In this document: in pieces, positions 1-64,000 of the stretch
Position numbering within the stretch: the first letter of the stretch is position 1
Layout: the number at the start of each line of letters is the position of its first letter
IMG/VR virus record: IMGVR_UViG_3300047469_000197
Coordinates: 31,131 to 95,130 of that record
Reading direction: 5' to 3' (one strand)
Source: a virus
DNA: 64,000 bases
The notes under the pieces: generated by a model
Told to the model about the DNA's origin: nothing
Databases searched by the model: none
What the model saw: the letters and a program-made list of their open reading frames with translations, nothing else
Made by a program: the position numbers and the translations under genes

Positions 1-627
1 GCCAGTCAGGGCGCTGCGGGGGCCATTCAGCCAGGAATCAAATTCGGTGTGTTTAACGATCGCTTTGAGGGGGTCAGTCGGGTTCGCCGGCTTGCGCATG
101 CTATCCGCGCCAAACATCGCCTTGATGTAGTTCAGGCTGGTGACATTATTGAAGCTGGTGGCATAGCTGCACAGTATGCCGAGCACGTGCTCACTCTTGA
201 GCTGCGACCAGTCTATGCGGTAGGAGGTTTCACCGCGGGCGTTGCGTTCCATGTCCAGAATGGTTTCTGGCATGCTGTAGCGGCCTGCGGCGTTGCGTGG
301 GAAGGTGATTGCCTTCTGGCGGTCCAGCTCACGGAAGACGTCCAGCGCTTCCACCAGTATCGGCTTGCCGCTTGGCCCGGTGTCACCCATGCGCACCCGG
401 TGGCCTGCACGGGAGGTAATGAAATCGCTGGTTTCGTCCACCAGCACCTCGAAATCCTTGGATTCAAGTTCGCGGATGCGGGGGATCAGCATTTCTTCCA
501 GCGCCACGCGTGCGGTTGGTAGCTGCTCGCCTTCGGCAATGAACAGCTCGCCATCTTTCCACGCTGCAGTAGCCAGCATCGGCCTGTCAGTGGTCAGGCA
601 TATGGCGCATATCTTTTTGTTGATCAT
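1..627 (-). CDS. Hypothetical phage protein, C-terminus cut by window edge
   Basis: An open frame runs from the ATG at 627-625 to base 1 without a stop, giving 209 codons, so the 3' end lies outside the window. The protein starts MINKKICAICLTTDR and is acidic and soluble, with no signal peptide or membrane segment. I recognise no family. A weak purine stretch precedes the start. An operator-like TTAGTAT motif lies about 55 bp upstream (682-700), so the gene could be repressor controlled. The plus-strand open frames over this stretch are shadows. Confidence 0.7.
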   Translation of the reverse strand, partial: MINKKICAICLTTDRPMLATAAWKDGELFIAEGEQLPTARVALEEMLIPRIRELESKDFEVLVDETSDFITSRAGHRVRMGDTGPSGKPILVEALDVFRELDRQKAITFPRNAAGRYSMPETILDMERNARGETSYRIDWSQLKSEHVLGILCSYATSFNNVTSLNYIKAMFGADSMRKPANPTDPLKAIVKHTEFDSWLNGPRSALTG

Positions 628-681
628 GGGGCGGGTTCCCGGTTATGCCTGCCAGAGATGGGCGGCGTTCGGGTTATTATA

Positions 682-700
682 AATTTAGTATCTTCTGTCA
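682..700 (+). promoter_or_regulatory. Operator-like TTAGTAT motif, copy 1
   Basis: AATTTAGTATCTTCTGTCA. Member of a family dispersed through the window; lies upstream of the partial gene ending at the left edge. Confidence 0.5.
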
Positions 701-870
701 GCAAACTTAGCAAGAAGGATAACCGCCTGTTATGGCGGTTGAGGGACTGGCACACAAAGATAAAAGAAGGCCGCGGGACGTTAACGGCCTTGGATGCAGG
801 CAGTTGCATGTACTGGCGTCAGAATAAATTAGATGGATTATGGCTTGCAATACATAGTGTTCGGAGTAGG

Positions 871-900
871 AAAAGAAAAAGGCCGGTATAAACCAGCCTT
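871..900 (-). terminator. Rho-independent terminator, minus direction
   Basis: AAGGCCGG and CCAGCCTT pair around TATAAA. On the minus strand the stem is followed by a T-rich run (complement of 871-880). Confidence 0.6.
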
Positions 901-1001
901 TAGAGTTTGCCCTGATAGAATCCGGCAAGATAAGCTTCCAAAAAATTGTGACTGATACGTCTAAGCGGGATAATCATAAACACCGATCGCGTCAGAATCA
1001 A

Positions 1002-1020
1002 GAATTAGTATCTTATGTAA
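1002..1020 (+). promoter_or_regulatory. Operator-like TTAGTAT motif, copy 2
   Basis: GAATTAGTATCTTATGTAA. Lies a few bases before the terminator hairpin at 1026-1050, in a gene-free stretch. Confidence 0.5.
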
Positions 1021-1025
1021 ATGAG

Positions 1026-1050
1026 AAGGGCCGCATAAGCGGCCCTTTTT
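1026..1050 (+). terminator. Rho-independent terminator, plus direction
   Basis: Perfect 9-bp stem AAGGGCCGC/GCGGCCCTT with an ATAA loop and a T run on the plus strand. No plus-strand gene precedes it, so a short plus-strand RNA may end here. Confidence 0.65.
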
Positions 1051-1205
1051 GAAACTAGTCATAATGGAAAAGCTAATCGCCTTGCGGTGATGCAGATAAT
1101 TTACGCTGCATGTTTTTTGGTTTCAACCTTTGGCGCTCGGTAGAACCAAAAAGACTGGCGGCGGCGGTTAGTGGGTTTCACTTTCCTCATAAAATAAACT
1201 CCCGA

Positions 1206-1847
1206 TTAGTTCTGTATGTCGTATTCGATCCCGGCACGCGTGTAGCTTTCGCGCAGCAGTTCGTACTCAGTGCCGTTCGCTGCCTCAAACTCTGCCCGCC
1301 CGCCGACCGTTCCGCAGGCATGCACCGGCACCAGCCATGAGTATTCTGCTCGCCACTCATCAGGAGCAGCATGCTGGTGGTGCCACTTACACAGCGGGAG
1401 CACTAACTTATGCGCGTCCGGCTTCGTGCGGCCATCGATGTGATGCAGGCTGATCTCCACTGTTTCCTTGCCATTCTTCAGGCACGCAATGCAGGGTAGT
1501 TTGCCCAGCGCATCCATTACCCGGCGCTCGGCTGCGGTTGGCGTTCTGCCTTTACTCCCACGCGAGCGGATCGGGGTGGATCTGGCCTTAACGGCAGGCG
1601 GTGCTGCTGCCTTCTCTTCCTGCTTCTTGCGCGCCTTCTCGGCCTGTTCTGCGCGGTATTCTGGCGAGCTCACGCGGGCGTGGCGCTTTTTGGCCGACTC
1701 AACGGCCTTCTGGAAAACCTGCGCACGGTGTTCGGGATCGGCCCACTTCTCACGTTGTTTCTGCTGCTGCTTAAGCGCAGATCGCTTGGCGGATTCGCGT
1801 TGCTTAGTGCGCTGTTTATCAAGCTGCTCTGCTGAGAGTTGTTTCAT
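1206..1847 (-). CDS. ref: RecA-dependent HNH nuclease Ref
   Basis: 213 aa. Ref is the P1 recombination-enhancement nuclease, which cuts DNA within RecA-dependent D-loops. The N-terminal ~110 residues are Lys/Arg/Gln-rich and probably disordered, as in P1 Ref. The C-terminal part carries the HNH-like zinc domain: CIACLKNG, then SLHHIDGR and CKWHHQHA, then WLVPVHACG. I chose the ATG at 1847 (MKQLSAEQ) because AAAGGTCG lies just upstream; the frame stays open for 18 more codons. The upstream leader contains the sequence AAAGGTCGCCAA shared with three other genes in the window. P1 Ref is 186 aa, so this one has a longer basic tail. The family call rests on motif order and the near-match of the C-terminal domain as I recall it. 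Confidence 0.9.
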   Translation of the reverse strand: MKQLSAEQLDKQRTKQRESAKRSALKQQQKQREKWADPEHRAQVFQKAVESAKKRHARVSSPEYRAEQAEKARKKQEEKAAAPPAVKARSTPIRSRGSKGRTPTAAERRVMDALGKLPCIACLKNGKETVEISLHHIDGRTKPDAHKLVLPLCKWHHQHAAPDEWRAEYSWLVPVHACGTVGGRAEFEAANGTEYELLRESYTRAGIEYDIQN

Positions 1848-1875
1848 GGTTTGGCGACCTTTAGAGCGGGTTGAA

Positions 1876-2190
1876 TTAAGCGACAGAAGGCTGAGGCTCA
1901 TTTAAATTATCGGGCCGCATCCACTCCCAGCGTCGCAGCATGGCGCTGGTGTCATGAATTGGCGCACCAGTCATGGCGAGGCGAGCACGGTGCACGTCAC
2001 GCTCATAGCGCAGACGGGCGGCAAGAGCGACATACCCACCAGCTGGCAGGCCGTGCGATACCAGGCTTTCCAGAGGGTCATAAACCTTGGGGCTATCGAT
2101 CATGCTCATCAGAATGGCTTTATCTATGGCTAACGACAGACTGGTTTTATGGGCGAAGCCGCGTTTAAGCGGGCGCTTTTGTTCGGTCAT
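1876..2190 (-). CDS. Hypothetical protein, Ref operon
   Basis: 104 aa, starting MTEQKRPLKRGF at an ATG with AAGGA upstream. It is helical, with a basic Arg-rich middle, and resembles no family I can name. It overlaps the next upstream gene by an ATGA junction at 2187-2190 and ends 28 bp before ref, so it is probably cotranscribed with ref. Confidence 0.7.
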   Translation of the reverse strand: MTEQKRPLKRGFAHKTSLSLAIDKAILMSMIDSPKVYDPLESLVSHGLPAGGYVALAARLRYERDVHRARLAMTGAPIHDTSAMLRRWEWMRPDNLNEPQPSVA

Positions 2191-2426
2191 GGTTTCGGTC
2201 CTTGGTATTGTTCATAAACGCCATAACGCGCCAGCTCTTTTCTCAGCTGGGAGTCGCGCACGGCTACAATCACGCGATCACGCGTATGGATAAACTCGCC
2301 TGGCAGGTCAGGCACCTGATGCAGGGAACGGAAACGCCGCCATGCAGGCACTGAATTAAAAATTGCCAGCCGCAGCGGGTTAGGGATGAACTCAACACGG
2401 CCAGATGGGCCGATAACATCACTCAT
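2187..2426 (-). CDS. Hypothetical protein
   Basis: 79 aa, starting MSDVIGPSGRVEF. It overlaps its neighbours on both sides by 4 bp (2187-2190 and 2423-2426), a sign of translational coupling. Soluble, mixed composition, no recognised motif. Confidence 0.7.
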   Translation of the reverse strand: MSDVIGPSGRVEFIPNPLRLAIFNSVPAWRRFRSLHQVPDLPGEFIHTRDRVIVAVRDSQLRKELARYGVYEQYQGPKP

Positions 2427-2815
2427 GGTGTTCCTTGGTCGAAAGAAAAGGGCACTTGGCCACCGCCGCTTACTATGTTCATGCGGTGGCCGAATTTGCT
2501 GGTGGCGCGGATATGATGGGCAGCGCGAATAATGCGGGCCTGTTCGGGCGCCTCAATGATGTAGCTCACAAACCGGGCAGGCTTGCCATCCGCCACACAC
2601 ATCGGACAATGGTCGACAGTGTCAATCCAGCCATTACCGTGGATTGAGCCCTGTTGCGCCACGCAGGATTTACACAGCGGCGCATCGCAGGTGTAGGGCT
2701 TGTTGATGTCAATACAACGACGATCGCCGTCCATCACCAGCCCCCAGCCCAGATAGCCGTCACACAGCAAATCCGCAGCGCCACCACAGAACAGACATAA
2801 CTCACGCTTTGGCAT
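2423..2815 (-). CDS. Cysteine-rich putative zinc-binding protein
   Basis: 130 aa. The N-terminal 75 residues hold several cysteine pairs: CLFC near residue 7, then C-x4-C-x2-C spacing (CDAPLCKSC), and HCPMC near residue 70. This is consistent with two structural zinc sites. The C-terminal half is helical. It overlaps its downstream neighbour by 4 bp. Function unknown; a nucleic-acid or protein adaptor is possible but not shown. Confidence 0.7.
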   Translation of the reverse strand: MPKRELCLFCGGAADLLCDGYLGWGLVMDGDRRCIDINKPYTCDAPLCKSCVAQQGSIHGNGWIDTVDHCPMCVADGKPARFVSYIIEAPEQARIIRAAHHIRATSKFGHRMNIVSGGGQVPFSFDQGTP

Positions 2816-3222
2816 CAGGCGGCCTGCTGGCTTGCCTGGCGCAGCAGCTGAGTAACGCGAAGATTGATCCCATTAAACCGGCGACACTCTTCCATGCGGG
2901 TGTTACCGCGGCGTTCTTCCGGGCTGGTAAGCATGACAAAGCAGGATCGCTCTTCACGTACACGCTTAGCCCTCTCTGCTTTAGGAGGCATCTCGCTAGG
3001 CTTCGGCCAGTCGCGGAAGTACAGGCGGCGAAAGCCCTGCAACACGATAACCAGATCGCCTGCCGCTTCCATTTCACGTACCAACAACCGGGCAACGGAT
3101 ACACCTTTGCCGATCGCAGTACAGATGTCCTGGATAACCAGATAGCCTTTGCGATCCATGGCGGCGCTCACCAGTTGAGTGCGCTCTGTGTACAGTTGCT
3201 TAGTAGGATTTGTGGAACTCAT
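2815..3222 (-). CDS. Putative winged-helix protein
   Basis: 135 aa. The first ~70 residues (QLVSAAMDRKGYLVIQDI through FRRLYFRDW) read like a winged helix-turn-helix: helix, 'V-A-R-L-L-V-R-E-M-E' recognition-type helix, then a beta wing. The rest is basic. GGAGAGACAAA precedes the ATG. I infer DNA binding from the pattern only. Confidence 0.65.
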   Translation of the reverse strand: MSSTNPTKQLYTERTQLVSAAMDRKGYLVIQDICTAIGKGVSVARLLVREMEAAGDLVIVLQGFRRLYFRDWPKPSEMPPKAERAKRVREERSCFVMLTSPEERRGNTRMEECRRFNGINLRVTQLLRQASQQAA

Positions 3223-3250
3223 TTTGTCTCTCCGGGTGCCAGCTGGTGGC

Positions 3251-3427
3251 TTATCGATTTCTACGGGTGCGGCGCTTAGGTCGGCGAAACAGACCTCTCA
3301 GTCCACCAGCGATGGCGTCCAGTGCGGCGCGAAGCATTAATAGGGCAAAGGCGACCTTCAGGACGCCAATAAACAACATTGCGGCCCAGCTCAGCAGCTG
3401 GTCAGGGGCGTTAGCGAGATCGCCCAT
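3251..3427 (-). CDS. Small membrane protein
   Basis: 58 aa, starting MGDLANAPDQLLSW. One hydrophobic helix (AAMLFIGVLKVAFALLML) is followed by a very basic tail (GLFRRPKRRTRR), so the C-terminus should face the cytoplasm. The start lies inside the end of the preceding gene (3411-3548), suggesting coupled translation. Spacing and overlaps on both sides support a real gene. Confidence 0.55.
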   Translation of the reverse strand: MGDLANAPDQLLSWAAMLFIGVLKVAFALLMLRAALDAIAGGLRGLFRRPKRRTRRNR

Positions 3428-3548
3428 TGCGCCACTTACTGAACCAGTGCGTCAGGTGCTCCAGACCAATCAGGAAAGCACCCCAGATGAGGCACATCAG
3501 CAGGATGAAGCCGCACACCTTGGCGACTGCCAGAAATTTGATAATCAT
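3411..3548 (-). CDS. Small membrane protein
   Basis: 45 aa, starting MIIKFLAVAKVCGF. One long transmembrane helix covers about residues 4-30, with a basic tail. Its ATG overlaps the stop of the upstream gene as TAATG. AAGAG lies 9-10 bases before the start. Confidence 0.55.
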   Translation of the reverse strand: MIIKFLAVAKVCGFILLMCLIWGAFLIGLEHLTHWFSKWRNGRSR

Positions 3549-4048
3549 TAACGGTTGCTCTTAAGACGCCAGCACAAGCCCGCGCCGGTTTCACGGCTAA
3601 CCAGCGCAAACTCTTCGGCCAGCTGGTAGCTGATGGATTCGACCAGGCTGTCGCTTTTGGGCATCAACCTGGGGGAGTGGGCTTCAGGCATGCCACAATG
3701 CGTCATGATTTCGCGTGTACGCTCCCATACGGGGCGCATGATGTTTTCGGGTAGCCAGTACCAGAACGTTCGGCCAGGCTCTGCACGGGAATGGATCTCA
3801 TCGCTGCGGAGGTGCTGCATATCCACCAGCGCACGTAACCTGGTCAGGCTTTGTGATTCACCTAATCCACACTGGAGGTGTTTACGGTTAGCGGCCAGCT
3901 GGCGGATCGCGCGTGGGAAATGGTCCTCACTGGCCATGCTCACGCGTTCGCCGACATAGCGCTGGATGGCACGATAGGGAAGGTACTTAATGGTCTGGCA
4001 GAAGATGGCGTGCATCAGCGCGTCGTCAGTCACTTTCATCATAACCAC
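3548..4048 (-). CDS. Hypothetical protein
   Basis: 166 aa, starting MVMMKVTDDALMHA; either of the first two in-frame ATGs near 4048-4039 could be used. Largely helical and basic in the centre (RQLAANRKHLQCG), which may mean nucleic-acid binding, but no family is recognised. The gene is chained by short overlaps to the tiny membrane-protein genes on both sides. Confidence 0.65.
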   Translation of the reverse strand: MVMMKVTDDALMHAIFCQTIKYLPYRAIQRYVGERVSMASEDHFPRAIRQLAANRKHLQCGLGESQSLTRLRALVDMQHLRSDEIHSRAEPGRTFWYWLPENIMRPVWERTREIMTHCGMPEAHSPRLMPKSDSLVESISYQLAEEFALVSRETGAGLCWRLKSNR

Positions 4049-4152
4049 GCAGCGCCTCTGCCGCTTTTTATGGCGTCAACGAGGAACAGGCCCAGCCAGA
4101 TACAAAAGCTGGACTCCGCCGCGATGAGGATAACAAGAAGAATGCGTGACAT
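4039..4152 (-). CDS. Very small membrane protein
   Basis: 37 aa, starting MSRILLVILIAAESSF, almost entirely one hydrophobic helix. Its TGA overlaps the next start. The ribosome site is weak. Kept because three such tiny membrane genes follow one another here in the same operon; an inner-membrane role in phage physiology is inference. Confidence 0.45.
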   Translation of the reverse strand: MSRILLVILIAAESSFCIWLGLFLVDAIKSGRGAAWL

Positions 4153-4183
4153 AGGCTGATCTCGATAAACTACAACTAAAATC

Positions 4184-4203
4184 CAGTTTAGTATTGTATG
4201 TCA
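4184..4203 (+). promoter_or_regulatory. Operator-like TTAGTAT motif, copy 3
   Basis: CAGTTTAGTATTGTATGTCA. Sits 32 bp before the first gene (4152) of the minus-strand operon that continues into ref. Confidence 0.6.
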
Positions 4204-4390
4204 TAAGAAACCAGCCTATTTTTGCCATTGTGTTAGGGTTTTTCCGCAGGACGATGAAGCAAAGAGGGTGCGGGGGCATGCCGGGCCACCCCTTTAAGCA
4301 CCTGCCGATAAGTACCTTTTGTTGATCGTTTATAAATAGTGATTTAACATTTCACTGCTTTTTACGGATTTGATTGATTGGTTTGAAGCA

Positions 4391-4813
4391 CTACAGCCCC
4401 TTGCGGGCTGTTTTTATTTTTGTCCAGACCACATTTCCGGGTTGATACGGCATGTTGCGGTGCACCTTACGCATTACCTGGTCTGATTCGCACGGCCCCA
4501 TATCCTTAAGAAACACATCAAAGTCAGCCCACTGCGGACACACTGCGCCCTCAATATTTTTGTAATAACCCATGAGCTGCGACCATTTACGGAATTCCAG
4601 CGAGTTATTCTTAATCGAATGTGTCTGACGTCTTGAACACGACATACAGCGTAAAACAAACCCACTACGTAACTGCATGCCCGAAACAGGGTACTCGCGA
4701 TTGCACTCACAACGTACCTGCCAGTAAGGGCGGTGATCATATTTGAGCCGCACCATATGCAACACTGTGAGACTGCCGAACACCTTCCCGGTGAGATCTA
4801 TGATATTTCTCAA
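4391..4813 (-). CDS. HNH/AP2-type endonuclease-like phage protein
   Basis: 140 aa. The N-terminal module (DLTGKVFGSLTVLH ... WQVRCEC ... LRSGFVLRCMSC) matches the zinc-binding repeat common at the start of phage HNH/AP2 homing-type endonucleases. The C-terminal part (PQWADFDVFLKDMGP ... YQPGNVVW) matches their usual tail. A classical HNH core is not obvious, so activity is uncertain. I chose TTG at 4813 because it forms a TTGA overlap with the upstream stop and has GGAGG 5 bases before it; a longer GTG start at 4846 is less likely. Confidence 0.65.
   Translation of the reverse strand: MRNIIDLTGKVFGSLTVLHMVRLKYDHRPYWQVRCECNREYPVSGMQLRSGFVLRCMSCSRRQTHSIKNNSLEFRKWSQLMGYYKNIEGAVCPQWADFDVFLKDMGPCESDQVMRKVHRNMPYQPGNVVWTKIKTARKGL
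4394..4420 (+). terminator. Rho-independent terminator, plus direction
   Basis: CAGCCC/GGGCTG stem followed by TTTTTATTTTT on the plus strand. It overlaps the 3' end of a minus-strand gene. It may end a short plus-strand RNA begun near 4200; the 4204-4390 stretch holds no convincing gene. Confidence 0.6.
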
Positions 4814-5256
4814 TCCTGCCTCCAGATTTCGCCCGTATCTACACACGGGAAACCGTGGCAGCGGCGCTGAAATTCTTCTTTGTATTGAATCGCGGTCGGC
4901 TTTTGCTGTTCGTGCCAGTGCTGGTGGCCAGCAACAAACGCGACAGGCATTGAGCTGTAAGAACTGTAATCGGTGCCTTCGCCACGTGAAGCGGCACGCG
5001 CGCCATCAAACCAGCCGGCGAGGAAATCGGCTCGATCCACCAGCTCAACGGTGAAATCATCTTCATCTCCATGAAGGCGGACGATACCCGTGCGGGATAA
5101 CTGCTCCAGCACAGCCTGATTGCCGGTGATGTCTGCGCCGGAGTAATGGCCAGCATTGTCCACGTAGGAAAAGTGGGTGTAGGGGGTCGCCTCATCCGTG
5201 CCGATCGCTCTCGCTGCAGCGGTGAAAAAGGTCATCTGTTTACGTGAAACTCTCAT
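4810..5256 (-). CDS. Hypothetical protein
   Basis: 148 aa, starting MRVSRKQMTFFTAA. The ATGA overlap with the upstream gene favours this start over the ATG six bases earlier. Soluble, acidic, with two aromatic-rich segments (YTHFSYVDNAGHYSG, WFDGARAASRG). No family recognised. Confidence 0.65.
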   Translation of the reverse strand: MRVSRKQMTFFTAAARAIGTDEATPYTHFSYVDNAGHYSGADITGNQAVLEQLSRTGIVRLHGDEDDFTVELVDRADFLAGWFDGARAASRGEGTDYSSYSSMPVAFVAGHQHWHEQQKPTAIQYKEEFQRRCHGFPCVDTGEIWRQD

Positions 5257-5480
5257 GGGCATTTGGTCATGTTGGCAAGATTTGAACGCTGAAGCAGGTG
5301 CTCGTTGAGTAAAGCGACAAGCTTACGTGCCTGTGCATCGTCCACCAGTAAGCGCGTTCCGTAAGATTCAATAATCAGGTGGCCAAGAGACTGATCATCC
5401 ATATCGATGGATAGGCATAGCTTATTATTTGAAGGCGGCACGCGGTGGATAGTGTCATCGTGGGAGGTGAAAATAGTCAT
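5253..5480 (-). CDS. Hypothetical protein
   Basis: 75 aa, starting MTIFTSHDDTIHRV; a TTG four codons upstream (5492) is an alternative. The C-terminal half (RLLVDDAQARKLVALLNEHL) is a helix of the kind that ends small adaptor proteins. Overlaps the downstream gene by 4 bp. Function unknown. Confidence 0.6.
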   Translation of the reverse strand: MTIFTSHDDTIHRVPPSNNKLCLSIDMDDQSLGHLIIESYGTRLLVDDAQARKLVALLNEHLLQRSNLANMTKCP

Positions 5481-5527
5481 TGGTTTACTCAAATGAAATG
5501 ACCGGCGCGCAGCCGGTCGGTAAGGGA

Positions 5528-5902
5528 TCAGGCAAGCTTGGCTTTGATTCCAGTGAAATCCAGCAGGGTCACGGTAAATTCTGCCGCCCTGTCTGCCGCC
5601 TCGCGGGTCCAGAAATCGCCCCTCGTTAACAACAGCCGGGAACCGATGTGTTCACGTAGCTGGCGCTGCGCGCGCGCCTCGTTAACCTCATCAAACCAAT
5701 CCTGTAGCGGAGAGCGCCGGAGACACTTAGTCACCTGACACTGTATTAAGCAGGCCAGCCACGAAAGCATGACAAACCAGATCGTACCGCCCCAGCCAGG
5801 CTGAGTGTTGCAGATGCAAGCCACGATATAGATGGCGAAATACGTTTTCCCGAAGCCGTTACGGCCAGCTACCTGCCAAAATTTAGAGACTGAAGTCTTC
5901 AT
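5528..5902 (-). CDS. Membrane protein
   Basis: 124 aa. AGGAT precedes the ATG at 5902 (MKTSVSKFWQVAG). Two adjacent hydrophobic stretches (TYFAIYIVACICN and TIWFVMLSWLACLIQC, residues ~19-57) predict a two-helix inner-membrane anchor. A cytoplasmic Arg/Gln-rich helical domain follows. Function unknown. Confidence 0.65.
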   Translation of the reverse strand: MKTSVSKFWQVAGRNGFGKTYFAIYIVACICNTQPGWGGTIWFVMLSWLACLIQCQVTKCLRRSPLQDWFDEVNEARAQRQLREHIGSRLLLTRGDFWTREAADRAAEFTVTLLDFTGIKAKLA

Positions 5903-5915
5903 ATCGATCCTGTTT

Positions 5916-6245
5916 TTATCTGGGCTTACGCCCTCTATTGGCTGCTGCGTCCAGCTGGTGGATGCGCGTTGCGGCCTGCTGGGCTGAGGCGCTGAACACA
6001 CGGTTAAACGCCTCAATTACATGCCCGTCAGATGCCATCATCTCGGCATAAATCTCACGGGCAATGTTCAGGTCGATAGCCTCGACATATGCCTTAGCAG
6101 CGTCCAGGCTATCCATTGGGCGATCAATTTGTATGTAATGCAGTGGTGAGCCTTGGCTGTAGATAAGCCCGCAAGCAACAACGGGCTGATTACCCCGCAA
6201 GCCTGCCTGTGCGTTCAGCTTGCAATCATCAAGTTGGATAATCAT
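5916..6245 (-). CDS. Hypothetical protein
   Basis: 109 aa, starting MIIQLDDCKLNAQAG with AAAAGGAA 5-6 bases upstream, which makes it a better start than the in-frame codon at 6263. Mixed alpha/beta sequence. No family recognised. A TTAGTAT motif lies 44 bp upstream. Confidence 0.65.
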   Translation of the reverse strand: MIIQLDDCKLNAQAGLRGNQPVVACGLIYSQGSPLHYIQIDRPMDSLDAAKAYVEAIDLNIAREIYAEMMASDGHVIEAFNRVFSASAQQAATRIHQLDAAANRGRKPR

Positions 6246-6288
6246 TCCGGTTCCTTTTCCCATACATTTACATAATCAAATAAGCACC

Positions 6289-6307
6289 ATTTTAGTATCT
6301 TTTACAG
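6289..6307 (+). promoter_or_regulatory. Operator-like TTAGTAT motif, copy 4
   Basis: ATTTTAGTATCTTTTACAG. Lies between two minus-strand genes and covers the stop codon of the upstream one (6302). Confidence 0.55.
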
Positions 6308-6622
6308 AAAAACTTTATGTGCTGGTGGGCGGTTTTTCTCATCATCAGCAAGTATGGCCATTGCCTTGATAATACCTGTATCAGTCAGCTGGTAAGAGGG
6401 TGCTTTACTCCCCGTCCGGCTGACAGCTACGTGTTCAACCAGATAGCCACGGGCCACCAGGCGATTGAGTGAAGCGCGAAAATTACCATTACTTGGAACT
6501 GGTTTGTAGTTTTCGTGGATGTTCGTTTTCAGCGCGGCCACGGTTACGCGCTCTGGCGGATCCGCTCGATAGCGCTTTCCCATGTATCTGAGTGACATTT
6601 TCTGCAATCTGGACAACGGCAT
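6302..6622 (-). CDS. Winged-helix DNA-binding protein
   Basis: 106 aa. AAGGAG lies 8 bases before the ATG at 6622 (MPLSRLQKMSLRYMG). Residues ~25-95 have the pattern of a winged helix: VTVAALKTNIHENY, NFRASLNRLVARGYLVEH (recognition helix and turn), then a wing and YQLTDTGIIKAMAIL. Likely a small transcription regulator. The AAAGGTCGCCAA leader found before ref also occurs upstream of this gene. Confidence 0.7.
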   Translation of the reverse strand: MPLSRLQKMSLRYMGKRYRADPPERVTVAALKTNIHENYKPVPSNGNFRASLNRLVARGYLVEHVAVSRTGSKAPSYQLTDTGIIKAMAILADDEKNRPPAHKVFL

Positions 6623-6667
6623 TAGCAATGCTCCTTTTGATTTGGCGACCTTTCATTAAGACTGATC

Positions 6668-7699
6668 CTACTTGCTGCGCTTCACCTCCTTGACCACGTC
6701 GAGCATGACCGACTTTTCGGCCTCGATATGGCGGATATAGCTCAGCACCTGTTCGGGCCGTTTCCACGTACCCTCATGCATGATCTGCGCGAGAGTTTTC
6801 CCACGCATAGCCATGTCCTGAGCAGCGCCCACGCGCGGGCTGTGTCCCGTCCACGTCCGATAGTGCGGCCCGGTGGCTGGTGGTTTACCCAGCGCGTTCC
6901 AGGCGCGCCCGAAGATCTTGATAACATTTACACGCGTCATCGGCTTGTCGCCCGCATGCGCGTTGTTGTAGCGATCTACCTTACAGAAAATGTACTCTTC
7001 CGGTTTGTCACGAAGCCCAGCCAGCGACAGCCAGTCGAGAACCCAGGCGGCCACTTCCGGCGACAGCGCCTTTGCAATGCTGTTGGCTTCGTCAATGGTC
7101 TTGGTAAACCCGACATCAAAAACAATCGTACCGTTTGGGCGAAACCGCAGATCACCGACCTTCAGGCGCGCCACGTTGGAGATACGCAGTAGCGAACTGT
7201 AAGCCACGCCAATGAAGGCTAAATCGCGACGATCGGCAAGGCGCTCACTGGCTTCCCATAGGGCGGAAATGCGAAACAGATCCTCAACATGCAGCGGCTC
7301 AGCCTGCGAAACTTCTTCGCCGGCACGGGTGGCGCGCTTGCGAATGGCCTTCATGCCCAACGATACATTCATGTCGTCAGACGGGCGCGGCAGGCCTGCA
7401 TGTTTGTGGAGCTTGTTAATCATGGCCATGTGCTGGTTAACGGTGCTGACTTTGCGCCCATGGTCATTTTTGAGGTGTAACAGATACTCCCGGACGTCTG
7501 CCGGAGAGGCGGGAAGCCACGTTTTTCCACGTTCAGTGCACCAGCGCGCCCATACGCGGACAACCGACAACATCTGAGTCATGGTGTTATCTGAATAGGC
7601 GTCCTGGTTCTCAAACAGGATGCGCAGATTTTGCGCTACCCGTTCATCTAAATTGTCGGGCAGCGCCATAACGCCAGTGCCGGTGTCGTTCTCGGACAT
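6668..7699 (-). CDS. cre: Cre-like tyrosine site-specific recombinase
   Basis: 343 aa, the same length as P1 Cre. The catalytic set is present and correctly spaced: R172 (SSLLRISNVARL), K200 (FTKTIDEANS), H286 and R289 (TGHSPRVGAAQDMA), W312 and Y321 (TWKRPEQVLSYIRH). The N-terminal core-binding domain (~residues 20-130) is also Cre-like. Cre resolves plasmid dimers and circularises incoming linear DNA by recombination at lox. GGAG lies 8 bases before the ATG. The candidate partner site is at 8795-8828, about 1.1 kb upstream. Sequence divergence from P1 Cre is substantial, so its site specificity should differ from loxP. Confidence 0.93.
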   Translation of the reverse strand: MSENDTGTGVMALPDNLDERVAQNLRILFENQDAYSDNTMTQMLSVVRVWARWCTERGKTWLPASPADVREYLLHLKNDHGRKVSTVNQHMAMINKLHKHAGLPRPSDDMNVSLGMKAIRKRATRAGEEVSQAEPLHVEDLFRISALWEASERLADRRDLAFIGVAYSSLLRISNVARLKVGDLRFRPNGTIVFDVGFTKTIDEANSIAKALSPEVAAWVLDWLSLAGLRDKPEEYIFCKVDRYNNAHAGDKPMTRVNVIKIFGRAWNALGKPPATGPHYRTWTGHSPRVGAAQDMAMRGKTLAQIMHEGTWKRPEQVLSYIRHIEAEKSVMLDVVKEVKRSK

Positions 7700-7701
7700 A
7701 C

Positions 7702-7914
7702 TCAGCTCTCCTTGTCGCTGGAATGATCGGTAATCTCTTGACCGTTTGCATCCACCAGCGAACGCCAGGGCTTCATGAGTACGCCATCAATAACCACGCA
7801 TCCTTTAGCCTTGTATCGTGACAACAGCTGCGGCGTCATACTATTGGCCTGAGCCATTCGTGTTAGATTGCCACCAAAATACTGCGCTGCGATCTCGTCA
7901 ATTGTCTTTGCCAT
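7702..7914 (-). CDS. Small HTH protein upstream of cre (Cro/Cra position)
   Basis: 70 aa, starting MAKTIDEIAAQYFGG. Residues ~5-40 look like a helix-turn-helix of the Cro/YdaS sort (IAAQYFGGNLTRMAQANSMTPQLLSRY). It ends 2 bp before cre and so is cotranscribed with it, in the position of P1 cra. GAGG precedes the start. Its promoter region carries an inverted repeat (7937-7958). Confidence 0.65.
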   Translation of the reverse strand: MAKTIDEIAAQYFGGNLTRMAQANSMTPQLLSRYKAKGCVVIDGVLMKPWRSLVDANGQEITDHSSDKES

Positions 7915-7936
7915 CCGGGCTATCCTCTTTATCCAA

Positions 7937-7958
7937 AACAGATAATGTTTTATCTGTT
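7937..7958. promoter_or_regulatory. Palindromic operator between divergent regulators
   Basis: AACAGATAA and TTATCTGTT flank a 4-base spacer. A third half-site CAGATAA follows at 7960-7966. It lies between the minus-strand HTH-cre operon and the plus-strand Xre gene, so either regulator may bind it. Confidence 0.55.
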
Positions 7959-8125
7959 TCAGATAATATTAGAATTCCCATCGGTTTGTCACGGTAATTT
8001 TTTTGCACTATGGCATGCCGGAGCCATCACTAATCGGCGCAATAGATGGCATCTTGTTAAGTTTATCTTAACAAAAGAAATGTAGTGCCGTGGTAAACAT
8101 GCGTCAACTTTTAAAGGCGCATAAC

Positions 8126-8383
8126 ATGGTTCCCAAACGGCTAAAAGCAGCACGGATCGCAGCAGGATTAACACAGGAAAAGCTTGGGGTAATGGCGGGG
8201 ATTGAAGAAGCCTCAGCACGTGCTCGCATGTCATATTATGAATCCGGCACCTACCACCCCAATTTTGACACCGCCTGTCGGATTGCGGCGATCCTCGATG
8301 TACCCGAATGTTACCTTTACGCGGTCGATGACGATTTCGCGGCCTTTATCCTCACATCCTACCACCAGCAAAAACACAGCTAA
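8126..8383 (+). CDS. Xre-family transcription regulator
   Basis: 85 aa, starting MVPKRLKAARIAAG with AAAGG 8 bases upstream. The classical Xre helix-turn-helix fills residues ~4-65: LKAARIAAGLTQEKLGVMAG, ARARMSYYESG, then FDTACRIAAILDVPECYLY. The short 'EEASARARMS' insertion is typical of one enterobacterial repressor subgroup. Divergent from the HTH-cre operon. It could be a lysogeny or plasmid regulator; the target is unknown. Confidence 0.8.
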   Translation: MVPKRLKAARIAAGLTQEKLGVMAGIEEASARARMSYYESGTYHPNFDTACRIAAILDVPECYLYAVDDDFAAFILTSYHQQKHS

Positions 8384-8794
8384 GCCAGATTTGGCGGGGC
8401 TTAATCGCCAGTTCAGCAGAAAATGAGACGTTGCTACGTGAATTCTTTTTTGGCGCGTGGGTATCAGGTCGCCAGATTTTGCGTAGCGTTACCAGGTTAT
8501 TAACATGACTGGTGGCCAAGCAAGACATTTCTGATTTACTGCAGCGGCCAAATGCATATGTGAAGCGCGCCGGGGTTAGCAATTATTTTCGGCGTAACAA
8601 ATCCACATCCCACCGGCAGAATACATACACAGGCAATAGTGTTGCATAGCTAACGCGGCCAAAAATACTTAGTGGTCGAATCGTTTCAAAAACCTTACAC
8701 ATAGACCGAAAAGCCGTCGGCAGGTGCACGGCGCACTGGTTAGACCAATCAACATGAGAAAACTTCATTTTTTGAGTGGTATCAGCCTCCTAAG

Positions 8795-8828
8795 CCAAGA
8801 TTACATATTGGATGTTATGTAATCTTGG
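8795..8828. other. Candidate lox recombination site
   Basis: Two perfect 13-bp inverted arms, CCAAGATTACATA (8795-8807) and TATGTAATCTTGG (8816-8828), flank an asymmetric 8-bp spacer TTGGATGT. This is exactly the 13-8-13 layout of loxP, and the arms end in ATA next to the spacer as loxP arms do. It lies 1.1 kb from the Cre-like gene, in a gene-free region. Arm sequence differs from loxP. Function is inferred. Confidence 0.8.
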
Positions 8829-8951
8829 TTGCCGATCGTCGCATGGTAACGGTTTCATTTGGTGATTATTAGTTTCATCCCCCTTACGCTTCCCTTACCC
8901 GATTACAGGACAATTTTTACCCAACGCATAACTATTTCATTTAAACCGGAC

Positions 8952-9310
8952 CTAATGTCCGGTAGTGCCGTGGTTAATCACTATTTGAAATGATATATAA
9001 GGCCATTCCGAAAAAGTGTTAAAAGTAACAATATAATTTGACGAGCTGACAAGATGACGATCACGGCAACACTCCCCGTAATAGAAGATGTAAATTGCGC
9101 CATAACCAAACTTCACATTGATGTGTGCCGACCTGGTGCCGTCTCCATTCTTGTAAAACACTTCTCCATCGTGTGCGGGACTGTACGCATGTCCAGTGAA
9201 AACCGTCGTGCCTTTAGAAATGCGCTGAGAAAAGTCTGTAATAGTGCAATAAACTAATAAAAAATTGTCAGCTACTGTCCTTTTGGTCGATTTAACCCTG
9301 GAAATATACT
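8952..9310 (-). pseudogene. Possible gene relic, start-less open frame
   Basis: The minus strand is open from after a TAG at ~9310 to a stop at 8952. It reads plausibly as protein (TDFSQRISKGTTVFTGHAYS, then VFYKNGDGTRSAHINVKFG, then a beta-rich tail). There is no ATG or good start at the beginning; the first usable codon is a GTG at 9161. It could be the 3' remnant of a surface or fibre-type gene. Low confidence; it may be chance. Confidence 0.3.
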
Positions 9311-9317
9311 AATTTAC
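9300..9317 (-). promoter_or_regulatory. Operator-like TTAGTAT motif, copy 5
   Basis: Minus-strand reading GTAAATTAGTATATTTCC. Lies about 50 bp before the plus-strand gene at 9369. Confidence 0.5.
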
Positions 9318-9368
9318 TCCTTAGTTTAAGGCGTGCACGTTGCGCGCCTTGCTTGGAGAGTAATCAGT

Positions 9369-10235
9369 ATGCATGACATCAGAAAGGCTGAGATCTTGTA
9401 TCAGGAATTCATTGAATTCCGGGACGCGTTTCTTACTAAAGCCCTATTAGAATCCGCAGCACACAGCACAAACATGCACGGGCAGAAATTCCGCCCCGTG
9501 GTTCAGGTTCCTGAGCGTAAGGCAAATTACTGGCGCGAGCAGATCGCCAAGTGGAATGAGTACGCCGAACAGCTACGCCAGTATCCTGAGCTAGGCATTG
9601 AGAAATCCCTTTATGAGCCAGCCCCGAAGTACATCGAGGGAGCTAACCGCGTTCGTGTAAACGTTGTCCCGGCCATCACTTCGAAGAAGATTAGCCGTGA
9701 GGACGTTATCGATAAGATCAAGTCCACGATCGAGCAGTTCAAGGGCACAGAAGATACTAAACAATTCATTCAGAGCCTTGAAACCCAGCTGGAATTACTC
9801 AGCAGCCTTCCGCCGAAAACAGCGCTGCGCTTGCGCCGTGGCGGGTATGAGGATTTGATCTGCACCTACAACACAACGGTTGAAAAGAAACTCATGGAAC
9901 GCGTCACCGCGAACGGCGTTTTCTTTGATGATCGCGTGCTGCGTTATGGCCTGAAGCTCGGCGAAAAGAGCGCGAACGGTCGCACCTCTATCTATGACAA
10001 CGTGCAGCCTCTGCCTATCACCGTCTATAAAGATTCCAAAATCTACCTGATTTCGGATATCGAACGCGCTACCGCTGAAGTCCGTAACCCGGAAGTGGCC
10101 AAGGCCCGCACCCGTGAGTCATGGAACCGCGCCAACAGCAAACGCCGCGCCGGTACGGAGAAGAAAGCCGCTGCCGTCAAAGGTGCTGGCAATGCCGCCG
10201 GTGAAGTGAATCCAGCTGGTGGAGACACAGAATAA
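9369..10235 (+). CDS. Conserved-looking phage protein of unknown function
   Basis: 288 aa, starting MHDIRKAEILYQEF. GGAGAG lies 9 bases upstream, so I prefer this ATG to the alternative 12 codons earlier. The N-terminal half is helical (FIEFRDAFLTKALLESAAHS, KANYWREQIAKWNEYAEQL). A predicted helical hairpin (KIKSTIEQFKGTED...ETQLELLSSL) leads to a beta-rich core. The C-terminus is Ala/Gly/Lys-rich and probably disordered. It is the only plus-strand gene between lox and pac and converges on pacB across a shared terminator. I do not recognise it. Confidence 0.75.
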   Translation: MHDIRKAEILYQEFIEFRDAFLTKALLESAAHSTNMHGQKFRPVVQVPERKANYWREQIAKWNEYAEQLRQYPELGIEKSLYEPAPKYIEGANRVRVNVVPAITSKKISREDVIDKIKSTIEQFKGTEDTKQFIQSLETQLELLSSLPPKTALRLRRGGYEDLICTYNTTVEKKLMERVTANGVFFDDRVLRYGLKLGEKSANGRTSIYDNVQPLPITVYKDSKIYLISDIERATAEVRNPEVAKARTRESWNRANSKRRAGTEKKAAAVKGAGNAAGEVNPAGGDTE

Positions 10236-10256
10236 CCCTCCACCAGCCCGGAGGGT
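10233..10256. terminator. Shared terminator between convergent genes
   Basis: AACCCTCC/GGAGGGTT stem between the end of the 288-aa gene and the stop of pacB. The loop contains a Chi octamer (10240-10247, minus orientation). Confidence 0.65.
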
Positions 10257-10259
10257 TTG

Positions 10260-11759
10260 TTAGTCCTTGAGCCAGTCCAGCGCCTCATTACGGCGGCTCT
10301 CATCGGCCCTGCTGATCACCTCGTTCGCCGGGATGTAATCTGCCAGTTGAGTAAAGCAGAAGGTATCCCAGTGATCGGGCGATTTCAGGTTAAGCTTCGC
10401 CCTCATCTGCTCTTTAGGCATGCACACCCATTGGCCTGCCTCATTGAGAAATACCGGGATTTTGCTCGCCTGGTCAGTGGTTTTCCCGCCCTTATCAAAT
10501 TTCATACGGCCCTGTCGCACGGCGTTGGCCGCATAGACGTTTGCATATGCACGCTGGTTGATGAACCGCTTACGCAGCTCTTTGTTGTGAAGCGGGAAGC
10601 CCCATCGGATGCGCTGCGCAATCACGCCGTGCTTCTCTTCCAGTACGTCCGCCGTTGTGGCACCCACGCCATCTCCATCGATAACAATCGTGATGTTCGG
10701 GTACACCTCCGGATCACATTCGCTGTAGATGTAGTCCGCGAAACGTGACGGGGTCACGGTGGATTCCATTTCCAGCACCTTAAATGGCACCACGCGCCGG
10801 TGTTTTCCGTAGCCACTGATGCGGAATATTGAGAGTACCGACTTATCGCGACCGTTACCCACGTCGCAGCACGCCACCCAGCCCCAGCCCTTAGCCAGGT
10901 ATACATTACGCCGCATTGCGCGATCGCAGTCGTCACGGCCCAGCAGGAAGCCGGATATGGAGGATGGGAACTCACCGCGCACCTTGATGAGGTATTCCGG
11001 ATTCTCCCGCCCGCCGTAGTCCACCAGCTTTTCCCGGATGAACTGCAGCGTAACCAGTGGCGACTCTTCGCTGTTGAGGCGGATCGCCCTATAGATGCCG
11101 TTCGGGTTCTCCGGAGTGACAGCCAGGCGGTGATGTGAGTCATAAAACTCCCCGCTGGTCCGCGTGGGCTGCGAGATGAGCAACAGGCGGTTATCTTCCT
11201 GCGTCAATGCGCCCTTGATGAAGCCAAACGCCTTATCTGATACGCCGGATGCCTCATCGATAATGTAAAGCAGGTGTTCGGCGTGTTCGCCGGCTAGCGC
11301 TTCTTCGTTACCCAAGCGGAAGCCTTTGGGCACCACTTCCCATGCACCCTTAGACTCGGTGGCGAAAAACATCATGTCCGTGAGCGTGAAGTACTGATTC
11401 AGCCACGGGAAGCGCTTAAGGCAGACTTTCCAGTTTTCACGGAGGTACTTGAATATCCCCGTCTTAACCTGCTGCAGCTTGTTCGCCACGATAATGACGC
11501 GGGCGCCGGGGAAGAACAGCATGTAGCAGAGAATCATGATTGAGGTCATATCTGACTTTCCGGTACCGTGTCCGGAGGCGACCGTGGTCTTACTGCCTCC
11601 TTCCTGTACGGCCTCAATAATCATTTCCTGCTGCCATGTCGGGATCTTGCCAAACATCACTTCTGCGGCGCTGATCCAGTCGTATCGGTACAACAGAACC
11701 AGCTCCTGCCAGCGCGGGTCATCTAATACCGAGCGCTTAGCCTTATTGCTGGTGGCCAT
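10260..11759 (-). CDS. pacB: Terminase large subunit (PacB-like)
   Basis: 499 aa. Phage DNA packaging ATPase-nuclease. Walker A is GHGTGKSD at residues 63-70; Walker B is LLYIIDEAS at ~163-171, followed by the ATPase coupling motif region LLISQPTR. The nuclease domain includes [16 protein letters not shown] near residue 290 and [14 protein letters not shown] near 360, with acidic residues in RNase H-like positions. P1 PacB is of similar length. GGAG lies 9 bases before the ATG. It overlaps the end of pacA by 17 bp, as expected for a terminase operon. Confidence 0.9.
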
Positions 11760-12972
11760 CGTCTACATCTCCATACAGATGGTTGTTAATCTCTTCGTCC
11801 GGCTCTTCACCATCAGCAAAGTCCGGCATCAGGTTCAGGTCATTCAGTGAGCCGTCAGCGGACACGTCACCCGCCCCCATGTCGTCCACAATCACGTTGA
11901 CGGCTTCCCGCTTCTCGGCCAGCGTGATTTCTAACTCGGCCATACGTGTGGCGCGCTGCTCACGTGCGCGGCGATCCAGCTCTGCCAGGTCAACAGGCTG
12001 TGAGTTAATGTCTTCTCCTGCCCCTTCTTTCATCTCTGCGCGGGCCAACTCCAGCAGCAGAGAAGGAACTTTGAAGCCGTTCGCCTCGATGTAGATGGCT
12101 GTTTCCATGGCGGTCCACTTCTCTGCCTTGCGGCGTGCGTAAGCCTCCATCACACGCTCTGGCTCTGAGAGTTTGCGCAGGTGGAGCTGCTGTTCGCGTT
12201 GGTCTTTGGAATAGCTCTGGCGGAGTCCGGCCATGGTGCGGGCGGTATCGTTGATGCTGGCTGCGGCTGCAGCGAGAACGGAAACGGCTTTGTTGATGGT
12301 GGGCGGCTCATCCTCGCCGGGTACGTGTTCTTCCAGGTGGGCGAGCATTTCAGTAACCGCGCGCTCAAGGGCAAACTGATTAACGAGGGCGCTGCGTATC
12401 ATTCTCGCCTCAATGTCATCGACACCGGCGCGGCTCATCAGCGCCTCGGCTTCCGCGAGATCGTTGTCGTCCGGGACGAGGGCACCAACCAACACCTGGC
12501 CGCCAGCTTTACTCTGATCACCGGCGCGCCCCGACTTGGTCTTTTTGCCGACAACATCCATCAATTGTCCCGTGAGCACACTCGCGGGCGTTTCAGCACC
12601 GGGGGCCGTGTCGCGTGCCTTGGCGGCGCGCACCTGCTCACTTAACGCATTGATTTTACTGGCGGTGGTTTCCCGCTCGCCCACTGAGGTTTGATCACGC
12701 TTGTGATCAGTTTTGCTTTTGCGATCAATTGATCGCGGAGGTGTTTTTGATCGCGAAACTGATCGCGGGGCTGTTTTGGAGGCAGATTTAGCTCCCACCT
12801 GACTGGTTCCCACGCCCAGGTTACGGCGGGCTGTGCCGTGATTTAAATCATATAAATCAGCATATTCCTTTATCGTAACGTCCTGCTTCTGCCTCATCTG
12901 GGCTAGGCGTTCTCTGTGTTCATTCCAGTCCGTTTTCACTTCGCGATCACCGTCTATTACTACGTTGATCAC
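11743..12972 (-). CDS. pacA: Terminase small subunit / pac-recognition protein (PacA-like)
   Basis: Up to 409 aa. In P1, PacA binds and helps cut the methylated pac site. The N-terminus ([20 protein letters not shown], then [20 protein letters not shown]) closely parallels the helix-turn-helix start of P1 PacA as I recall it. A basic Ser/Thr/Lys linker (~60-110) is followed by a long helical region and an acidic C-terminus ([13 protein letters not shown]) that could contact PacB. The first usable codon is the GTG at 12972; a GTG at 12939 (VKTDWNEH) fits P1 better. GATC-rich clusters lie inside codons ~70-94 and across the start. Upstream neighbour in the opposite direction is parM. Confidence 0.85.
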
Positions 12973-13029
12973 CGATTCTATTGATCGTTACATCTGCCGT
13001 GATCAAGGTTTTCTCGCACCCGGTGATCA
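12692..13029. other. Candidate pac site: two clusters of TGATC hexamers
   Basis: Six GATC tetramers lie at 12693-12764 and five at 12945-13028. Every one is within a TGATCA or TGATCG hexamer on one strand or the other. P1 pac has the same design: clusters of GATC hexamers inside the start of pacA, cut only when Dam-methylated, with a bend region between. Here the ~180-bp spacer includes an AT-rich tract (12840-12872) that could bind IHF. Confidence 0.85.
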
Positions 13030-13157
13030 CGTTCTCGCCATTTGTCGGACGAATTACCGTTATTTTGTTGCAATTTACCCGACATTTCGTAAGATGAACC
13101 CGCAACAATCAATCAATCACTTATGTAATTCGCTTAAAAGTTAGGGAAAATTTAGAT

Positions 13158-14264
13158 ATGACTAAAAGTGCACAAACCCCTGTTTTCGTTGCTGTCGATG
13201 GTGGCTCAGGCAATATCGCAGTGCGTTACACCGACGATCAGGGCAATGACGTCTTCAAAATTTCACCGTCACTCATTCGCCGTGGCCTGCTTCAGCAGGG
13301 TACGCAAGAATCTACTTCGACGTGGTTGACCGCCGATGGTGCGCTGTTCTCGGTTGTTGACGATGGCACCAGCATGGAGCTGGAGAACACCTGTGACACC
13401 ATTTACCAGCTGTCTGCGCAAAACCGCGTCCTGGTGCTGGATGCACTGGTTAAAGCGGGCCTGAGCGGTCGTGACGTGGTTATCGCCGATACGCTGCCTG
13501 CCGATCAGTTCTATGGCGACAACGGCATTAACTACGCCCGCATTGAGGAAAAGAAAAAGAACCTCATGCAGCCGATCACCAGCTACACCGGTGCCATTAA
13601 GCCGCCGCGCGTTATCCACTCGGTGATCATGCCGGAAGCCGTTACCGCTTACGTCAGCGCCAGCGTCAGCCCGGACGGCACGCTCAACCCTGCGTTCGAA
13701 GGCGTGACGCGCTGCATCATTGTTGACCTTGGCCGCTTCACCTGCGATATCGCCGTGGTAAACAGCTCGCTTGACGTCCTGAACCGCATCACCACCGAGC
13801 ACGGTATTCACGTGATGGTTCAGCGCCTCTATCACCTCATCCAGCTGCATGAGAAGGAGCTGGGCCTGAGTGAGTCCAAAGAGCTTAATATGGCGTCTAT
13901 GGATGGCTTCATTGAGCGCGGCTACATTGGTTCACAGGCAAAAGCCCGCGAAGCACACCGTAAAGATATCCGCCCTCTGATTTTGCAGGCGGCGCAAGAG
14001 CTGGCTGAACAGATTAAGAGTGACATCCGCGCGGTGACGCACGGTTTCGCTGATGATATCGATATGCTGCTGTTTGTTGGCGGCGGGGCTAACTGGCTGG
14101 GCGGTGCGCTCGAGTTCGTTGGCGATCTGAGCAGTGACTGGCACGACTACACCCATATTCCGGCTCACCCGGAGCGGGCTGTCGTTGATGGTGCATTCCT
14201 CATGCTGGAGCAGCGTAAGGCGCACATCATGGCCGAGCTCACGAAGCCCGTAACGGAGGCGTGA
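13158..14264 (+). CDS. parM: ParM-like actin-type plasmid segregation ATPase
   Basis: 368 aa. Polymerises into filaments that push sister plasmids apart (type II partition). Actin-fold signatures: N-terminal phosphate loop VFVAVDGGSGNIAVRY, second phosphate segment CIIVDLGRFTCDIAVV near residue 190, and adenosine motif MLLFVGGGANWLGGAL near 300. AGGGA precedes the ATG. It forms an operon with the ParR-like gene 1 base downstream. The 185 bp upstream holds part of the pac cluster and an inverted TGTCGG pair, where a parC centromere would be expected; clear iterated repeats were not seen. P1 itself uses ParA/ParB, so this module is a replacement. Confidence 0.9.
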   Translation: MTKSAQTPVFVAVDGGSGNIAVRYTDDQGNDVFKISPSLIRRGLLQQGTQESTSTWLTADGALFSVVDDGTSMELENTCDTIYQLSAQNRVLVLDALVKAGLSGRDVVIADTLPADQFYGDNGINYARIEEKKKNLMQPITSYTGAIKPPRVIHSVIMPEAVTAYVSASVSPDGTLNPAFEGVTRCIIVDLGRFTCDIAVVNSSLDVLNRITTEHGIHVMVQRLYHLIQLHEKELGLSESKELNMASMDGFIERGYIGSQAKAREAHRKDIRPLILQAAQELAEQIKSDIRAVTHGFADDIDMLLFVGGGANWLGGALEFVGDLSSDWHDYTHIPAHPERAVVDGAFLMLEQRKAHIMAELTKPVTEA

Positions 14265-14265
14265 T

Positions 14266-14754
14266 ATGGCAGAGAATGACGCCCGCAAACGTGATGCTTT
14301 AACGTTTTCTATCACCGCCCAGGTGCGAAAATCAGCGGCTTCATGCCGTTTTGTAGATGAATTTCGTGCATCGGGAGAACACGCCGAAAAGCGTGCCAAA
14401 GTGATTGCGGCGCTGCGTTCTGGTCAGATGCTTGAAGAGGCTGGCTTAGAGCCAGTCCTCGCATTCCTGGACACGGAAGGGTTTGAAAACCTGAATGTGA
14501 GAGAGCGTCAGCTGCTTGTGCTGGCGCGATTGCAGGATTTTATGGGGGTTAATCCCCATACTGCACCCGTTGCCGTCCCGGTGGAGGTTGTCGCACAACC
14601 ACCATCAGCCCAGGAACAGCAGGCAGAAGAGCCAGAAACTCAGCAGCAGGCCACATCCGAAAAACCGGATGAAAAGCCACCAGCTGAACCACCAGTTGCA
14701 GATAAGAAGCCCAATCCGATGCTTGCTAATTTCGCCAGCAAGCTATCTGGCTAA
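14266..14754 (+). CDS. parR: ParR/StbB-like partition adaptor
   Basis: 162 aa. Follows parM by 1 bp. The N-terminus (RDALTFSITAQVRKSAASCR) looks like the ribbon-helix-helix domain that binds the centromere. A central helical part and a Pro/Glu/Gln-rich linker (EQQAEEPETQQQ, EKPPAEPPV) lead to a short conserved-looking tail (NPMLANFASKLSG) that would bind ParM. The call rests mainly on position and architecture. Confidence 0.75.
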   Translation: MAENDARKRDALTFSITAQVRKSAASCRFVDEFRASGEHAEKRAKVIAALRSGQMLEEAGLEPVLAFLDTEGFENLNVRERQLLVLARLQDFMGVNPHTAPVAVPVEVVAQPPSAQEQQAEEPETQQQATSEKPDEKPPAEPPVADKKPNPMLANFASKLSG

Positions 14755-15132
14755 TCGTGATCGTCCCATCAGTGAAAGGGCAAGGCGTAATATTTCGCTC
14801 TCTGCCCTTTCCTTCTCATCATCGCTCATCAGCATTACCGTCCGCCGCCTTGGGTCGATCCGTTCCGGATTGCGACAGCGCTTAAAAAAGGCATCATCCA
14901 GGTGCTTGAGGTGGAAGGTTCGCGGCCTGACAGTATCATCAACAATACAGTCCGAATTATGCGATTTCGCGATAGACAGCATACGTAAGTACACTTCGCT
15001 AACCGACGAACGGTATTGTGGATAACGCTTTTTCAACCCTTCTGTAACCTCTCTGGCGCTGGCTGGTCTGCCATGCTCAATGAGGTACTGCGAAATCTCC
15101 CACGATGTAAATCTCTTGTGCTCGGCTGCCAA
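14743..15132 (-). CDS. Putative winged-helix regulator
   Basis: 129 aa from a TTG at 15132 (MAAEHKRFTSWEISQYLIEH). Residues ~8-60 read as a winged helix (SWEISQYLIEHGRPASAREV, then a RYPQYRSSVSEVYLRMLS recognition helix). The C-terminus is basic and helical. It converges with parR and overlaps it by 12 bp. Reminiscent of CaiF/GrlA-type regulators, but this is a guess. A TTAGTAT motif at 15351 points towards it. Confidence 0.55.
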   Translation of the reverse strand: MAAEHKRFTSWEISQYLIEHGRPASAREVTEGLKKRYPQYRSSVSEVYLRMLSIAKSHNSDCIVDDTVRPRTFHLKHLDDAFFKRCRNPERIDPRRRTVMLMSDDEKERAESEILRLALSLMGRSRLAR

Positions 15133-15394
15133 AGGCTACCCCGTCATAAGATTTCAGTTCGTGTGGGTTTAGCGGCTACCTAAGAATAAGGCGCGGTTAA
15201 GCGCCTTAAGGGACAAAATGGTAGTTATACGCTCAGATAATGCTAAAGCTGCTTTGCATGCACTCACGATTAAACAGCAAGGAGGATAAGCGCATGGAAA
15301 ACAGCCTCAACGTGAACGCGGCCAGGCTCGCGCTCGGAAGGGATTCTATAACATAAGATACTAAATTTACAAACTCTCGACGCCAGCGTGATTG
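15133..15394. other. Intergenic stretch with hairpin and two tiny open frames
   Basis: Contains the hairpin AAGGCGC/GCGCCTT (15188-15207, no T run). Two tiny plus-strand frames follow: 15218-15289 (23 aa, GGGA upstream) and 15294-15356 (20 aa, strong AGGAGGAT at 15280-15287). They may be leader peptides or chance; no downstream plus-strand gene follows directly. Confidence 0.35.
15351..15370 (-). promoter_or_regulatory. Operator-like TTAGTAT motif, copy 6
   Basis: Plus-strand reading ACATAAGATACTAAATTTAC. Between the end of the YhaV gene and the winged-helix gene. Confidence 0.6.
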
Positions 15395-15889
15395 TTATTT
15401 GACTACGCGCATGAGAGAAACAAACGTTCGGCTGTCATTTGACTCTTCCACCAGCTCGGCCCAGTCATCAGGTGGGTTGCCATCTTCCAGCATTCCCTTA
15501 AAGACGCGGTAAGCATCAGATTTAGAGCCATAGGTGCGTAATGTGGTTTCGTCATTCATCCAGGCCAGAATAATTATCTTGCTCTGTGTGTCGTATCTGA
15601 AGAAGAGGCGATAACGTCCAGCTGCAAACTTTGCCCTGCGCCAGCCCCGATATCCTTCACCCAGCGTGTTCCCCTGACGGTATTCATTCCCGGATGGGTT
15701 AACGGTGATCCCCTCATTAATGACTTTCTTCACAACATCCAAAAGCTTGGTGCAACGCTTGCCCTGGAAAGTGTCCGGGTTTTTCTCTCGCTCTTTCTCG
15801 ACCTGCTCAGTCAAGTTGGTAATCTGCTCTTGAAAGCACGGGTGGAGTAATACGGTCCACCCGTTTATTTTTTCTGACTCTGGGGTCAT
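15395..15889 (-). CDS. yhaV: Toxin of PrlF-YhaV system (YhaV-like)
   Basis: 164 aa. YhaV is a RelE-superfamily ribosome-associated mRNA endonuclease that stops growth until neutralised by PrlF. The whole sequence fits: INGWTVLLHPCFQEQI, FQGKRCTKLLDVVKKV, LGEGYRGWRRAKFAAGRYRL, KIIILAWMNDETTLRTYGSK and VFKGMLEDGNPPDDW. Its ATG overlaps the stop of the antitoxin gene (TAATG). Provides post-segregational killing for the plasmid form, as Phd/Doc does in P1. Confidence 0.92.
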   Translation of the reverse strand: MTPESEKINGWTVLLHPCFQEQITNLTEQVEKEREKNPDTFQGKRCTKLLDVVKKVINEGITVNPSGNEYRQGNTLGEGYRGWRRAKFAAGRYRLFFRYDTQSKIIILAWMNDETTLRTYGSKSDAYRVFKGMLEDGNPPDDWAELVEESNDSRTFVSLMRVVK

Positions 15890-16233
15890 TAGTCGTCGTC
15901 CGTTAGTTCCGCGTCTATATCGGTGTCCATGCCAGCAGTCAGCTCGTTAATACGCGCAAACAATGATGCATCAAGCGGCTTCAGATTTTGAGGGTTGGCC
16001 TCCATATCCTTATCCAGAAAACTCAGGAAGCTTTGGATCACCGGATCCAGGTGCTCTTCTTCTTCCTGCTGACGTGAAAGCATCACTTGGCCACCAGCCA
16101 AAAGTGAATACTCGAGATATTCACCCGGCATGAGGTGGAGCGCATCCCTGACTGCGGGCGGTATGGTTGTTTGACTGCGCTCTGTGAGGCGGGATTGCAC
16201 TCTCAGCGCTACATCAGATTTTAAAATGTTCAT
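15889..16233 (-). CDS. prlF: Antitoxin PrlF (SohA)-like
   Basis: 114 aa from ATG at 16233 (MNILKSDVALRVQS); the in-frame codon at 16257 is less well placed. The N-terminal swapped-hairpin (SpoVT/AbrB) DNA-binding fold is visible in RLTERSQTTIPPAVRDALHL followed by PGEYLEYSL. The acidic C-terminus (INELTAGMDTDIDAELTDDD) should wrap YhaV. Autoregulation of the operon by the complex is expected from the family. Confidence 0.9.
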   Translation of the reverse strand: MNILKSDVALRVQSRLTERSQTTIPPAVRDALHLMPGEYLEYSLLAGGQVMLSRQQEEEEHLDPVIQSFLSFLDKDMEANPQNLKPLDASLFARINELTAGMDTDIDAELTDDD

Positions 16234-16337
16234 AATTTGCTTTTTCCTCACAATCAACGCCTCAATAATAATGCACCTGCATTACGAATGCAATTGCATT
16301 CACTGGGGTTAGTTGCGTATTTACCCGGCTTAATTGA

Positions 16338-16355
16338 TACTGTATGAATATACAG
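16338..16355. promoter_or_regulatory. LexA box (SOS operator)
   Basis: TACTGTATGAATATACAG contains CTGT-N8-ACAG, the canonical enterobacterial LexA site. It is 20 bp before the start of the HumD-like gene, so that gene should be SOS-induced. Confidence 0.85.
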
Positions 16356-16374
16356 CTATTCCGGAGTGAGTATC

Positions 16375-16761
16375 ATGGGCTTTCCTTCCCCGGCGACCGA
16401 CTACGTCGAACAACGGATCACTATCGACTCTCATGTTCATCTCAATCAGAACACCACTTACATCATGCTGTGCGGCGGGCATTACCCTGAAGTGGGTATT
16501 CTCAAAGGCTCAATGATGGCCGTTGATCGCTCAAGAACACCAGGGCATGGCCATATCGTGGTAGCGACGGTCGGAGGTGAGTTTGTAATGCGCAGGCTGT
16601 TAACCCGGCCATGTATGGCGCTGCAGGAGCTCGGAGGCGTGCAGACGATCCACAACATCAAAGAACCGGCTGATTTTATGGCTGATGATTCGCCCGTTTG
16701 GGGCGTGGTGGCTTACGTAGTGACGGATACAGCGGGGTTGGGGTTCAGGGGGGTTGATTGA
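16375..16761 (+). CDS. humD: UmuD'-like protein HumD
   Basis: 128 aa, starting MGFPSPATDYVEQRITID. In UmuD the self-cleavage site is followed by GFPSPAADYVEQR, so this protein begins exactly where processed UmuD' begins. P1 HumD has the same property and can replace UmuD' in DNA polymerase V. The protease dyad is gone: the UmuD GDSM motif is GGHY here, and the lysine region reads VMRRL. GGAG lies 8 bases before the ATG, and a LexA box is at 16338-16355. It should join host UmuC for translesion synthesis after damage. Confidence 0.88.
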   Translation: MGFPSPATDYVEQRITIDSHVHLNQNTTYIMLCGGHYPEVGILKGSMMAVDRSRTPGHGHIVVATVGGEFVMRRLLTRPCMALQELGGVQTIHNIKEPADFMADDSPVWGVVAYVVTDTAGLGFRGVD

Positions 16762-16804
16762 CGATCCCCTCTCTGTTGAGGGAATCATACTTTAGGCGGT
16801 AATT

Positions 16805-17479
16805 TTAAGCGTTTGATTGAATGCCTGCCGCTCCTGCAACTTGCTTAATGACCACCAGCGCCTGTAAATACTTTCTGCCCCAGATGAAAAAGTCATCTAA
16901 TGGCACCAGGGAGAACAGATCGTATTCTTTATGCGGCCAGCAGCGTTCCAGTAGCCTTACATCGGCCAGTGATGGCGCGCAATCCAGCACTTCCTGGCAA
17001 GCTGCCTTGATTGGCTCAAGCTCTTGACGGACTTCTGGCGGTGCATCCTGGAGATCCTTCTCCCAACAGTGAATCTGCATATGGATAGCCCCCTGAAAGC
17101 TTTCCCAGTCCCATTCGTAACACTCATCAACATCCGCGTTGTTAGAGTGCCTTGCCATTTGGAATGACCAGTAAAGCGGATCGCACCCTATCGTCTCCAC
17201 CAGGTTTATGACGTCAGGCTTTGGCGAGGTGAATGTGTGGGCGATCCTCCTGTTGCCGTCGACAACAGTTAGGGTATGGGGGGATATCGTCACCGTGGCA
17301 AATTCCACATCGGCCAGTACGTCTATTAGCGCAAACTCCTTCATGCTTGGGTAGTTGTGCGCCTGTTTAACTATGAAGCGCGGTGCCGACAGCTCCGCCT
17401 CTAACTCTCTTAATGTCTCTTTGAGCTTACATTCTCGGTGCGTGCCTATCACAACTGGTTCCTCGTGCTGGTGTGTCAT
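16805..17479 (-). CDS. Hypothetical protein, paralogue of the 24.2-24.9 kb gene
   Basis: 224 aa, acidic. Shares a layout with the 231-aa protein at 24221-24916: an LTV...G beta strand, an aspartate-rich loop, P-x-YWS, then a [CY]EWD-x-E-x-F block, then a long helical C-terminus rich in Trp and Leu. No motif identifies an activity. It converges with humD. Confidence 0.65.
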   Translation of the reverse strand: MTHQHEEPVVIGTHRECKLKETLRELEAELSAPRFIVKQAHNYPSMKEFALIDVLADVEFATVTISPHTLTVVDGNRRIAHTFTSPKPDVINLVETIGCDPLYWSFQMARHSNNADVDECYEWDWESFQGAIHMQIHCWEKDLQDAPPEVRQELEPIKAACQEVLDCAPSLADVRLLERCWPHKEYDLFSLVPLDDFFIWGRKYLQALVVIKQVAGAAGIQSNA

Positions 17480-17716
17480 TTCACATTATCACCATCCCGG
17501 ATAAATAAAAGAGAGAATTCTGTAAATATCTAATTTAATCAATCTCTTGTAAAGCTGACTTAACACAGCTTGCTCAGCTGGCTTAACAAACCATCACTAT
17601 TGGAAAGTCGACTATCCACAGAGCAGTAAAACTATTTGTGTGGGCCTCGATTTATTAACATTGCTGAAGCTTTTGTTATAATCAGTCCCGAACATTAATC
17701 AACTTGGATGATTACT
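17480..17716. other. Divergent intergenic region
   Basis: 237 bp between the 224-aa gene and the Tlde1-like gene; AT-rich around 17515-17690. A degenerate TTAG-type element (17521-17540) is too weak to count. No gene seen. Confidence 0.4.
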
Positions 17717-18199
17717 ATGGCTTTGACTTGTAATTTCGCCCTTAACGGCATGCCTATGTCTCTTCTCACCTGTTACGGGATCGGCACGTTCCCGGCATTC
17801 TCTGGTCAGAAGCAGGGGCGTAACAATGCCAGCCTCACTACAGTGAAAAATATTGGCCCTATCCCCCAAGGGCGCTACTACATCGTTGGGCGGGAGTCTG
17901 GCGGGCGACTCGGTGATTTGCGGGAAAGCATATTGAAATATGGTTACGGTACTGACCGCCGAGAATGGTTTGCGCTTTACAGGTCTGACGGCAAAATTGA
18001 TGACTGGACGTTTATAGAGGGAGTTAAACGCGGTAATTTCCGTCTCCACCCGATCGGGCCAATGGGATTAAGTGAAGGGTGTATAACCCTGAACCACATA
18101 ACGGATTTTGAACATCTCCGCCGACAGCTTCTTAGAACAAGTATGATCAATGTGCCCGGCTCTCAGATGAAAGCCTACGGCACAATACAGGTGGATTAA
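17717..18199 (+). CDS. Tlde1-like L,D-transpeptidase-fold effector (DUF2778)
   Basis: 160 aa from ATG 17717 (MALTCNFALNGMPMSL). Tlde1 proteins are type VI secretion effectors that attack or modify peptidoglycan stem peptides in the periplasm. Family features: N-terminal GIGTFPAFSGQ, the core NIGPIPQGRYYIV, and the catalytic block FRLHPIGP...LSEGCITL, with the H-x(n)-S-x-G-C arrangement of the L,D-transpeptidase active site. There is no signal peptide, as usual for the family. A 79-aa membrane protein overlaps the stop codon and is the likely immunity partner. On a phage-plasmid this may be a competition moron. Confidence 0.85.
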   Translation: MALTCNFALNGMPMSLLTCYGIGTFPAFSGQKQGRNNASLTTVKNIGPIPQGRYYIVGRESGGRLGDLRESILKYGYGTDRREWFALYRSDGKIDDWTFIEGVKRGNFRLHPIGPMGLSEGCITLNHITDFEHLRRQLLRTSMINVPGSQMKAYGTIQVD

Positions 18200-18438
18200 T
18201 GATGAAAAAATGGAGTTTACGCGTACTGGCTTTCATTGCTCTGCTGATAGTAATGAATTTTGCGGTTGCCTGGGTCGTTCGCCTTACCGCACCAAATTTT
18301 ACCGATACACTTGCTGGCTGGTTTAACAGCTCTGGTGTGGAGGACACGGCAGACCTGTTAATCGACTTCACGTTTCTAAGCGCGTTACTGCTGACAGTTA
18401 TAATTATGGGCTTGCTCAGGTTGCGCCGGAGCCGTTGA
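18199..18438 (+). CDS. Putative immunity membrane protein for Tlde1-like effector
   Basis: 79 aa, starting MMKKWSLRVLAFIALL. Two hydrophobic helices (residues ~7-27 and ~55-73) flank a periplasmic loop of about 28 residues, with a basic tail (RLRRSR). The start overlaps the effector stop (TAATG). Cognate Tldi1 immunity proteins are similarly small membrane proteins. Assignment is by position and topology. Confidence 0.7.
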   Translation: MMKKWSLRVLAFIALLIVMNFAVAWVVRLTAPNFTDTLAGWFNSSGVEDTADLLIDFTFLSALLLTVIIMGLLRLRRSR

Positions 18439-18550
18439 ACCTCTCCGGACTACCATTCAGGGAGGCCCATAGGATCAAATACGACAGGTAGCGGGTCGCC
18501 GGCCAAACGCCGGTGCTCTACGAGAGACTCCCGACGCACCGGCACCGCAG

Positions 18551-18721
18551 TTATCCACGAACCAGAATCCTCCATGCGATGAGCTGCGCGCCCACGGCCA
18601 GCACCAGTAACAGCACAATGCGGCGCTTGCGCTTCTTCCAGCCTTCAAACCGCCATTCAGCCAGCGCCCAGCTCACCAGCGCAGCTACTGCCACCAGCAG
18701 CCACACAACCACCTGTTTCAT
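18551..18721 (-). CDS. Small two-helix membrane protein
   Basis: 56 aa, starting MKQVVVWLLVAVAALVSW. Two transmembrane helices are separated by a basic loop (EGWKKRKRRI). The ATGA overlap with the next gene (18718-18721) supports it as the last gene of the minus-strand run. Function unknown. Confidence 0.6.
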   Translation of the reverse strand: MKQVVVWLLVAVAALVSWALAEWRFEGWKKRKRRIVLLLVLAVGAQLIAWRILVRG

Positions 18722-18984
18722 GCGCGTTGCTCCCTCATCACGTACACGGGCAGCTCCAGGCTGGCAGCGCGATCATGAAACAGGGCCACTGTGCGTGTCG
18801 CTGTGCCACCAGCACCGACCACCTGAACATTCCCGACCGGATGGCCGTAAACGTCAACTACGCGCGCTATAAGCGCCTCAGCGGCGGCGTAAACGTAGGG
18901 GTTTAAATCAGTGCTGCCGTCCGGCTGAGGTTTCTCTGCAAATCCGTTGGCCAGAAACAGCGCTTTTATGTCCTGCCTGTTCAA
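18718..18984 (-). CDS. Hypothetical protein
   Basis: 88 aa from a TTG at 18984 (MNRQDIKALFLANGF), with AGGAG 7 bases upstream. Helical N-terminus with the pattern of small phage proteins of the 'LFLANGF...DLNPYVYAAAEALI' type, then a beta-rich C-terminal half. No function known to me. Confidence 0.65.
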   Translation of the reverse strand: MNRQDIKALFLANGFAEKPQPDGSTDLNPYVYAAAEALIARVVDVYGHPVGNVQVVGAGGTATRTVALFHDRAASLELPVYVMREQRA

Positions 18985-18987
18985 TCT

Positions 18988-19374
18988 TTACTCCTGAAAT
19001 CCGCGATCGTCGTCATAGCCCACGATTCCGCCATGTGATGCCACCAGCTGCTCTATGAAGGCACGTTCAATGTTTCCCAGAACGTTATCTTCCCCCATCC
19101 GCGCATTCAGTAGTGGGTCATCGTGGCTTGGGAAGCCAATCTCAAAAGCTGTGTAACCGGAAACGTCAGCAAGGCTCTCATTTGGCTGGCAGCTAAACAT
19201 TGCGCTGGCCTGAACGCTCAGGGAGAAGCCATCCGCACATTGTATGCGGCGGTTGAAATAGGATGCCGTGCCGAAAATCTCCATGAGATGGCTGTTGCTC
19301 TTAATGATTTCAGCTTCTTCAGCACACTGGATGCGGCCACCGTTCAACCAGTCGTTTAGCGTCTTTGACATCAT
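18988..19374 (-). CDS. Hypothetical protein
   Basis: 128 aa, starting MMSKTLNDWLNGGR; either first ATG is possible. Acidic, soluble. It overlaps its upstream neighbour by 4 bp. No family recognised. Confidence 0.65.
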   Translation of the reverse strand: MMSKTLNDWLNGGRIQCAEEAEIIKSNSHLMEIFGTASYFNRRIQCADGFSLSVQASAMFSCQPNESLADVSGYTAFEIGFPSHDDPLLNARMGEDNVLGNIERAFIEQLVASHGGIVGYDDDRGFQE

Positions 19375-19646
19375 TCACCTCTCTGTTCGGCATACACTAC
19401 GCGAGTAGGCACACCATCTTTCGTGTACCGCTCGTAACCTTCATCGTTAATGGTGCGCCAGCTGTCGCAGTCGGCGTTATCCAGCACCTGATAGATCGGG
19501 TTAGCGAAATCGATATTCACCGGCAGCATTGAGATCTGGCTCTCTGTCCAAGTGCCTTGTTCGATCATGCAGTCACAGCGGCTTTCATGTTCGTCTAAGC
19601 GCTCACATCCGCACCCATCGCAGGTAAAAAGCGTTCTTATCTGCAT
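19371..19646 (-). CDS. Cysteine-rich putative zinc-binding protein
   Basis: 91 aa. CDGCGC near residue 9 and CDC near 24 could form one zinc site; the rest is acidic. One-base junction with the ribbon-helix-helix gene upstream. Function unknown. Confidence 0.65.
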   Translation of the reverse strand: MQIRTLFTCDGCGCERLDEHESRCDCMIEQGTWTESQISMLPVNIDFANPIYQVLDNADCDSWRTINDEGYERYTKDGVPTRVVYAEQRGE

Positions 19647-19861
19647 CAGATATCCTCATTTCGGCATGAATCTGCCGGATTACCGCATACTGCATCTAAA
19701 TGCTTCTGGATCCACTCGGACAGCTTCAAGCCCTCTTTCTGGGCTTCCGACACATAGCGGTTTTTACGATCGGGGGTGACGCGCATCTGTATCTGAGCTG
19801 TCGCCTGAACATCTCCTTTGAGGGAGTTTAATGCGCGGGGATCGCGTTGTTTGTCACCCAT
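19646..19861 (-). CDS. Ribbon-helix-helix-type protein
   Basis: 71 aa. Residues ~23-58 (QIQMRVTPDRKNRYVSEAQK, then EGLKLSEWIQKHLD) match the Arc/MetJ ribbon-helix-helix pattern: a beta strand followed by two helices. Probably a dimeric DNA-binding protein. Its target could be the promoter of this small-gene operon, but nothing shows it. Confidence 0.7.
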   Translation of the reverse strand: MGDKQRDPRALNSLKGDVQATAQIQMRVTPDRKNRYVSEAQKEGLKLSEWIQKHLDAVCGNPADSCRNEDI

Positions 19862-19863
19862 AG

Positions 19864-20787
19864 TTACCCTTGTTGGTTTGCAGCCTCAGTAGACGGCAGT
19901 GTGTGGTAGACGTTATTGAAAATGTCAGAGCTAAAGCCCAAGGCGCAATCCATTTCCTCAATGGCTTCCAGCGCGTTCATTGGCGTGCCGTCATCCTGTA
20001 AAATTGAGAAATCATAAGGCAGCACAAAGGAGCCTGCGGTGATGTAGACGATCGCTGGCAAGTCTAATGATTCCGCCTTGCTACCCGTCTCCATGCGCCA
20101 TTCAAAGGCTATCTGATACTCGCCTTCCGTATCGGTAACTGAAGCTGTGCCATACACATCAGCGCCCTCGCGCTTAGTTACCGCGATATTCTGGACGTCC
20201 CACCATTCCAGTTCAAACATATTGCTCAGCGTCATTCTGTGAGCTGGCGAGGTGCCGGGACGCCAGCCAGTCTCCAGAATGTGATTGAACAGGTTCAGGT
20301 AAGGCTCGTTGACATCTTCAAAGGAGCATTCAGTACCAATGTAGCCCGCACAGTGGTGGTTTTTGAGCCATACCAGGGTCGCAAGGTCGCTGCACTGCAC
20401 ATTAACCGTTGCAAGATTGGACTGAATGTCTGCGTAAGCCTCAGCGTCAACAAAGCCGGGTTTCTTACTCTGCTCGATCAAACCAGTCAGGGTGTAAGCC
20501 ATGTGCTGGATTGCGGCGGTAGGCGTCATGGACTCGGCTTCCTTTAAGGGGGCTTTGTATGCCGCTACGGCTTGTGCTAACCAGCCTTCAAAGCGAGCAC
20601 ATATTGAGTTGTTGGGTTCGCGCGACGCGGCTTGATAGAGAGGCTCAACCTGAAAGCGGCCTTCTGCATCTTCCCAAAGCAGGTGGGCTTTATTGCCTGC
20701 ATAACCACATTCGACGGTCGGGGTGAAGCCCTTCGCCAGCAGATCGTTAACGAGGGTGAAGAACGCAGCTTTTAACATCGGTTTCAT
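19864..20787 (-). CDS. Hypothetical protein
   Basis: 307 aa from ATG 20787 (MKPMLKAAFFTLVNDL), with AAGGAA upstream; the frame is open further but the extension looks non-native. Acidic, Trp-rich, with a YIGTECSFEDVNEPYLNLFN segment. No signal peptide or motif identifies it. Two bp separate it from the RHH gene. Confidence 0.7.
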   Translation of the reverse strand: MKPMLKAAFFTLVNDLLAKGFTPTVECGYAGNKAHLLWEDAEGRFQVEPLYQAASREPNNSICARFEGWLAQAVAAYKAPLKEAESMTPTAAIQHMAYTLTGLIEQSKKPGFVDAEAYADIQSNLATVNVQCSDLATLVWLKNHHCAGYIGTECSFEDVNEPYLNLFNHILETGWRPGTSPAHRMTLSNMFELEWWDVQNIAVTKREGADVYGTASVTDTEGEYQIAFEWRMETGSKAESLDLPAIVYITAGSFVLPYDFSILQDDGTPMNALEAIEEMDCALGFSSDIFNNVYHTLPSTEAANQQG

Positions 20788-20859
20788 TGGGTATTCCTTA
20801 GTGCCTGGAGCCGCCAGGGCGGTGGCGCTCGTTAGCGCCATGGGATGAATGTAATGGGC

Positions 20860-21204
20860 TCAGACTTGCTTGTCAATACAAACAACATAGTCAGCCGGCA
20901 TAGTGATTTTGCTGACTGGCTTTGGGAGTAAAACTTCCACCTTCGAAAAATTGACCTCAGTCTTCTTTTCGGTTGCTTCCAGGCAGACCAGGAACGTGCC
21001 TATCTGCAAGTCCTTACGCCATACGCTGTAGCGATGCCCTAACCCTTCCGGTTGAACCGTTACAGTCACCTGCTCACGGTGCAGCTGCTCAGGGAACTTC
21101 CAGCACCCAAAGTGCCCCATGATTACCAGCTGAAGGCGCTCATCAACCAGCTGCGAAACCTTCGCAATGACCAGGCGCGCATAATCCCGCAATAAGTCAG
21201 TCAT
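20860..21204 (-). CDS. Hypothetical protein
   Basis: 114 aa, starting MTDLLRDYARLVIAK. N-terminal helices then a beta-rich domain (EQVTVTVQPEGLGHRYSVWR, KTEVNFSKVEVLLP). Overlaps the upstream gene by 8 bp. No family recognised. Confidence 0.65.
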   Translation of the reverse strand: MTDLLRDYARLVIAKVSQLVDERLQLVIMGHFGCWKFPEQLHREQVTVTVQPEGLGHRYSVWRKDLQIGTFLVCLEATEKKTEVNFSKVEVLLPKPVSKITMPADYVVCIDKQV

Positions 21205-21406
21205 GCCATTCGCTCAGCTCTTCTAACACTGCCTCATACGCTTCGTGATGATCCTCAAAGGGTGGCTCGCCCATATACGCCATGCTGTCTACCGTCACTT
21301 TCGCGTTGCTGCGGCAAAAATCACGGTGTTGTTTACGACTCATGGGCCAATCGCTGGTGGCTTTGCGCCAGGCGTGATTAGCCAGCTGCAATTGTGTTTT
21401 AGGCAT
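21197..21406 (-). CDS. Hypothetical protein
   Basis: 69 aa from ATG 21406 (MPKTQLQLANHAWRKAT), with AGAGG upstream. Basic N-terminal half and acidic C-terminus. Small phage accessory protein of unknown role, overlapping both neighbours. Confidence 0.65.
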   Translation of the reverse strand: MPKTQLQLANHAWRKATSDWPMSRKQHRDFCRSNAKVTVDSMAYMGEPPFEDHHEAYEAVLEELSEWHD

Positions 21407-21644
21407 TGTTTGGCCTCTGCTGAATGTTCGCCCTGAAAAGCCCGCTAATGTGATCAACCAGCTGCATGCCATTAAGCCCCATCAGTCTGAGCGCCACACG
21501 GTCACGGCGATATGCGCACACTTTAGGGCGATTATCATTGCGCTCACGTCCGCGCAGTGATGAGGATGAGTTATACCGTAACAGAAGCGCATTGCTTTGC
21601 TTAAGGTCAGCGGCCACCAGCTGCTGTAGGGTACTACTCGGCAT
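21399..21644 (-). CDS. Hypothetical basic protein
   Basis: 81 aa from ATG 21644 (MPSSTLQQLVAADLKQ), with GGAGG 6 bases upstream. Arg-rich middle (SLRGRERNDNRPKVCAYRRD). Could bind nucleic acid; unproven. Confidence 0.65.
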   Translation of the reverse strand: MPSSTLQQLVAADLKQSNALLLRYNSSSSLRGRERNDNRPKVCAYRRDRVALRLMGLNGMQLVDHISGLFRANIQQRPNNA

Positions 21645-22356
21645 TCGCCACCTCCTGTGCCAGTCCGTCAATGAACTCAATTACATGGCTTGCAAGGCTG
21701 TTGCAGCCGTCTGCATTCAGGCGGTCACTGACTTCTCGCCAGCGGTCATAAGCTTCGTTGCGTTGCGGGTCTTCTATGTACTTCACGATGTTATCTAACG
21801 CATTCTTGCTGCCCTGATGGCACTCACGCGCTTCCAGTACTGCAATGCGCGCCTGTGCTTCTTTGTATGCTTCCACCAACGCCGGTGGTGATGTGGGAAT
21901 GCCCTTCAGCTTGTCCACGATGCAGTAAGCGATCTGCTCGCGTAGCTGGTGGGTATGGCCGTAAGTTTTAGCGATATCACGCAACTGGTTAACGGTTTCG
22001 CGGATTTCATGATCAGTAATCGGCTGAATATGGCTCTTGGCCACCAGCTCTGTGATGGCTGATTCCAGACGTTTCCCCAATGGCGTCTTGGTACAATGCT
22101 CAGCCCATTCGTTACTGTCGAGAAGGCCAAGTACTGCCTGAACGTCATCAGCCAGTGGCCGGGTAACATAATCCATCAACGGATTTGTGGCGTCATGAAT
22201 ATGCATTGCGGCGCCACGGCGCTGAAGGCGGTGCAATACGGTGTAAAGCGCGAATGCTTCCGTGCGTTCGCGCCCGACTTCCAATGAGCAGGCGACCTTG
22301 TGAGCATCGCTTGCCAGATGATCAAGACGGTCGTAAATGTCTTGTGACGTCATCAT
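21634..22356 (-). CDS. Helical hypothetical protein
   Basis: 240 aa, starting MMTSQDIYDRLDHLASD. Helical throughout, with a coiled-coil-like stretch around residues 155-185 (ALVEAYKEAQARIAVLEARE). Overlaps neighbours at both ends. Family unknown. Confidence 0.65.
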   Translation of the reverse strand: MMTSQDIYDRLDHLASDAHKVACSLEVGRERTEAFALYTVLHRLQRRGAAMHIHDATNPLMDYVTRPLADDVQAVLGLLDSNEWAEHCTKTPLGKRLESAITELVAKSHIQPITDHEIRETVNQLRDIAKTYGHTHQLREQIAYCIVDKLKGIPTSPPALVEAYKEAQARIAVLEARECHQGSKNALDNIVKYIEDPQRNEAYDRWREVSDRLNADGCNSLASHVIEFIDGLAQEVANAE

Positions 22357-22541
22357 TCACCCACCCACGTTTCAGGCCAGCCAGAAACAACACCGGCGCA
22401 CGTCGGCACGGACTCTTTGGGGTTGCGCTGTTGGTGAGCATCACGCGCCATGTCTTCCGCCTGGCGCCGGTCATTGGCCTTAACACGGCAATGCCTGAAG
22501 CCGCTATCAGCTACTAAAATCACTGTGAATTGCCTGGCCAT
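22353..22541 (-). CDS. Hypothetical protein
   Basis: 62 aa, starting MARQFTVILVADSGFR; GGAGAAGAAAAG upstream. Beta-helix-beta look (TVILVADSGFRHCRVKANDRRQAEDMARDA). Seen as a small accessory gene in many phages; role unknown. Confidence 0.65.
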   Translation of the reverse strand: MARQFTVILVADSGFRHCRVKANDRRQAEDMARDAHQQRNPKESVPTCAGVVSGWPETWVGE

Positions 22542-22844
22542 CTACTTTTCTTCTCCGTGCGCATTAATTCCATGGTTTGCGAGGAAGCCCACCAGCAGCT
22601 CTTTTGCTTCGTCGCTGCAGTGCGACATTGCGTCCGCCCACGTTGGCCAGCGCTGATGATCCGCAAAGAATGAATACTGATAGTGAAGCGAATCCCGGTT
22701 ATGCGGCATACCTTCCTCATGCTTACAGGCGCATTGCGGACAGGTTCCCGAAGGCGCGGGAACGATCGCTAACTGGCTATCCTTGTGAGACACCTGTCGG
22801 GTTTGGGTGTCGTACATCGATACGTTAATCGGAATGGTTTTCAT
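22542..22844 (-). CDS. Hypothetical protein with CxxC motif
   Basis: 100 aa. CPQCACKHEEG near residue 35 is a possible zinc knuckle. The C-terminal half is helical. No function recognised. It directly abuts the downstream gene. Confidence 0.65.
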   Translation of the reverse strand: MKTIPINVSMYDTQTRQVSHKDSQLAIVPAPSGTCPQCACKHEEGMPHNRDSLHYQYSFFADHQRWPTWADAMSHCSDEAKELLVGFLANHGINAHGEEK

Positions 22845-22846
22845 GC

Positions 22847-23116
22847 TTATCCCGCCGTGCTGTGAACTGCATTGGGGAAATCCAGCGTTTCGCCGCCGAA
22901 GTCCGCCTTGAGACGACTCACGGCGCTACACCACTCGCCGCCGTTCTTACTCTGATCGTCGTCTATCTCGTCTTCACGGGTCGCATCATGCAGGCAGAGC
23001 TGCGAGTCGCCGATGGTATAAAAGCCGATGCGCGTTGAAGGGCAGCTGTTAAGCATGTCCTGTAGCTCGTTAAGCCAGGCGCGTTCTGCTTTCGTAAGGG
23101 GTTTAGTTTTTGCCAT
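22847..23116 (-). CDS. Hypothetical protein
   Basis: 89 aa. N-terminal helix (KAERAWLNELQDMLNSCPST), then a short beta sheet (RIGFYTIGDSQLCLHD). Overlaps the methyltransferase-like gene by 1 base. The pattern 'IGFYTIGDSxLxLYD' is common in lambdoid accessory proteins of unknown role. Confidence 0.65.
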   Translation of the reverse strand: MAKTKPLTKAERAWLNELQDMLNSCPSTRIGFYTIGDSQLCLHDATREDEIDDDQSKNGGEWCSAVSRLKADFGGETLDFPNAVHSTAG

Positions 23117-23589
23117 TACTCGCCGTCCTTCTTGAATGTGAACCAGTGTGTTAAACCGCGTTTGCCACTGTTGTGGCCAAACAGGGGCTTTTGGGTGGTC
23201 AGCGCTAAAATTTCCTGCACCGGGATGTGCGTTTCATTCCATTTGAAGATGAGAACGCCGTGAGGCTTCAGCACCCTGAATGCCTCAGCAAACCCGGCGC
23301 GCAGGTCTTCGCGCCAGGTGCCTTTGTTGAGCGCCCCGTACTTCAAACGCTGCCAGCCTTTTTCACCGGCGCGCGTGAGGTGCGGCGGATCGAATGCCAC
23401 CACGTAAAAAGATTCATCCGCAAACGGCAGTTCGCGAAAGTCGGCAATGGTGTCCGGGGAGATAACCAGCTCCCGATCGGGCAGCTGGTGGGTTTCCGCC
23501 CGAATATCGGAGAAAAGTACACGCGGATCCGCTTTGTTGAACCACATCATGCGTGGACCACAGCACATGTCTAAAACGTCCTTCTCCAT
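23116..23589 (-). CDS. Class I SAM-dependent methyltransferase-like protein
   Basis: 157 aa. Motif I reads VLDMCCGPRMMWF (residues 5-17) and motif IV reads VAFDPPHLTR, with the DPPH form seen in N6-adenine or N4-cytosine methyltransferases. The small size with no target-recognition domain suggests a minimal phage enzyme. Substrate unknown; DNA base or a small molecule are both open. Confidence 0.75.
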   Translation of the reverse strand: MEKDVLDMCCGPRMMWFNKADPRVLFSDIRAETHQLPDRELVISPDTIADFRELPFADESFYVVAFDPPHLTRAGEKGWQRLKYGALNKGTWREDLRAGFAEAFRVLKPHGVLIFKWNETHIPVQEILALTTQKPLFGHNSGKRGLTHWFTFKKDGE

Positions 23590-24224
23590 CAGCGCGCGCC
23601 CTCGCAGAAATAATCGTTACAGCCGGTGAAATTGTAGGGATCGAACTGCCAGCTGATTTTTCCGCATTCCGGGCAGTTAAAGCGGACCTTGCCGCTGCTG
23701 GGCTTACGGCGTCGAATCCGCCTGATATGATCGGGAACGCGCAAACCCACTGCCTGAACCATGCGGCGAGCATTGAAGAGCGGGAGTGGGAATGTGCGCC
23801 GCTTAACTTTGTCAGCCACATGGAAAGGCAACCACACCAGCCCGTCCTGATCGCCTGGCTCCGGGTAGATGGTTGCTTTGGTGAAATCGGTTGTGGGCAT
23901 GCCGCCATTACGCAGCCAGTAAAGGTCGTTGCCGTCCCAGCGTTGCTTTTGAAATGCGACGTACTGGATGCACCCCTGCTCAATGGTGGTCTTGTACGGC
24001 ACGTGCTGGTGATCGACGTGGATCACGGCCAGCGCATCCACACTGGTAGCGCAGACGGGCTGGTCTATCTCGCGGCCATGGTTCCAGGCGCGCTGCGCCT
24101 CTTCGAGCGTATAAGAGTGCGCCTTATCAATATTGGTGTTGTAGCCCTGACCGTTATGGCAGTGAAATGCGGCATTACTGCCCACGCTGTCGCGGGTGCA
24201 GATGAGGTAAAAGCGGTCTTTCAT
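23589..24224 (-). CDS. Hypothetical protein with C-terminal zinc motif
   Basis: 211 aa from ATG 24224 (MKDRFYLICTRDSVGSN), overlapping the upstream stop by 4 bp. The N-terminal half is a compact domain (CHNGQGYNTNIDKAHSYTLE). The C-terminus has CPECGK and a later cysteine pair (TGCNDYFC), consistent with a zinc ribbon. Function unknown. Confidence 0.65.
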   Translation of the reverse strand: MKDRFYLICTRDSVGSNAAFHCHNGQGYNTNIDKAHSYTLEEAQRAWNHGREIDQPVCATSVDALAVIHVDHQHVPYKTTIEQGCIQYVAFQKQRWDGNDLYWLRNGGMPTTDFTKATIYPEPGDQDGLVWLPFHVADKVKRRTFPLPLFNARRMVQAVGLRVPDHIRRIRRRKPSSGKVRFNCPECGKISWQFDPYNFTGCNDYFCEGAR

Positions 24225-24916
24225 GCCACCAGCTCCCGCATGTTGATTGACTTGGTCACGGCAGCAACGGCCATTTTTTTCAGATCGTATTTTCTGATAC
24301 CCCATTGGATGGCGTAGCACAGCCACAGGAAGCTCGGACGCAGGCGGCGGGCGCTCACGTCATACCATTCGTCACCGAAAATTTCGTAGCAGCCCTCCAT
24401 GTCACGCACCATGGCCATTGCTTCATGCTCATCGTAAGAGATATTCAGAATCTGATTTATTTCGTAGGTGTATTGCTCCACCAGCTGAGCGCTTTCACTG
24501 CTGGCATCCGCCAGCTCTTCAGGATCGAACTCCTGACTTGCTTTCCAGCCGTCAAAGGCTGTGTTGACGTTATTTTCAAACCCTTCAGCATCCCATTCAA
24601 AGCAGTTAGCCCTGGCGGTGCCGCTCAGGCCTTCCGATTTCCCAGACCAATAGTCCGGATTGGTTGATAGATCGGCCTCCGGGTGGTCGGTGCGGAAGAA
24701 GTCGAACATGTCATCCAGGCGGCGGAATGTCATTGTGCCGGCATCACCATAAACAGTGAGGTGCCCCGGCCACGTGACCAGGCCAAAGAGATAAATGCTG
24801 CTCCCCGGACGACAAAGGACAATGTGGCGATGTACGCCGTCATCCTGGATGATCTGGAGCTGGTGGCGATCGGTGTCGGTCAGGAACGCTTTGAGAACAT
24901 CAACTTTTAGGCTCAT
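24221..24916 (-). CDS. Hypothetical protein, paralogue of the 16.8-17.5 kb gene
   Basis: 231 aa, acidic. Contains LTVYGDAGTMTFRRLDDMFD, PDYWSGKSEG and CFEWDAEGFENNV, the same ordered blocks seen in the 224-aa protein at 16805-17479. Helical C-terminus. Role unknown. Confidence 0.65.
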   Translation of the reverse strand: MSLKVDVLKAFLTDTDRHQLQIIQDDGVHRHIVLCRPGSSIYLFGLVTWPGHLTVYGDAGTMTFRRLDDMFDFFRTDHPEADLSTNPDYWSGKSEGLSGTARANCFEWDAEGFENNVNTAFDGWKASQEFDPEELADASSESAQLVEQYTYEINQILNISYDEHEAMAMVRDMEGCYEIFGDEWYDVSARRLRPSFLWLCYAIQWGIRKYDLKKMAVAAVTKSINMRELVA

Positions 24917-25128
24917 CAGATATACCCCTCGCTGATCAGCTCAGTGAGAGTTACACCAAGGGCAGCGGCGTACTTTTCGCAAGTTGTGATTGTTGGCTGT
25001 CCACGGCTAATCGTGTCCGACACTGTACGCGCCGTTACTCCCAGCATGGAGGCCATCTCGGTTTGCTTCATTTTCTGGCGGCGCATCAGCTTACGGACGG
25101 CCAGGTTGAAAGAAAAATTACTTTTCAT
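24916..25128 (-). CDS. Xre-family helix-turn-helix regulator
   Basis: 70 aa. Clear Xre fold: LMRRQKMKQTEMASMLGVTA, RTVSDTISRGQPTITTCEKY, then AAALGVTLTELI. Single-domain, Cro-sized. Embedded in the small-gene operon, which it may autoregulate. Confidence 0.8.
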   Translation of the reverse strand: MKSNFSFNLAVRKLMRRQKMKQTEMASMLGVTARTVSDTISRGQPTITTCEKYAAALGVTLTELISEGYI

Positions 25129-25397
25129 TTAGACTCCGCCGCGCCAATCAGGCCGCGCATCTGGCTTTGGAACTGGTGAATGCCCGCGTTGCGGCCACTC
25201 TCGAAGGCGTGCTTGGTTGCGCTGCCAATAACAGCCACCAGCTGAGGGATAAGTGCGTCAGGGGTGCCAGCAGGCAAGGTGCAGCTTAAATCCCCCTGGT
25301 CATCATAGATTTCAAATGAGCCGTCTTTCCGGCCAACTGCTGTGTGTGACTGCCCCACCGCAAATGTGCAGGTGTAGGATTTATTTTTATCTGTCAT
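25125..25397 (-). CDS. Hypothetical protein
   Basis: 90 aa, starting MTDKNKSYTCTFAVGQ. Upstream is the shared leader AAAGGTCGCCAA, here ending just before the start and serving as ribosome site. Beta-rich N-terminus, helical C-terminus. Overlaps the Xre gene by 4 bp. Confidence 0.65.
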   Translation of the reverse strand: MTDKNKSYTCTFAVGQSHTAVGRKDGSFEIYDDQGDLSCTLPAGTPDALIPQLVAVIGSATKHAFESGRNAGIHQFQSQMRGLIGAAESK

Positions 25398-25483
25398 AGG
25401 TTGGCGACCTTTTTACTGATTGTGGAGCGCGCCGAACGGGGTCAGCGCGTAGTGTGGAAAGATTTCCTGTGTACAGCCGTTAC

Positions 25484-25858
25484 TCACCATTCTTCGCCCA
25501 TGGCTTCTGGCGGCGAGGTATCAATCAGAGCTATCGCATCATCGTAATCTGACGCCTTAATCTGGCCGCTACTCATCGAAAGGCGCATGAACACATTCGA
25601 CTGACCGTTTGCTAACAGGTATGCCGTAGCGCCTGCGCAGTGGGCCTCCTTACCGGATGGGTGGTAATGGTCGCCGCATTCTGAGTTTTCGCCGCCCGTG
25701 GCGTAGGTGGTTTTATGGCACGGGAAAGAAGCAAAACTGTTACCCAGTAGCTCCGCCTTGATGCCGTCCAGCCTTCCCGGATTGAGTTCTATGCCGCCTT
25801 CGCTCAGGAACGGGCAATTTGCACAGGGCTTTTTGAGCGCAAAATATCGATCACTCAT
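25484..25858 (-). CDS. Conserved phage protein, CxxCPF type
   Basis: 124 aa. N-terminal KKPCANCPFLSEG, later FPCHKTTYATGG and HCAGATAYLL; this ordered set of cysteines and histidines recurs in a family of phage proteins (DUF6283-like, from memory). A metal or iron-sulphur site is plausible. No activity is established. Confidence 0.7.
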   Translation of the reverse strand: MSDRYFALKKPCANCPFLSEGGIELNPGRLDGIKAELLGNSFASFPCHKTTYATGGENSECGDHYHPSGKEAHCAGATAYLLANGQSNVFMRLSMSSGQIKASDYDDAIALIDTSPPEAMGEEW

Positions 25859-26067
25859 GTGCGCTTGAACTCAAATACTTTGTCTACATCGAATGCCCGC
25901 ATGATTTCATCGTCGAAGCCATAACGGCCCATGACTTCAGCTGCGGCGCGTTCCATCTCGGCGCAAAAAGCCTGATAACCGCCTTCCTTCATTTTGTTTG
26001 TCCACCAGTCGAGGGCATTACTCGCTGTCGGCGTGAACTTGGCGGTCAGGTGCTGTTTCTGGCTCAT
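25855..26067 (-). CDS. Hypothetical protein
   Basis: 70 aa from ATG 26067 (MSQKQHLTAKFTPTAS), with AGGAAGC upstream and an ATGA overlap with the gene before it. Helical. Unknown. Confidence 0.6.
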   Translation of the reverse strand: MSQKQHLTAKFTPTASNALDWWTNKMKEGGYQAFCAEMERAAAEVMGRYGFDDEIMRAFDVDKVFEFKRT

Positions 26068-27164
26068 GCTGCTTCCTCTGGTTCGCAAATCTCGTCTTCT
26101 GGCGCACAAATTGAAATGGTGAACGGGTTTTCAATATCTTTAACCTGTCGCTCGTCGACTTTAACCAGTCGCTTACGCATCGCTTTTAGTACTGTCAGTG
26201 CCAGCTGGTAGCGCTTTGGATCAAACGCCTGCATATGCGTGATTCCCCGCACAATATCCAACACATCGTAGTGATACATGGCGTTGACCATCTCCAGCCA
26301 GGCGGCGAACTCGTTAACGGAACGGGTGGCCACCTGATATGCGCTTAATACTTCCTCGCGGCTGATTTCAGCGGGGATCTCTTTCAGCTGCTCCAGCGCT
26401 CTTTCAATGACCGGGAGACGTAACGCCGTTGTGTTTCCGACCAACATGAAACCCAGATATGCCTCCAGGCTGCCGAATGTCTCTAACACTCGTTTTGCGT
26501 AATCCGGGGTGATCTGGCCTATCGGGATAGCCAGGCGATGCGATTTAACGCACTTAGCCCAGTGTTCCTCTGCTGCCTGATGACAAAGAGCGCGACCTTT
26601 AACCGGATGGCCATACGGATCCTTATAGGGAACGCGTGCGATGGAGATCCGCTGCGGCTTGGTGCGGTCTTTATCGACAAATAGCGCATCGAGAACTTCC
26701 GCCTCCATTTTGTTGATCACCAGCTGGCGGTGTGCACGTCGAACGCCGCCACGCTTCGCGCTCAGCGCCTTGGCCGGGTAGGTGTTTTTTACAGGTGCAG
26801 GGCTTCGCTCGATGGCTCTGGCTAAAGCTTCTTCAGCCTTGTTGAGCTCAATCTGGGCTTTCATCACTGCGCTGGCGTCAGGGACAACGTTGTCCTTGGT
26901 GATGCGCTTTTTCAGGTCCGGCGCGGCGAGCTTTGCCTCTTTCCAGTCGGCCATGAAATCAGAGCGAAGCGTGAAATTGATTTTAAAGAAATGCCGGGTA
27001 GTGCCTGCGGCTGCACCGGCTTCTGTGATGCCCATTGAGGCGTAGCGCTTGGAGAGTCGGCTGGTCGCGAACTCAATAAATTCGGCTGGCCCCTCAATGC
27101 ACATAATCATCAAAGCGTGGCGGGCTTTAAGCCCCTTCTCTATCACAACATACGCTTTTGCCAT
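26064..27164 (-). CDS. Hypothetical protein with IEGP-DWK domain
   Basis: 366 aa. Residues ~17-76 (MIMCIEGPAEFIEFATSRLS ... SDFMADWKEAK) share a module with residues ~704-755 of the 1118-aa Ddr-like protein (MMWIEGPEDFIRWADKELSK ... FMGDWKDLK). The rest is helical and basic. It is the first gene of the minus-strand run 18.6-27.2 kb; the TTAGTAT motif at 27239 lies 75 bp upstream. Function unknown. Confidence 0.7.
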   Translation of the reverse strand: MAKAYVVIEKGLKARHALMIMCIEGPAEFIEFATSRLSKRYASMGITEAGAAAGTTRHFFKINFTLRSDFMADWKEAKLAAPDLKKRITKDNVVPDASAVMKAQIELNKAEEALARAIERSPAPVKNTYPAKALSAKRGGVRRAHRQLVINKMEAEVLDALFVDKDRTKPQRISIARVPYKDPYGHPVKGRALCHQAAEEHWAKCVKSHRLAIPIGQITPDYAKRVLETFGSLEAYLGFMLVGNTTALRLPVIERALEQLKEIPAEISREEVLSAYQVATRSVNEFAAWLEMVNAMYHYDVLDIVRGITHMQAFDPKRYQLALTVLKAMRKRLVKVDERQVKDIENPFTISICAPEDEICEPEEAA

Positions 27165-27238
27165 GAGTGAGTGTTCCTGTTGTTAGCTGTGTTTGGCGGA
27201 AAACAACTATAACTATTCCTAAAAGACTTATGCAAGAT

Positions 27239-27258
27239 AAATTTAGTATTGTATGTCA
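27239..27258 (+). promoter_or_regulatory. Operator-like TTAGTAT motif, copy 7
   Basis: AAATTTAGTATTGTATGTCA, in the divergent region between the 366-aa and 271-aa genes. Confidence 0.65.
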
Positions 27259-27363
27259 TTGCTTTTCGATTCCTTAACACAGCATATAGAGGCATAAACA
27301 ATTAAAAGGAGCTTTTATTTAGTACCCTAGTAGCACTTTTTGCTTAAGATTAATCCTTGCCAG

Positions 27364-27379
27364 CATGCTCAGCAGAGCA
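27364..27379. promoter_or_regulatory. ATGCTC-N4-GAGCAT palindrome, copy 1
   Basis: Perfect 6-bp arms with spacer AGCA, 51 bp before the start of the plus-strand gene at 27431. Same element recurs at 28879, 29335 and 29365. Confidence 0.6.
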
Positions 27380-27430
27380 TATATTAATGGCTCAGCGGCA
27401 GATGTCGCCAACAACCTTAGAGAAACGAAA

Positions 27431-28246
27431 ATGAACGTTACTATCGCCGCTAAAACTTTCCAGATTGCACAAGCCGCTTACCTGAACCTGAGCAAGAAAA
27501 ACGAAACTCTGCGCAGCACTAAAGCGCTCATCAATGAAAAGCTGGACGAAGTACGCAGTAGCGGCCAGTTTTCACAAGCTAATAACCTGGACATGTATCA
27601 CGTGTTCAAAAGCGTCCTTATGGCTCACCGCGTTGAAGCCGCCCGCAACGCGCTTAAGGATCAAATGCATGGCGCTCGCCTGTGCCTGATGCTGGGCGAC
27701 CACTCCAGGTTGTCTGAGACGCAGCCTGTCGTTGTTTCTTATCAGCTCATCCTTGAGGCAATCGCACTTGCCAAGCACCTGATGGACGCTTGCGGCTGGC
27801 CTTTTGAAGATGCAGCTGCTGAGTTCTCAGGCCGCACCGGCATGGTGTACGAACCCACGTCCAAGGCAGATTTCATGCAGTACCTGTCAGTTAACCTGGA
27901 GAACTGCACGGACGAATCAACTGAAGCAAAAAAGCCAGCTAAGGCACCAGTCACTCCGACAGACCAAAAGGTCTGCCGCATCAGCGCGCGTGTGGCATTT
28001 CTGGAGGCTTACGCCACTGAGATTGGTGATAACCCTACTTCACAGGAAAACACGCTTCTGCGTCTGTTTGTGCGCGCTGGCGACCAGTTGCCAATTGATG
28101 GCGGTAAAGCGTGGTTTTACAGATCTTGGCGGCAGGTCGACATTATCCGCGGGGATGATGGCGGCTACGACATGATGGTGTGGGAGATGATCAATAAAGA
28201 CACCGCCACTCACGCAGTAGTAGAGCGCCTGATTATCGAAGCCTGA
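27431..28246 (+). CDS. Hypothetical protein
   Basis: 271 aa from ATG 27431 (MNVTIAAKTFQIAQAA). The in-frame extension to 27365 runs through the palindrome and is unlikely. Helical N-terminal 150 residues, a Lys/Ala/Pro linker (EAKKPAKAPVTPTD), then a C-terminal domain ending in a Trp-rich sheet. Unknown function; it may be controlled by the palindrome upstream. Confidence 0.65.
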   Translation: MNVTIAAKTFQIAQAAYLNLSKKNETLRSTKALINEKLDEVRSSGQFSQANNLDMYHVFKSVLMAHRVEAARNALKDQMHGARLCLMLGDHSRLSETQPVVVSYQLILEAIALAKHLMDACGWPFEDAAAEFSGRTGMVYEPTSKADFMQYLSVNLENCTDESTEAKKPAKAPVTPTDQKVCRISARVAFLEAYATEIGDNPTSQENTLLRLFVRAGDQLPIDGGKAWFYRSWRQVDIIRGDDGGYDMMVWEMINKDTATHAVVERLIIEA

Positions 28247-28304
28247 TGAATTAACACCATTACGCCCCACCAGCTGGTGGCGCTTTACTACAGCAGGAGC
28301 AGCA

Positions 28305-28514
28305 ATGAAAAAGTTCATCCAGAAAAGAGCCGCCGAGCTTATCCCTGGCGATGTCGTGGTGATGGCTAATGAGGTTGAGATACGCGTCCAGACGTGTAGC
28401 GTGACCAGTATTGCTGTGACGGTGAAAGATACGAATAACAACACCCGTGAGTGGTCACCATCGTATATCTGTTACACACTGAACCCGAAGCATCCGGAGT
28501 TTGGAACGCCGTGA
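28305..28514 (+). CDS. Hypothetical SH3-like small protein
   Basis: 69 aa, starting MKKFIQKRAAELIPGD with CAGGAG 6 bases upstream. Short beta strands (DVVVMANEVEIRVQTCSVTS, then AVTVKDTNNNTREW) suggest a small barrel. Followed at once by a strong terminator. Confidence 0.65.
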   Translation: MKKFIQKRAAELIPGDVVVMANEVEIRVQTCSVTSIAVTVKDTNNNTREWSPSYICYTLNPKHPEFGTP

Positions 28515-28520
28515 ACAAAG

Positions 28521-28542
28521 AACCCGCAAGCGCGGGTTTTTT
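28521..28542 (+). terminator. Rho-independent terminator
   Basis: AACCCGC/GCGGGTT stem with a run of T, 6 bp after the 69-aa gene. Confidence 0.8.
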
Positions 28543-28575
28543 ATGGGACAAAGGAATAGCCGCCCTGATGGGCGG

Positions 28576-28812
28576 TTAATTGCTGGAGGGCTTGCGGGTC
28601 ACGTCGAAATCCGGGTGGCTGTCGCAAAGCAACAGGAGATAGTGATACTCAATATAACTCAGACTCCGGTGGGACTTGTTGTCTGACTCTTTTGCCTGCC
28701 AGCTGCGGTAATTCATGCCAAAGGCATCTGCCATCTGCTGGAGCGTATATCCAGCCGATTCACGTATCGCCTTTACCTGTGCGCCTGACGGCGGGATCCA
28801 ATCTTTAATCAT
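28576..28812 (-). CDS. Putative helix-turn-helix regulator
   Basis: 78 aa. Residues ~8-60 (GAQVKAIRESAGYTLQQMAD, AFGMNYRSWQAKESD) match the Xre-like fold used by small phage regulators. It sits in the middle of the four ATGCTC-N4-GAGCAT palindromes and is therefore a candidate to bind them. Confidence 0.7.
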   Translation of the reverse strand: MIKDWIPPSGAQVKAIRESAGYTLQQMADAFGMNYRSWQAKESDNKSHRSLSYIEYHYLLLLCDSHPDFDVTRKPSSN

Positions 28813-28878
28813 CCTACACCCTTCGATTCTCTGCGCCTGCGAGTGCTTCGCGCTATTGCCGCCATACTAACAAAAAAG

Positions 28879-28894
28879 CATGCTCACGGGAGCA
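28879..28894. promoter_or_regulatory. ATGCTC-N4-GAGCAT palindrome, copy 2
   Basis: Perfect arms, spacer ACGG. Extended to GCATGCTC/GAGCATGC and followed on the minus strand by a T run, so it also looks like the terminator of the 98-aa gene. Confidence 0.6.
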
Positions 28895-28922
28895 TGCTTT
28901 CATAGGCTGGTTGCCGGAACTG

Positions 28923-29219
28923 TCAAGCCGTCTTCTTGGCAACCTTCCAGGCCGCTTTGAACGCAGCCACCAGATCGACAGGTATCCAGTAGCCGCTACT
29001 GTAGCCATCAGAATAGACCGGGCAACGATCGGAGAAATGCCCCCAGGTTTGATAATGCTTGCTGTTGGCGTAGCAGTAGCAAGGCAGCTCCGTGAGGCTC
29101 AGCGCATCCTCAATACGTTCAACGCGATCCCCCTGCTCTTCGGTGCCAACGATAATAAAATACCAAAGGCCGTCATGCTCCCGGTCATTCGAATTGATGC
29201 TTTCACGCTGCAGTCTCAC
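28923..29219 (-). CDS. Hypothetical protein
   Basis: 98 aa, starting MRLQRESINSNDREHD. Tyr/Trp-rich central part (YCYANSKHYQTWGHFS, DGYSSGYWIP) and a helical basic tail. No family recognised. Confidence 0.6.
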   Translation of the reverse strand: MRLQRESINSNDREHDGLWYFIIVGTEEQGDRVERIEDALSLTELPCYCYANSKHYQTWGHFSDRCPVYSDGYSSGYWIPVDLVAAFKAAWKVAKKTA

Positions 29220-29334
29220 TGTTCAGATCCCCGCGCAAGCAAATCACCGGTGGTCGCGTCTGTATTTGTATAAAGGGTCATTTGTCACATCTCTGATGGG
29301 TGAGCAGCAACGCGCTGCCCTTAAGATGTAACTT

Positions 29335-29350
29335 ATGCTCAACTGAGCAT
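29335..29350. promoter_or_regulatory. ATGCTC-N4-GAGCAT palindrome, copy 3
   Basis: Perfect arms, spacer AACT. Exactly 30 bp before copy 4, in the divergent or tandem spacer upstream of the 98-aa gene. Confidence 0.65.
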
Positions 29351-29364
29351 GTTGGCAAGTTTTT

Positions 29365-29380
29365 ATGCTCCGCTGAGCAT
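29365..29380. promoter_or_regulatory. ATGCTC-N4-GAGCAT palindrome, copy 4
   Basis: Perfect arms, spacer CGCT. The 30-bp centre spacing to copy 3 would place two dimers near the same helix face. Confidence 0.65.
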
Positions 29381-29416
29381 GCTTTACCGTCACGCGTTAA
29401 TAACGGGACGCTGACG

Positions 29417-29719
29417 CTACTGTGAACCCAGGATACCGCTTATATCTGTTGATAAGCAGTCTTTGTTTTTTTTCACTATAGCTGCGGCAACCAGCACCCC
29501 GGCAATAGTAACCGCTAAAGGAAATGCCAATGTCGTCAAGGTCCCGATAGAAAGGATTTCCACAAGCGTATACACCCAGGCCGCAACAACACTGACAGCA
29601 ATCCCTTTCAGAAAGCGATTAGTTTGTTCTACACCACAGGCATACGATGATTTTTGGTAACAGGCGAGCATCACTAAAGACAGAGCAGATAATACAAAGG
29701 TTCTTCTTGTTAAGGCCAT
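29417..29719 (-). CDS. Membrane protein with export signal
   Basis: 100 aa, starting MALTRRTFVLSALSLVML. The N-terminus has a TRRTFVL twin-arginine-like motif and a hydrophobic core; AC at ~19-20 could be a lipobox but fits poorly. Two further hydrophobic helices follow (VVAAWVYTLVEIL, LAFPLAVTIAGVLVAAAIV). GAGG precedes the ATG. It lies 9 bp after the 178-aa gene. Role unknown. Confidence 0.6.
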   Translation of the reverse strand: MALTRRTFVLSALSLVMLACYQKSSYACGVEQTNRFLKGIAVSVVAAWVYTLVEILSIGTLTTLAFPLAVTIAGVLVAAAIVKKNKDCLSTDISGILGSQ

Positions 29720-29728
29720 TTGGACGCC

Positions 29729-30265
29729 TCACTTTATCCGGGTAAATACTGGGGTTGCGGTTACGTTATAGAGTTCGCGCAATGCGAATGATGTCAATAT
29801 CCCGGAGACTGCAGCCTGTTCGAGGCTGTATCCGGAGTAAACCTTTTCAAGAGGAACGGATGATAGGTACCTATCAATGACTTTATGAATGCCATCCATA
29901 CTTAGCCCTTTTTTGTCATATGTTTCTTTGTAGATTTTTGTCACCAGCCCCATGCGATACTCAGACTTGAGCTTAAAGATCCTTGTCCAGACGTTTAAAT
30001 CGGCATCATGTCTCAGCATGTTGGCGAGCAGAACGGGCTCACCTTTTTGTATTCTAGGCACAATTTCTTTAATAAATTGGTCAACCGAGCTGCCACAAGA
30101 CACGCTGAAAATAAAAATTTTACTGTCTTTTGTTACCGGGCCAATTGGAAAAGTACTCATGGCCTGAGCGTCAGTAAGCCCGAAAGTATGGTCTTTTATT
30201 GGTTTGACAGACACAAAATTGAAATCATCAATCTTCACTGTTTTAGGTTTGGCGGAAAGATCCAT
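29729..30265 (-). CDS. Hypothetical protein
   Basis: 178 aa, starting MDLSAKPKTVKIDDFN. Soluble alpha/beta; segments KIFIFSVSCGSSVDQFIKEI and PVLLANMLRHDADLNVW. Base composition around it is more AT-rich than in neighbouring operons, a hint of separate origin. Probably cotranscribed with the membrane protein downstream. Unknown. Confidence 0.6.
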   Translation of the reverse strand: MDLSAKPKTVKIDDFNFVSVKPIKDHTFGLTDAQAMSTFPIGPVTKDSKIFIFSVSCGSSVDQFIKEIVPRIQKGEPVLLANMLRHDADLNVWTRIFKLKSEYRMGLVTKIYKETYDKKGLSMDGIHKVIDRYLSSVPLEKVYSGYSLEQAAVSGILTSFALRELYNVTATPVFTRIK

Positions 30266-30284
30266 TTATAGTTACTCACGGTTA

Positions 30285-30494
30285 CTAACATAATACAAGA
30301 GTAGTTGAGTTTTCGCTGCTTGCTCGGCTCGTTAAGGCGTCTGAATATCTGCTATACGAATGATGCCGGTAGTAAACAAACGCTAAAAGCCATTCAGTAC
30401 CATCCATTCGATCCTCTCTTTCCTGTTCAGCCGCTGGCGACACTCCTGCTGAGTAATGCACCGTGCCCTTAGGCATAACAAACATATCTAACAT
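30285..30494 (-). CDS. Doubtful small open frame
   Basis: Up to 69 aa (or 63 from the internal MPKGTVHYSAGVSPAA). No good ribosome site. A strong minus-strand terminator (30513-30538) lies directly upstream, so it would need its own promoter. Kept because the sequence composition looks protein-like. Confidence 0.3.
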   Translation of the reverse strand: MLDMFVMPKGTVHYSAGVSPAAEQEREDRMDGTEWLLAFVYYRHHSYSRYSDALTSRASSENSTTLVLC

Positions 30495-30512
30495 GGAGTT
30501 TAGTTTTAGATG

Positions 30513-30538
30513 TAAAAAAGCCCATCACAAAGATGGGC
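30513..30538 (-). terminator. Rho-independent terminator, minus direction
   Basis: GCCCATC/GATGGGC stem followed on the minus strand by six T. It should end transcripts coming from the TerB-like operon. Confidence 0.75.
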
Positions 30539-30805
30539 AAAGACTACACACAGCAATTTCGTTGTTACCAGATCGCTACATCATAACGGAGAGAACACCG
30601 TGAAGCTTTGGGCAACCGCTTGGCTCGGTCGGTGCTCTCTCCTGTTGTGCCCCCGCCTTTTCGCCACGCATCGGCGGGGTAATGCGCTTTCTCCAGCTCG
30701 CAGACTACCTGCGGCCTTATGGCTAGATTGCAGTGAGCAATAGCTCATTGCAGCCGTGTTCTTTCACACCGTCACGGGCTGGTTAAGTCTGCCGCTGACT
30801 GCCGT
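30539..30805. other. Structured intergenic stretch
   Basis: Three inverted repeats: GGAGAG...CACCG with CGGTG...CTCTCC (about 30588-30642), CCCCGCC/GGCGGGG (about 30650-30678), and an imperfect TTGCAGTGAGC repeat (about 30728-30753). A plus-strand frame 30600-30743 (GTG start, 47 aa, GGAGAG 5-6 bases upstream) is possible but runs through the repeats. Confidence 0.4.
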
Positions 30806-30982
30806 CTATGGCTGTTTCGTTACTTTTACTTTAAGTGCAGCGTTGATGAACGGCCATGCGAGATATACCGCCAGACCTATCAGAATGCCGTCAGAGACAC
30901 GCGACAGGATCATGCTGGTGAAATCCACCAGCACGGACATTACAAGCAATGCCGCAACGAGCAGCAGCTTAAGATTGAGCAT
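30806..30982 (-). CDS. Small two-helix membrane protein
   Basis: 58 aa from ATG 30982 (MLNLKLLLVAALLVMS); it starts inside the end of the TerB-like gene. Two hydrophobic helices (residues ~4-22, ~32-48) and a basic tail. Cotranscribed with terB-like gene; may anchor or sense with it. Confidence 0.6.
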   Translation of the reverse strand: MLNLKLLLVAALLVMSVLVDFTSMILSRVSDGILIGLAVYLAWPFINAALKVKVTKQP

Positions 30983-31409
30983 CGAGGTGATTTTCCAGAC
31001 GCAATCCGAGAATATTTGCGATCTCTTCCAGCACCTTGCGCTCTTGTGGTTCAACTTCGCCATCTGCTTCAGCAATTGCAACGGCTACATCAAGCACGTC
31101 CTCTGCTTCGCGTGTGTCGTGTTTAACATCTTCGATTTCACGCAGAGCGGCACGACGGCCAATTTTGAAATTCGTTTCCAGCTGGCCGATGATCGTGGAG
31201 CTGATTCCATTAATTTCAGAGGTGAATGCCGCGAGCGCTGGCTGATTGCGCAGCACCTGCTCAATCTTCGCCTTCTCTGACGTTTCGCATTCGCCATCGG
31301 CATAAGCAACCAGGTAGGCAGCATTCACGACTGCCTGCGCCAGATCGCGCTTCTCAAATTTCTTGATTTCAGATTTTGCAGCTTTCGCTTTTTTCAGGAG
31401 CCCAAACAT
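30969..31409 (-). CDS. TerB-family protein
   Basis: 146 aa, starting MFGLLKKAKAAKSEIK. The TerB signature appears twice as acidic loops: AYLVAYADGECETSEKAKIE and AVAIAEADGEVEPQERKVLE, each resembling a metal-binding D-G-x-x-x-x-E turn. TerB proteins occur in tellurite resistance and in membrane-linked stress or phage-inhibition complexes. AAGGAAACGAAT precedes the ATG. No other ter gene is visible, so a tellurite role is not implied. Confidence 0.85.
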   Translation of the reverse strand: MFGLLKKAKAAKSEIKKFEKRDLAQAVVNAAYLVAYADGECETSEKAKIEQVLRNQPALAAFTSEINGISSTIIGQLETNFKIGRRAALREIEDVKHDTREAEDVLDVAVAIAEADGEVEPQERKVLEEIANILGLRLENHLDAQS

Positions 31410-31467
31410 ATTCGTTTCCTTCTTTTGGTTGCCCTGGTGAGGCAGAGTTATCGCATTTTATCTGCGG

Positions 31468-31481
31468 CCACCAGCTGGTGG
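31468..31481. other. Double Chi palindrome
   Basis: CCACCAGCTGGTGG contains Chi (GCTGGTGG) on both strands, between genes. The same 14-mer occurs at 28267-28280. Confidence 0.8.
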
Positions 31482-31494
31482 CCAAACAGAGGAT

Positions 31495-31731
31495 TTATTC
31501 TTCCAGCTGGAGCACGCCATACTGAGAATCTTCTAAATCATTCTCGGCGTAAGCGACCAGGCCGCTGTACTCAGGCAAACCCTCATCAGGGAACGCCGGG
31601 ATCTCAGCGTGCGAGATGATGGCTTTGCGTTCGGCGCTGAAGCCTTCTTTCTCGGTTACGTCTAAATCAAAAAACTCAGCGAGTGCTTTGATTTGGCTGC
31701 AGTTCAGTTCTGCATATGTCTTGCGTTCCAT
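31495..31731 (-). CDS. Hypothetical acidic protein
   Basis: 78 aa, starting MERKTYAELNCSQIKAL. N-terminal helix-turn-helix-like segment (ELNCSQIKALAEFFDLDVTE), acidic C-terminus. Unknown. Confidence 0.6.
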   Translation of the reverse strand: MERKTYAELNCSQIKALAEFFDLDVTEKEGFSAERKAIISHAEIPAFPDEGLPEYSGLVAYAENDLEDSQYGVLQLEE

Positions 31732-31761
31732 AGTGCCTCGATAAAAGTGATCGGGGGGTAT

Positions 31762-32139
31762 TTACCTTGCCAGGCGGTGATAGAAGGCACGCGAAGCAGC
31801 TGCGCCGATGCAGAGATTAATACCGGGGCGGTACATATCATCAACGCCGTTCCGCAATTGCTGTGTGAGCTCTTCCCCGACTAAATCCATACCGCTGGCC
31901 TGGATGTCCCGTATAGCTTTGGCGGTGGTCGGCGCGTTTTTACATGCCTTCACTGCCAAAGCCAGCTGTTCGCGATGTTCTGGTGTCCAGTCGCTTTGAC
32001 TGTGCACCAGCTGCATAGCCACCTCAAAGACGCGGTACAGGGCCGCGCTTTCAGCCGTAAGGTGTTTAACATTGGCGGTTAATGCCTGGAACTGGTCAAT
32101 AACCGCCTGTAGTGAGATCGGGAGTGTGTTATCAGTCAT
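31762..32139 (-). CDS. Hypothetical helical protein
   Basis: 125 aa, starting MTDNTLPISLQAVIDQ. Two long helices (QALTANVKHLTAESAALYRV, EHREQLALAVKACKNAPTTA). Overlaps the 292-aa gene by 8 bp. Unknown. Confidence 0.65.
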   Translation of the reverse strand: MTDNTLPISLQAVIDQFQALTANVKHLTAESAALYRVFEVAMQLVHSQSDWTPEHREQLALAVKACKNAPTTAKAIRDIQASGMDLVGEELTQQLRNGVDDMYRPGINLCIGAAASRAFYHRLAR

Positions 32140-33010
32140 TCTCTACTGTGTGGCGTTGATCTACCGTCACGCACCCTTTCGCCATGCTGATTTTTTCAAT
32201 CTGCGCTTTGGTCGGGTTGTTCGGGAAATAGATGTAATTGGTCTGTCCGCCAATGCGCACATCAGAAAACACGGCACGGAAACGGGAGCCATCGGGCCAG
32301 TTAGCATTAGGGCGCATTGTCTCTTTGGTACCGAAGTTCATGTGCCCTGCTTCCCGGAATGAACAGAATTCATCAGTGATGCGGCGTGACTCCGAACCTG
32401 TTGATTCCATCACGTGTACGCGCGCACGGCGGGCCGTAAATTCAACATAGTGTTCGTTGAAATCCTGCTGTGACGGACGGTGTTTAAAGTGAACGTAATA
32501 CGCAGCGCCATGCAGATCCGTGTTGAACGGCTCCACCAGGATTTTCCAGTTGTAGCCCTGTACCCAGAAACGAGAGTCGTTGATAAAGGATTCAGGCTGG
32601 CGGCGAAGCGGCTGCTCTACCCCCTTCACCTTAATCTCTTCAATCGGCGGCATGATTTCACGCTTAGGTTCAGGAGCCTGTACAGGCGCTGCTTGTGCTA
32701 CAGGTGCTGGAGTGGCGATGACTTGCGCGGGTTTAATAGGGGCAGAAGATGCCACGCTTTGCGGAGTAGACGGGCTTGCCTTGGCGGGTTCGCTAACTAC
32801 TGCCGCGGGTGCCGTCTCAGTAACAGCCGAATTGAGTACTGAAGCTGCCGCCGCTGGCTTGGCGATCATGTTCCACAGGCTGAGGAACTGATATCCCTCT
32901 TCCGGCGTAATCGCTTTGTTTGTGGCGATCTGGAACATCAAGCAAACACGGCTCATGGCGTCTGCGGTCGGGGCTTCAAATTGGGGCAGTTCTGTCTGCA
33001 AAGCGTTCAT
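32132..33010 (-). CDS. Hypothetical protein
   Basis: 292 aa, starting MNALQTELPQFEAPTA. A helical N-terminal domain (~1-55), an Ala/Pro/Val-rich linker (~60-115) and a beta-rich C-terminal domain (WVQGYNWKILVEPFNTDLHG ... IGGQTNYIYFPNNPTKAQI). Two TTAGTAT motifs lie upstream. Unknown function. Confidence 0.65.
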   Translation of the reverse strand: MNALQTELPQFEAPTADAMSRVCLMFQIATNKAITPEEGYQFLSLWNMIAKPAAAASVLNSAVTETAPAAVVSEPAKASPSTPQSVASSAPIKPAQVIATPAPVAQAAPVQAPEPKREIMPPIEEIKVKGVEQPLRRQPESFINDSRFWVQGYNWKILVEPFNTDLHGAAYYVHFKHRPSQQDFNEHYVEFTARRARVHVMESTGSESRRITDEFCSFREAGHMNFGTKETMRPNANWPDGSRFRAVFSDVRIGGQTNYIYFPNNPTKAQIEKISMAKGCVTVDQRHTVEND

Positions 33011-33084
33011 ATTAATGTCCTATTAAAGTAATTAGTCGCAACGGTATGCCGTTTTGCGTGCAGGGAATTTAGCTCATGCAATTT

Positions 33085-33104
33085 TGACATACAATACTAA
33101 ATAG
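33085..33104 (-). promoter_or_regulatory. Operator-like TTAGTAT motif, copy 8
   Basis: Plus-strand reading TGACATACAATACTAAATAG, 75 bp before the start of the 292-aa gene. Confidence 0.65.
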
Positions 33105-33161
33105 GAATTTATTTGCCACATTGAACCAGGCAACAAAGGCTCTTTACTGAATTTATTGATT

Positions 33162-33179
33162 GATTAAGGATACTAAATG
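33162..33179 (-). promoter_or_regulatory. Operator-like TTAGTAT motif, copy 9
   Basis: Plus-strand reading GATTAAGGATACTAAATG, 77 bp from copy 8 and in the same orientation. Confidence 0.55.
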
Positions 33180-33198
33180 TATGAATTTAGCTGCTAAA

Positions 33199-33954
33199 TC
33201 ACTTCATCAGATCACGAACTTTAAGCAAATCGTCCATGGTATCCACCCCATGTGCTGACAGCTCATTTAGACGATGAATCCGGATCCTGCCGCCGTTCCA
33301 TAACACCCGCAGTTGTTCCAGCTTTTCCGTGTATTCCAGCGGTGAAATGCCCCACTTGATGAAGTCCAGGAGGAACCCGGCGTGATAAGCATAAACACCG
33401 ACGTGACGCATGAAATAAGCCCGCATGGTGTGATCGTAAATCAGTTGGCCGTCCCGCGAGAACGGCACGCCGGCGCGTGAAAAATACAGAGCGTTGCCGG
33501 TTCTATCCCCCACGACCTTAACCACATTCGGATCGTCCAGCTCGGTGGCCGTAAGGTCGGATACGGCGACCGTCGCCATTTCTGTGCCGCTTACCTTCAA
33601 TAACTGCGCCAGCTCTGCCAGGTGCTCACCGGGAAACATCGGTTCATCACCTTGCAGGTTCACGATCACAGTGCTTTTAGGGATACCCAGCTCGGATATG
33701 GCCAGCGCGATGCGGTCGGTGCCACTGACGCATTCAGAAGGCGTAAGCTTTACCATCACCCCCTCATCAGCAGCTATCCTGCCAATCACAGGATGATCAG
33801 TAACGACGATCACTTTTTCGGCGCCTGACTCTTTGGCGCGATCAATCGTGTGCGCGATCATCGGGCGGCCATTAATGTTTTGCGTGGGTTTCATCGGCAG
33901 GCGTGTTGAGTTCATACGGGCGGGGATAACAACAGTGAACGGGGTGTAACTCAT
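33199..33954 (-). CDS. kdsB: CMP-ulosonate (CMP-Kdo) synthetase, KdsB-like
   Basis: 251 aa, against 248 in E. coli KdsB. Transfers CMP from CTP to Kdo (or a related ulosonic acid). Signature blocks: VVIPARMNSTRLPMKP (nucleotide loop, residues 8-23), SGTDRIALAI, VNLQGDEPMFP, YFSRAGVPFSRD and FMRHVGVYAYHAGFL, then SPLEYTEKLEQLRVLW. All agree with an active enzyme. GGAG lies 9 bases before the ATG. The host already has kdsB for LPS, so a phage copy suggests a special CMP-sugar supply. The nearby DxD glycosyltransferase and two GT42/DUF115-like proteins are possible users. Confidence 0.9.
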   Translation of the reverse strand: MSYTPFTVVIPARMNSTRLPMKPTQNINGRPMIAHTIDRAKESGAEKVIVVTDHPVIGRIAADEGVMVKLTPSECVSGTDRIALAISELGIPKSTVIVNLQGDEPMFPGEHLAELAQLLKVSGTEMATVAVSDLTATELDDPNVVKVVGDRTGNALYFSRAGVPFSRDGQLIYDHTMRAYFMRHVGVYAYHAGFLLDFIKWGISPLEYTEKLEQLRVLWNGGRIRIHRLNELSAHGVDTMDDLLKVRDLMK

Positions 33955-34003
33955 TGGGGAATGCTCCGGGGGGAAAACCGGGCCGCAGCAGCGGCCCTAC
34001 AAC

Positions 34004-34273
34004 TTAAACAGACTCACTCTGCGGGAACTCTTCCGCGTAAGCTTCAAGATCACCGCTACTGGCCGCCTTAATCGCTGACTTCAGCGCATCGAGGGCGTTC
34101 TTGGCGATAGTCCAGAGCTTGCCGTAAAGCTCCTGGGTGCCACAGCTCTTGTGCGAGAAGACCAGGCGGAACTCCCCCGCCTCAATGCGCATAGAGAAGT
34201 TTTCACTCAGGCGCTTAACCCACCAGAAAATCTCTTCCAGCGTGTAACCACGATACTGCTTATCCGTTGGCAT
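34004..34273 (-). CDS. Hypothetical protein
   Basis: 89 aa, starting MPTDKQYRGYTLEEIF. Soluble alpha/beta; no motif. Two bp from the next gene and in the same run as kdsB. Confidence 0.6.
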   Translation of the reverse strand: MPTDKQYRGYTLEEIFWWVKRLSENFSMRIEAGEFRLVFSHKSCGTQELYGKLWTIAKNALDALKSAIKAASSGDLEAYAEEFPQSESV

Positions 34274-34275
34274 AA

Positions 34276-34584
34276 TTATGAGCTCGCTTGCTCATAAAGC
34301 GCCTGCTCTGCGGCATGCTGAAGCGGGTCGTCCACCAGCCCAAAGGTCAGGCGAGAGAACAAAGCGCGAGCCTTTTCGGCGGCAACCTCAGCCTCTGCGT
34401 CCGGGGAAATCTCCAGGAACGCCGCATCGATAACCTGGGGCAGCGTCCCGGTGTAGGTGTACGCTTCACTCTGTTCGTCAACGATTGAAAGCGCAGCCTG
34501 GCCGCTAGAGCCTTTGCTCAGGGTCATGCTGGTGGTTTCGTGGAAGATCCAGAACAGCTTTGCTTCATACGATAATTTCGACAC
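34276..34584 (-). CDS. Hypothetical protein
   Basis: 102 aa, starting MSKLSYEAKLFWIFHE. Short beta strands, then a helical acidic tail. Unknown. Its position in the kdsB-to-glycosyltransferase stretch is the only clue. Confidence 0.6.
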   Translation of the reverse strand: MSKLSYEAKLFWIFHETTSMTLSKGSSGQAALSIVDEQSEAYTYTGTLPQVIDAAFLEISPDAEAEVAAEKARALFSRLTFGLVDDPLQHAAEQALYEQASS

Positions 34585-34689
34585 TTTTCGTTTCCTTGGT
34601 TAGTTGGATTGTTCTGTGCACTTTTAAGCAGTGCCCTAAGAACCACAGGCAAAGCCTTTGAAACGCTGGCGTGCCGGGTGGCATGCGTG

Positions 34690-35970
34690 TTATTTCGGCT
34701 GCTTACCGTGTGCCAGCACCGGCACACCGTTCTCTTTGTCCCAGCTGTCGACCAGCAGATAACAGGCGGCAAGAATCGCCTCAGCCATCTTCTGGCTGAT
34801 GCCCTTGGTCATGGCCAGTTCGCCAGCGTCAAACATCACGATGTCGCGAAGAGTGTTGTGATTGTCAGCCAGCAGCGCTTTTCTGGCTGCTGCGGTCAGC
34901 CCTTCAATGCTTTCGGTCGGAATGCTGCGTGCCCACTCGGTACGCTGAAGCAGGTGCGGATGCGTGCTCTCGAGCTCATCCTTGATCATATCTTCCAGCG
35001 CATCGTAGATGTCATCAGGCCAGTACTCCGTGACCAGCGGATCGCGGCGATAGCTTGGGCGCAACCACTCGTTGAACGAGACAGCTGCACCAACGCCAAT
35101 GGAAAGCCAGATGATGAAAGTAAAGTCGAGGTTGTTGATCAAACGCGGGCGCACGTCTGCACTCTGAAGGGTGTAGGTGCCGTGATAGCGGCGGTTTATT
35201 GTGAAATGTAGCGGTTGGCCACCAGCCATTATGGTTTCATAGCGATAGCCCGCGCTGATACCATCATTACGAGCGATGTGACCAGCAAGGCGGGCAACCT
35301 CACCACGTTCAGACTCCAGCCCCTGCATCAGTATCGTGTTTTGCTGGCGCAGATCCAGGCTCGCAGCATCGCGCTCCCGGAGAGACTTGCCCAGCTCAGC
35401 AATTTTGGCGCGGTCAGCGCGGGCTTCCGTTTTAAGTTCGGTGTTTTTCTTCTTGAGTTTTTCCGGCTCCAGAATCTTCAGCGCTTTGATCTCAGCACGC
35501 ATGTTGATATCGCGTGTCTTGTACACCTCGATCATGCTGTTCTTTTCTTTGAGCTCGCCCTTATTGGTTTCAAGGAGGCCGGTAAGCTCATCGATATGGC
35601 GCTGGAATTCGAAACGGGCGCGCTCAATGGCTTCAGAAACTTCTTCGTCTTGGTTATTCAGGCGACCTAATGCGACCTCCAGCTCATCCCGGACTTTAGC
35701 CAGGTCAGACTGCACAAGTCGCAGCGCCATATCACGGCTGCCAAGCGTTTCCACCAGCTCGTCCGTTTCGTTGTAATCGGCATTAGCTATGCCCGCCAGC
35801 TCTTCTGCCCAGGCGCGAAGCATCTGCATGCAGTTATCGATATAGCGCACCGTCATGTCATCACCGCTGACGCGCTTAATGGCATAGTTGAGCTGGGCTA
35901 GTGGACCTTCGATTTCCTGCAGCTTCTCGAAAATGCTGGGTGCTTCTGCAACGGCTGGTTGAGCGGACAT
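34690..35970 (-). CDS. Coiled-coil protein with one membrane-like helix
   Basis: 426 aa, starting MSAQPAVAEAPSIFEK; AAAGGTAG upstream. Residues ~75-215 form a long Glu/Lys/Leu coiled coil (ELKEKNSMIEVYKTRDINMR, EPEKLKKKNTELKTEARADR). A hydrophobic helix (DFTFIIWLSIGVGAAVSF) lies near residue 285. The C-terminal part is helical. It may be a scaffold or membrane-tethered structural protein. It is located between kdsB and the transferases. Confidence 0.65.
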   Translation of the reverse strand: MSAQPAVAEAPSIFEKLQEIEGPLAQLNYAIKRVSGDDMTVRYIDNCMQMLRAWAEELAGIANADYNETDELVETLGSRDMALRLVQSDLAKVRDELEVALGRLNNQDEEVSEAIERARFEFQRHIDELTGLLETNKGELKEKNSMIEVYKTRDINMRAEIKALKILEPEKLKKKNTELKTEARADRAKIAELGKSLRERDAASLDLRQQNTILMQGLESERGEVARLAGHIARNDGISAGYRYETIMAGGQPLHFTINRRYHGTYTLQSADVRPRLINNLDFTFIIWLSIGVGAAVSFNEWLRPSYRRDPLVTEYWPDDIYDALEDMIKDELESTHPHLLQRTEWARSIPTESIEGLTAAARKALLADNHNTLRDIVMFDAGELAMTKGISQKMAEAILAACYLLVDSWDKENGVPVLAHGKQPK

Positions 35971-35981
35971 ATATTCTACCT

Positions 35982-36215
35982 TTAAAGTTTGGTGCTGGCC
36001 GTGTGCATGCTCATATAGCCGAGGTATGAAACGGACAGCACCGGCACGTTATCCGGGTAGTCTTCCTGCCTGGCGAGCATGCCCAGCCGTAGCGGAGTCA
36101 TGAGATTATCCGGGTACTGCGCTATCAGTGAGCGCGCCCCGTTGTCGGTCATAAAGCACACCGAAAAAAAGTGATAACGGCGGGAAAATATCTTACGTAG
36201 CAGGCTCATAGGCAT
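35982..36215 (-). CDS. Hypothetical small protein
   Basis: 77 aa, starting MPMSLLRKIFSRRYHF. Basic, aromatic N-terminus. A TTAGTAT motif abuts the start codon (36218-36236), so translation or transcription start would be covered by a bound repressor. Confidence 0.55.
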   Translation of the reverse strand: MPMSLLRKIFSRRYHFFSVCFMTDNGARSLIAQYPDNLMTPLRLGMLARQEDYPDNVPVLSVSYLGYMSMHTASTKL

Positions 36216-36217
36216 CC

Positions 36218-36236
36218 GACATAAGATACTAAATTA
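36218..36236 (-). promoter_or_regulatory. Operator-like TTAGTAT motif, copy 10
   Basis: Plus-strand reading GACATAAGATACTAAATTA, 2 bp before the start codon of the 77-aa gene; faces copy 11. Confidence 0.7.
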
Positions 36237-36257
36237 TGATCGCGCAACAATATCCAC

Positions 36258-36276
36258 AATTTAGTATCTTTTGTAA
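36258..36276 (+). promoter_or_regulatory. Operator-like TTAGTAT motif, copy 11
   Basis: AATTTAGTATCTTTTGTAA. Inverted relative to copy 10, 22 bp away, between the glycosyltransferase stop and the 77-aa gene. Confidence 0.7.
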
Positions 36277-36320
36277 AGTTAAATGGGTGATTACCCGCCT
36301 TTTATGGCAAATAACCGGAG

Positions 36321-37043
36321 TTAACTGGTTTCGCTTTCTGCCGCAACCTCGTAGGTAAGGAACGGTGGCACCCACGATTCACCACAGTCTCTGGGACGTG
36401 GTTTGCCGTGGAAGATCACCACGCGCGTGCCTGTAGGCAGCTCACCATTTCCGCGAGAATAGCGCTCAGTGGCATACGGGCTTTCCCCCACTTTCACTAC
36501 GTCGGCCTTATAGCTCACGAACCAGCCCGGATAGAGATCCTGGAAGCGCGGACAGTCACCAATCACCCCGCGAATGAAGCCTTGATCGCCCCACTTCTTG
36601 GTGATGGTGCACTCCTGGATGTGACGTTGCGGCTCACGCCAGAACGTGTCCCAGACGGCTTTTTTAGCCGCATTAGGGATGAACATCACTGAGCTCATCA
36701 GATATTGTGGATGGTAGAAATCAGTCAGCATCACCATCTTGTCGCTGGAGATTTTCAGCAGCTTTTTGATGTCGCCGGTGATAACCGTATCCAGATCGAA
36801 ATACAGCAGGTCATCGGTAATATCCGGACGGAACAGATCCATTTTCGCCCACCAGCCTTTAACACCTCGATACGGGTTAGACAGGTTGACGCATGTCACG
36901 CCGTCCATCACAAACGGGATATCGGTAAAGCACAGGATTTCCGCGCCCGCAGGCAGCTGGGCAACGATCGTGCGCACATCATCAGCGGAGTAATCACCGC
37001 CAGAACGCAAAACAAGAGCAATTTTTAGCTGTTTTTTAGCCAT
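36321..37043 (-). CDS. GT-A-fold glycosyltransferase-like protein
   Basis: 240 aa. Starts with a Rossmann-like strand (KIALVLRSGGDYSADDV). YFDLDTVITGDIKKLL carries the D-x-D metal and nucleotide-sugar motif near residue 98-100. WGDQGFIRGVIGD and IFHGKPRPRD are typical of the phage GT8-like family. Donor and acceptor unknown. Overlaps the next gene by 19 bp, so it is coupled to the two GT42/DUF115-like proteins. Confidence 0.8.
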   Translation of the reverse strand: MAKKQLKIALVLRSGGDYSADDVRTIVAQLPAGAEILCFTDIPFVMDGVTCVNLSNPYRGVKGWWAKMDLFRPDITDDLLYFDLDTVITGDIKKLLKISSDKMVMLTDFYHPQYLMSSVMFIPNAAKKAVWDTFWREPQRHIQECTITKKWGDQGFIRGVIGDCPRFQDLYPGWFVSYKADVVKVGESPYATERYSRGNGELPTGTRVVIFHGKPRPRDCGESWVPPFLTYEVAAESETS

Positions 37044-37633
37044 TCTTTAAAACTCATTTGAGGGATGGAATTGAGCTTCCCGCAGGAAACCACGTTGATT
37101 TGAGACAGCGCAGAGCTGAACAACAGCGGCAGGTGAGATAAGTTGCCGGGAGTCCCGCCAGAATGCACACGGGCCTCCTGTGTGGCATCCACACCCACCA
37201 GCGCGACATTGCGGTAGCCAAGGTGGTGCGCCAGCCCCAGCGCGCCCCAGGCACTGTTACCGTTATGGATATAACGCGTGTTTTCTGACAGCCCACTACG
37301 CGCGGACCAGCGCCACAGCCACCACTCTGGAGAGTGTTTAACAGGCGGTTCCTCACCACGCAGGGACAGGCGCTCAAACTGGTGAACATTGGGCAGGTCA
37401 ATGGGAAGCCCCGCCGCAAAATAGGTCACGTTTCGGCGCCGGATGCGCAAGCGCCGCATGTTGATCGCGGATGGGTCCAGGGTGAAGAAATATGAGGCGC
37501 GACTGATCCAGTCGATAGCGCCATTAACCGCAATAACCGGGACGCCTCGCGGAGGTACAAACTTGTCTGCGGACGGCCCGGAAGCCACGATGATCACGCG
37601 ATCACCGCCTCCAGGCTTTTTAAAGGAAAGCAT
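37025..37633 (-). CDS. GT42/DUF115-like transferase
   Basis: 202 aa. The N-terminal VIIVASGPSADKFVPPRGVP matches the (N/S)GPS loop of DUF115 and Campylobacter Cst-type sialyltransferases. A later block, NGNSAWGALGLAHHLGYRNV followed by ALVGVDA, matches their S-G/A ... A-x-x-L-G-Y-x-x-I-x-L-x-G-x-D motif. Cst enzymes use CMP-sugars, which fits the KdsB-like gene 3 kb away. Called by motif only; the catalytic histidine was not placed with certainty. Confidence 0.7.
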   Translation of the reverse strand: MLSFKKPGGGDRVIIVASGPSADKFVPPRGVPVIAVNGAIDWISRASYFFTLDPSAINMRRLRIRRRNVTYFAAGLPIDLPNVHQFERLSLRGEEPPVKHSPEWWLWRWSARSGLSENTRYIHNGNSAWGALGLAHHLGYRNVALVGVDATQEARVHSGGTPGNLSHLPLLFSSALSQINVVSCGKLNSIPQMSFKEWLKNS

Positions 37634-38142
37634 GCTAGTTCAGTTCTCCGGGAACAGTTAAAAATCTCAACGTGCGGGAGCTGCTTACGCACGCCGTCGA
37701 ATTCTTGCTGCCACTTGGCAACGCTGTAGTTCGTCGGGTTGCGAAGACCGTGCTGATGCCTGCCATGGAAATGCTCACCGTGCGTCACGGAACAGTCATA
37801 ACCGAGCAGGTAGATAGTCTTCGCGCCGAGGCTGGCAGCAAACTGGATGGCCATAGAGCCGGAGTTGAAAGCAACGTCAGCAGCGCCGAAGCGCTGATAT
37901 TCCACATCGTGGGTACGGCTGGCGACTTTCGAGGCGGTACAGCGGCGGATGTCATGAGGAACATCGGCACCGTACACTTCCCACCACGTTAGATCGCCAG
38001 CGAATAAGGCGTATGGCTGTCGGAACATGCCATATGCGTTATTCACTGCCACTACCGGAAATCCTGACCTCTCAACTACTTCACAGTCTGCCTTTGCAAG
38101 CGATGGTCCAGACGCTACACAAAACACAGTTTCAAATTGCAT
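37594..38142 (-). CDS. GT42/DUF115-like transferase, second copy
   Basis: 182 aa from ATG 38142 (MQFETVFCVASGPSLAKA); an upstream ATG at 38160 is possible. It has the same motif pair as its neighbour: ASGPSLAKADCEV and NSGSMAIQFAASLGAKTIYL followed by LGYDCS. A histidine cluster follows (THGEHFHGRHQHG). It overlaps the next gene by 40 bp. Sequence is only loosely similar to that paralogue, so they probably act on different substrates or as a pair. Confidence 0.7.
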   Translation of the reverse strand: MQFETVFCVASGPSLAKADCEVVERSGFPVVAVNNAYGMFRQPYALFAGDLTWWEVYGADVPHDIRRCTASKVASRTHDVEYQRFGAADVAFNSGSMAIQFAASLGAKTIYLLGYDCSVTHGEHFHGRHQHGLRNPTNYSVAKWQQEFDGVRKQLPHVEIFNCSRRTELACFPLKSLEAVIA

Positions 38143-38187
38143 TCGCACCACATAAAACAAACCGGCACATGTGCGCCGGTCAGAACA

Positions 38188-38559
38188 TTACGATGAAGGG
38201 ATATCTTCCTCGCCCCAAGTGGAATCAGATTCGCGCTCCACAATCTCATTCACCTGGCTGAAAGCTTGCTCGCTGCGTTTTTGATACCCGAACTGGCCAT
38301 ACTGAAGGGCTGAGAGCGAGGAAGGTTCTGGGCTGGTGAGATCGCGGCGGGCGTGCTGCTCGCTTTGCGGGTTGTGGGGCTGCTCTTCGTTGTTCACATA
38401 CACAGTCACTTTCCCTTTGTGGATAGTGATCACCGCGCCACACGATTCAACAACCAGCGTGTCACCCTCTGGCAGGCGAACGGTGGTCACATCAGAATGG
38501 AGGGTAATCTCACCCTCGATGGAAGTTTGTAGAGCTGGGTCGTGTTGTTTGTTGTTCAT
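38188..38559 (-). CDS. Hypothetical protein
   Basis: 123 aa from ATG 38559 (MNNKQHDPALQTSIEG). A short beta-helix-like N-terminal half (GEITLHSDVTTVRLPEGDTL, AVITIHKGKVTVYV) and a disordered Gln/Ser/Glu-rich C-terminus. A degenerate TTAGTAT-like element lies upstream at 38646. Confidence 0.6.
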   Translation of the reverse strand: MNNKQHDPALQTSIEGEITLHSDVTTVRLPEGDTLVVESCGAVITIHKGKVTVYVNNEEQPHNPQSEQHARRDLTSPEPSSLSALQYGQFGYQKRSEQAFSQVNEIVERESDSTWGEEDIPSS

Positions 38560-38684
38560 GGGTTTCCCGGACAGTAAATGACGGCGGGAAATGAGTGAGA
38601 CATAGCCCGCCAATTCATGGATGGGAAAATTATTCCACAAATACTGACATAAAACACTAACAAGGCTGTTAGTTAACGCAATTC

Positions 38685-39290
38685 TTACAGTGTTTGCCCT
38701 GTTGTGAGCAACCAATAACGCAGCGTTACCTCTACCATTTCCTCCCAGCCCCAGACCTGTTCACAGGCGTAACCCTCTTCGCGCAGTAACGCCTGCCAGC
38801 CTTCCTGCAAGTCACTCATGGAGTTTTTCCCCACCTTTAACTCGATGTGAAGGCCGTGATAAACGCCGCGCGCTGCGTTCAGGGTGACGTCAGGAAATCC
38901 GCGTTTTTGCCCTTCTGCCTTCATCTCAAATCCGGTCAGCTGGTCGCGCACGCCCCCATTTGGCGTGGCGTGGAGGCGATCATAAATGTCCCGGTGCTTA
39001 CGCCACATGAAATCGAAATAAGTGACCTGGGCGCGGTGCTCCGGGCCTTTACGCTTGGCGTACTTCGGATCGCGCTCCAGCTTCAGCAATTGCTGGGCAT
39101 GGGGTGACGGTGCCAACTCCACTTCAAGGGCTTTGAGCTGTTTCAGTGCGGGTGATTTCACGGCGGTGCGCGCACGCGCGGTTATGTCGGGAATACCGTC
39201 ACTCTGGCGGGGTTTACGGGGCTTGGCGAGCTTGCCCGACTTGCTGCGACCGTTTGCAGCAAGCCAGTCATCTGTAAGACGCAAAGTCAT
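38685..39290 (-). CDS. VRR-NUC domain nuclease
   Basis: 201 aa. The C-terminal 110 residues carry the VRR-NUC (PD-(D/E)XK) core: HATPNGGVRDQLTGFEMKAE, GQKRGFPDVTLNAARG and YHGLHIELKVGKNSMSDLQE, giving the D ... E-x-K catalytic trio. The N-terminus is basic. Stand-alone VRR-NUC proteins are Holliday-junction or flap-type nucleases in phages. Probably used in recombination or DNA processing during lytic growth. Confidence 0.88.
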   Translation of the reverse strand: MTLRLTDDWLAANGRSKSGKLAKPRKPRQSDGIPDITARARTAVKSPALKQLKALEVELAPSPHAQQLLKLERDPKYAKRKGPEHRAQVTYFDFMWRKHRDIYDRLHATPNGGVRDQLTGFEMKAEGQKRGFPDVTLNAARGVYHGLHIELKVGKNSMSDLQEGWQALLREEGYACEQVWGWEEMVEVTLRYWLLTTGQTL

Positions 39291-39520
39291 CAGTCAGCAC
39301 TACGGTAAGCACCGTGATTGCGCAGCTTTGCTGCCCGCTCTTCGTGCCAATCCTGCGAACAATGCTCATCGCAGAACTTTTTTTCACCTATCCGCTCTTT
39401 GCAGTAATGACAAGTTCCGGTAAACGGAAGTTTGTCGGCTGCTGAATTGCGGGCGTGCTGAATCTGTTGGTCAAGAATTACCTGTTCATTTTCGGTCAGG
39501 CGGTCGAGTTCATCGCTCAT
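39290..39520 (-). CDS. Small zinc-finger protein
   Basis: 76 aa. CHYCKERIGEKKFCDEHCSQ is a C-x2-C-x9-C-x3-C zinc finger of the kind ending in 'DW' in phage and DUF2116-like proteins. A helical N-terminus (LTENEQVILDQQIQHA) precedes it. Shares one base with the nuclease gene. Confidence 0.7.
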   Translation of the reverse strand: MSDELDRLTENEQVILDQQIQHARNSAADKLPFTGTCHYCKERIGEKKFCDEHCSQDWHEERAAKLRNHGAYRSAD

Positions 39521-39534
39521 AAAAATCCGTTGTT

Positions 39535-39780
39535 TTACTGCCCCCCACCCTCCAATCGGGCAAGGTCATATAAGTTTTGATATGTCAGTAAAGTTAACGG
39601 AGATTCTGAACATAGTATACTAATTTTTATTGCTGCCTCAGCAGTCAGTGCCTGTTTTCCGTTAATGAGGCGTGAAAGAGTCGCACCAGTTAAGCCAACT
39701 TTTCGGCCTGCCTCATTAACGCTGAGGTTCTGCTTTTCAAGGCTTGCCCGCAGAATTTCACCAGGGTGTTGGGGTTTCAT
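39535..39780 (-). CDS. HigA-like Xre regulator (no toxin seen)
   Basis: 81 aa. MKPQHPGEILRASLEKQNLS, VNEAGRKVGLTGATLSRLIN and GKQALTAEAAIKIS give the HigA/VapA-type helix-turn-helix. HigA normally partners HigB; no HigB-like gene lies next to it, so it may be an orphan regulator. A TTAGTAT motif (39610-39628) falls inside its coding sequence. Confidence 0.8.
   Translation of the reverse strand: MKPQHPGEILRASLEKQNLSVNEAGRKVGLTGATLSRLINGKQALTAEAAIKISILCSESPLTLLTYQNLYDLARLEGGGQ
39610..39628 (-). promoter_or_regulatory. Operator-like TTAGTAT motif, copy 12
   Basis: Plus-strand reading ACATAGTATACTAATTTT with one further T; inside the HigA-like gene. Confidence 0.45.
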
Positions 39781-39795
39781 ATTGCCTCTGTTCTG

Positions 39796-39824
39796 ATTAA
39801 AAAAAAGCGCCGCATGGGCGCTTT
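39796..39824 (-). terminator. Rho-independent terminator, minus direction
   Basis: AAAGCGCC/GGCGCTTT stem with a long T run on the minus strand, just after the 56-aa membrane gene. Confidence 0.8.
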
Positions 39825-39834
39825 AATCTTTGGG

Positions 39835-40005
39835 TTATCCGTGCCGTGAGGCGTGCTCAAGGATCTGGTTAAGTATGAAAATGACCGTGAAAACAATTGG
39901 GAATGCGACTGCAACAAACTTAGCTTTTTCCGCCAGCGGTGTAACATTTTTGTGGCGAACCTGAGTGCGTGGCTTGTGGCCGTCTCGACCAACATAATCA
40001 ATCAT
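39835..40005 (-). CDS. Small membrane protein
   Basis: 56 aa, starting MIDYVGRDGHKPRTQV with AAGGAT 6-7 bases upstream. One helix (AKFVAVAFPIVFTVIFIL, residues ~27-46) and a basic N-terminus. The leader 40-50 bp upstream carries the repeated AAAGGTCGCCAA box; a terminator follows. A larger overlapping frame at 39777-40001 is its shadow. Confidence 0.65.
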   Translation of the reverse strand: MIDYVGRDGHKPRTQVRHKNVTPLAEKAKFVAVAFPIVFTVIFILNQILEHASRHG

Positions 40006-40067
40006 GTTAATATCCTTAAGTTGTTCCCGTGGGCTGAGTTTGGCGACCTTTCCACTGGGTAAACGGG

Positions 40068-40090
40068 GGTCCGCTTCGGCGGACCTTTCT
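40068..40090 (+). terminator. Hairpin with T-rich tail, plus direction
   Basis: GGTCCGC/GCGGACC with a TTCG tetraloop and TTTCTT behind it. No plus-strand gene upstream is evident. Confidence 0.5.
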
Positions 40091-40165
40091 TATTTCAGGA
40101 CCTAATTAAGCGCCCCATCATTACGCGTTACGTAACGCGCAACAGGATAGTAACCAGATTTCTTG

Positions 40166-40185
40166 ATACATACAATACTAATTTT
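40166..40185 (-). promoter_or_regulatory. Operator-like TTAGTAT motif, copy 13
   Basis: Plus-strand reading ATACATACAATACTAATTTT, touching the stop codon of the 87-aa gene. Confidence 0.6.
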
Positions 40186-40448
40186 TATATAACTTCCCTG
40201 TATGCCTCCGAATCCAGGTATTGCACCCCGATCCGGATTGCCTCTTTCCATCCTTCGACAGATACGTCCCGCATTAGCTTAATCGGCTGCCCAGATTCCG
40301 GGTGCAGTAAATATGTCCAGCGCTCCCCCTTATGCAGGGTGATAACCTTCCGGCGATAGTGATGATGTACGATTTCACAACCGTAGCGTTGTGCCTCTTC
40401 CTGCAAGCGGCGTTTATCCATAAATTTATTGCGTTCCAGTGCTGCCAT
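40185..40448 (-). CDS. Hypothetical basic protein
   Basis: 87 aa, starting MAALERNKFMDKRRLQ. Basic N-terminal helix, then a small sheet (CEIVHHHYRRKVITLHKGER, WTYLLHPESG). Unknown. Confidence 0.6.
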   Translation of the reverse strand: MAALERNKFMDKRRLQEEAQRYGCEIVHHHYRRKVITLHKGERWTYLLHPESGQPIKLMRDVSVEGWKEAIRIGVQYLDSEAYREVI

Positions 40449-40466
40449 GCGTTACCCCCCTATGCA

Positions 40467-40901
40467 TTACTCTTTTGGAGTTACTTTGCTCTCCAGATCC
40501 AGATCGTAAGAAACGAGCTCATACGGTTCATCATCGATATTTTCCGGTACCGCAAGCTGGTGACTGCTGGAGAAAATAAGCCCGTTCCTTAGCCGTTCCT
40601 GCTGATAAAGATACGCAGCGACTGCTGTCAGCGCGTCATTCTCATACTGGTAAATATCGGCTATATCTTCGTCGACCTGATGACCAACAACAGAAAAATT
40701 CCGTTCAATTAACAGTTGCTTCAACGCGGCCCACCAAGGGCCGAAACTGCGATAATAACGCGGCTCTGATGCCAGGCACTGCGCCACCCCGGCCAGATAA
40801 TCATTCAGGAAATCATCTTCACTGCGCCCGTCGAGCGAGCCTGTGAGCACGGTGCTTAAGTACTGATCATCCGGGCGTAGCGTGTCTTTTAAAGTTGTCA
40901 T
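40467..40901 (-). CDS. Hypothetical protein downstream of darB (Ulx position)
   Basis: 144 aa, starting MTTLKDTLRPDDQYLS. Helical, acidic. In P1 a similar-sized gene, ulx, adjoins darB and acts in the Dar pathway; the position fits but I cannot confirm sequence homology by eye. Confidence 0.6.
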   Translation of the reverse strand: MTTLKDTLRPDDQYLSTVLTGSLDGRSEDDFLNDYLAGVAQCLASEPRYYRSFGPWWAALKQLLIERNFSVVGHQVDEDIADIYQYENDALTAVAAYLYQQERLRNGLIFSSSHQLAVPENIDDEPYELVSYDLDLESKVTPKE

Positions 40902-40942
40902 GTTCTATGATTGCCGGATTATTCCGGCAATATCCTTATATT

Positions 40943-43900
40943 TTAGTATTTTGCAACCACTTTGAGAATTTCCTCTTGATCGTATCTGGTAGAGATAAGC
41001 CACCAGCCGCCTGGGAATTCTGAGTCGTCGCGCCACCCACTGAAGAATTTAGCTCCGTACTGGGATTTCAGTTCATCTTTAGCCCGGTACAGCGCCCCCT
41101 CTTTGCCCTGCGGATCGTGCAGGCCGAAACAACCGCCCGCGGCAAAATTTACGCCGCGCTTGCTGCGCACCTGTGTTGTGTTGATGCGCACGACGATCTC
41201 GGAGGTGTCCACCAGCCCAGTAACCACCTCGGCCTTTTCAACCTTGGCGACATCAGCGCTCTTCTCTTGCTCTATCTGCTCAGGGGTAATCTGACCGCGC
41301 GCAAGCTGATACGTTTCTTTCATCGTTTTGCGCTGCTCGTCGCTCAGCTTCAGCAGACGGCTATCAACATCATGCGCAAATGCCATCAGGTTATCCGTGT
41401 TAACCAGCAGCTCAGGCGTTATGGTGGCCGCTGAAGAAAGCCCCAGAATGACCGCAGCGGCACACATGATCACACCCTGCAAACCGCCCTGGCTACTCGC
41501 AAAAATACCCTCAAAGGAACCGTACCCCTCGACCGCATGGAGAACGCCCTTTTCAAAGCTCAGCTCGCCACGTTCAACATGCGTCTTGAACTCCGCATAA
41601 TCATCCTGGGCTCGCTGTGCCTTACCGGCTATCAACATCTGTCGTGCTTCTGAATATGCTTGCGCAATTGCGTCCTGCAGCGCCTTTTCAAAATCAGCGG
41701 TGTTGGTGTATGTCGCATCAATATCGCCGTTCACGAATCGCATACCTTGCAGGCGCGGTACATTGACCGAACCGTCCAAGATGAAGCTGGCTACTGCGCG
41801 GTTGTAGTCAAAGTCATAGGTGTACATCTTGCCGCTCATACGCTTGGCCACCACGGCGTTGATCACATCTGGCCCGGCAATCTCACCCAAACCATTCATT
41901 ACCGTCTGATAGTCCTTACCAAACAGCGCAACGAGGAAGTCTTTTGCGGCGTAGCTGATATTGCGTTTGCGGCGCTCCATGATAGCAATGGTCTGTTTTA
42001 ACTGCTCATCGCTGCGATCGGGATAGACCAGAGATGCGCCATTCTGCTGATACCACTTTGCGTCAACATACATCCCATAACTGCCGAAGCCACTACTTCT
42101 CCGGTTCAGCTCGACCAGATCATACTTGCCATCTTTAATGCACACCGCCTGGGAGTCAGTCAGCATCAACTGGCCCGTGACGATGTAGTGCTTAAACTGA
42201 TCTTTGGTCAGCATGTCATGGATTGATGCCATGCTTACCCCACCCTGGAACTTACTCAGCAACTCCAGCTCTGAGGCTGTCACATCGCTTAGCGCGCCAA
42301 GATAGGCGACCGGAACACCTTTACTTGAACCCGCTACGTTAGTCCCATTCGCCGAAAAGATGCCGCGCATGTCAGCCGTCTGAGCATCAAAATCTAGGCG
42401 GCTAATACGCGCATACGAGATCTTGTTGTTCTTGGAACCGTTGCTGGTGGTATTGAAGTTATAGATCTGGCCGACCTTGAACGCCCTGCCGTCCACAACC
42501 AGAAAGTCTTTGCCGTGGTCGATCACGTCCGGGTCGATATCCAAAATGCCCTCATCGATCGCCTTTTTCACCACTGGACGGAGACGCTTGATCTCCTGCT
42601 CGGCTTTCGCCAGGCGGGCAATTTTACGTTGCTGTTTCACCAGCTGAGAGCGGGCATCCGCATCGAACTTGCTGCGGTCGTTAAGCTCCAGACGCTTGGC
42701 GCGTATCTCAGATTCGGCAATTTTAAACTCATGCTTTGGCCGCCAGTCATTCGGATTGTCGGTCATTTCAGCCTGTGCCTGAGCCTGTTTCTGCAGCAGG
42801 GCTTCAAGCTCGGCACGGGCCTCTTGCAGACCGTCAGCGAAGGAGGTTGCGCGGGATTCCAGCGTAGTGATTTTGTCCTTCTCTGTTGCCAGATCCGCAG
42901 CGCCGGCATGTTGTGCCTTGATGTAGTTCGACAGGTCGACGGCTGCGCGTTTCTTCGCGCGCGCCAGGGCGGCAGCTTTTGCCTCAGCGAGCTGTTGGGC
43001 AATCCGGCGCTCACGTTCTTCCGGATTGGCTGAGAGCAGCAACTGCATTTCAACCATGTTGCCTGCATCGGCGTTAGCCATCTGCGAGGCGTCAGACGTC
43101 AGGATCTCCTTAATCCAGGTGCGCTTGCGCTTCAGTGTCTGAAGGCGGAACTCATCAAATGAGCCCTTGCCGCAGTAATACCAGACGTTCACGCGGTCGT
43201 GAGTTGAACCCACGCGGGCGCCGCGCCCGTTACGCTGATCAATACTGGCTGGCGTCCATGGCAGCGTCAGATGGTGAATGTCCGTTGTGCCTTTGTGCAG
43301 GTTAATGCCTACTTCAGCCTTTTTATTGCAGATGAGGATGCTGGTGCGGCCTTCGTTGTAATCGGCGGCGATTTGCTCCAGCCCGCCCAAACTCACCTCA
43401 TTGATGGCAGCGACATACTCATCATAGGCGGCTTTCTGGGTGTTATAGTTCAGTACCTGGTCTTCAGTCGGATCGTCCGGCAGGTCTTTAGGCGGCTTCA
43501 CCTTTTTAGGCTTCTTGCCCTTTTTACCTGCATCAGCAACGGTTGTTGCGTTCAGGATCCCAATCATTGACGGGTCAATGCCCAGCTGCGTGGCGAGAAT
43601 CCGCTTTAACTTGCCGTGCTGGCTTTTCTCATCGGTGAAGATGATCTGTTTGCCGCGCTTTAATCCCTCTTTCAGGCGCTCCACCAACGCTGAGTATTTC
43701 GGCGTTAGAGGGTGAGACATATCCTTTTCCTGAAGGCCGAACTTCGCCAGGCGCTTCATCACTTCCTGTTCAAACACCTCTGGCACTACCAGTGTGGTAA
43801 ACGCGCCAGTGTCTTTGACGCTGAACTGACCTTCTGCGCCATAGCTGTCTTCATCTTCACTGTCTGCGTTGATGGCACCGGGAAGATCGGCCACCAGCTG

Positions 43901-46900
43901 GCGGATGTTTTCGGCCTGCTCTGCCGGGAAACGGAAGGTTATTTGACGGTGATACAGATCCATATCCGTACAAACTCGGTCCATGTCACGGATGATCGCA
44001 AAGATGGAATCTGGCGGTATCAGATTGCCGTCATCATCCTTTGTGATTTTGTCAGTCTGGCCAGCTGAAAGCTTCTCCGCACGCTCGCGCAGCTCTTCAT
44101 ATTTTTCCGCCTGCTCCGTCGACATTGGCGCTTCTGCGGTATTTTCTTCCAGCTCCGGTATTTTTACCTCCTGAGCCACGTCCGCGGAGGTTTTCAGAGT
44201 CGTCCAGCGGTGGAAAATACCGCGCAAGCCATCAAGGTTTTTGAACCCTACCAGCCCCTGCTTCTGCTCAACTTCCCCCGACAATTTGATAACACTGCAC
44301 ATCTCAGTGAGGCCAAACTCTTTAACGAAATCGTCCGGGGTGTAGATACCCATACGCTGCCAGTCGGAATAGCTCACGCAGTGGGAAAGCATGTTAAAGG
44401 CATCAATCGGGCTGTTTACCACTGGCGTTGCGGTCAGCAATACCGGTCCACGCCCATTGTTTTTCGACATCAGATAGGCGTTTTTCACCGCCATATCTCG
44501 CGCTGATTGCGCAACCTGCGGGGATGGGAGATATGCCAGTTGTGTGGCTTCACGGCCAGCACTGTAGCTGTTGCGGTAGTTGTGGCCCTCATCAGCGATC
44601 ACACTGTCAAAATGCATGTCTTCAAAATACGGGTAATCGTGTTGTTTCTCAGTGCCGGTATCTGAGTGCTCCGTTAACAGGCGGTCTTTTTTCTTCTGCT
44701 CGCGGTATGAGTCAGTACCGATTTTCACGCGCCCTGCGTCGGCCTGAGCAAACAGAATATCCTGTGCGTGATCGCGGACCGTCTCGGCACGCAATGGGAT
44801 CCCTGAATACTGCTCTTTGGTCATGACCACCAGGCGCGTATTACTGTGCGGGATCTGGTTCATGCGGGCTTTAACAGTGTCAGAGCCCGACAGCGACAGC
44901 GCATCACGCGTCAGCGGCTGGCCATCTCTGCCCATTACCGGGTTGCCGCTGTCATCCAGAACAGGCACCTGCTTAGCGTTACCCTCATCATCCAACTGCA
45001 CATCGAGGCCAACAAACAGGATGTTGCTGAACACCTGCGGCGAATAGAACGATTTGGCTTCGTGATACCAGTTTTCATAAACCGCTTTCGGCACGACGAT
45101 CGCGGTGCGGGTGCTGCGTCCGTTTTCGAAGTTGTACGCCTCCAGCGCCAGCGCCGTAGTTGTCTTACCCAGTCCAGTTCCAAAGCCCAGGATGCCGCGC
45201 CCGTCTTCTGAGAGACGGCGAACTTCCTGATTCTGGTAGCTGAAGGGTACCCGCTCACCACTTATGCCCGTGAGGTTCAGGCTGGCATCAGACTGTTCAA
45301 ACGGGATGTAAGCATTGAACGCGTTGTTGTACTGCTCAGCGAGCGCGTCGATCTCATCATGCTGGCGGATCCAATCGTTAAAACCAGATTCCAGATCTTT
45401 AATTTTCTCCAGATACGACTCCGCATTAATACCAATCGGCTTGCCACCATTGAGGTATTTTTCCAGCTGCGGCAGGAATGGGTCGCTGTTTGACTTGCGG
45501 GCATAGGTCGGCACCGTGGCGCCGGTGCTGTCCTTTTTCAACACGGTGCCGTATCGGTATCCGGCAAACACCCCGTTGGTGCCCTGGTAGCCCTGTTCAG
45601 AGACGAGCGCCCCATTCTCGACTTCGATTTCTTTGACATACGTCAGCTCGTCGTAGCCATTTTCTTTCAGGTATTCCAGTAGCAAGGAACGGTCAAACCA
45701 GCGCGAGTTGAGCGAAAACGTAATGTCGTCAATACCAGTCCACTTGCGGCGCGCATTGATCTGCTCCAGCTGTCGCAGATAATTATCTTTTTGCGGGCCT
45801 TCACCAATAACCCCCAGAACACCCTTAATCCCGGCACTCATGACGCCAATATCACCGCTGGTGGCGCGGTCCATAGGCATCAAATCGCCATTGGCTGTGA
45901 GGGCGATCCCGTCCGTGCTGGCGAGCATATCCAACAGCTGATCATCACTTTCTGGCAGCGTTGCGGCGGATGTTTTGCGGAACTCTTCCAGGGTGATCGG
46001 CACCAGGTCGATCTGATTAAACAGATGGCGGATAACCTGCTCATGGTTGGTGGCGTCATAAGCTGGTCCGGTCTGCGTTTCGAGCTTGCCCTGGAGAAAG
46101 TCAGACAGCTGGCCATCGGTCGTAATGGCCGCGCGGAACTTCAGCCAGTTGCCGCTGCTGTTGCCAGAAACCTTGCTCACACGGCCTTGGTTCGGGTTGC
46201 CGAACCGCTGTAGCTCACCTTCCACCAGCCGCGCTACGCTTTGGCGCATGGTATCCACGTCAACCGCAGGAAGATGGCTGGCGGCGGCGTCCTGCAGCAC
46301 ACCGATCTGAGCACCAATGATCGCACCACGGAAAACGCGTTCACGCTGGGCAACGGACACGCCCTGTGCAAACTGAAATGCTTTGCGGGTTGGCTCATCA
46401 ATGCTGTTCGGGTAATCCTGCATCAGCGCCTGCATATGATCCCACTGGCGCGCCAGCAGGGATTCAGGATTGCGCATCACCACTTTGAGCTCGTCCAGAT
46501 TACTAATGCCATAGCGTGCCGGATCTATAGCCTGCGGCTGGCCGGAAACATCAAGCACCCACTCACCCGCGGTGAACACGCGCCACTGACCGTTAATCTC
46601 GCGTTGCTCGCCTTCCTCTGCCTTCATGGTCTGCGGTTGCTGGATGCTCAGCATGTCCCAGTTGATGCGGCTATCGAACTTCTGCGCCAGTTTTTCTTTG
46701 ATAGCAGCAGGCGTGATCTGGTCGTTTCGGATGATGATGCGGCCTTGGAAACCTTTCTCGGTTTCGCCGTATACGAACCGCCTTCCGTCCTGTTCAAACC
46801 ATTTGCCGGCGATGAACTCTGGCCATAACACGTTAGCCTCCGTCAGCAGCGTTTCATCTGCCTGCGCAATCAGATCGGCCAGTGCTTCCGGGTGCTTCTG

Positions 46901-47734
46901 CAATACCCAGACGTCAACGGCAGTCGACGTGCCGTTTTCTTCAAAGGTGCCGGATGGCAGGCGGTGCGCGCCCAGGAACTCGGCTTTACGTGATACCTGC
47001 TGGCGCAGTTTCTTCATGCGACTGCCGCTGGTCATGCCGTATGGCACAACAATGCAGGCGATGCCGCCAGGGCGGATTTTGTCGAGTAGACGGAGAATGA
47101 AGTAACGGCCTATGTCTTTTTCTTTGGTGTACGCCTTATCGAGGTTGATCGTATCCCCGCGTGCGTCCCCAAACGGCACGTTCCCAACACAGTGATCAAA
47201 GCTGTTGTCTGCAGTACCCGCTGCGAGCGTTTCGAAAGGCGCAACTTTCACGTCGTCTTCCGGGTGGAGCAGCTGGTTAATGCGTCCTGAGATCGAGCTG
47301 ATTTCTGTTGCCGTCATGATGGTTCCGCGCGGCTTGGTTTCGTTGAATACCCCGGCGCCAGCGGATGGCTCCAGTGTGTTGCCTACGTCAGCGTTGTGGA
47401 GCTTCATGATCTGCCACATCCCTTCTGCAACATACTGCGGTGTGTAGTACTCATGAGTTGAACCGCCGATCCCCCCCTCACCGGTATAGCCCGCCAGAGT
47501 CTGGCGCTGCTCATCGTTCAGCTGCGCCCCATCAGGCAGGCTATTCAGTAATTCCAGTGCCTTGCGGTTAGCTTCCTTCCGCGCGCGCTCTACAGACACG
47601 CCGCTTTGCTTGGTGATCCCAAACACCACTGGCTTACGTATCACCCGTGCCAGCGCCTGAATGAAGCGAACGATCTCACCCACTGAATTGCAGGCAAGTA
47701 TCGCCTTGCTGAACGCCTCTTTGTCGTCGGCCAT
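40943..47734 (-). CDS. darB: DarB: giant methyltransferase-helicase anti-restriction protein
   Basis: 2263 aa from ATG 47734 (MADDKEAFS), with GGAGG 5-6 bases upstream; P1 DarB is about 2255 aa. DarB is packaged in the virion and protects injected DNA from type I restriction. The N-terminal adenine methyltransferase has motif I EPSAGAGVF (~residue 130) and catalytic NVPFG (~190). A central superfamily-2 helicase has Walker A FGTGLGKTT (~890), the DEGH box IADEGHNYRN and LLTATPVVNSPIDAFNML. The helicase C-lobe QRNGRGARVGSTHDRV is near 1500. A long coiled coil follows (~1560-1680). The gene order ulx-like, darB, portal, protease agrees with P1. Confidence 0.95.
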   Translation of the reverse strand: MADDKEAFSKAILACNSVGEIVRFIQALARVIRKPVVFGITKQSGVSVERARKEANRKALELLNSLPDGAQLNDEQRQTLAGYTGEGGIGGSTHEYYTPQYVAEGMWQIMKLHNADVGNTLEPSAGAGVFNETKPRGTIMTATEISSISGRINQLLHPEDDVKVAPFETLAAGTADNSFDHCVGNVPFGDARGDTINLDKAYTKEKDIGRYFILRLLDKIRPGGIACIVVPYGMTSGSRMKKLRQQVSRKAEFLGAHRLPSGTFEENGTSTAVDVWVLQKHPEALADLIAQADETLLTEANVLWPEFIAGKWFEQDGRRFVYGETEKGFQGRIIIRNDQITPAAIKEKLAQKFDSRINWDMLSIQQPQTMKAEEGEQREINGQWRVFTAGEWVLDVSGQPQAIDPARYGISNLDELKVVMRNPESLLARQWDHMQALMQDYPNSIDEPTRKAFQFAQGVSVAQRERVFRGAIIGAQIGVLQDAAASHLPAVDVDTMRQSVARLVEGELQRFGNPNQGRVSKVSGNSSGNWLKFRAAITTDGQLSDFLQGKLETQTGPAYDATNHEQVIRHLFNQIDLVPITLEEFRKTSAATLPESDDQLLDMLASTDGIALTANGDLMPMDRATSGDIGVMSAGIKGVLGVIGEGPQKDNYLRQLEQINARRKWTGIDDITFSLNSRWFDRSLLLEYLKENGYDELTYVKEIEVENGALVSEQGYQGTNGVFAGYRYGTVLKKDSTGATVPTYARKSNSDPFLPQLEKYLNGGKPIGINAESYLEKIKDLESGFNDWIRQHDEIDALAEQYNNAFNAYIPFEQSDASLNLTGISGERVPFSYQNQEVRRLSEDGRGILGFGTGLGKTTTALALEAYNFENGRSTRTAIVVPKAVYENWYHEAKSFYSPQVFSNILFVGLDVQLDDEGNAKQVPVLDDSGNPVMGRDGQPLTRDALSLSGSDTVKARMNQIPHSNTRLVVMTKEQYSGIPLRAETVRDHAQDILFAQADAGRVKIGTDSYREQKKKDRLLTEHSDTGTEKQHDYPYFEDMHFDSVIADEGHNYRNSYSAGREATQLAYLPSPQVAQSARDMAVKNAYLMSKNNGRGPVLLTATPVVNSPIDAFNMLSHCVSYSDWQRMGIYTPDDFVKEFGLTEMCSVIKLSGEVEQKQGLVGFKNLDGLRGIFHRWTTLKTSADVAQEVKIPELEENTAEAPMSTEQAEKYEELRERAEKLSAGQTDKITKDDDGNLIPPDSIFAIIRDMDRVCTDMDLYHRQITFRFPAEQAENIRQLVADLPGAINADSEDEDSYGAEGQFSVKDTGAFTTLVVPEVFEQEVMKRLAKFGLQEKDMSHPLTPKYSALVERLKEGLKRGKQIIFTDEKSQHGKLKRILATQLGIDPSMIGILNATTVADAGKKGKKPKKVKPPKDLPDDPTEDQVLNYNTQKAAYDEYVAAINEVSLGGLEQIAADYNEGRTSILICNKKAEVGINLHKGTTDIHHLTLPWTPASIDQRNGRGARVGSTHDRVNVWYYCGKGSFDEFRLQTLKRKRTWIKEILTSDASQMANADAGNMVEMQLLLSANPEERERRIAQQLAEAKAAALARAKKRAAVDLSNYIKAQHAGAADLATEKDKITTLESRATSFADGLQEARAELEALLQKQAQAQAEMTDNPNDWRPKHEFKIAESEIRAKRLELNDRSKFDADARSQLVKQQRKIARLAKAEQEIKRLRPVVKKAIDEGILDIDPDVIDHGKDFLVVDGRAFKVGQIYNFNTTSNGSKNNKISYARISRLDFDAQTADMRGIFSANGTNVAGSSKGVPVAYLGALSDVTASELELLSKFQGGVSMASIHDMLTKDQFKHYIVTGQLMLTDSQAVCIKDGKYDLVELNRRSSGFGSYGMYVDAKWYQQNGASLVYPDRSDEQLKQTIAIMERRKRNISYAAKDFLVALFGKDYQTVMNGLGEIAGPDVINAVVAKRMSGKMYTYDFDYNRAVASFILDGSVNVPRLQGMRFVNGDIDATYTNTADFEKALQDAIAQAYSEARQMLIAGKAQRAQDDYAEFKTHVERGELSFEKGVLHAVEGYGSFEGIFASSQGGLQGVIMCAAAVILGLSSAATITPELLVNTDNLMAFAHDVDSRLLKLSDEQRKTMKETYQLARGQITPEQIEQEKSADVAKVEKAEVVTGLVDTSEIVVRINTTQVRSKRGVNFAAGGCFGLHDPQGKEGALYRAKDELKSQYGAKFFSGWRDDSEFPGGWWLISTRYDQEEILKVVAKY

Positions 47735-47765
47735 CGTCACCTCCAAAGTGAACATTTGATAAATT

Positions 47766-47784
47766 GACATAGGATACTAAATTT
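47766..47784 (-). promoter_or_regulatory. Operator-like TTAGTAT motif, copy 14
   Basis: Plus-strand reading GACATAGGATACTAAATTT, in the divergent promoter region between darB and the portal gene; overlaps a TTGACA box. Confidence 0.7.
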
Positions 47785-47809
47785 CATTCTATCGAAGGTG
47801 TAATCTGCA

Positions 47810-49537
47810 ATGCCAAAATTTCCTTTCGACAACATCCGTAAGGCGCTGGAAACAGTGTTACCCGGTAGTCGAGCCAATAAGGGTACGCCGCTGGCCCTTG
47901 GGCCTTCTGGCAGCGGTGGATATGGGGCGATTTATTCCCGCTCAGGCCTTCTTGGGTCTGACTCAGCAGGGAAAGACTTGTCTGATTCGTTGGTGAATCC
48001 GGGGCGGGAAATTCTGGATGAACTTCGGCTACCTGAAGAGCGGATCGAGCGCTATCCCTTTTTCGAAGAGATGTCCGTTTATCCAACGCTGGCGGCAGCG
48101 GTGAATATCCATGTCTCCTATGCGTTCTCCATCAACAAAAATACTAATCTCTCGTTCAGGTTCAAGCCGGTTCAGAACCATGAGGACAAGGATTACAAGG
48201 TGGCTACGGCGCTATGCGATGAGCTGATGAACGATATCGGCCAGGCCATCAATCAGGAGCTCCCGCTGTGGGGAACTCTGATGGCAATTTTCGGGGTGGC
48301 GTATATCCGTCCGTACACCACGCCAAAAGTTGGGATCACCAGCTTTGAGTGCAATTTCTACACCCTTCCCTATTTCGTGAAGGAGTACGAAGTTGGTGGC
48401 CAACTGGCAGGTTTTACGGGCGACTACCTCAAAGATGAGAAAGGTGCTCTGACATTTGCCAAGCCATGGGAGCTGGTGCCGATGAAAACGCCGCACTGGC
48501 GCCCTAAGCGCAACATGATGCCGATGTACACCGGTACGGAACAATACAGCCTGCTATCCGATCCGATGAAGCGCACGCCTGTTGAAACCCAGAACTATGG
48601 CACGTCGATTCTTGAATACGCCTATGAGCCGTACATGAACCTGCGCGCTGCAGTGCGATCGGTGAAAGCCTCCCGTTTTAACGCCTCCAAAATTGACCGC
48701 CTCATTGGCGTGCAAATGGGCATGCTCGATCCGGCACGCGGTGCGGAGTATCAGCGCACCATGTCACAGCAGCTAAAACGTTCTGCAGAACAGATGGAAA
48801 AACGCGCACGCGGGCATAACGCGGCCACCACTGTGACAAACACAATTCTGCCAATCATGGGAGACGGCAAAGGTCAGCTCCAGATCGACACGCAAACAAT
48901 CCCAGTAGATATCACCGCGATTGAAGATGTGCTGTTTCACGTTAAGCAGCTGGCCGCTGCCGTCAGCCTTGATTACACGATGCTGGGCTTTGCGGATCAG
49001 ATGTCTGGCGGGTTAGGTGAAGGCGGTTTCCTGCGCACGTCGATTGCTGCCGGGATGATCGCCGGCTGGTTGCGTGGCGGTGCCGCGGAAACGATTTACC
49101 GCCTGGCTGACATTCATCTGGCCACCAAGCACGGCAAGGTTTACCCGCCAGGCCAGCGCCCTTACACCCTTGAATTTTCCTCAATGGCTTCCGCCATCGA
49201 ACTGGAAGAAAACGCCGCCATGGATTCACGCGCGAACTACGCCAGCGTGTTCGTCACCATCGTTGATGCCATCTGCAATAACCCTGCACTGGCTGGCTCT
49301 GAGACGTTTAAGCAACTGGTAATGGGTGATGTGCTCCGTGTACCGGACGAGCGCCTGACCGCACTTCTGAAGGAGATCAAAAGCGCGGCCAGCTCCCAGG
49401 GCGGCAACATGATGGAAGGCGTTGGTGACGATGCACCAATGAGCGACCGCGAACTGATGGAACTGATCGGCTCCATGAATCCCGATGACGTGAAAGACGT
49501 TATGACCAAAATTTTTAGTAAACCATTCAGCAACTGA
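47810..49537 (+). CDS. prt: Portal protein (P1 Prt-like)
   Basis: 575 aa, starting MPKFPFDNIRKALETV with AAGGTG upstream. Portal-type reading: an N-terminal region leading to YPTLAAAVNIHVSYAFSINK, a stem-like helical part, and DYTMLGFADQMSGGLGEGGF near residue 395, typical of phage portals. Position after darB and before the protease gene agrees with P1 prt-pro. Forms the head vertex and DNA channel. Confidence 0.8.
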   Translation: MPKFPFDNIRKALETVLPGSRANKGTPLALGPSGSGGYGAIYSRSGLLGSDSAGKDLSDSLVNPGREILDELRLPEERIERYPFFEEMSVYPTLAAAVNIHVSYAFSINKNTNLSFRFKPVQNHEDKDYKVATALCDELMNDIGQAINQELPLWGTLMAIFGVAYIRPYTTPKVGITSFECNFYTLPYFVKEYEVGGQLAGFTGDYLKDEKGALTFAKPWELVPMKTPHWRPKRNMMPMYTGTEQYSLLSDPMKRTPVETQNYGTSILEYAYEPYMNLRAAVRSVKASRFNASKIDRLIGVQMGMLDPARGAEYQRTMSQQLKRSAEQMEKRARGHNAATTVTNTILPIMGDGKGQLQIDTQTIPVDITAIEDVLFHVKQLAAAVSLDYTMLGFADQMSGGLGEGGFLRTSIAAGMIAGWLRGGAAETIYRLADIHLATKHGKVYPPGQRPYTLEFSSMASAIELEENAAMDSRANYASVFVTIVDAICNNPALAGSETFKQLVMGDVLRVPDERLTALLKEIKSAASSQGGNMMEGVGDDAPMSDRELMELIGSMNPDDVKDVMTKIFSKPFSN

Positions 49538-49544
49538 GGTACTT

Positions 49545-50585
49545 ATGGAACATAAAGTTTTAGCTACTCATACCGACCGTTTTTCTCTTTACCGCAAGGT
49601 GCGTAAGGGCAAACAGAACAACCGCAATTACATGTTAGAAGCGGTCAAATCGATGATCGAACACCCGGAGACGATTGAAGGCCTCCGCCTGGGTGAGCTG
49701 TACGGCTACTACGGCCATTCTCGCCGTCAGCTGGCTGGCAAAATGGAACTACCTGAAACCGCTGTTGTGATGGTTGAAGGCAAACCAGTGGTGTTGGATA
49801 ACATTCCGGCCTGCCGTACCACTGCTATTAGCGTGGATGCTGATGGCGTTGTCACTCACACACAGGAAATTCTGGACACGCCGACCGGGCGCATTGTCGC
49901 GGGCATGCTGGAATCGCGTGCTGGTGGCTGGTCATGGGTAACGACTGGCCGCGACTCGCAGCAAATTTCTATTCCTAAAAACCTGTACGGCTTCGACTAC
50001 GTTCTCAATCCGAATTTCATCAGCAAAGATCACCCGGCGGCGATGTTCGAAAGCAACGACGATCGCAATACCGCCATGACGGAATCCATGACCGGACAAG
50101 GCTTCGGTGATGAATCAGTAACCGCAATTATTGAACACGCGGACAAGCTGGCTCAGCACGAAGCAATGTTTGAGAGCGCCATGCGTCTGGAAGAGCTGGA
50201 AGAGGCGATGCTGGAAGCGACCGGTCAGCTGCTGGCACAAGAGGCACAGTTAGCCGAGCAGGCGGTAGCCAACGCGGCGCTGCAGGAAGAGAAAGCTATG
50301 TTCGAGAGCGCGACCGATGCGCGGGCGGCCAAAATGGCCATCGTACTGGACAAGCTCCCGGTGTTTACTAACACTGCGCAACGCGCCGCCCTGGCAAGCA
50401 TGCAGACCGATGATGATGTTGCGATTGTCAGCGCGCTGTTTGAATCAGTTGCCCGCCTAGAAGTCGCCACCCTTCCGCTGGATGTCATCGTGGAGAGTGC
50501 GGCCAAGCAGCCGAGCAAACCGTCCAAACCATCCATGCAATCTTTTGTGTCTTTCCAGGATGAAGCGCCTCGTTTCGGTGCTTAA
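49545..50585 (+). CDS. pro: Head-processing protease/scaffold (P1 Pro-like)
   Basis: 346 aa, 7 bp after the portal gene. The N-terminal part (LRLGELYGYYGHSRRQLAGK) has a histidine block like those of prohead proteases, and the CRTTAISVDADGVVTHTQEI sheet follows. The C-terminal 150 residues are a helical, Ala/Glu-rich scaffold-like region. In P1, Pro matures head proteins and the Dar proteins. A clear catalytic serine was not placed, so the call depends on context. Confidence 0.7.
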   Translation: MEHKVLATHTDRFSLYRKVRKGKQNNRNYMLEAVKSMIEHPETIEGLRLGELYGYYGHSRRQLAGKMELPETAVVMVEGKPVVLDNIPACRTTAISVDADGVVTHTQEILDTPTGRIVAGMLESRAGGWSWVTTGRDSQQISIPKNLYGFDYVLNPNFISKDHPAAMFESNDDRNTAMTESMTGQGFGDESVTAIIEHADKLAQHEAMFESAMRLEELEEAMLEATGQLLAQEAQLAEQAVANAALQEEKAMFESATDARAAKMAIVLDKLPVFTNTAQRAALASMQTDDDVAIVSALFESVARLEVATLPLDVIVESAAKQPSKPSKPSMQSFVSFQDEAPRFGA

Positions 50586-50600
50586 TAACAGAGCAAAACC

Positions 50601-50622
50601 TACCTGATCATCCGATCAGGTA
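50601..50622 (+). terminator. Hairpin after pro
   Basis: TACCTGATC/GATCAGGTA stem (9 bp, loop ATCC) 16 bp after the stop; few T behind it, so termination may be partial. Confidence 0.55.
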
Positions 50623-50626
50623 GTAT

Positions 50627-50645
50627 TAATTTAGTATATTATGTA
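50627..50645 (+). promoter_or_regulatory. Operator-like TTAGTAT motif, copy 15
   Basis: TAATTTAGTATATTATGTA, immediately after the pro hairpin and ~110 bp before acb2, in position to control acb2-repL-proQ. Confidence 0.7.
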
Positions 50646-50755
50646 TTGATCCTTTTCACGATCCACGTTTAAACTCCCCCCGCAACACTATTCAACGAAT
50701 ACGTTTTAACTCACTTCAAGGCGTCCTCTGGGCGCCTTCTCTTATGGAGATTGTG

Positions 50756-50998
50756 TTGGAAAACCAGCATCGCCTTATCAAGAAGTATCGCGAGCTCAGC
50801 CAGGCCGAGATTGACCTTATGAACGAATCGGAGGAGTTGGAGCAGATCGTTCTCGACTTCATCAACCGCGTGAAAAAGGTTAATGCCGATCAGGTTGTGG
50901 AAATAGATATGCGCTGGCTCAGCATTGGCCTGACGAACATCGAGCAGGGCTTTATGGCCGTCTCACGCTCTATCGCAAAACCAGGCAACGCAGAATAA
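50756..50998 (+). CDS. acb2: Acb2-like cyclic-oligonucleotide sponge (anti-CBASS)
   Basis: 80 aa. Acb2/Tad1-hairpin proteins form hexamers that trap cyclic di- and trinucleotide signals and so blind CBASS and some Thoeris defences. The family pattern is clear: ENQHRLIKKYRELSQAEIDL, then MNESEEL, a second helix, then RWLSIGLTNIEQGFMAVSRS and IAKP. I chose TTG 50756 because GGAGA lies 5 bases upstream and homologues start MENQH; an ATG at 50744 is the alternative. It precedes repL in one operon, so it should be made early in lytic growth. Confidence 0.85.
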   Translation: MENQHRLIKKYRELSQAEIDLMNESEELEQIVLDFINRVKKVNADQVVEIDMRWLSIGLTNIEQGFMAVSRSIAKPGNAE

Positions 50999-51001
50999 GG
51001 A

Positions 51002-51026
51002 AAGGCCACCTTTGGGGGGTGGCCTT
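51002..51026 (+). terminator. Hairpin between acb2 and repL
   Basis: AAGGCCACC/GGTGGCCTT, 9-bp stem; followed by few T. Likely an attenuator or RNA-processing hairpin rather than a full stop. Confidence 0.5.
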
Positions 51027-51041
51027 GAACAGGTAAATGCA

Positions 51042-51974
51042 ATGAATTTAACGTGTACGAATATACAGCAGAAAGGTGCTTCCTTCAAGGAAAACGGGGA
51101 TTTAAACAGCTTCGGGCTTCGGCGCGCGGTGGATTTAATAGCCAACGAAAACCTGCCCAGAGCAGCACGCACGATCTTATCGATGGTATGTCCAGTTGCC
51201 GCCAGTACGTCAGCTTATAAGATCACCAAATCACGCCGCCGCATGGCTGATGAGTGTGGTGCAACCGAGGCGACAATCCGCCGCAATCTTAAAAAAGCGG
51301 TTGATGCCGGCATTCTCATTAGCACTCTGATTTTTGATAAATCCGAGAATGGTCGCGGCCAGATGCCGACTGAATACCAGTTCACATCACAGTTTATTGA
51401 AGCTGCAAAATCACTGTGTATGACACTGGATAAAGCCCGTGATGGCATCACCGCGGCTAAAACTTTGTTCGCAAAAACCCTTCATACCATCCGCAATATT
51501 TTTTGTGGCAAGAGCACCCCCCGATCAGAACTACCTGCCACCCCAGATCAATCTGATCGACAAGAATTAGTATCTTTTGACTTAAAGAATTCAAAAGAGG
51601 TTCCAGCTAGCGCTGAAAAAGTTTCTGTTGTTAAAAATGTAAAAGCCTGGGCTGAGGCCAAGCATGAGCGTGCTACGACGCAAGCTAATGACTATGCCGA
51701 ACGTCAGGATCTGGCACTTGCAAAACGCAGTGCCGAACGTGAACAGCTGGATAAGCTGGTAAGGCGGCGTGCATTTACCACTGGAGCAGCCGTTAAGCGC
51801 CAGAGCACGTCCACCAGCCACAATGAGACACGCTTTGATGAAGCAAACAGGCTTCACGATGAATCGATGCGGATAGCAGCCCAAAAGGCCGCTGAATCCA
51901 AAGCCCGTGGGTTCTCCCCGGCATCCATTTTGGCGAAGCACTTCCCTCACCGTAAATCTTCTAACCAGGAATGA
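51042..51974 (+). CDS. repL: RepL-like lytic replication initiator
   Basis: 310 aa from ATG 51042. A winged helix-turn-helix fills residues ~30-110 (LPRAARTILSMVCPVAASTS, SRRRMADECGATEATIRRNL, KKAVDAGILISTLIFD). The second half is helical, charged and repetitive. In P1, RepL starts lytic replication from oriL, which lies inside the repL gene. The middle of this gene (about 51440-51630) is AT-richer and contains a TTAGTAT motif, a plausible oriL location. Identity with P1 RepL is modest by eye, so the name is provisional. Confidence 0.65.
   Translation: MNLTCTNIQQKGASFKENGDLNSFGLRRAVDLIANENLPRAARTILSMVCPVAASTSAYKITKSRRRMADECGATEATIRRNLKKAVDAGILISTLIFDKSENGRGQMPTEYQFTSQFIEAAKSLCMTLDKARDGITAAKTLFAKTLHTIRNIFCGKSTPRSELPATPDQSDRQELVSFDLKNSKEVPASAEKVSVVKNVKAWAEAKHERATTQANDYAERQDLALAKRSAEREQLDKLVRRRAFTTGAAVKRQSTSTSHNETRFDEANRLHDESMRIAAQKAAESKARGFSPASILAKHFPHRKSSNQE
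51563..51581 (+). promoter_or_regulatory. Operator-like TTAGTAT motif, copy 16
   Basis: AGAATTAGTATCTTTTGAC, inside the repL-like coding sequence; nearly the same flanks as copy 2. Confidence 0.5.
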
Positions 51975-51978
51975 AGAC

Positions 51979-52557
51979 ATGACACAGCAAGCGACTCAGC
52001 AGCAACGTTCTTTCCGCCCGAAGGGTGGCAACCCGATGGCTAACACCGGCCCGAAACCAACTAAAAAGCAGATCCAGGAAAGTTTTAAGCCACAAGGTAG
52101 TACGGCCACGCGCAAGAAGAATCGCAGTCAGCGCCGCCTGGTTGAAGAGTTATTCCCTCAGCTGTTCGTGAACGGCTACCCGTTACCGATGAAAAGCGGC
52201 ATCAAAGACGACATGCTCGCGCAGATTGTGCGCCGTGGATTGGATATCTCTGAAGAGCGCTTGCAGGCGGCGCTGCGTGCTTGCTGTGCATCACTGGTAT
52301 ACAAAACGCGTCTGTTCACTTTCCGTTTCCGACGCGATCTGAACGGTCAGGCAGTTGAGACGATTAGCAAAGAGGATCGCGCGCACGCGTGGCAAGGGCT
52401 CACCGAATACCGGAAGCAGCATAAGTTACCGGCGATCCGCCCTTCATGGTTCCTCGGTGTCCGCAAAAAGGGACCAAATAAAGGTCGCAGCAAACCTCTG
52501 CGTGGCATGACAACTCAGAAAAACCAAAAGGTCATTATTCCACCAAAAAGCCGTTAA
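51979..52557 (+). CDS. ProQ/FinO-family RNA chaperone
   Basis: 192 aa from ATG 51979 (MTQQATQQQRSFRPKG); AGGA upstream. A basic N-terminal tail (FRPKGGNPMANTGPKPTKKQ) leads into the ProQ/FinO domain: RRLVEELFPQLFVNGYPLPM, KSGIKDDMLAQI, then LQAALRACCASLVYKTRL with the CASLxY-type core. Such proteins bind hairpin-plus-tail RNAs and, on plasmids and phages, often control a neighbouring antisense RNA. The structured region just downstream could supply its RNA. Confidence 0.88.
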   Translation: MTQQATQQQRSFRPKGGNPMANTGPKPTKKQIQESFKPQGSTATRKKNRSQRRLVEELFPQLFVNGYPLPMKSGIKDDMLAQIVRRGLDISEERLQAALRACCASLVYKTRLFTFRFRRDLNGQAVETISKEDRAHAWQGLTEYRKQHKLPAIRPSWFLGVRKKGPNKGRSKPLRGMTTQKNQKVIIPPKSR

Positions 52558-53300
52558 CCTATATACCGTGTGGTTGACCAGTGTTTTTCCAACACTTAGA
52601 CTGCGAAAACATTGCATGAGTCACATATGAATGTAACGTTCAAATCCTGCTAGTCGGTGTGATGATCGAAGTGCCCTTTAAGCTAAAGGGTTAGATATTA
52701 TCGTGTTGGCTATGATCGTCTTAACAAAGTTTACAGTTCCGCGAGATCCTTGGAACTCAGAACGTGTTAATCTCTTACCCACTGTCTGAAGCAAAATTCA
52801 GGCACAAAAAAACCGCCTCATTGGGCGGTTAATTTGTGATTCGCGAACGTTTGCAGGCGTCCGTTAATCATAGAGTTATTAGTTTTTAGTCCAATAACTC
52901 CAACTGTTCGTGTGTCTGTCGCAACAGCGCACAAGCAGCGTCTCAATGAACAATATAACCTTGCAACCCGACAAAAACAACGAAAAAAGTTCCTTGAAAT
53001 ATGTGGTTCTGCAAGGAATTTAGGGCATCAATTAGGGTGCGTGTTCATAAACATATTCATATTAATCAGTATATTGATTGATGTTTTACAGATCCGGATC
53101 TATGCGAATTAGGATCCACTCTGCACTTTCGGTATTATGTTTTTGGGGCCGTCCACCAGTTTTGCAGCTGGTCATCGGGCTTTAGGGAAACGGAAATATA
53201 GCCCCCGCGAAGCACAAGCAGCGTCTCGCAAGCTTGTTTGTCAACTGGCCTATCCGATGGGGTTTAGTTGAATAGCGGATCTCTATAGGGGGATCGCACA
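52558..53300. other. Structured non-coding region downstream of proQ-like gene
   Basis: 743 bases without a convincing gene. Hairpins: AGTGTT/AACACT (52580-52596), CCCTTT/AAAGGG (52674-52690), GTTCC/GGAAC (about 52736-52756), then the terminator at 52803-52830. A 15-mer CACAAGCAGCGTCTC occurs twice (about 52928 and 53213). A 66-codon frame at 52912 lacks a ribosome site. Confidence 0.5.
52803..52830 (-). terminator. Terminator, stronger on the minus strand
   Basis: AACCGCC/GGCGGTT; the T run is on the minus strand, with a weaker AATTT on the plus strand. A minus-strand RNA may end here. Confidence 0.65.
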
Positions 53301-53429
53301 ATGAAAACACGAAGTGGCTTGATGATTACGTTGTTCGTTGCTCTGGTGATTCAGTCTGTAAGCGGCGGTGAAGGGTGGCAAGTTAACACCCCCATCAACG
53401 TTAACGTGACTGTCTACCAGTACAAGTAG
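53301..53429 (+). CDS. Small secreted peptide gene
   Basis: 42 aa: MKTRSGLMITLFVALVIQ, then SVSGGEGWQVNTPINV and a short tail NVTVYQYK. The first ~20 residues are a classic signal peptide ending near VSG. GGGGG lies 6-8 bases before the ATG, and a terminator follows 10 bp after the stop, giving a complete expression unit. Function unknown; a secreted or periplasmic peptide. Confidence 0.55.
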   Translation: MKTRSGLMITLFVALVIQSVSGGEGWQVNTPINVNVTVYQYK

Positions 53430-53439
53430 CGCTAAAGAT

Positions 53440-53466
53440 ACCGCCGCCAGTTTGGGGCGGTTTTCT
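53440..53466 (+). terminator. Rho-independent terminator
   Basis: ACCGCC/GGCGGT with TTTT behind it, after the 42-aa gene. Confidence 0.7.
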
Positions 53467-53489
53467 CATTCTGGCTTCCTGCCACCTAC

Positions 53490-53773
53490 AAATATGTGTC
53501 ACAACATGCATTCATTGCTGGCCGATGTTCACCCCGCGCAAAACATGTGTCACAGCATGCAATCCAATGGGAAATATGTGTCGCAACATGCTCAAGTGCA
53601 TGCTGGCACACAGGTTTGCTTAAAAAACTCCCGGCAAAGGTTAAATCCTGCCCTACCATGCATGAGTTAACACATCTTTTCATACCAAAAGCATGTTCAA
53701 ACACATGTTTTATACCGCTACACCATGCCAGAACACATATTTAGTTTGTGATGCATATCACGACACATATTTT
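53490..53773. repeat. Distal iteron array downstream of rep
   Basis: About eight copies of a degenerate ~20-bp unit, best form AAATATGTGTCACAACATGC. Three point one way (53490, 53541, 53572) and about five the other (53597, 53661, 53691, 53723, 53753). This two-orientation array at the 3' end of rep is typical of RepFIB-type copy-control iterons. Confidence 0.75.
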
Positions 53774-54636
53774 CAATCTAACGCTTTGAGTTTCTTGTTT
53801 CTTTTGTGAATGATGACATAGTTTTCCTGCCCTTTTTTGGTCACGGAATACTCAATATACTGAATGTCAGCCATAGCTTTAAGGGCTGCTTTAATGAGCC
53901 GATTCTGTTCAAAAACAGCAGACGTCAGCAACAGGCGCTCTCGTATCCTGGTGAAGGAGATAGGCGCAGGATTATCAGGAAGGCTGGCGATGTAGGTATA
54001 CAGAGTTTGCGCGACCTCCTTCCCTTTGAGCTCATTGTAAGGGTGCTTACGCAATAAGATCGTATAGTCGATTTTATATAGCTCCCAAAGCCTTTCATCA
54101 GCCTCAAGCGTCACTGAATCATCGCTACGGTCCATGATGGCTGTTTTAAGCAATTGGGTGAAAAACATTTTGTCGCCATCTTTGCGTTTAAACTGCACAA
54201 CCTTCGTACCCAGCTTTGCCAACGAGTCGAAGATCTGGTTTCTCAAACGATGGTTTATCTGCCGGGACTCATAACAACAAAGGTGAGCAAACTCTTTGAA
54301 AGGGAGTGTGATCTTGTTCGTAGACAGGCCGTGCTTACTGAATGCACCAATAACCCCCATCCAGACGCTGAAATCAGTTGTGATGTTAAGGCGCTCACCG
54401 CGTATCTGAATGTCGTCGTACCCTTCCTTCCGGGCAAAGCCAAGTGAGGAAAATGGTGCTGAAACATCAATGATATGCTCTGAGCCCTTTTTGATAGAGC
54501 GGCTATTCGGGACGAATACGCCTAATCGCAAGAGTATGGCCGGTTGGATCGATGAGTTCTGAGTAACTGTTAATTGCTTGTGGGCTTCATCACCCTCAAT
54601 AATCAACGAATCATTAAAGAAAACCTTTTCGCTCAA
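53773..54636 (-). CDS. repA: RepFIB-like plasmid replication initiator
   Basis: 287 aa from a TTG at 54636 with GAGGG 6 bases upstream; the frame is open to 54708 but would run into an iteron. Family blocks: PAILLRLGVFVPNSRSIKKG, GYDDIQIRGERLNITTDF, VWMGVIGAFSKHGLSTNKIT, LWELYKIDYTILLRKHPYNE, EVAQTLYTYIASLPDNPAPI and a final wing IEYSVTKKGQENYVIIHKRN. These are the two winged-helix domains that bind iterons. Flanked by iterons on both sides. P1 uses a different RepA lineage. Confidence 0.88.
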   Translation of the reverse strand: MSEKVFFNDSLIIEGDEAHKQLTVTQNSSIQPAILLRLGVFVPNSRSIKKGSEHIIDVSAPFSSLGFARKEGYDDIQIRGERLNITTDFSVWMGVIGAFSKHGLSTNKITLPFKEFAHLCCYESRQINHRLRNQIFDSLAKLGTKVVQFKRKDGDKMFFTQLLKTAIMDRSDDSVTLEADERLWELYKIDYTILLRKHPYNELKGKEVAQTLYTYIASLPDNPAPISFTRIRERLLLTSAVFEQNRLIKAALKAMADIQYIEYSVTKKGQENYVIIHKRNKKLKALD

Positions 54637-54690
54637 TGTATTACCCTCAATAGTCACCCACGATCCCGCCTTGTGGATGAAAATATGCGT

Positions 54691-54800
54691 TTGCATGTTA
54701 TGACACATGTTTAAGCATGTTATGACACATAAATATCATGCTGTCACACATGTTTTGCATGCTGTGACACATGTTTTACATGTTATGACACATGCAAAAG
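54691..54800. repeat. Proximal iteron array at origin
   Basis: Five direct repeats of a 21-22 bp unit (best GCATGTTATGACACATGTTT). Their CATG starts are at 54694, 54716, 54737, 54758 and 54779, i.e. two helical turns apart. They lie directly upstream of rep, where initiator binding would both fire the origin and repress rep. Confidence 0.85.
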
Positions 54801-54837
54801 CTCTGAGAGGCGCACCAGCTCTGGGCTGCGAGCCAGG

Positions 54838-54912
54838 GGGATCTGTTTGGATCTGTTATAGGATCTACTCAGGATCTATTTATTGGATCTACTTAGGGGA
54901 TATGTGGATAAC
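54838..54912. other. Origin opening region: five GGATCT repeats and DnaA box
   Basis: GATC occurs five times in 50 bases (54840, 54850, 54862, 54873, 54886), each within GGATCT, and the consensus DnaA box TGTGGATAA is at 54903-54911. P1 oriR has the same order of iterons, GATC repeats and DnaA boxes. Dam methylation should influence firing. Confidence 0.8.
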
Positions 54913-54973
54913 TTTCGAATGGAATAGCGCAGAAGTGTTTGAGAACGCCGCATATTTCAGCGGCGGAAGTTGC

Positions 54974-55459
54974 TTAGCTTGTCAGTTTACCACCAAAGTC
55001 CTGGTATGCCTTAAGCAGCTTGTTGATGTCATGTGCATGCTGGCCATAGTCGTTACCCGGTAGGCTTGCCCAGATGTTGGAACACGCCTCAATTGCCGCA
55101 GTAATGTTGCCAGCCTCAATAAGCGGCAATGCCCTCCGCTCTTTCAAGATCTGATCACACAACTTTTCCTGACTGGCCACCGAGAAGTCTGGCAAAGCCA
55201 GCTGCTTTTTGTAAGCGGGCCAAAACTTGAAAAGCTGCTGATATCCACCGGATGCAGTCGAGCGCTGCCCTGCTTTGTTGAATACCTTACCCAAACGGCC
55301 ATTGGCGAACGGGTGATCACTAAAATCTGTGAACACTTCAAGCTTGCCATCGGAACCAGTCACGATAACGTCATAGCCGCCGTTCTTGGTCAATGGATGA
55401 TTTAACGTGCCTTCAGAAAAACGCAGCATTTTTTTGAACGCCAGAAGATTTGAACTCAT
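54974..55459 (-). CDS. Lambda R-type endolysin (lytic transglycosylase)
   Basis: 161 aa, starting MSSNLLAFKKMLRFSEGT; GAGG upstream. Matches the lambda R family along its length: LRFSEGTLNHP with the catalytic glutamate, GGYDVIVTGSDGKLEVFTDF, SDHPFANGRL, SGGYQQLFKFWPAYKKQLAL, IKERRALP-type KERRALPLIEAGNITAA and CSNIWASLPGNDYGQ. Cleaves peptidoglycan to 1,6-anhydro products. No SAR signal, so it needs the LydA-type holin. P1 itself carries an unrelated T4-type Lyz. Confidence 0.92.
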   Translation of the reverse strand: MSSNLLAFKKMLRFSEGTLNHPLTKNGGYDVIVTGSDGKLEVFTDFSDHPFANGRLGKVFNKAGQRSTASGGYQQLFKFWPAYKKQLALPDFSVASQEKLCDQILKERRALPLIEAGNITAAIEACSNIWASLPGNDYGQHAHDINKLLKAYQDFGGKLTS

Positions 55460-55523
55460 AGCCCACCTCAGATGTAACTTTCAATAGAATCAGGGGTGAA
55501 CATCTGTAGAATTTTTTGCATGT

Positions 55524-55550
55524 AAAGGACTCTCCGGAGTCCTTTTTCTT
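55524..55550 (+). terminator. Hairpin with T run, plus direction
   Basis: AAAGGACTC/GAGTCCTTT with TCCG loop and TTTTTCTTT behind it, in the divergent region before the 108-aa gene; may act as an attenuator. Confidence 0.6.
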
Positions 55551-55665
55551 TGGCAATATTATCCGAAGTTGCATTTGCCAATGTCGAAATCCATTGCACA
55601 GCTTTTTGCACGCGTTTACTGTAATTACGCAAAAAAAACAGCAGCATATAAAAAGGGATCTGACA

Positions 55666-55992
55666 TTGAAAAAGACACTCGCGGCACTTCTTGGCGTGGC
55701 CCTCTCATTCACAGCTACCGCACAAACCGCAGCAAGCTTCCTGGAAGGCTCTCACTTGGTAGCAAAGAACACTAATGGCGCATCGGCTATCATCATGATT
55801 CAAGCGTGCCAGGCGAACCGTAAGGGCATTTCTGCATATGACTTCGCTCAGGCTGCTTATAAGCATTACAAGCCTTACGGATGGTCAAAGGCGCAATTTG
55901 ACCGCCTGATAGATCCCGCTTATGACTTCTCAGAACAGGCTAAGGGATCGGATTGTGACCAGCTGGCCATAAACCTGATTGAAGGGCTTTAA
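55666..55992 (+). CDS. Secreted/periplasmic protein of unknown function
   Basis: 108 aa from TTG 55666 (MKKTLAALLGVALSFTATAQ), with AAGGGA upstream. Signal peptide with probable cleavage at TATAQ/TAAS. The mature part has two cysteines (IQACQANRKG, GSDCDQLA) that may form a disulphide. The larger ATG frame from 55516 passes through a hairpin and is not credible. Lies beside the endolysin; a lysis or host-exclusion role is only a guess. Confidence 0.65.
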   Translation: MKKTLAALLGVALSFTATAQTAASFLEGSHLVAKNTNGASAIIMIQACQANRKGISAYDFAQAAYKHYKPYGWSKAQFDRLIDPAYDFSEQAKGSDCDQLAINLIEGL

Positions 55993-56005
55993 TCGGGGAA
56001 AAAGT

Positions 56006-56031
56006 AAGGCGGCATAAGCCGCCTTTTTTAT
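56006..56031. terminator. Terminator between convergent genes
   Basis: AGGCGGC/GCCGCCT with ATAA loop and a T run on the plus strand; usable for both converging transcripts. Confidence 0.75.
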
Positions 56032-56357
56032 GACTGTTCGCCTTGCGCGAAACGTTCATCGGTATCCTGCTCAATCGCCGCCAGCTCATCCTGCCAGTCC
56101 TGCGGCACACCGCTAACCTCAATCGAATAGATTTTCATAACGTTCAGCACCTCATAAGGTGCACACACGTTATTCTTCAGAGGGTAGATCCCCTGAGCAG
56201 CGCCCTCTGCGGTTAGGGTAATGTTCCAGAAAAGCACCTGAATATCCTGCAGCGAGAAATCCCCGGCCACCGTCATTTCGCACGGCTCTGTCACTTCATC
56301 ACCCGCAAAGGCAATCGTGCCACGCTGTTCGCCTTTACTTAGTTGAACGGTTATCAC
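56028..56357 (-). CDS. Hypothetical protein, last gene of Dar operon
   Basis: 109 aa from GTG 56357, whose GTGA overlaps the upstream stop; the in-frame codon at 56387 is less likely. Beta-rich (ITVQLSKGEQRGTIAFAGDE, VLFWNITLTAEGAAQ), acidic tail. It may be a small structural or internal head protein, judged by its operon. Confidence 0.6.
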   Translation of the reverse strand: MITVQLSKGEQRGTIAFAGDEVTEPCEMTVAGDFSLQDIQVLFWNITLTAEGAAQGIYPLKNNVCAPYEVLNVMKIYSIEVSGVPQDWQDELAAIEQDTDERFAQGEQS

Positions 56358-57970
56358 AATCCATGCACTCCCTTCAGGAAACCACAAACGAGCTGGAGCA
56401 GCTGGTCATCATTGAGCAACGACACCGCGCCCGCTTCACTGTTAGCAAGATACTCAAATGCTGATGAGAAAACTTCAGTCGCATAGGCTGCGTGAGTATC
56501 CCGTGAGTTTTTTGCAGCATACACCTTACCAACATACGGTGACGAGAGGGCGTCAGTGATACCGACCTCATCATCAGAATAGTTGCTGTAGTAAAACTTA
56601 TTTAGTGGCCTGATGGCCGTTCTGTCACCGCCAGCACGGCCTGTAAGATAGGATGTAGCCATTTTCAGCGCATCAGGATTGCTGTATTCAAAGTGATGCC
56701 CCACTTCATGCCACAATACTTTTTTGCCCCCGCGCGGGTTAAGCGCAATGACTTTCTTGGCCTGATGCGCAAATGACCGGCCACGATTAAGATCGATTGC
56801 TTTAAGGGTCTTGAGTTGCCCACCAGCCAGCTTGTAGACGGCTTTAAGATCATCAATAAATGCCCCGTCCCGCCCCTCGCGCTCGTTATATTCATTCATC
56901 AGTTTTTTGCTGATCTTAATCCCGCTCACCCACTCTGCGGCATCAGCATCACTCACTACGTCCGTGCTGAGCAGCTTCTCACGCATTTCATCAATAATCG
57001 GCGCGACTTTGCTGATTGGTGTGGCGATAAAATCTTTGAGCCATGAAGCAGCGCCTTTGCTGGTGATGTTGTTTTGCAGATAGTTCTGACAGCCGTTGAG
57101 CTCTGCCGCACTACCAAAACCGAACCGCCCATTAATCAGCGCATCAACAACTTTTTCATGGTTGCTGCCGAACTGCGTTTTTACGTTCAACCATTCCAGT
57201 GAGTCCGCATTAGCCACATCCAGCGTTTGAACCACCAGCTGCTTGGCTTCAGCCATCGCGGCTGAAACGGGAGTGGTCAACCCCTCAAGCATTGCCGCGC
57301 CATCGTGCTGCATCGGAGCGAGTTTCTGTCCCGCTTGTTCCTGCGTTAGGGTCGCTGCATTTACGCGATCGTCGCTGGTGGCCATCATCATAAAAATATT
57401 GGCGGCAGAGTTATTAAGCAGGTCGCCAGCGCGGTTTAGGATCATCATCACAACACCGCCTTTCAAGGATCCATCAGCTTCCTGAATGGACTTGACGATA
57501 GCCGATATTACGCGGGCGGCTGCATCGCGATCCTCAACCGTTTTAGCATCACGCCATGCCTGTATTGCAGGCCGAATGCGGAACAGATCACCGGACACGA
57601 ATATGAACTTCCAGGCACGTTCTGTGCCGAGATATACCCAGCTGAGGTTCAGCAACTTCGCTGCAGACACCGCGAAATCCATGAACATCATGGATGAGTT
57701 CATAAACATATTTTGTTTGGCTGACTTCAGGGTTTTCCCCATCAATGCGGTTGTCATGGCGGTGAAGGCCAGGATTTCCGTTTCACTGGGCTCAGCCTGC
57801 TGTAACAGTTTGCTGAGCTTGCTAAATATAAATCGCTCATCCCCGCCAATTGGCCCATCGCCCCAGAATCCGCCGATCGCTTCAGCGACTTCGCCGGCCG
57901 ACTGGCATCCGCCAATGATCGCCTTGGTTATCTTATTCGTTTTAGGCGCTTTGAGAGTCGTTTTAAGCAT
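56354..57970 (-). CDS. Dar-operon protein with HExxH metalloprotease motif
   Basis: 538 aa, starting MLKTTLKAPKTNKITK; AAAGAG upstream. Residues 1-350 are helical. The C-terminal part contains KKVLWHEVGHHFEYSNPDAL, with H421-E-V-G-H425, the gluzincin/metzincin-type zinc signature, preceded by VIALNPRGGK. It sits in the position of P1 darA/hdf, next to Ddr-like genes. If injected with DNA it could cleave a host defence protein or mature internal head proteins. The motif is seen directly; the role is inference. Confidence 0.75.
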   Translation of the reverse strand: MLKTTLKAPKTNKITKAIIGGCQSAGEVAEAIGGFWGDGPIGGDERFIFSKLSKLLQQAEPSETEILAFTAMTTALMGKTLKSAKQNMFMNSSMMFMDFAVSAAKLLNLSWVYLGTERAWKFIFVSGDLFRIRPAIQAWRDAKTVEDRDAAARVISAIVKSIQEADGSLKGGVVMMILNRAGDLLNNSAANIFMMMATSDDRVNAATLTQEQAGQKLAPMQHDGAAMLEGLTTPVSAAMAEAKQLVVQTLDVANADSLEWLNVKTQFGSNHEKVVDALINGRFGFGSAAELNGCQNYLQNNITSKGAASWLKDFIATPISKVAPIIDEMREKLLSTDVVSDADAAEWVSGIKISKKLMNEYNEREGRDGAFIDDLKAVYKLAGGQLKTLKAIDLNRGRSFAHQAKKVIALNPRGGKKVLWHEVGHHFEYSNPDALKMATSYLTGRAGGDRTAIRPLNKFYYSNYSDDEVGITDALSSPYVGKVYAAKNSRDTHAAYATEVFSSAFEYLANSEAGAVSLLNDDQLLQLVCGFLKGVHGL

Positions 57971-58021
57971 GTTTTACTCTTTAAGTGTACCTACGCCCTC
58001 CGGCGTAGGTGTTGGCGCGTC

Positions 58022-58393
58022 TCAGGCTGCTACAGCCGCCCTGTCGTTAACCCAAGTGATGGCTCCTGCTTTAACGTCATCCAGCGTCAGGTAAATTCCC
58101 ACATACTGATCCAGCGTGTTCAGCGTTGTGACAAACTCACTATCCTGTTGCGTGGTGAATTTACCCGCCAGGAAATCAGTAACGATTTCTGGCTGAACAT
58201 CAGCGGGTTTTGGAGGCTCAGGGTCAGCTGGTGGCGGCGAGACAGCCGCAGCGCCATAGCCGAGCTTGACCAATACCTCATCCACTTTGTCGCCAATATC
58301 GAGTAGGTCCAGCCCTTTGGCGGTTTTAGCCTGCTCCAGCAGGCTATCCAGTTCATCGCTCAGATCGAGCCGTTCTAATGCGGTTAAAGCCAT
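58022..58393 (-). CDS. Dar-operon protein (DdrA-like)
   Basis: 123 aa. Helical N-terminus (LERLDLSDELDSLLEQAKTA), a Pro-rich linker (VSPPPADPEPPKPADV) and a compact C-terminal domain (DFLAGKFTTQQDSEFVTTLN). Its start overlaps the stop of the 1118-aa gene. Size and place resemble the small Ddr protein of P1. Confidence 0.6.
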   Translation of the reverse strand: MALTALERLDLSDELDSLLEQAKTAKGLDLLDIGDKVDEVLVKLGYGAAAVSPPPADPEPPKPADVQPEIVTDFLAGKFTTQQDSEFVTTLNTLDQYVGIYLTLDDVKAGAITWVNDRAAVAA

Positions 58394-61300
58394 TAAGCTG
58401 CACCCCGCGCCACTGCGGCCAGCAGATCAGAGAGTTTCTGCGCCGCTGCATTCACCAAGTCTTCGTTTTCCTCGTAAACACCTGCGTCCGTCAGGGCCGT
58501 GATGGCCGCGCGCACGTTACCGCGGGCGGTGCGGATTTCGATCATGTCGCCTGAATTCATCTGCGCCACCTCCTTTAGATAGTCGATAGCCTTCTGTGCG
58601 GCGCTGTCGGCTTCGGTCTTCGGCGGTTCAGGGTCGGTTACTGGCGGTGGTGTTGTCACAGGTGCGGCTTCTTTAAGCGTTGGGAACGGTGATCCAAAGT
58701 CAATTGCTGACTTCACCCGCGATATGTTTTCCTGGCTGGCGCTCACAGCCAGTTTGTCCGCCATTTCCATCAGCTCGTCGTTGCTGATGTGCTGGCCGTC
58801 TGCCCAGTTTGAGATCGAATCAACACTATGACCGGTGAAGCTGGCCAGCAGCGCTGCAGCTTTGCCGAATGTATCCATCTCATTATCCGGGGTGACGTCT
58901 GGCACGGGGACCGGGTCTGGGATTGGCGCAGGTTTGGCCGGAGTGTCATCAATCGCCTTGAAGGTTTCGCCGCTCAGGTGGATCGAGGTGACTCCCAGCC
59001 CTTTAGCCTTAATCAGTTCAAGGTCCGCAGGGGTTGCGCTGTACTTAAGCGAAAGGTGCGGCAGATACTCAGGGTATGAATGCGCCCCGCCCGCAGCGGT
59101 GAGCTCATCAAAGCGCTTCTTGAGGTCTGCGCTATCCAGAATTGCCACTAACGCCTCATTTGGCGCATTGCCAATGATCTTGTATTCGCCGGTCAACCGT
59201 GCCAAATAGGTGCGGCCTGGCTCTGGCTGGATGAAGATCGAATGATCTTTGGAGTACATGAGGGTTACGTGCAGCTTCTCAGGAGTGATGCCGCCATTAA
59301 TCCCCAGAGCGCTGACCTGATCTGCAACCGCTCCAGCCTCAGCTACTGTTGGCTTAACGCTTACATAGCCATTGTTCCCACCTTCTGTGGGTGCCGGGAT
59401 AGCCGGTGCTACAGGTGGGGTCGGTGCATCATCGGTTTTACCATTAACCCAGCGCTCCTTGAGATCCTTCCAGTCGCCCATGAATACCGATTTGTCGCCG
59501 CGGTCGACGCCAAAGGCAACGCTGATTTCGCCCTCATGTTTTCCATCTTCTTCGACGTCCGCAGAATCGTAGTCCTTCGACAGCTCCTTATCAGCCCAGC
59601 GAATGAAGTCCTCCGGGCCTTCGATCCACATCATTAGCCGACCATCGCGCGGTAGCCCCTCGCCTTTGGTCTGCTCAAATGCGCGCGCAACAAGACTGCG
59701 CTTGGAAGGTTTGACGGGTGGAGTCTGTTCGACTGGCGGCACAGCAGCTGGCGGGGCAAATTTCGCGGCACCCTTCCCGGTAAGGATCTCATCATCCTTG
59801 CGTAGAACGTAGATGTACTGGAGGCCAGAGATTTTAAAGCGCTGCATACCGAACCCAGCAGCCATAGCGGCTTTCACCATCTGATAGCGCGATTCTGCAA
59901 ACTCCGGGTTACTGGTCGCGGACTGGCCATTAATTTTGAACTTCGCGGCGGCAACGATATCGTTGAGCGTGGATTGCGTGTACCAAATCGGGTTATCTCC
60001 GCTGGTGGCACCTTTTGCGATCGTCGGCATCGCCGCGCCCGTCTGGATACTTTCCAGTGGAACAGTGTCGCCGTCTGAGAGCTGCACGCCGCTGTTATCG
60101 TCTGGCTTGGGTGTGTCATCAACTGGTGCCGGTGGCGGAGCCGGGTTGTCTTTCTTGACCTGCTTGAAAAATTCCATGTAGCGAAGAGAGGCTTTGCTGC
60201 CCATATTCTGGCGAATCGTCTGGAAGCCACCAGCATCTTTCATGCTCTGCGGAAGCTTATCCGCCTTTGGCGCGTCATCGGCGAGATAGTCCAGGTAAAA
60301 CGCATTTTCATTGCCAGGGTAAGCCTGAATCAGCGGGATCAAATCGTTTAGCAAGGCGTTGAAACTAGAAGTCGTCTGCTTCTTCTGGAAATCCACCAGC
60401 TCAAACTGCGCAACGTCACCCGCATCGAGCGGAGAAGCGTAGGCAACAGCACCGTTACGATAGTCAGACGGGTCGAAATCTTTCGCTTTCACGATCGGTA
60501 GCTCTGCTGCTTCTTCAACTGTTGCGATAACAGCAGGCTTCGGCTCCTGCGGCAAAGCGCCGGGGCCAGCCGGACGTGCGCGCAAGCCATACCAATACAG
60601 TGATCTCGGACCGGGATCGTTAGACGGCGGCGGTACAGAATTACGGGCCTTCAGCGCCGGGATATCGCTCAGGTCAGACACCTGCCCTTTGTACATGATG
60701 AGGTCTTTCAGGTCGGACACGTCGACCGTGTCGAGACGGCTGGCAAGGTCAGTCAGATCGCCAGTCGGGATGTTCTGGTTATAAGCCCAGTTAGCCACAT
60801 AGGTGTCTTTGTAACCGGATTTAGCCTGGATGGAGGTCAGGGCATCGGCACGCGCTTTACGATCGGCCATCTGTGCCGCTGCAGCGTCATCTTTTTTCTG
60901 TTGGGCGGCGGCGAGCTGGCTTTGCAGTTCAATGTTGAGCTCGTCCTGCTTGTCGGCCTTGTTGGTCAGATCCGAAAGCGTTTGTGAGTCCGCCTGAATC
61001 GAAGCATTCATCTGGTCGCCCTGCTCTACCAATGAAGCCTGTTGCTCTTCCAGCTTATCGCCGGCTTCTTGCATCGTAGCGATCTCGGCTTTGATAGCGT
61101 TCTGCTTTGCCTGCGCATGCTGGAATTTAGCGGTGTTTCGCTCAATGAGGTTAGACAGAGCAGTCGTAACCACTTTCAGCGAAATATCGCGCCCATTGGA
61201 CGGGGAAACCACGTGCGTGACGTCTTTTTTGTTCAGCAGGAACTGGAACGCTACCAGTGTGTCGGTTGCGGTGATGCTGCTGGCATTCCCGGTAGGGCTA

Positions 61301-61749
61301 TGGAAAACCAGCGTAACGGTCTGGCCATCAGACAGCGGGATAATCGCAGGCATAACAGCGAGCCCCTGAACCTTACGGACGCGACCAATGTTGGCGCCAC
61401 CCATCGCCTGGCTACCATCATCAGACTCTCCGGACGTGTCATTTCCAGCGGTGATGCCTGAACCGTTCAGAGACTGGTTTAGTGCCCGGATAAAGGCACG
61501 CATGCTGCCGGACAGTCGGGCGCGCGTGCTGGTGATGGCTTCGAACATCTGCGCGTTCTGTTCAATGAGGACCGGCACGTCGTAGAAATACGTCGACTCG
61601 ATGTCTGCCATGTTCACGGCTTCCACCATGAAATGCTCCCCTTCGCCCTGGTACAGTTCGTTAAAGAACGTATCGGGGATCATGATTGCCGGGATGTCCT
61701 GACGGTTTTGCAACAACATCCCTTTGCTGAGGTTGATATCACGCAGCAT
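58393..61749 (-). CDS. ddrB: Large DdrB-like virion/anti-defence protein with 2H phosphoesterase domain
   Basis: 1118 aa; GGAGAG upstream. An N-terminal DarA_N-like module (~1-190; VTLVFHSPTGNASSITATDT) is followed by a coiled coil (~200-300). Two repeats of a WA-x-x-Q-x-I motif lie near 325 and 1000. An IEGP-DWK module is at ~704-755. A 2H phosphoesterase domain is at ~790-925 with both H-x-T/S motifs, H827-V-T829 and H898-L-S900. 2H enzymes cleave cyclic phosphodiesters or 2'-5' linkages, and phage Acb1 of this fold destroys CBASS signals. Pro-rich linkers suggest separately folded, injected domains. The DdrB name is from position and size. Confidence 0.75.
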   Translation of the reverse strand: MLRDINLSKGMLLQNRQDIPAIMIPDTFFNELYQGEGEHFMVEAVNMADIESTYFYDVPVLIEQNAQMFEAITSTRARLSGSMRAFIRALNQSLNGSGITAGNDTSGESDDGSQAMGGANIGRVRKVQGLAVMPAIIPLSDGQTVTLVFHSPTGNASSITATDTLVAFQFLLNKKDVTHVVSPSNGRDISLKVVTTALSNLIERNTAKFQHAQAKQNAIKAEIATMQEAGDKLEEQQASLVEQGDQMNASIQADSQTLSDLTNKADKQDELNIELQSQLAAAQQKKDDAAAAQMADRKARADALTSIQAKSGYKDTYVANWAYNQNIPTGDLTDLASRLDTVDVSDLKDLIMYKGQVSDLSDIPALKARNSVPPPSNDPGPRSLYWYGLRARPAGPGALPQEPKPAVIATVEEAAELPIVKAKDFDPSDYRNGAVAYASPLDAGDVAQFELVDFQKKQTTSSFNALLNDLIPLIQAYPGNENAFYLDYLADDAPKADKLPQSMKDAGGFQTIRQNMGSKASLRYMEFFKQVKKDNPAPPPAPVDDTPKPDDNSGVQLSDGDTVPLESIQTGAAMPTIAKGATSGDNPIWYTQSTLNDIVAAAKFKINGQSATSNPEFAESRYQMVKAAMAAGFGMQRFKISGLQYIYVLRKDDEILTGKGAAKFAPPAAVPPVEQTPPVKPSKRSLVARAFEQTKGEGLPRDGRLMMWIEGPEDFIRWADKELSKDYDSADVEEDGKHEGEISVAFGVDRGDKSVFMGDWKDLKERWVNGKTDDAPTPPVAPAIPAPTEGGNNGYVSVKPTVAEAGAVADQVSALGINGGITPEKLHVTLMYSKDHSIFIQPEPGRTYLARLTGEYKIIGNAPNEALVAILDSADLKKRFDELTAAGGAHSYPEYLPHLSLKYSATPADLELIKAKGLGVTSIHLSGETFKAIDDTPAKPAPIPDPVPVPDVTPDNEMDTFGKAAALLASFTGHSVDSISNWADGQHISNDELMEMADKLAVSASQENISRVKSAIDFGSPFPTLKEAAPVTTPPPVTDPEPPKTEADSAAQKAIDYLKEVAQMNSGDMIEIRTARGNVRAAITALTDAGVYEENEDLVNAAAQKLSDLLAAVARGAA

Positions 61750-62374
61750 TTTGGCTCTCCATCGTTTTGATTTTGTCTTGCAGCTGGGCGGTCAATGCTT
61801 GCGCGGTGGCATAGCGCGTCTGTGCGGCTGCAATGCGTTGCTGAATGTTTGAGGATTGTGCCGTGTACTTTGCAACTTCATCCGAAATGGCCTTGGTACT
61901 GGTGGCCAGCTGGTCACGGCGATCTCTGGCTTCCTTCAGGCGCTGTACGTTGGATTTAACAGCCGCTCGGTTGTCGGAGGTGTCAATCACGCGCTTCGCC
62001 TTTCTCGCCAGACCATCCGTGAACTTTTGCGAGTTCTGCTTAACGATGGTGCTGAGCGAGTCGGCCACTTTAGCGAGCGTGTCGGCATGCTGGACGGGAA
62101 TGGATCTGCCATTGAGCTTAAAGCTCGCCAGGTCGCCGGAGTCGTTAACGGCGATCTTCACTTCCTGCTGATCCTGGAAGCGAAGAACAGCGGTTTTTAC
62201 CTTGATGCCGTTAGAGTTCGTCGGGCGATTGCTGGCATCAACGTTCTCGACCGTCAGGCCAGCTTTCCCCAAGGCATCGATGAAAGGCTTAAGCCCTTTC
62301 TCAGTGACCTGGTTGAAGTCCAGTAAGGCATACTGATTACCGTTAGATGAATGGAGGCCGGGAGTTTTAATCAT
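61739..62374 (-). CDS. DarA_N-like Dar-operon protein
   Basis: 211 aa from ATG 62374 (MIKTPGLHSSNGNQYA). Residues ~25-110 (GIKVKTAVLRFQDQQEVKIA, VNDSGDLASFKLNGRSIPVQ) parallel the start of the 1118-aa protein: a sheet taking 'F-x-D-x-Q-x-V', then a helix ending in I-x-x-N-(T/S)-x-K-F. The C-terminal half is a coiled coil (NVQRLKEARDRRDQLATSTK). Overlaps both neighbours. The frame is open upstream but overlaps lydB. Confidence 0.65.
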   Translation of the reverse strand: MIKTPGLHSSNGNQYALLDFNQVTEKGLKPFIDALGKAGLTVENVDASNRPTNSNGIKVKTAVLRFQDQQEVKIAVNDSGDLASFKLNGRSIPVQHADTLAKVADSLSTIVKQNSQKFTDGLARKAKRVIDTSDNRAAVKSNVQRLKEARDRRDQLATSTKAISDEVAKYTAQSSNIQQRIAAAQTRYATAQALTAQLQDKIKTMESQNAA

Positions 62375-62807
62375 GTTGGGAATCCCGTACCAGCTGAATA
62401 TTGAGTTCTTTTTCCACAACCAGCTCCATAGGGAAGATGCGATAAAGTGGGTTGAAGAAAGAGTCACCGTGCACGACTTTGACTCGGACAATCCAGACGC
62501 CGTCCGGACTAACCTTACTGGCGGGAATGTCGAGGTATTCGCAATTCTCACCCGTGCGCGAGTGCTCAAGCGTTCTACGGCCACCCGCAATAACGGTGGT
62601 AGGAAAACGTTTGTCGCGCAGTGAATACTCAATCGTTGCGCCCTTCAGACGGTTAAATTTAACGTTGAAGAAGAACGGAATACGCACATGCTCATTCTCA
62701 ACTTTATGATCGCCGGCACGCAATTTAGTGATGTTCGACCGCGGCAAACAAAAGCGGTCACCAATCATGTAAATTGCAGCGGCTGAAATGATGATCCCAC
62801 CTATCAT
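62367..62807 (-). CDS. lydB: Antiholin LydB-like protein
   Basis: 146 aa, against about 147 in P1 LydB. An N-terminal membrane helix (MIGGIIISAAAIYMIG) precedes a periplasmic-type beta domain (RIPFFFNVKFNRLKGATIEY). GGGGGG lies just before the ATG. In P1, LydB delays LydA-driven lysis. Overlaps lydA by 4 bp. Called from size, topology and order. Confidence 0.75.
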   Translation of the reverse strand: MIGGIIISAAAIYMIGDRFCLPRSNITKLRAGDHKVENEHVRIPFFFNVKFNRLKGATIEYSLRDKRFPTTVIAGGRRTLEHSRTGENCEYLDIPASKVSPDGVWIVRVKVVHGDSFFNPLYRIFPMELVVEKELNIQLVRDSQHD

Positions 62808-63130
62808 TTGCCCCCCTTAGAAAAGAGCTGAACTAAAACTTTGCCGATTGCCTCGGTATTGAGACGTTTGGCCATGTGAATGATTTCATTTCCGTTATTG
62901 CTCGAAAGCAGGACGGAAAAGTAGATGATTGGTTGATCTAAGTGGTTATGCTTCCCCACGTAGAAAGCCATCAGCCCCGCAGTAACAGCGATAAAAGTTT
63001 CCGTAAAAAAATCCAAAACAGTTCCTTTAATCCTGCCCTCCCTGATCCCCATGAGGAAAACGCCAATACCACTCAGGATCGAAAGCGCGACAGCGACGGC
63101 AATCGGTATTAATTCGGTGGTGTTGAGCAC
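62804..63130 (-). CDS. lydA: Holin LydA-like
   Basis: 108 aa, against about 109 in P1 LydA. Two or three transmembrane helices: ELIPIAVAVALSILSGIGVF, TFIAVTAGLMAFYV and a weaker IIYFSVLLSS. Starts with GTG at 63130 behind AGGGGA. Releases the lambda R-type endolysin encoded 8 kb away by making inner-membrane lesions at a timed moment. Confidence 0.8.
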   Translation of the reverse strand: MLNTTELIPIAVAVALSILSGIGVFLMGIREGRIKGTVLDFFTETFIAVTAGLMAFYVGKHNHLDQPIIYFSVLLSSNNGNEIIHMAKRLNTEAIGKVLVQLFSKGGK

Positions 63131-63219
63131 CTCTTTCCCCTATTGGTTGTCTTTGTCGTTGCCGGGATTTTATGGAAAGTAGCATTTGCGGCGTGAGTGA
63201 TTACGCCGCAGGGAAGGAA

Positions 63220-63780
63220 TCAATTGGGGTAAGTGGAGGCGGGGAAATATTTGTAGATTGTTGGTAATGATACATCGTAAAGCAGGGCCAACTGCTTACG
63301 GTCGATGCCCTTCTTAATCAGGCGCTCAGCTTGCTCAACAACTGTAGGCGTCATCTTGGCCCTTCTTCCGCCAATTCTGCCTTTCGCACGCGCCGCCGCC
63401 AGGCCAGCCAAAGTTCGCTCTAAATTAAGTTCTTTTTCCATTTCAGCGAAAGCGCACATGATATGAAAGGCAAAGCGTCCCATCGGTGTATTCGTATCAA
63501 TGTTGTCCGTGATACTGATGAGATGAACGCCACGGGCGCGCATTTCTGTTACCAGAGAAACCAGATTCATGACGCTGCGGCCAAGCCTGTCTAATTTCCA
63601 AATAACCAAGGAGTCACCCGACTTAAGGGCTTTCATTGCCTTTGTCAGGCCCGGTCGTTTTCCCTTCATTCCGCTCATTTTATCTTCAAAAATCTGAGCG
63701 CATTCTAAACGATTCAAGGCTTCTCGCTGCAAATCGGTATTTTGGTCGATTGTTGAAACCCTGATGTAACCAATTTTCAC
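63220..63780 (-). CDS. cin: Cin/Gin-family DNA invertase
   Basis: 186 aa. Serine recombinase: IGYIRVSTIDQNTDLQREAL with catalytic Ser9, then SLVIWKLDRLGRSVMNLVSL and the long E helix, then a C-terminal helix-turn-helix (KQLALLYDVSLPTIYKYF). Inverts the tail-fibre segment between two dix/cix-type sites with Fis bound to an enhancer, which in P1 lies near the start of cin. One crossover site is visible 87 bp away at 63867-63892. Confidence 0.93.
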   Translation of the reverse strand: MKIGYIRVSTIDQNTDLQREALNRLECAQIFEDKMSGMKGKRPGLTKAMKALKSGDSLVIWKLDRLGRSVMNLVSLVTEMRARGVHLISITDNIDTNTPMGRFAFHIMCAFAEMEKELNLERTLAGLAAARAKGRIGGRRAKMTPTVVEQAERLIKKGIDRKQLALLYDVSLPTIYKYFPASTYPN

Positions 63781-63853
63781 CCAATCCCCCTCTCTCTAAG
63801 TACCATTCAAAAATGAGATCATGAAGGATCATTCCTAAAAGCGCACTTAATAA

Positions 63854-64000
63854 AACTTCAGTCTCATTAAATTAAACCTTGGTTTTTCTGAAGAGGTTTC
63901 AGCGCTAATTGAAACGCTCCATGGTTCGCAAACTTTTACCACAAGTGGTTATTTCACAGTCCCTGAAGGGGTCTATACGGTTTACCTATCAGGTTGTGGC
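63854..64000 (+). pseudogene. Silent alternative tail-fibre C-terminal segment (partial)
   Basis: An open frame without a start runs through the crossover site and off the right edge: LNLGFSEEVSALIETLHG, then SQTFTTSGYFTVPEGVYTVY and LSGCG. The GSQTFT-x-SG-x-F-x-VP block is typical of tail-fibre receptor-binding ends. A TAA lies just upstream (63851), so it is expressed only after inversion joins it to the constant fibre part. It is a cassette, not a decayed gene. Confidence 0.8.
63867..63892. other. Invertase crossover site (cix/dix-type)
   Basis: 26-bp site centred on the AAACC-TT-GGTTT palindrome (63874-63885), the core common to hix, gix, cix and pix sites. It is positioned between the invertase gene and a tail-fibre C-terminal segment. 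Confidence 0.85.

Follow-up and report, generated by a model that had tools for sequence, protein, structure and literature searches.

What is the function of the perfect palindrome that lies upstream of a Cre-like gene in this viral DNA? Within the window, by which we mean the whole 64,000-nucleotide stretch that was analysed from a 95,130-bp viral record, two features raise the question:

8795 to 8828, no strand assigned: lox-type recombination site, an inverted repeat with perfectly matched arms that occurs once in the record
6668 to 7699, minus strand: Cre-type tyrosine recombinase of 343 amino acids, assigned by sequence identity, Pfam Phage_integrase and predicted fold

The preliminary description had proposed perfect 13-bp inverted arms around an asymmetric 8-bp spacer, the geometry of loxP, and the letters at 8795-8828 agree. 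The element reads CCAAGATTACATA-TTGGATGT-TATGTAATCTTGG, with arms at 8795-8807 and 8816-8828 (CCAAGATTACATA) that are complementary at 13 of 13 positions and a spacer at 8808-8815 (TTGGATGT, or ACATCCAA when read toward cre). The same account placed it 1.1 kb from a 343-residue Cre homologue; the measured distance is 1,095 bp, with the site upstream of the gene. The locus thus shows the features of a Cre/lox-type site, namely 34 bp, 13-bp inverted arms, an asymmetric 8-bp spacer and a recombinase gene nearby. From base composition, the expected number of such repeats is about 1e-3 for the window and 1e-5 for the intergenic stretch, and a 4-Mb Markov simulation contained no perfect repeat of this form. 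The element is the only perfect repeat in the window with 13-bp arms and a gap of 6 to 10 bp, and the 34-bp sequence is the sole match to itself, at three or fewer mismatches, in the window and the whole 95,130-bp record. No half-sites (two or fewer mismatches) were found elsewhere in the window. Judged from its sequence, the element very probably serves the neighbouring Cre-type recombinase as its native lox site, in what is a P1-like phage-plasmid.

Sites of this kind accompany most relatives of the recombinase. We searched the 2.5 kb upstream of 54 recombinases of different sequence for repeats of 13-8-13 form whose inner ends are ATA/TAT, allowing up to three mismatches, and found one beside 51 of them. 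The ATA/TAT requirement was chosen after a first look at the relatives’ sites; control DNA from other parts of the same loci, scored by the same criterion, gave 5 matches in 406 kb (0.03 per 2.5 kb). As positive controls, the survey recovered loxP itself from P1 and from Cronobacter phage JK004. Of the three loci without such a site, L016 does contain a perfect palindrome, at L016:774-809 beside a Xenorhabdus yunnanensis recombinase, but its ATA and TAT are separated by 10 bp instead of 8, which is odd for a lox site. The usual distance from site to cre in the relatives is 150-450 bp; the 1.1 kb of the window is comparable to the 1.5 kb of JK004 and the 1.95 kb of the locus with the nearest relative. 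Among 31 recombinases below 90% identity, arm distance tracks recombinase distance (Mantel r 0.30, 2 of 5000 permutations), and spacer distance does so to a similar degree (r 0.28, 0 of 5000).

The nearest recombinase found, 62% identical to that of the window, is encoded on Pantoea sp. CCBC3-3-1 plasmid unnamed3 (NZ_CP034366, our locus L001), which has a repeat at the matching relative place, CCAAGGCAATATA-ACATCCAA-TATATGGCCTTGG. In that reading direction the window site is CCAAGATTACATA-ACATCCAA-TATGTAATCTTGG. The spacers are identical at 8 of 8 positions, as are the outer CCAAG and inner ATA of the arm, whereas the arms differ at four of their 13 positions, all in the middle. The changes affect both arms, and at three of these four positions the new base is the same on the two sides. 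Changes of this kind would be expected if a single protein recognises the two halves of the site. Citrobacter relatives (53% identical) carry CAAAAGTAATATA-ACACCCAT-TATATTACCTTTG. Absence of the site beside close homologues had been named in the preliminary description as evidence against its reading, and the outcome favours that reading: a site is present as an orthologous repeat in the Pantoea plasmid (62%), in the Citrobacter loci (53%) and in 51 of the 54 relatives overall.

Searches with the site sequence itself returned little. An exact search of IMG/VR for the arm gave no matches, blastn of the 34-mer against plasmids and phages gave partial chance matches only, and a sample of 395 genomes from one order contained no recombinase more than 45% identical to that of the window. 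A looser CCAAG...CTTGG pattern matched a single locus, L033, which we regard as chance: it is not palindromic and has no recombinase match.

A palindrome might also act as a transcription terminator or RNA hairpin, and the strand does fold well as RNA (-23.5 kcal/mol, z -3.9), although any perfect 13-bp palindrome would fold so. No T run lies downstream, the element is absent from the terminator scan and it has no Rfam match. Moreover, the loop is kept while the stems change, and the ATA/TAT ends are kept across 51 loci, a pattern that suits a protein site. We therefore regard a terminator or hairpin as vanishingly improbable, and return to the lox site and its neighbours:

1206 to 1901, minus strand: homologue of the RecA-dependent nuclease Ref, which also follows cre in P1 (Pfam RecA_dep_nuc, 1.4e-34)
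7702 to 7914, minus strand: 70-aa ORF just upstream of cre, in the position of Cra in P1, with nucleotide similarity to CDS 5720-5953 of the Pantoea locus
8090 to 8383, plus strand: HTH_3 transcriptional regulator between lox and cre (Pfam HTH_3, 8e-9), kept as CDS 5259-5516 of the Pantoea locus
9054 to 9257, plus strand: 67-aa ORF where P1 has coi, flanked by lox and the C1-like gene, 57% identical to the ORF at the same place in the Pantoea locus
9363 to 10235, plus strand: homologue of the P1 repressor C1 (29% identity over 242 aa, E 2e-33; phrog_1678)
10260 to 11759, minus strand: PacB homologue (terminase), 61% identical to P1 PacB
11743 to 12972, minus strand: PacA homologue, 27% identical to P1 PacA (E 4e-26), holding the probable pac site
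12515 to 12765, no strand assigned: probable pac site within the 5' part of pacA, where TGATC(A/G) hexamers are clustered more densely than anywhere else in the window
14743 to 15132: Lpa homologue, part of the P1-type module

The gene order lpa-pacA-pacB-c1-lox-cre-ref is that of P1, in which lox is flanked by coi/c1 and cre, and the presence around lox of lpa, pacA, pacB, C1, cre and ref homologues in this order marks the element as that of a P1-like phage-plasmid. The hexamer cluster occupies the same position in pacA as the P1 pac hexamers, about 3.7-4.0 kb from the lox site. The 70-aa ORF has no Pfam or PHROG matches, and the 67-aa ORF has only marginal similarity to P1 Coi. The site had been described as lying in a gene-free region; the surrounding DNA is indeed gene-poor, but the HTH regulator and the conserved 70-aa ORF stand between site and recombinase. 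The Pantoea plasmid resembles the window here too, in the position of its site and in the intervening HTH gene and small ORF.

With the HTH regulator gene 410 bp away and the C1-like gene 530 bp away, the palindrome could instead be an operator of one of these proteins and not a recombination site. The 13-8-13 site upstream of cre nevertheless persists where the intervening HTH gene is missing, in Citrobacter, Xenorhabdus, Serratia and P1. An asymmetric 8-bp spacer would be needless for an operator, yet it is identical in the Pantoea plasmid while the arms have changed. The annotated P1 C1 operators have another form (17-bp ‘monovalent’ sites), and the lack of a second copy in the record would be unusual for a repressor operator. 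An operator is thus extremely unlikely.

Several other features of the region deserve mention. A 16-nt direct repeat, GTAGTGCCGTGGT(A/T)AA, occurs in exactly two copies in the 95-kb record, at 8082-8097 and 8962-8977, flanking lox. One copy is found where the HTH gene begins, the other ahead of the coi-like ORF. The repeat is a candidate operator, for either the HTH regulator or the C1-like one. A ParM-type partition gene and a downstream ORF (13158-14754) are found between Lpa and PacA, unlike the P1 arrangement. Further along the window are a PrlF/YhaV-type toxin-antitoxin pair (15395-16257) and, in what is a phage-plasmid, a Tlde1-domain protein (17708-18199).

Is the recombinase equipped to use the site? 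Its sequence identity is 38.5% with P1 Cre and 42.9% with Dre, and the top matches of its predicted fold in a structure search were Cre-loxP structures. The preliminary description credited it with all catalytic residues. This holds for R173, K201, H289, R292, W315 and Y324 (Cre numbering), but not for the catalytic Glu176 of Cre, which is Asn, nor for position 282, which is His where the other 50 recombinases compared have Arg. We count the tyrosine-recombinase catalytic set as present, in the E176N variant common to five other family members, all of the Xenorhabdus group. At the positions linked to loxP selectivity the enzyme carries K43T, R259V, E262I and G263K, and V259, I262 and H282 occur in no other recombinase of the 51-relative comparison. 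The Pantoea enzyme, in contrast, has E176, K259, E262 and R282.

The site could therefore be a genuine lox site, or a relic of one, beside a recombinase (E176N, R282H, I262) that is now inactive or retargeted elsewhere. Four substitutions at strongly conserved or specificity positions, three of them unique among the 51 relatives, are consistent with this, as is the fairly long terminal branch of the window recombinase. The ORF is intact, however, and the six residues listed above are kept, while each of the five Xenorhabdus-group recombinases with E176N has its own lox-type site. The arms are perfectly symmetric, and symmetry would decay without a reader. A retargeted enzyme would have no other candidate site in the window. 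Loss or retargeting is very unlikely, although the activity of the recombinase may be reduced, given N176 and the unique V259, I262 and H282.

If the pair works as Cre/loxP does, each 13-bp arm would be bound by one recombinase monomer, two sites would synapse with the asymmetric spacer fixing their direction, and strand exchange would take place close to the ends of the spacer, by way of Tyr324 and a Holliday junction. In P1, recombination at lox turns the injected, terminally redundant DNA into circles and resolves dimers of the prophage. By analogy, the window site may serve to circularise injected phage DNA that is terminally redundant, and may also allow dimers of the plasmid-prophage to be resolved. 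The first role is suggested by the position of the site about 4 kb from pac, hence within the redundancy of the first headful.

The pair shares with P1 Cre/loxP the 13-8-13 form and the ATA/TAT inner ends; in both, the site is flanked by the c1 region and cre and lies about 4 kb from pac. It differs at 7 of 13 arm positions, bearing out the earlier claim that the arm is unlike loxP, at 3 of 8 spacer positions, and in the recombinase at residues 43, 259, 262 and 263 and at E176 and R282. The layout differs too, the window site being 1.1 kb from cre with an HTH gene between. There is no cross-reaction between loxP and rox, whose arms are different at just 3 of 13 positions (PMC7438526). K43, R259 and G263 are reported to separate loxP from rox selectivity, with E262 acting as a ‘guardian’ (PMC7438526, PMC4957104). 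As the window arm departs from loxP at more positions than rox does, the pair is likely to be orthogonal to Cre/loxP. The window recombinase, the Pantoea enzyme and four Citrobacter-type ones form one clade with 100/99 support, and the arms of all of them depart from the AACTT-type arm common to most Cre relatives. This clade has probably left the AACTT-type arm for a recognition code of its own, accompanied by the natural substitutions T43, V259, I262 and K263 at residues that determine loxP selectivity; the window pair would then be a naturally orthogonal one.

An established approach is to predict lox-like sites next to relatives of Cre and to test them afterwards (Karimova et al. 2016, Nigri/nox, Panto/pox; PMC4957104). 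Panto/pox, Nigri/nox, Dre/rox of D6, Vika/vox and VCre/VloxP each combine, like the window, a Cre-type recombinase with a lox-like site nearby, and several were first predicted from sequence and then tested. Their recombinases and arms are different ones, and they have been tested in cells; the window pair is a prediction from sequence. Jelicic et al. 2023 (NAR 51:5285, cited in PMC13199778) reportedly surveyed novel Cre-type recombinases. The evidence gives good support to the window pair as a further Cre/lox-type pair, of a kind already established, its newness being judged apart from the Jelicic et al. 2023 set.

Orthogonal Cre/lox pairs are few, and are useful in combined genome engineering. 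The survey offers a simple rule, backed by controls, for finding more sites: scan the 2.5 kb upstream of the recombinase for a 13-8-13 ATA/TAT repeat. Natural pairs whose specificity has shifted also help to show how Cre-type enzymes choose their DNA, and among the nearest relatives here both arms have changed around a constant spacer. If the clade does have its own code, the 51 recombinase-site pairs would be a usable data set for reading the specificity code of Cre.

Follow-up and report, generated by a model that had tools for sequence, protein, structure and literature searches.

The pac site of phage P1 is the textbook methylation-regulated packaging site, and its architecture is known from one phage. 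Here we asked where pac lies in a 95-kb P1-like phage-plasmid with genes for PacA, PacB, Lpa and a P1-like Dam methylase, and what role is played by a dense group of Dam hexamers around the start of its pacA gene. All positions below are counted within the window, the stretch of 64,000 nt that was analysed out of a record of 95,130 bases.

Dam hexamers at the 5' end of pacA

Counting hexamers of the form TGATCR/YGATCA, we found eleven between 12692 and 13029 in two clusters of six and five, at the positions given by an earlier sequence-only reading of this DNA. The two clusters measure 74 and 86 bp rather than the 72 and 84 bp reported there, and a twelfth, conserved hexamer at 12515-12520 had been missed. 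We refer to the clusters as the L and U arrays and to the hexamers beyond L as D:

12692-12765, minus strand: L array, six hexamers (12692-12697, 12704-12709, 12722-12727, 12730-12735, 12748-12753 and 12760-12765; 74 bp in total), in the pacA codons directly 3' of the helix-turn-helix; positional homologue of P1 HEX4
12944-13029, minus strand: U array, five hexamers (12944-12949, 12966-12971, 12982-12987, 13000-13005 and 13024-13029; 86 bp in total), surrounding the pacA late promoter and leader
12515-12520, minus strand: single intact D hexamer; Pantoea and C. freundii relatives keep it equally far from their IHF site
12558-12563, minus strand: decayed D hexamer (TGATGG), which is TGATCA at the equivalent place in C. 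freundii relatives

The spacer between U and L is 178 bp. Every GATC in 12692-13029 lies in hexamer context (11/11), against 82/332 over the remainder of the window (Fisher p = 4e-7), and 300 first-order Markov sequences of 64 kb with the same dinucleotide make-up reached at most 5 hexamers per 338 bp. No comparable cluster was found elsewhere in the whole 95,130-base record. A Dam-hexamer cluster at the 5' end of pacA, as in a P1-type pac site, is therefore present here. Four hexamers at 33794-33860 form a small group within a gene (33199-33954) that by eye is kdsB-like (CMP-Kdo synthetase); the group looks like chance and was set aside.

A P1-type packaging locus

The genes around the hexamers are:

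11743-12939, minus strand: pacA, small terminase (phrog_1711, E 6e-51)
10260-11759, minus strand: pacB, large terminase (phrog_2, phrog_5902; 62% identical to P1 PacB)
13158-14264, plus strand: parM, divergent from pacA (StbA_N, PF06406)
14266-14754, plus strand: presumed parR, second gene of the parM operon, named by position only
14743-15132, minus strand: lpa, late promoter activator (PF25716, E 2e-24), on the same strand as pacA

The pacA and pacB homologues adjoin, as expected of a P1-type pac locus. The true start of pacA is likely GTG 12939 rather than GTG 12972, because the -10 box of its promoter (12975-12980) places the transcript start after the latter; GTG 12939 also agrees with the PacA protein alignment. 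Whereas lpa and pacA are adjacent in P1, parM and the presumed parR, for which no family match was found, sit between them in this record. The record additionally encodes a 1029-residue Dmt-like protein with cytosine- and adenine-methylase domains (a Dcm and Dam fusion), related to the Dmt of the P1 group. A Dam-type methylase in the same record is consistent with adenine-methylation-regulated cleavage but is no proof of it, and its presence fails to separate hexamer-bearing from hexamer-free phages, since D6 carries one too. The homologues of PacA, PacB, Lpa and Dmt, together with hexamers in the same part of pacA in relatives, bear out the earlier proposal that a Dam-hexamer pac of the P1 type lies where pacA begins.

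Judging from its sequence, the N-terminal helix-turn-helix of PacA would be the part that binds TGATCR hexamers; a PDB sequence search with PacA returned no relative. The AT-rich centre of the U-L spacer (80% AT in one 20-bp bin) consists of the codons for this helix-turn-helix, and the AT-richness is milder in relatives. We also sought a phage-encoded IHF/HU homologue and found none.

A predicted IHF site beside the L array

P1 pac lies inside pacA and is arranged as HEX4 - IHF - cut - HEX3, its four left hexamers corresponding to L and its three right hexamers to D (P1 facts were taken from the annotation of the P1 record and from PMC10028697). Its description in the earlier reading, as seven hexamers in two closer groups, was correct. 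Synonymous changes in the P1 hexamers lowered the titre about ninefold, and the HEX4/HEX3 pac is functional (PMC10028697). The locus described here has in common with P1 the TGATCR hexamers, an L array in the equivalent codon region of pacA, an IHF-type site past L, the PacA/PacB terminase, a phage-encoded Dmt and a late promoter just upstream of pacA. It differs in having an extra five-hexamer array on the late promoter, six L hexamers instead of four, and, in place of the three hexamers of the right-hand array, a single hexamer and a decayed one.

Two features of the core are predicted beyond L:

12643-12655, minus strand: predicted IHF site of pac, perfect consensus AATCAATGCGTTA, at a distance of 41 bp beyond the last L hexamer
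12626-12633, minus strand: predicted pac cleavage zone, obtained by transposing the mapped P1 cuts onto this IHF site

The IHF site, identified by sequence match only, lies beside the hexamer array as in a P1-type pac. It matches the consensus at 9/9 positions, one of 4 perfect matches in 64 kb. Relatives from Pantoea and C. freundii also have a 9/9 match at +41, and a fourth close relative, G354, has a match of 7/9. In P1 the annotated IHF site is offset by +42 from one of the L hexamers, and the reading frame of the site differs between this record and P1. Counted from the start of its IHF site, the P1 cuts map 22 and 28 bp further on (P1 record annotation). Because the site at 12643-12655 is placed like the mapped P1 site, the cut would most likely fall near 12626-12633, outside the interval originally reported and not in its 180-bp spacer. 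In Serratia, Xenorhabdus and C. portucalensis relatives we found no good IHF match in the L-D spacer, and IHF is therefore no universal marker of pac.

The U array and the pacA late promoter

Upstream of the pacA start, the U hexamers are interleaved with a promoter:

12974-12995, minus strand: Lpa-type late promoter of pacA, AGATGTAACGATCAATAGAATC, with -22 element ATGTAACGA and -10 box TAGAAT

Lpa-dependent late promoters are expected to combine a 9-bp -22 element, a 4-nt gap and a -10 box and to recur before late genes, and the layout here agrees with that. Within the window there are two occurrences of AGATGTAACNNTCNNTAGAATC, against 0.01 expected, and a third elsewhere in the record precedes the major capsid and sheath genes; ATGTAACTT/GA-N4-TAGAAT has three copies in the record, one of them before the major capsid gene. 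P1 late promoters contain a 9-bp Lpa site (PMC10695390), and P1 LPpac, ATGTGACTT-N4-TACCCT, matches the layout found here. The copy at 55470-55491 has no recognised late gene directly 3'; the next ORF, of 158 residues, is without a PHROG match.

One U hexamer overlaps the -22 element and spacer of the pacA promoter. Both sibling copies, the one at 55470 and the one preceding the major capsid gene, read ATGTAACTT, whereas the pacA copy reads ATGTAACGA, in which GA replaces TT as the last two bases of the Lpa element and gives a CGATCA hexamer. Among the three copies in the record, only the pacA copy contains a GATC, and Pantoea, G354, C. freundii and a viral contig retain this GATC. An alignment with four close relatives likewise shows the innermost U hexamers to be conserved in all of them and the outermost one to be shared with Pantoea only. 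Given a pacA start at 12939 and a -10 box at 12975-12980, the U hexamers therefore cover promoter and leader, a geometry in which the array could regulate pacA.

Distribution of the arrays among relatives

We compared the locus with about 25 distinct relatives, comprising P1, D6, Cronobacter JK004 and sequences from Salmonella, Citrobacter, Pantoea, Serratia, Xenorhabdus and IMG/VR, and positioned the hexamers in each relative to the helix-turn-helix codons of PacA. Viral contigs were scanned with PacB; scans with PacA as a single protein gave few loci, and querying the phage collection with the nucleotide sequence of the pac region gave no hit. In every hexamer-bearing relative the L array directly follows the helix-turn-helix codons, reduced to a single hexamer in C. 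portucalensis, while the location of the second array varies between downstream (D, as in P1) and upstream (U, as in this record). U arrays of three to five hexamers occur in the window, its close relatives, the C. portucalensis group and one further IMG/VR pair, and three further relatives have two hexamers at the U position; many relatives have L and D and no U. On the PacB tree, U requires at least four changes. No U array was found in relatives with lpa directly upstream of pacA. The proximity of parM to pac, presented as new in the earlier reading, proved to be shared: a divergent parM lies beside pacA in Pantoea, Citrobacter, Serratia and Xenorhabdus relatives, whether or not U is present.

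The relatives most similar in arrangement are plasmid unnamed3 of Pantoea sp. CCBC3-3-1 (NZ_CP034366) and two C. freundii phage-plasmids (NZ_CP145667 and NZ_CP056338), which have U and L as here and also share the IHF offset, the GATC in the pacA late promoter and the divergent parM. They differ from this record by a few hexamers gained or lost, and C. freundii keeps two D hexamers. Cronobacter phage JK004 shares the PacA family and the L array but lacks U, has D in full and carries lpa immediately upstream of pacA. P1 relatives of the SJ46 type share the PacA family, SJ46 itself being matched by protein only. In the C. portucalensis phage-plasmids (L005, 4868-4938), L is nearly lost and the upstream array holds most hexamers.

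Escherichia phage D6 shares the PacA/PacB terminase and a Dam-type methylase but, unlike this record, has no TGATCR arrays in pacA, has lpa directly upstream and carries its GATCs mostly in other contexts. Within its pacA, positions 3573-3913 (L010) hold the densest GATC group of the first 45 kb, almost entirely outside TGATCR context, and the element recognised in D6 may be a relaxed or different one.

Across the family, coding hexamers occupy all three reading frames and encode RS, VI/MI/LI or DH/DQ/DR. Selection therefore acts on the DNA, and we rejected a protein-level cause of the repeats. Spacings between neighbouring hexamers peak at 12 bp (41/125) and 18 bp (17/125), counts that are uncorrected for shared ancestry.

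Proposed roles of the two arrays

The best explanation, to which we assign a probability of roughly 60%, is a P1-type, Dam-methylation-regulated pac with an L-IHF-D core and an added upstream array, U, on the pacA promoter. PacA would bind TGATCR hexamers through its N-terminal helix-turn-helix. L (12692-12765), the predicted IHF site (12643-12655) and the D hexamer that remains (12515) would form the packaging core. IHF would then bend the DNA, PacA/PacB would cut near 12626-12633, and headful packaging would start. The U array (12944-13029) would represent a lineage-specific second group of PacA/Dam sites on the Lpa-activated pacA promoter. It would most likely add PacA-binding capacity to pac, and through the overlap with the Lpa element, bound PacA or the methylation state would most likely limit pacA transcription. 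We see it as possible, though distinctly less probable, that PacA on U shuts its own Lpa-driven promoter while L and D are cut, so that the methylation state sets the timing of the first cut as well as of enzyme supply. Counting against the L-IHF-D explanation, D is down to one intact hexamer and the core is lopsided relative to P1; the C. portucalensis arrangement, with U largest and L nearly lost, is explained at least equally well if U takes a direct part in packaging.

Across the relatives compared, pac is modular, with one array fixed in the PacA linker codons and a second placed downstream or upstream; in this lineage, the second array is upstream and linked to the late promoter of pacA. 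The comparison indicates where pac should be sought in P1-like phage-plasmids. Additional repeats on the promoter of a packaging gene suggest that one set of marks could govern the cut as well as the production of the enzyme that makes it, and a link among DNA methylation, packaging initiation and terminase supply is made directly testable.

The sequence-only reading had instead taken the two reported clusters as the arms of pac around the cut. Under that interpretation, which we consider unlikely, U and L flank a cut in the 178-bp spacer and are merely wider apart than the arms of P1. Eleven of the 12 local hexamers do lie in U and L, so that a cut in the U-L spacer has five and six on its sides, while a cut in the L-D spacer has one intact D hexamer on its weak side; U is also the main array in C. 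portucalensis. However, L matches the left arm of P1, and the perfect IHF match lies on the other side of L at a P1-like offset, the best match in the U-L spacer being 7/9. That spacer encodes the conserved helix-turn-helix, and L-D is the common arrangement, many relatives having it without U. The 'wider spacing' thus probably reflects a separate upstream array on the pacA late promoter and not a displaced right arm. Somewhat less likely again is that U acts solely as a transcriptional operator of pacA, through PacA autorepression or Dam/SeqA control, with no role in cutting. The late promoter is indeed surrounded by U, and one hexamer swaps TT for GA in the Lpa element, but U and L hexamers are of one type and U carries most of the hexamers in C. 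portucalensis.

The position of U also brings plasmid functions into consideration. In ParM-type systems, such as that of R1, parC lies upstream of parM, as U does here, and the gap holds no other iterons. Nevertheless, we regard it as improbable that ParR binds U as the parC centromere of this parM system. Such iterons should be common to relatives of the same arrangement, but in Serratia and Xenorhabdus relatives with the same divergent parM we found no comparable hexamer array in the gap. In addition, the U hexamers are of the pac type, are clustered toward pacA and recur beside quite different ParM proteins. Dense GATCs near plasmid maintenance genes could also recall a replication origin under Dam/SeqA control, an identity to which we give hardly any credence: all 11 GATCs stand in pac hexamer context, which an origin does not require, and no initiator gene was recognised adjacent.

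One further element lies between the U array and parM:

13111-13123, plus strand: second perfect IHF consensus, near the parM start, within a TGATTGATTGATT element (13106-13125)

This TGATTGATTGATT element is kept in the close relatives.

Follow-up and report, generated by a model that had tools for sequence, protein, structure and literature searches.

A P1-type DarA protein with an Acb1-family 2H phosphoesterase domain may carry an anti-CBASS enzyme into the cell with phage DNA

Known anti-CBASS proteins have mostly been described as made after infection starts. Phages also encode polyvalent proteins, which are multi-domain, virion-packaged conflict proteins; in the consulted parts of the survey by Iyer et al. 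2017, DarA-N and 2H are listed among their domains, 2H is found fused to MuF and portal proteins, and it is proposed that such domains might degrade defence nucleotides (PMC5512222). The protein analyzed here resembles this class, and a DarA-2H combination is not mentioned in those parts of the survey (PMC5512222). In phage P1, virions contain DarA, Hdf, DdrA, DdrB and DarB as detected by mass spectrometry (PMC9024508), and 55 DarA-Hdf pairs are located on the inner capsid wall of each head (PMC12810830). In P1 DarA, Pro probably removes residues 1-69, and the flexible stretch at residues 383-639 is not resolved (PMC12810830). All Dar proteins are missing from heads emptied of DNA, DarA being ejected together with the DNA (PMC12810830).

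We analyzed a window of 64,000 nucleotides, corresponding to bases 31131-95130 of a viral record of 95130 bp. The only gene-sized frame at 58990-59390 is an ORF of 1118 aa, whose main parts outside the cargo are as follows.

58393..61749, minus strand: darA-type gene, carrier of the 2H domain (DarA_N PF18788, PHROG 1926, synteny with P1 darA)
60850..61749, minus strand: DarA capsid-binding part, aa 1-300, hexon-binding and alpha-helix domains (PDB 9ukm match; roles taken from P1)
58396..58617, minus strand: conserved DarA C-terminal tail, aa 1045-1118 (alignment)

Residues 68-206 of this protein match DarA_N (PF18788, E 1.1e-34), and the whole carrier falls into PHROG 1926, the P1 DarA family (E 7e-146), which is annotated as 'released from the phage upon host infection'. 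In addition, aa 4-281 match PDB 9ukm, the DarA chain whose structure was determined within P1 heads (E 5.5e-70), and a match to DarA_C lies below the threshold (24.8 bits vs 27). As these Pfam and PHROG matches are to DarA and the gene order is that of P1, the carrier is, judged from its sequence and context, DarA. The original prediction had called it DdrB-like, which proved to be a slip of naming: DdrB similarity sits in the next gene but one (56354-57970), and DdrB was ruled out as the identity of the carrier. Its placement in the virion, predicted at the same time, agrees with what has been established for P1 DarA, which is internal by mass spectrometry (PMC9024508), lies on the inner capsid wall and is absent from DNA-less heads (PMC12810830).

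The window protein shares with P1 DarA (PDB 9ukm) the capsid-binding N-terminus, the C-terminal tail and the position in the operon. P1 DarA, in contrast, has 639 aa and no 2H domain, and window DarA has about 480 aa more cargo. By analogy with P1, aa 1 to about 70 of window DarA are probably cleaved by Pro. The penton-binding domain of P1 DarA (P1 residues about 300-382) was not recognisable in window DarA, where this region could not be aligned; its place is taken by a helical segment that is also found in a Citrobacter homologue. The C-terminal tail is common to all full-length homologues aligned, including one of 452 aa, and has a pN/pS of 0.14/0.71 relative to the homologue from Pantoea.

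On the minus strand, the genes lydA-lydB-hdf-darA-ddrA-ddrB follow each other in the same order as in P1, and further P1-type functions are located nearby.

63167..63185, minus strand: candidate LPdar-like late promoter, ATGCTACTT-tcca-TAAAAT, upstream of lydA (motif search)
63130-62804, minus strand: small gene in the lydA position (gene order)
62367..62807, minus strand: lydB homologue, head of the dar operon (PF16084 LydB, E 7e-31)
61739..62632, minus strand: hdf homologue (PHROG 1620 Hdf-like, E 5e-45 at aa 96-295; DarA_N, E 7e-12)
58022..58393, minus strand: ddrA homologue (PHROG 1855 DdrA-like, E 1.5e-35)
56354..57970, minus strand: ddrB-like gene, 538 aa, C-terminal metallopeptidase part of P1 DdrB (PHROG 2299, E 1e-34)
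49545..50585, plus strand: homologue of the prohead protease Pro, to which the trimming of P1 DarA is attributed (50% identity to P1 Pro, E 2e-115)
40943..47770, minus strand: DarB-type methylase-helicase, 2275 aa (SNF2 and Eco57I in Pfam; PHROG 1685 over aa 20-2275)

The true start of hdf is probably internal, near aa 95 of the ORF. The ddrB-like protein matches residues 787-976 of P1 DdrB (BLASTP E 2e-20), and a metallopeptidase-type segment with an HExxH motif is common to both. The candidate late promoter shares the layout of P1 LPdar (AAGTTACTT-tgca-TACCAT) with two mismatches, and three such late-promoter-like matches were found within the window versus 0.69 expected. A second P1-late-promoter-like site, again with two mismatches, lies at 55472-55490 (+) ahead of a 158-aa frame (55516-55992, +). 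Moreover, a Rep3-type initiator gene (53773-54708) has iteron-like repeats on both sides, at 53490-53772 and 54690-54801; they number about ten or more (CATGnnnTGACACATgTTT and its complement), and such an arrangement would be expected of a plasmid origin like that of P1.

The 2H phosphoesterase domain lies in the C-terminal half of this DarA.

58945..59373, minus strand: 2H phosphoesterase domain of the Acb1 family (PF23474), aa 793-935 (Pfam, phmmer, AF2, Foldseek, VIA)
59263..59271, minus strand: first catalytic motif, H827-V-T829, equivalent to T4 Acb1 H44 and T46 (alignment)
59050..59058, minus strand: second catalytic motif, H898-L-S900, equivalent to T4 Acb1 H113 and T115 (alignment)

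The two motifs, set 71 residues apart, are exactly where they had been predicted from the sequence. Residues 795-935 match the Acb1 profile PF23474 with an E-value of 3.1e-20 (72.8 bits vs a cut-off of 27), PHROG 755 matches the domain with an E-value of 1.3e-23, and Acb1 in PDB 7t26 matches the carrier in a single-sequence phmmer search (E 1e-6). An AF2 model built from 25 sequences has a mean pLDDT of 90.7 and a pTM of 0.83, and strands start at model residues 43 and 113, adjoining H42 and H113. With this model, the top Foldseek matches are all 2H proteins and the five best PDB matches are all Acb1. The predicted Acb1 fold of a full 2H phosphoesterase was also confirmed by VIA: a comparison with the crystal structure of FBB1 Acb1 gave a Z of 16.5 (rmsd 2.1 A over 137 residues), compared with values of 11.6, 11.1 and 11.0 among plant CPDase, human Usb1 and LigT (about 11 for LigT or Usb1), and no more than 11.6 for every non-Acb1 2H protein compared. 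The domain has the features of the 2H superfamily, namely two HxT/S motifs ~70-80 residues apart on central strands together with the 2H fold, and its profile score above the curated cut-off and its structure, nearer to Acb1 than to LigT, CPDase or Usb1, place it in the Acb1 family. The fold and the fusion to DarA are clear. The LigT/2'-5' RNA ligase family was ruled out, with neither a LigT nor a 2_5_RNA_ligase2 Pfam match in the carrier and with lower structural similarity, and identity as a defence-system protein was ruled out, with no PADLOC match.

To compare the active sites, we used the pocket residues of T4 Acb1 as the mapping reference (PMC9117128). The T4 tetrad H44, T46, H113 and T115 corresponds to H827, T829, H898 and S900 in the window, and neither of the two known DarA-2H proteins has lost any of these catalytic positions, the last Thr being Ser as in several other relatives. 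The base-stacking set of T4-type Acb1 (Y12, W74, F107 and W147) is incomplete: Y12 and F107 correspond to Y795 and Y892 (two of the four aromatics), W74 is replaced by Ile, and the lid residue W147 is absent. E141, which explains the adenine requirement of T4 Acb1 (PMC9117128), corresponds to Lys in the window and Glu in Pantoea, at an end where the alignment is less certain; since it is Lys in the window, base preference may differ from that of T4 Acb1. Because W74, E141 and W147 are not kept, we can only infer the substrate, and because the aromatics W74 and W147 are not kept, we do not file DarA-2H as a T4-type Acb1. With T4/FBB1 Acb1 (PF23474, PDB 7t26/7t27), an anti-CBASS nuclease from a family whose members degrade the nucleotides that bacteria use as immune alarms, DarA-2H shares the 2H fold, an HxT/HxT-type tetrad and aromatic residues at the Y12 and F107 positions, with 27% identity over 113 aa. 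However, T4 Acb1 is a free early enzyme, whereas DarA-2H is a domain within a capsid-anchored protein.

The nearest 2H domains in viral contigs (L132-L135, IMG/VR contigs; 49-50% identity) are C-terminal parts of portal proteins, with PF06381 followed by PF23474. The best match in a named phage is the portal of Vibrio phage PP270, and the Pam3 portal (PDB 8hds) has an Acb1-type 2H domain too; a scan with the PP270 portal tail as query gave no matches. Deep nodes of the 2H-domain tree have weak support. In AU tests, a grouping of DarA-2H with T4-type Acb1 was rejected (p 0.002) and its grouping with portal-type domains was not (p 0.49 and 0.28); together with the pocket residues, the former result rules out T4-type Acb1 orthology. 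As its nearest relatives are portal tails, the 2H domain appears to have moved between virion proteins, and the simplest reading of these sequences is that a domain already present in one virion protein was probably transferred to another. The portal-2H proteins likewise have the domain as part of a virion protein; the portal is a fixed vertex component, whereas DarA is an ejected internal protein in P1. No assayed member of the portal-type 2H branch was found in the literature searched. C-terminal 2H domains of the Acb1 type also occur in portal proteins from diverse phages, as at L149:2447-4429 and L136:762-2780; the first of these domains is very divergent and still above the Pfam cut-off.

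Across 88 loci (31 representatives), DarA length ranges from 452 aa to 1038 aa, apart from a few shorter ones that look truncated, and window DarA has 1118 aa. Alignment to shorter relatives shows that window DarA retains the first 300 aa and a C-terminal tail of about 70 aa, and the Citrobacter DarA of 452 aa consists of little beyond these conserved ends. The middle of window DarA is built of Pro-poor blocks (0-11% Pro) between linkers with 24-35% Pro, from whose composition we delimited the modules of the cargo.

59449..59700, minus strand: shuffled cargo module, aa 684-767, 84 aa (BLASTP to Pantoea DarA)
59374..59448, minus strand: Pro-rich linker before the 2H domain, aa 768-792, 24% Pro (composition)
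58867..58938, minus strand: Pro-rich linker after the 2H domain, aa 938-961, 29% Pro (composition)

The same 2H-in-DarA fusion, with 68% identity, occurs in a DarA of 1038 aa encoded by the plasmid NZ_CP034366 of Pantoea sp. CCBC3-3-1, which differs in having a second module after the 2H domain. By BLASTP, residues 666-767 of window DarA match residues 838-937 of Pantoea DarA (46% identity, E 1e-23). The 84-aa module precedes the 2H domain in the former and follows it in the latter, and this changed order points to module shuffling. The module has no Pfam match, and neither it and its surroundings (aa 660-780) nor the preceding module (aa 585-662) had other homes among the viral contigs searched; a single-sequence AF2 model of aa 680-776 has a pLDDT of 43. 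The 2H domain of the Pantoea protein scores 79.9 bits against PF23474. In the 2H part of the two proteins pN is 0.23 and pS 0.78, with synonymous sites saturated; amino-acid changes are thus resisted, which suggests that the domain is kept under selection. Elsewhere in the same DarA, helical segments at about aa 962-1018 (58696-58866, -) and 300-369 (60643-60852, -) resemble each other via the Pantoea and Citrobacter homologues (BLASTP E 3e-5, and alignment), suggesting an internally repeated module.

An Acb2-like sponge had also been predicted in the same genome, and the gene is indeed present.

50744..50998, plus strand: Acb2/Tad1-family sponge gene, 84 aa (PF24729, E 1.4e-13, 51 bits vs a cut-off of 27)

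It lies between pro and the following gene, and the Pantoea plasmid has an Acb2-family gene in the same place. We examined 36 P1-like records, i.e., the record of the window, 12 and 23 others, some of which are fragments. PF23474 is found in only two of them, the window phage and the Pantoea plasmid, in agreement with a plasmid collection, and PF24729 occurs in the same two; neither family was detected in any other of the P1-like records searched, some of them fragments. As the two elements are kin, the co-occurrence of Acb1 and Acb2, though striking, may represent one event.

Taken together, we give a probability of about 0.52 to the reading that a P1-type darA has here acquired, within its variable cargo, a 2H phosphodiesterase of the Acb1 family, which is delivered with the DNA against a cyclic-nucleotide immune signal. 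We infer packaging and ejection of DarA-2H in the window phage from P1. During assembly, the DarA N-terminus and Hdf would bind the inner capsid wall (55 pairs per head in P1), and Pro would trim DarA, with the string of C-terminal cargo modules left to extend into the space that the DNA fills. Upon infection, DarA would exit the head with the DNA, so that tens of copies of the 2H enzyme would be in the cell at time zero. The 2H domain is predicted to be catalytically active and to cleave a cyclic di- or trinucleotide immune signal by HxT/HxS acid-base chemistry, and the separately encoded Acb2-type sponge would capture the remaining signal. The protein would be made late as well, from the dar operon: as a late-promoter-like site lies ahead of lydA, the producing cell should contain plenty of it at late times. 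Several observations count against this explanation: W74, E141 and W147, which stack on or read the bases in T4 Acb1, are not kept; the AU test rejects a grouping with T4-type Acb1, and no assayed member of the portal-type branch was found; the P1 penton-binding domain is not recognisable in window DarA; CBASS signals generally rise late; and the co-occurrence with Acb2 rests on two related elements. A wider proposition, tentative and somewhat short of even odds, is that DarA serves P1-type phage-plasmids as a capsid-anchored carrier of exchangeable cargo, with anti-immune enzymes inserted between its conserved ends; here this would be an Acb1-type nuclease from the portal-fused lineage, injected with the DNA in tens of copies per virion as a virion-delivered anti-CBASS activity alongside a gene-encoded Acb2-type sponge.

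The virion-delivered enzyme might have another 2H chemistry and act on RNA or other nucleotides, either as an RNase or as a phosphodiesterase of the 2'-3' cyclic phosphate or 2'-5' kind. Iyer et al. propose a Usb1-like RNase or 2'-5' oligoadenylate degradation for MuF and portal 2H fusions (PMC5512222); portal fusions are also the closest kin of DarA-2H, and only half of the base-contact residues of Acb1 are kept. We nevertheless regard such a chemistry as rather unlikely, as the structure is nearer to Acb1 than to Usb1 or LigT, Pfam gives Acb1 and not LigT or 2_5_RNA_ligase2, and the genomes concerned also have an Acb2-family gene.

Timing bears on a further possibility, in which the enzyme is an anti-signalling nuclease acting mainly late in the producing cell, its placement in DarA reflecting late-operon expression and its co-delivery with DNA being incidental. 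CBASS is often triggered late and its signals generally rise late in infection, so entry is not obviously the critical time for delivery; moreover, the P1 dar operon is transcribed from LPdar, and the window has the late-promoter-like site ahead of lydA. A free-standing gene would suffice for such a role, however, and fusion to a capsid-anchored, ejected protein together with the portal-2H kinship suggests selection for virion carriage, which makes action mainly in the producing cell quite improbable in our estimate. Least probable of all, and only a slight chance, is a weak or inactive domain that serves nucleic-acid binding or capsid filling only. The wide variation of DarA cargo (452 to 1118 aa) means that many cargo parts may be dispensable, and some pocket residues have been lost, but the catalytic tetrad is intact in both DarA-2H proteins and the replacements between them are mostly synonymous.

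What is new here is the fusion to DarA, the Acb1-type structure, the portal-type kinship, the shuffled cargo and the Acb2 partner. In the non-subscription literature that was searched, neither a DarA-Acb1 fusion nor anti-CBASS activity delivered by virions was described, so an earlier description elsewhere is possible, and no report of the Burkholderia phage BCSR5 enzyme was found. If delivery of DarA-2H with the DNA is true, an Acb1-type enzyme in an ejected head protein would mean counter-immunity supplied at time zero, and the view of DarA would broaden from an antirestriction scaffold to a delivery vehicle. For the 2017 prediction on 2H domains of virion proteins, this P1-like system, with inducible lysogens and deletable genes, offers a concrete case that can be tested, and the portal-type 2H branch becomes a defined target for substrate screening.
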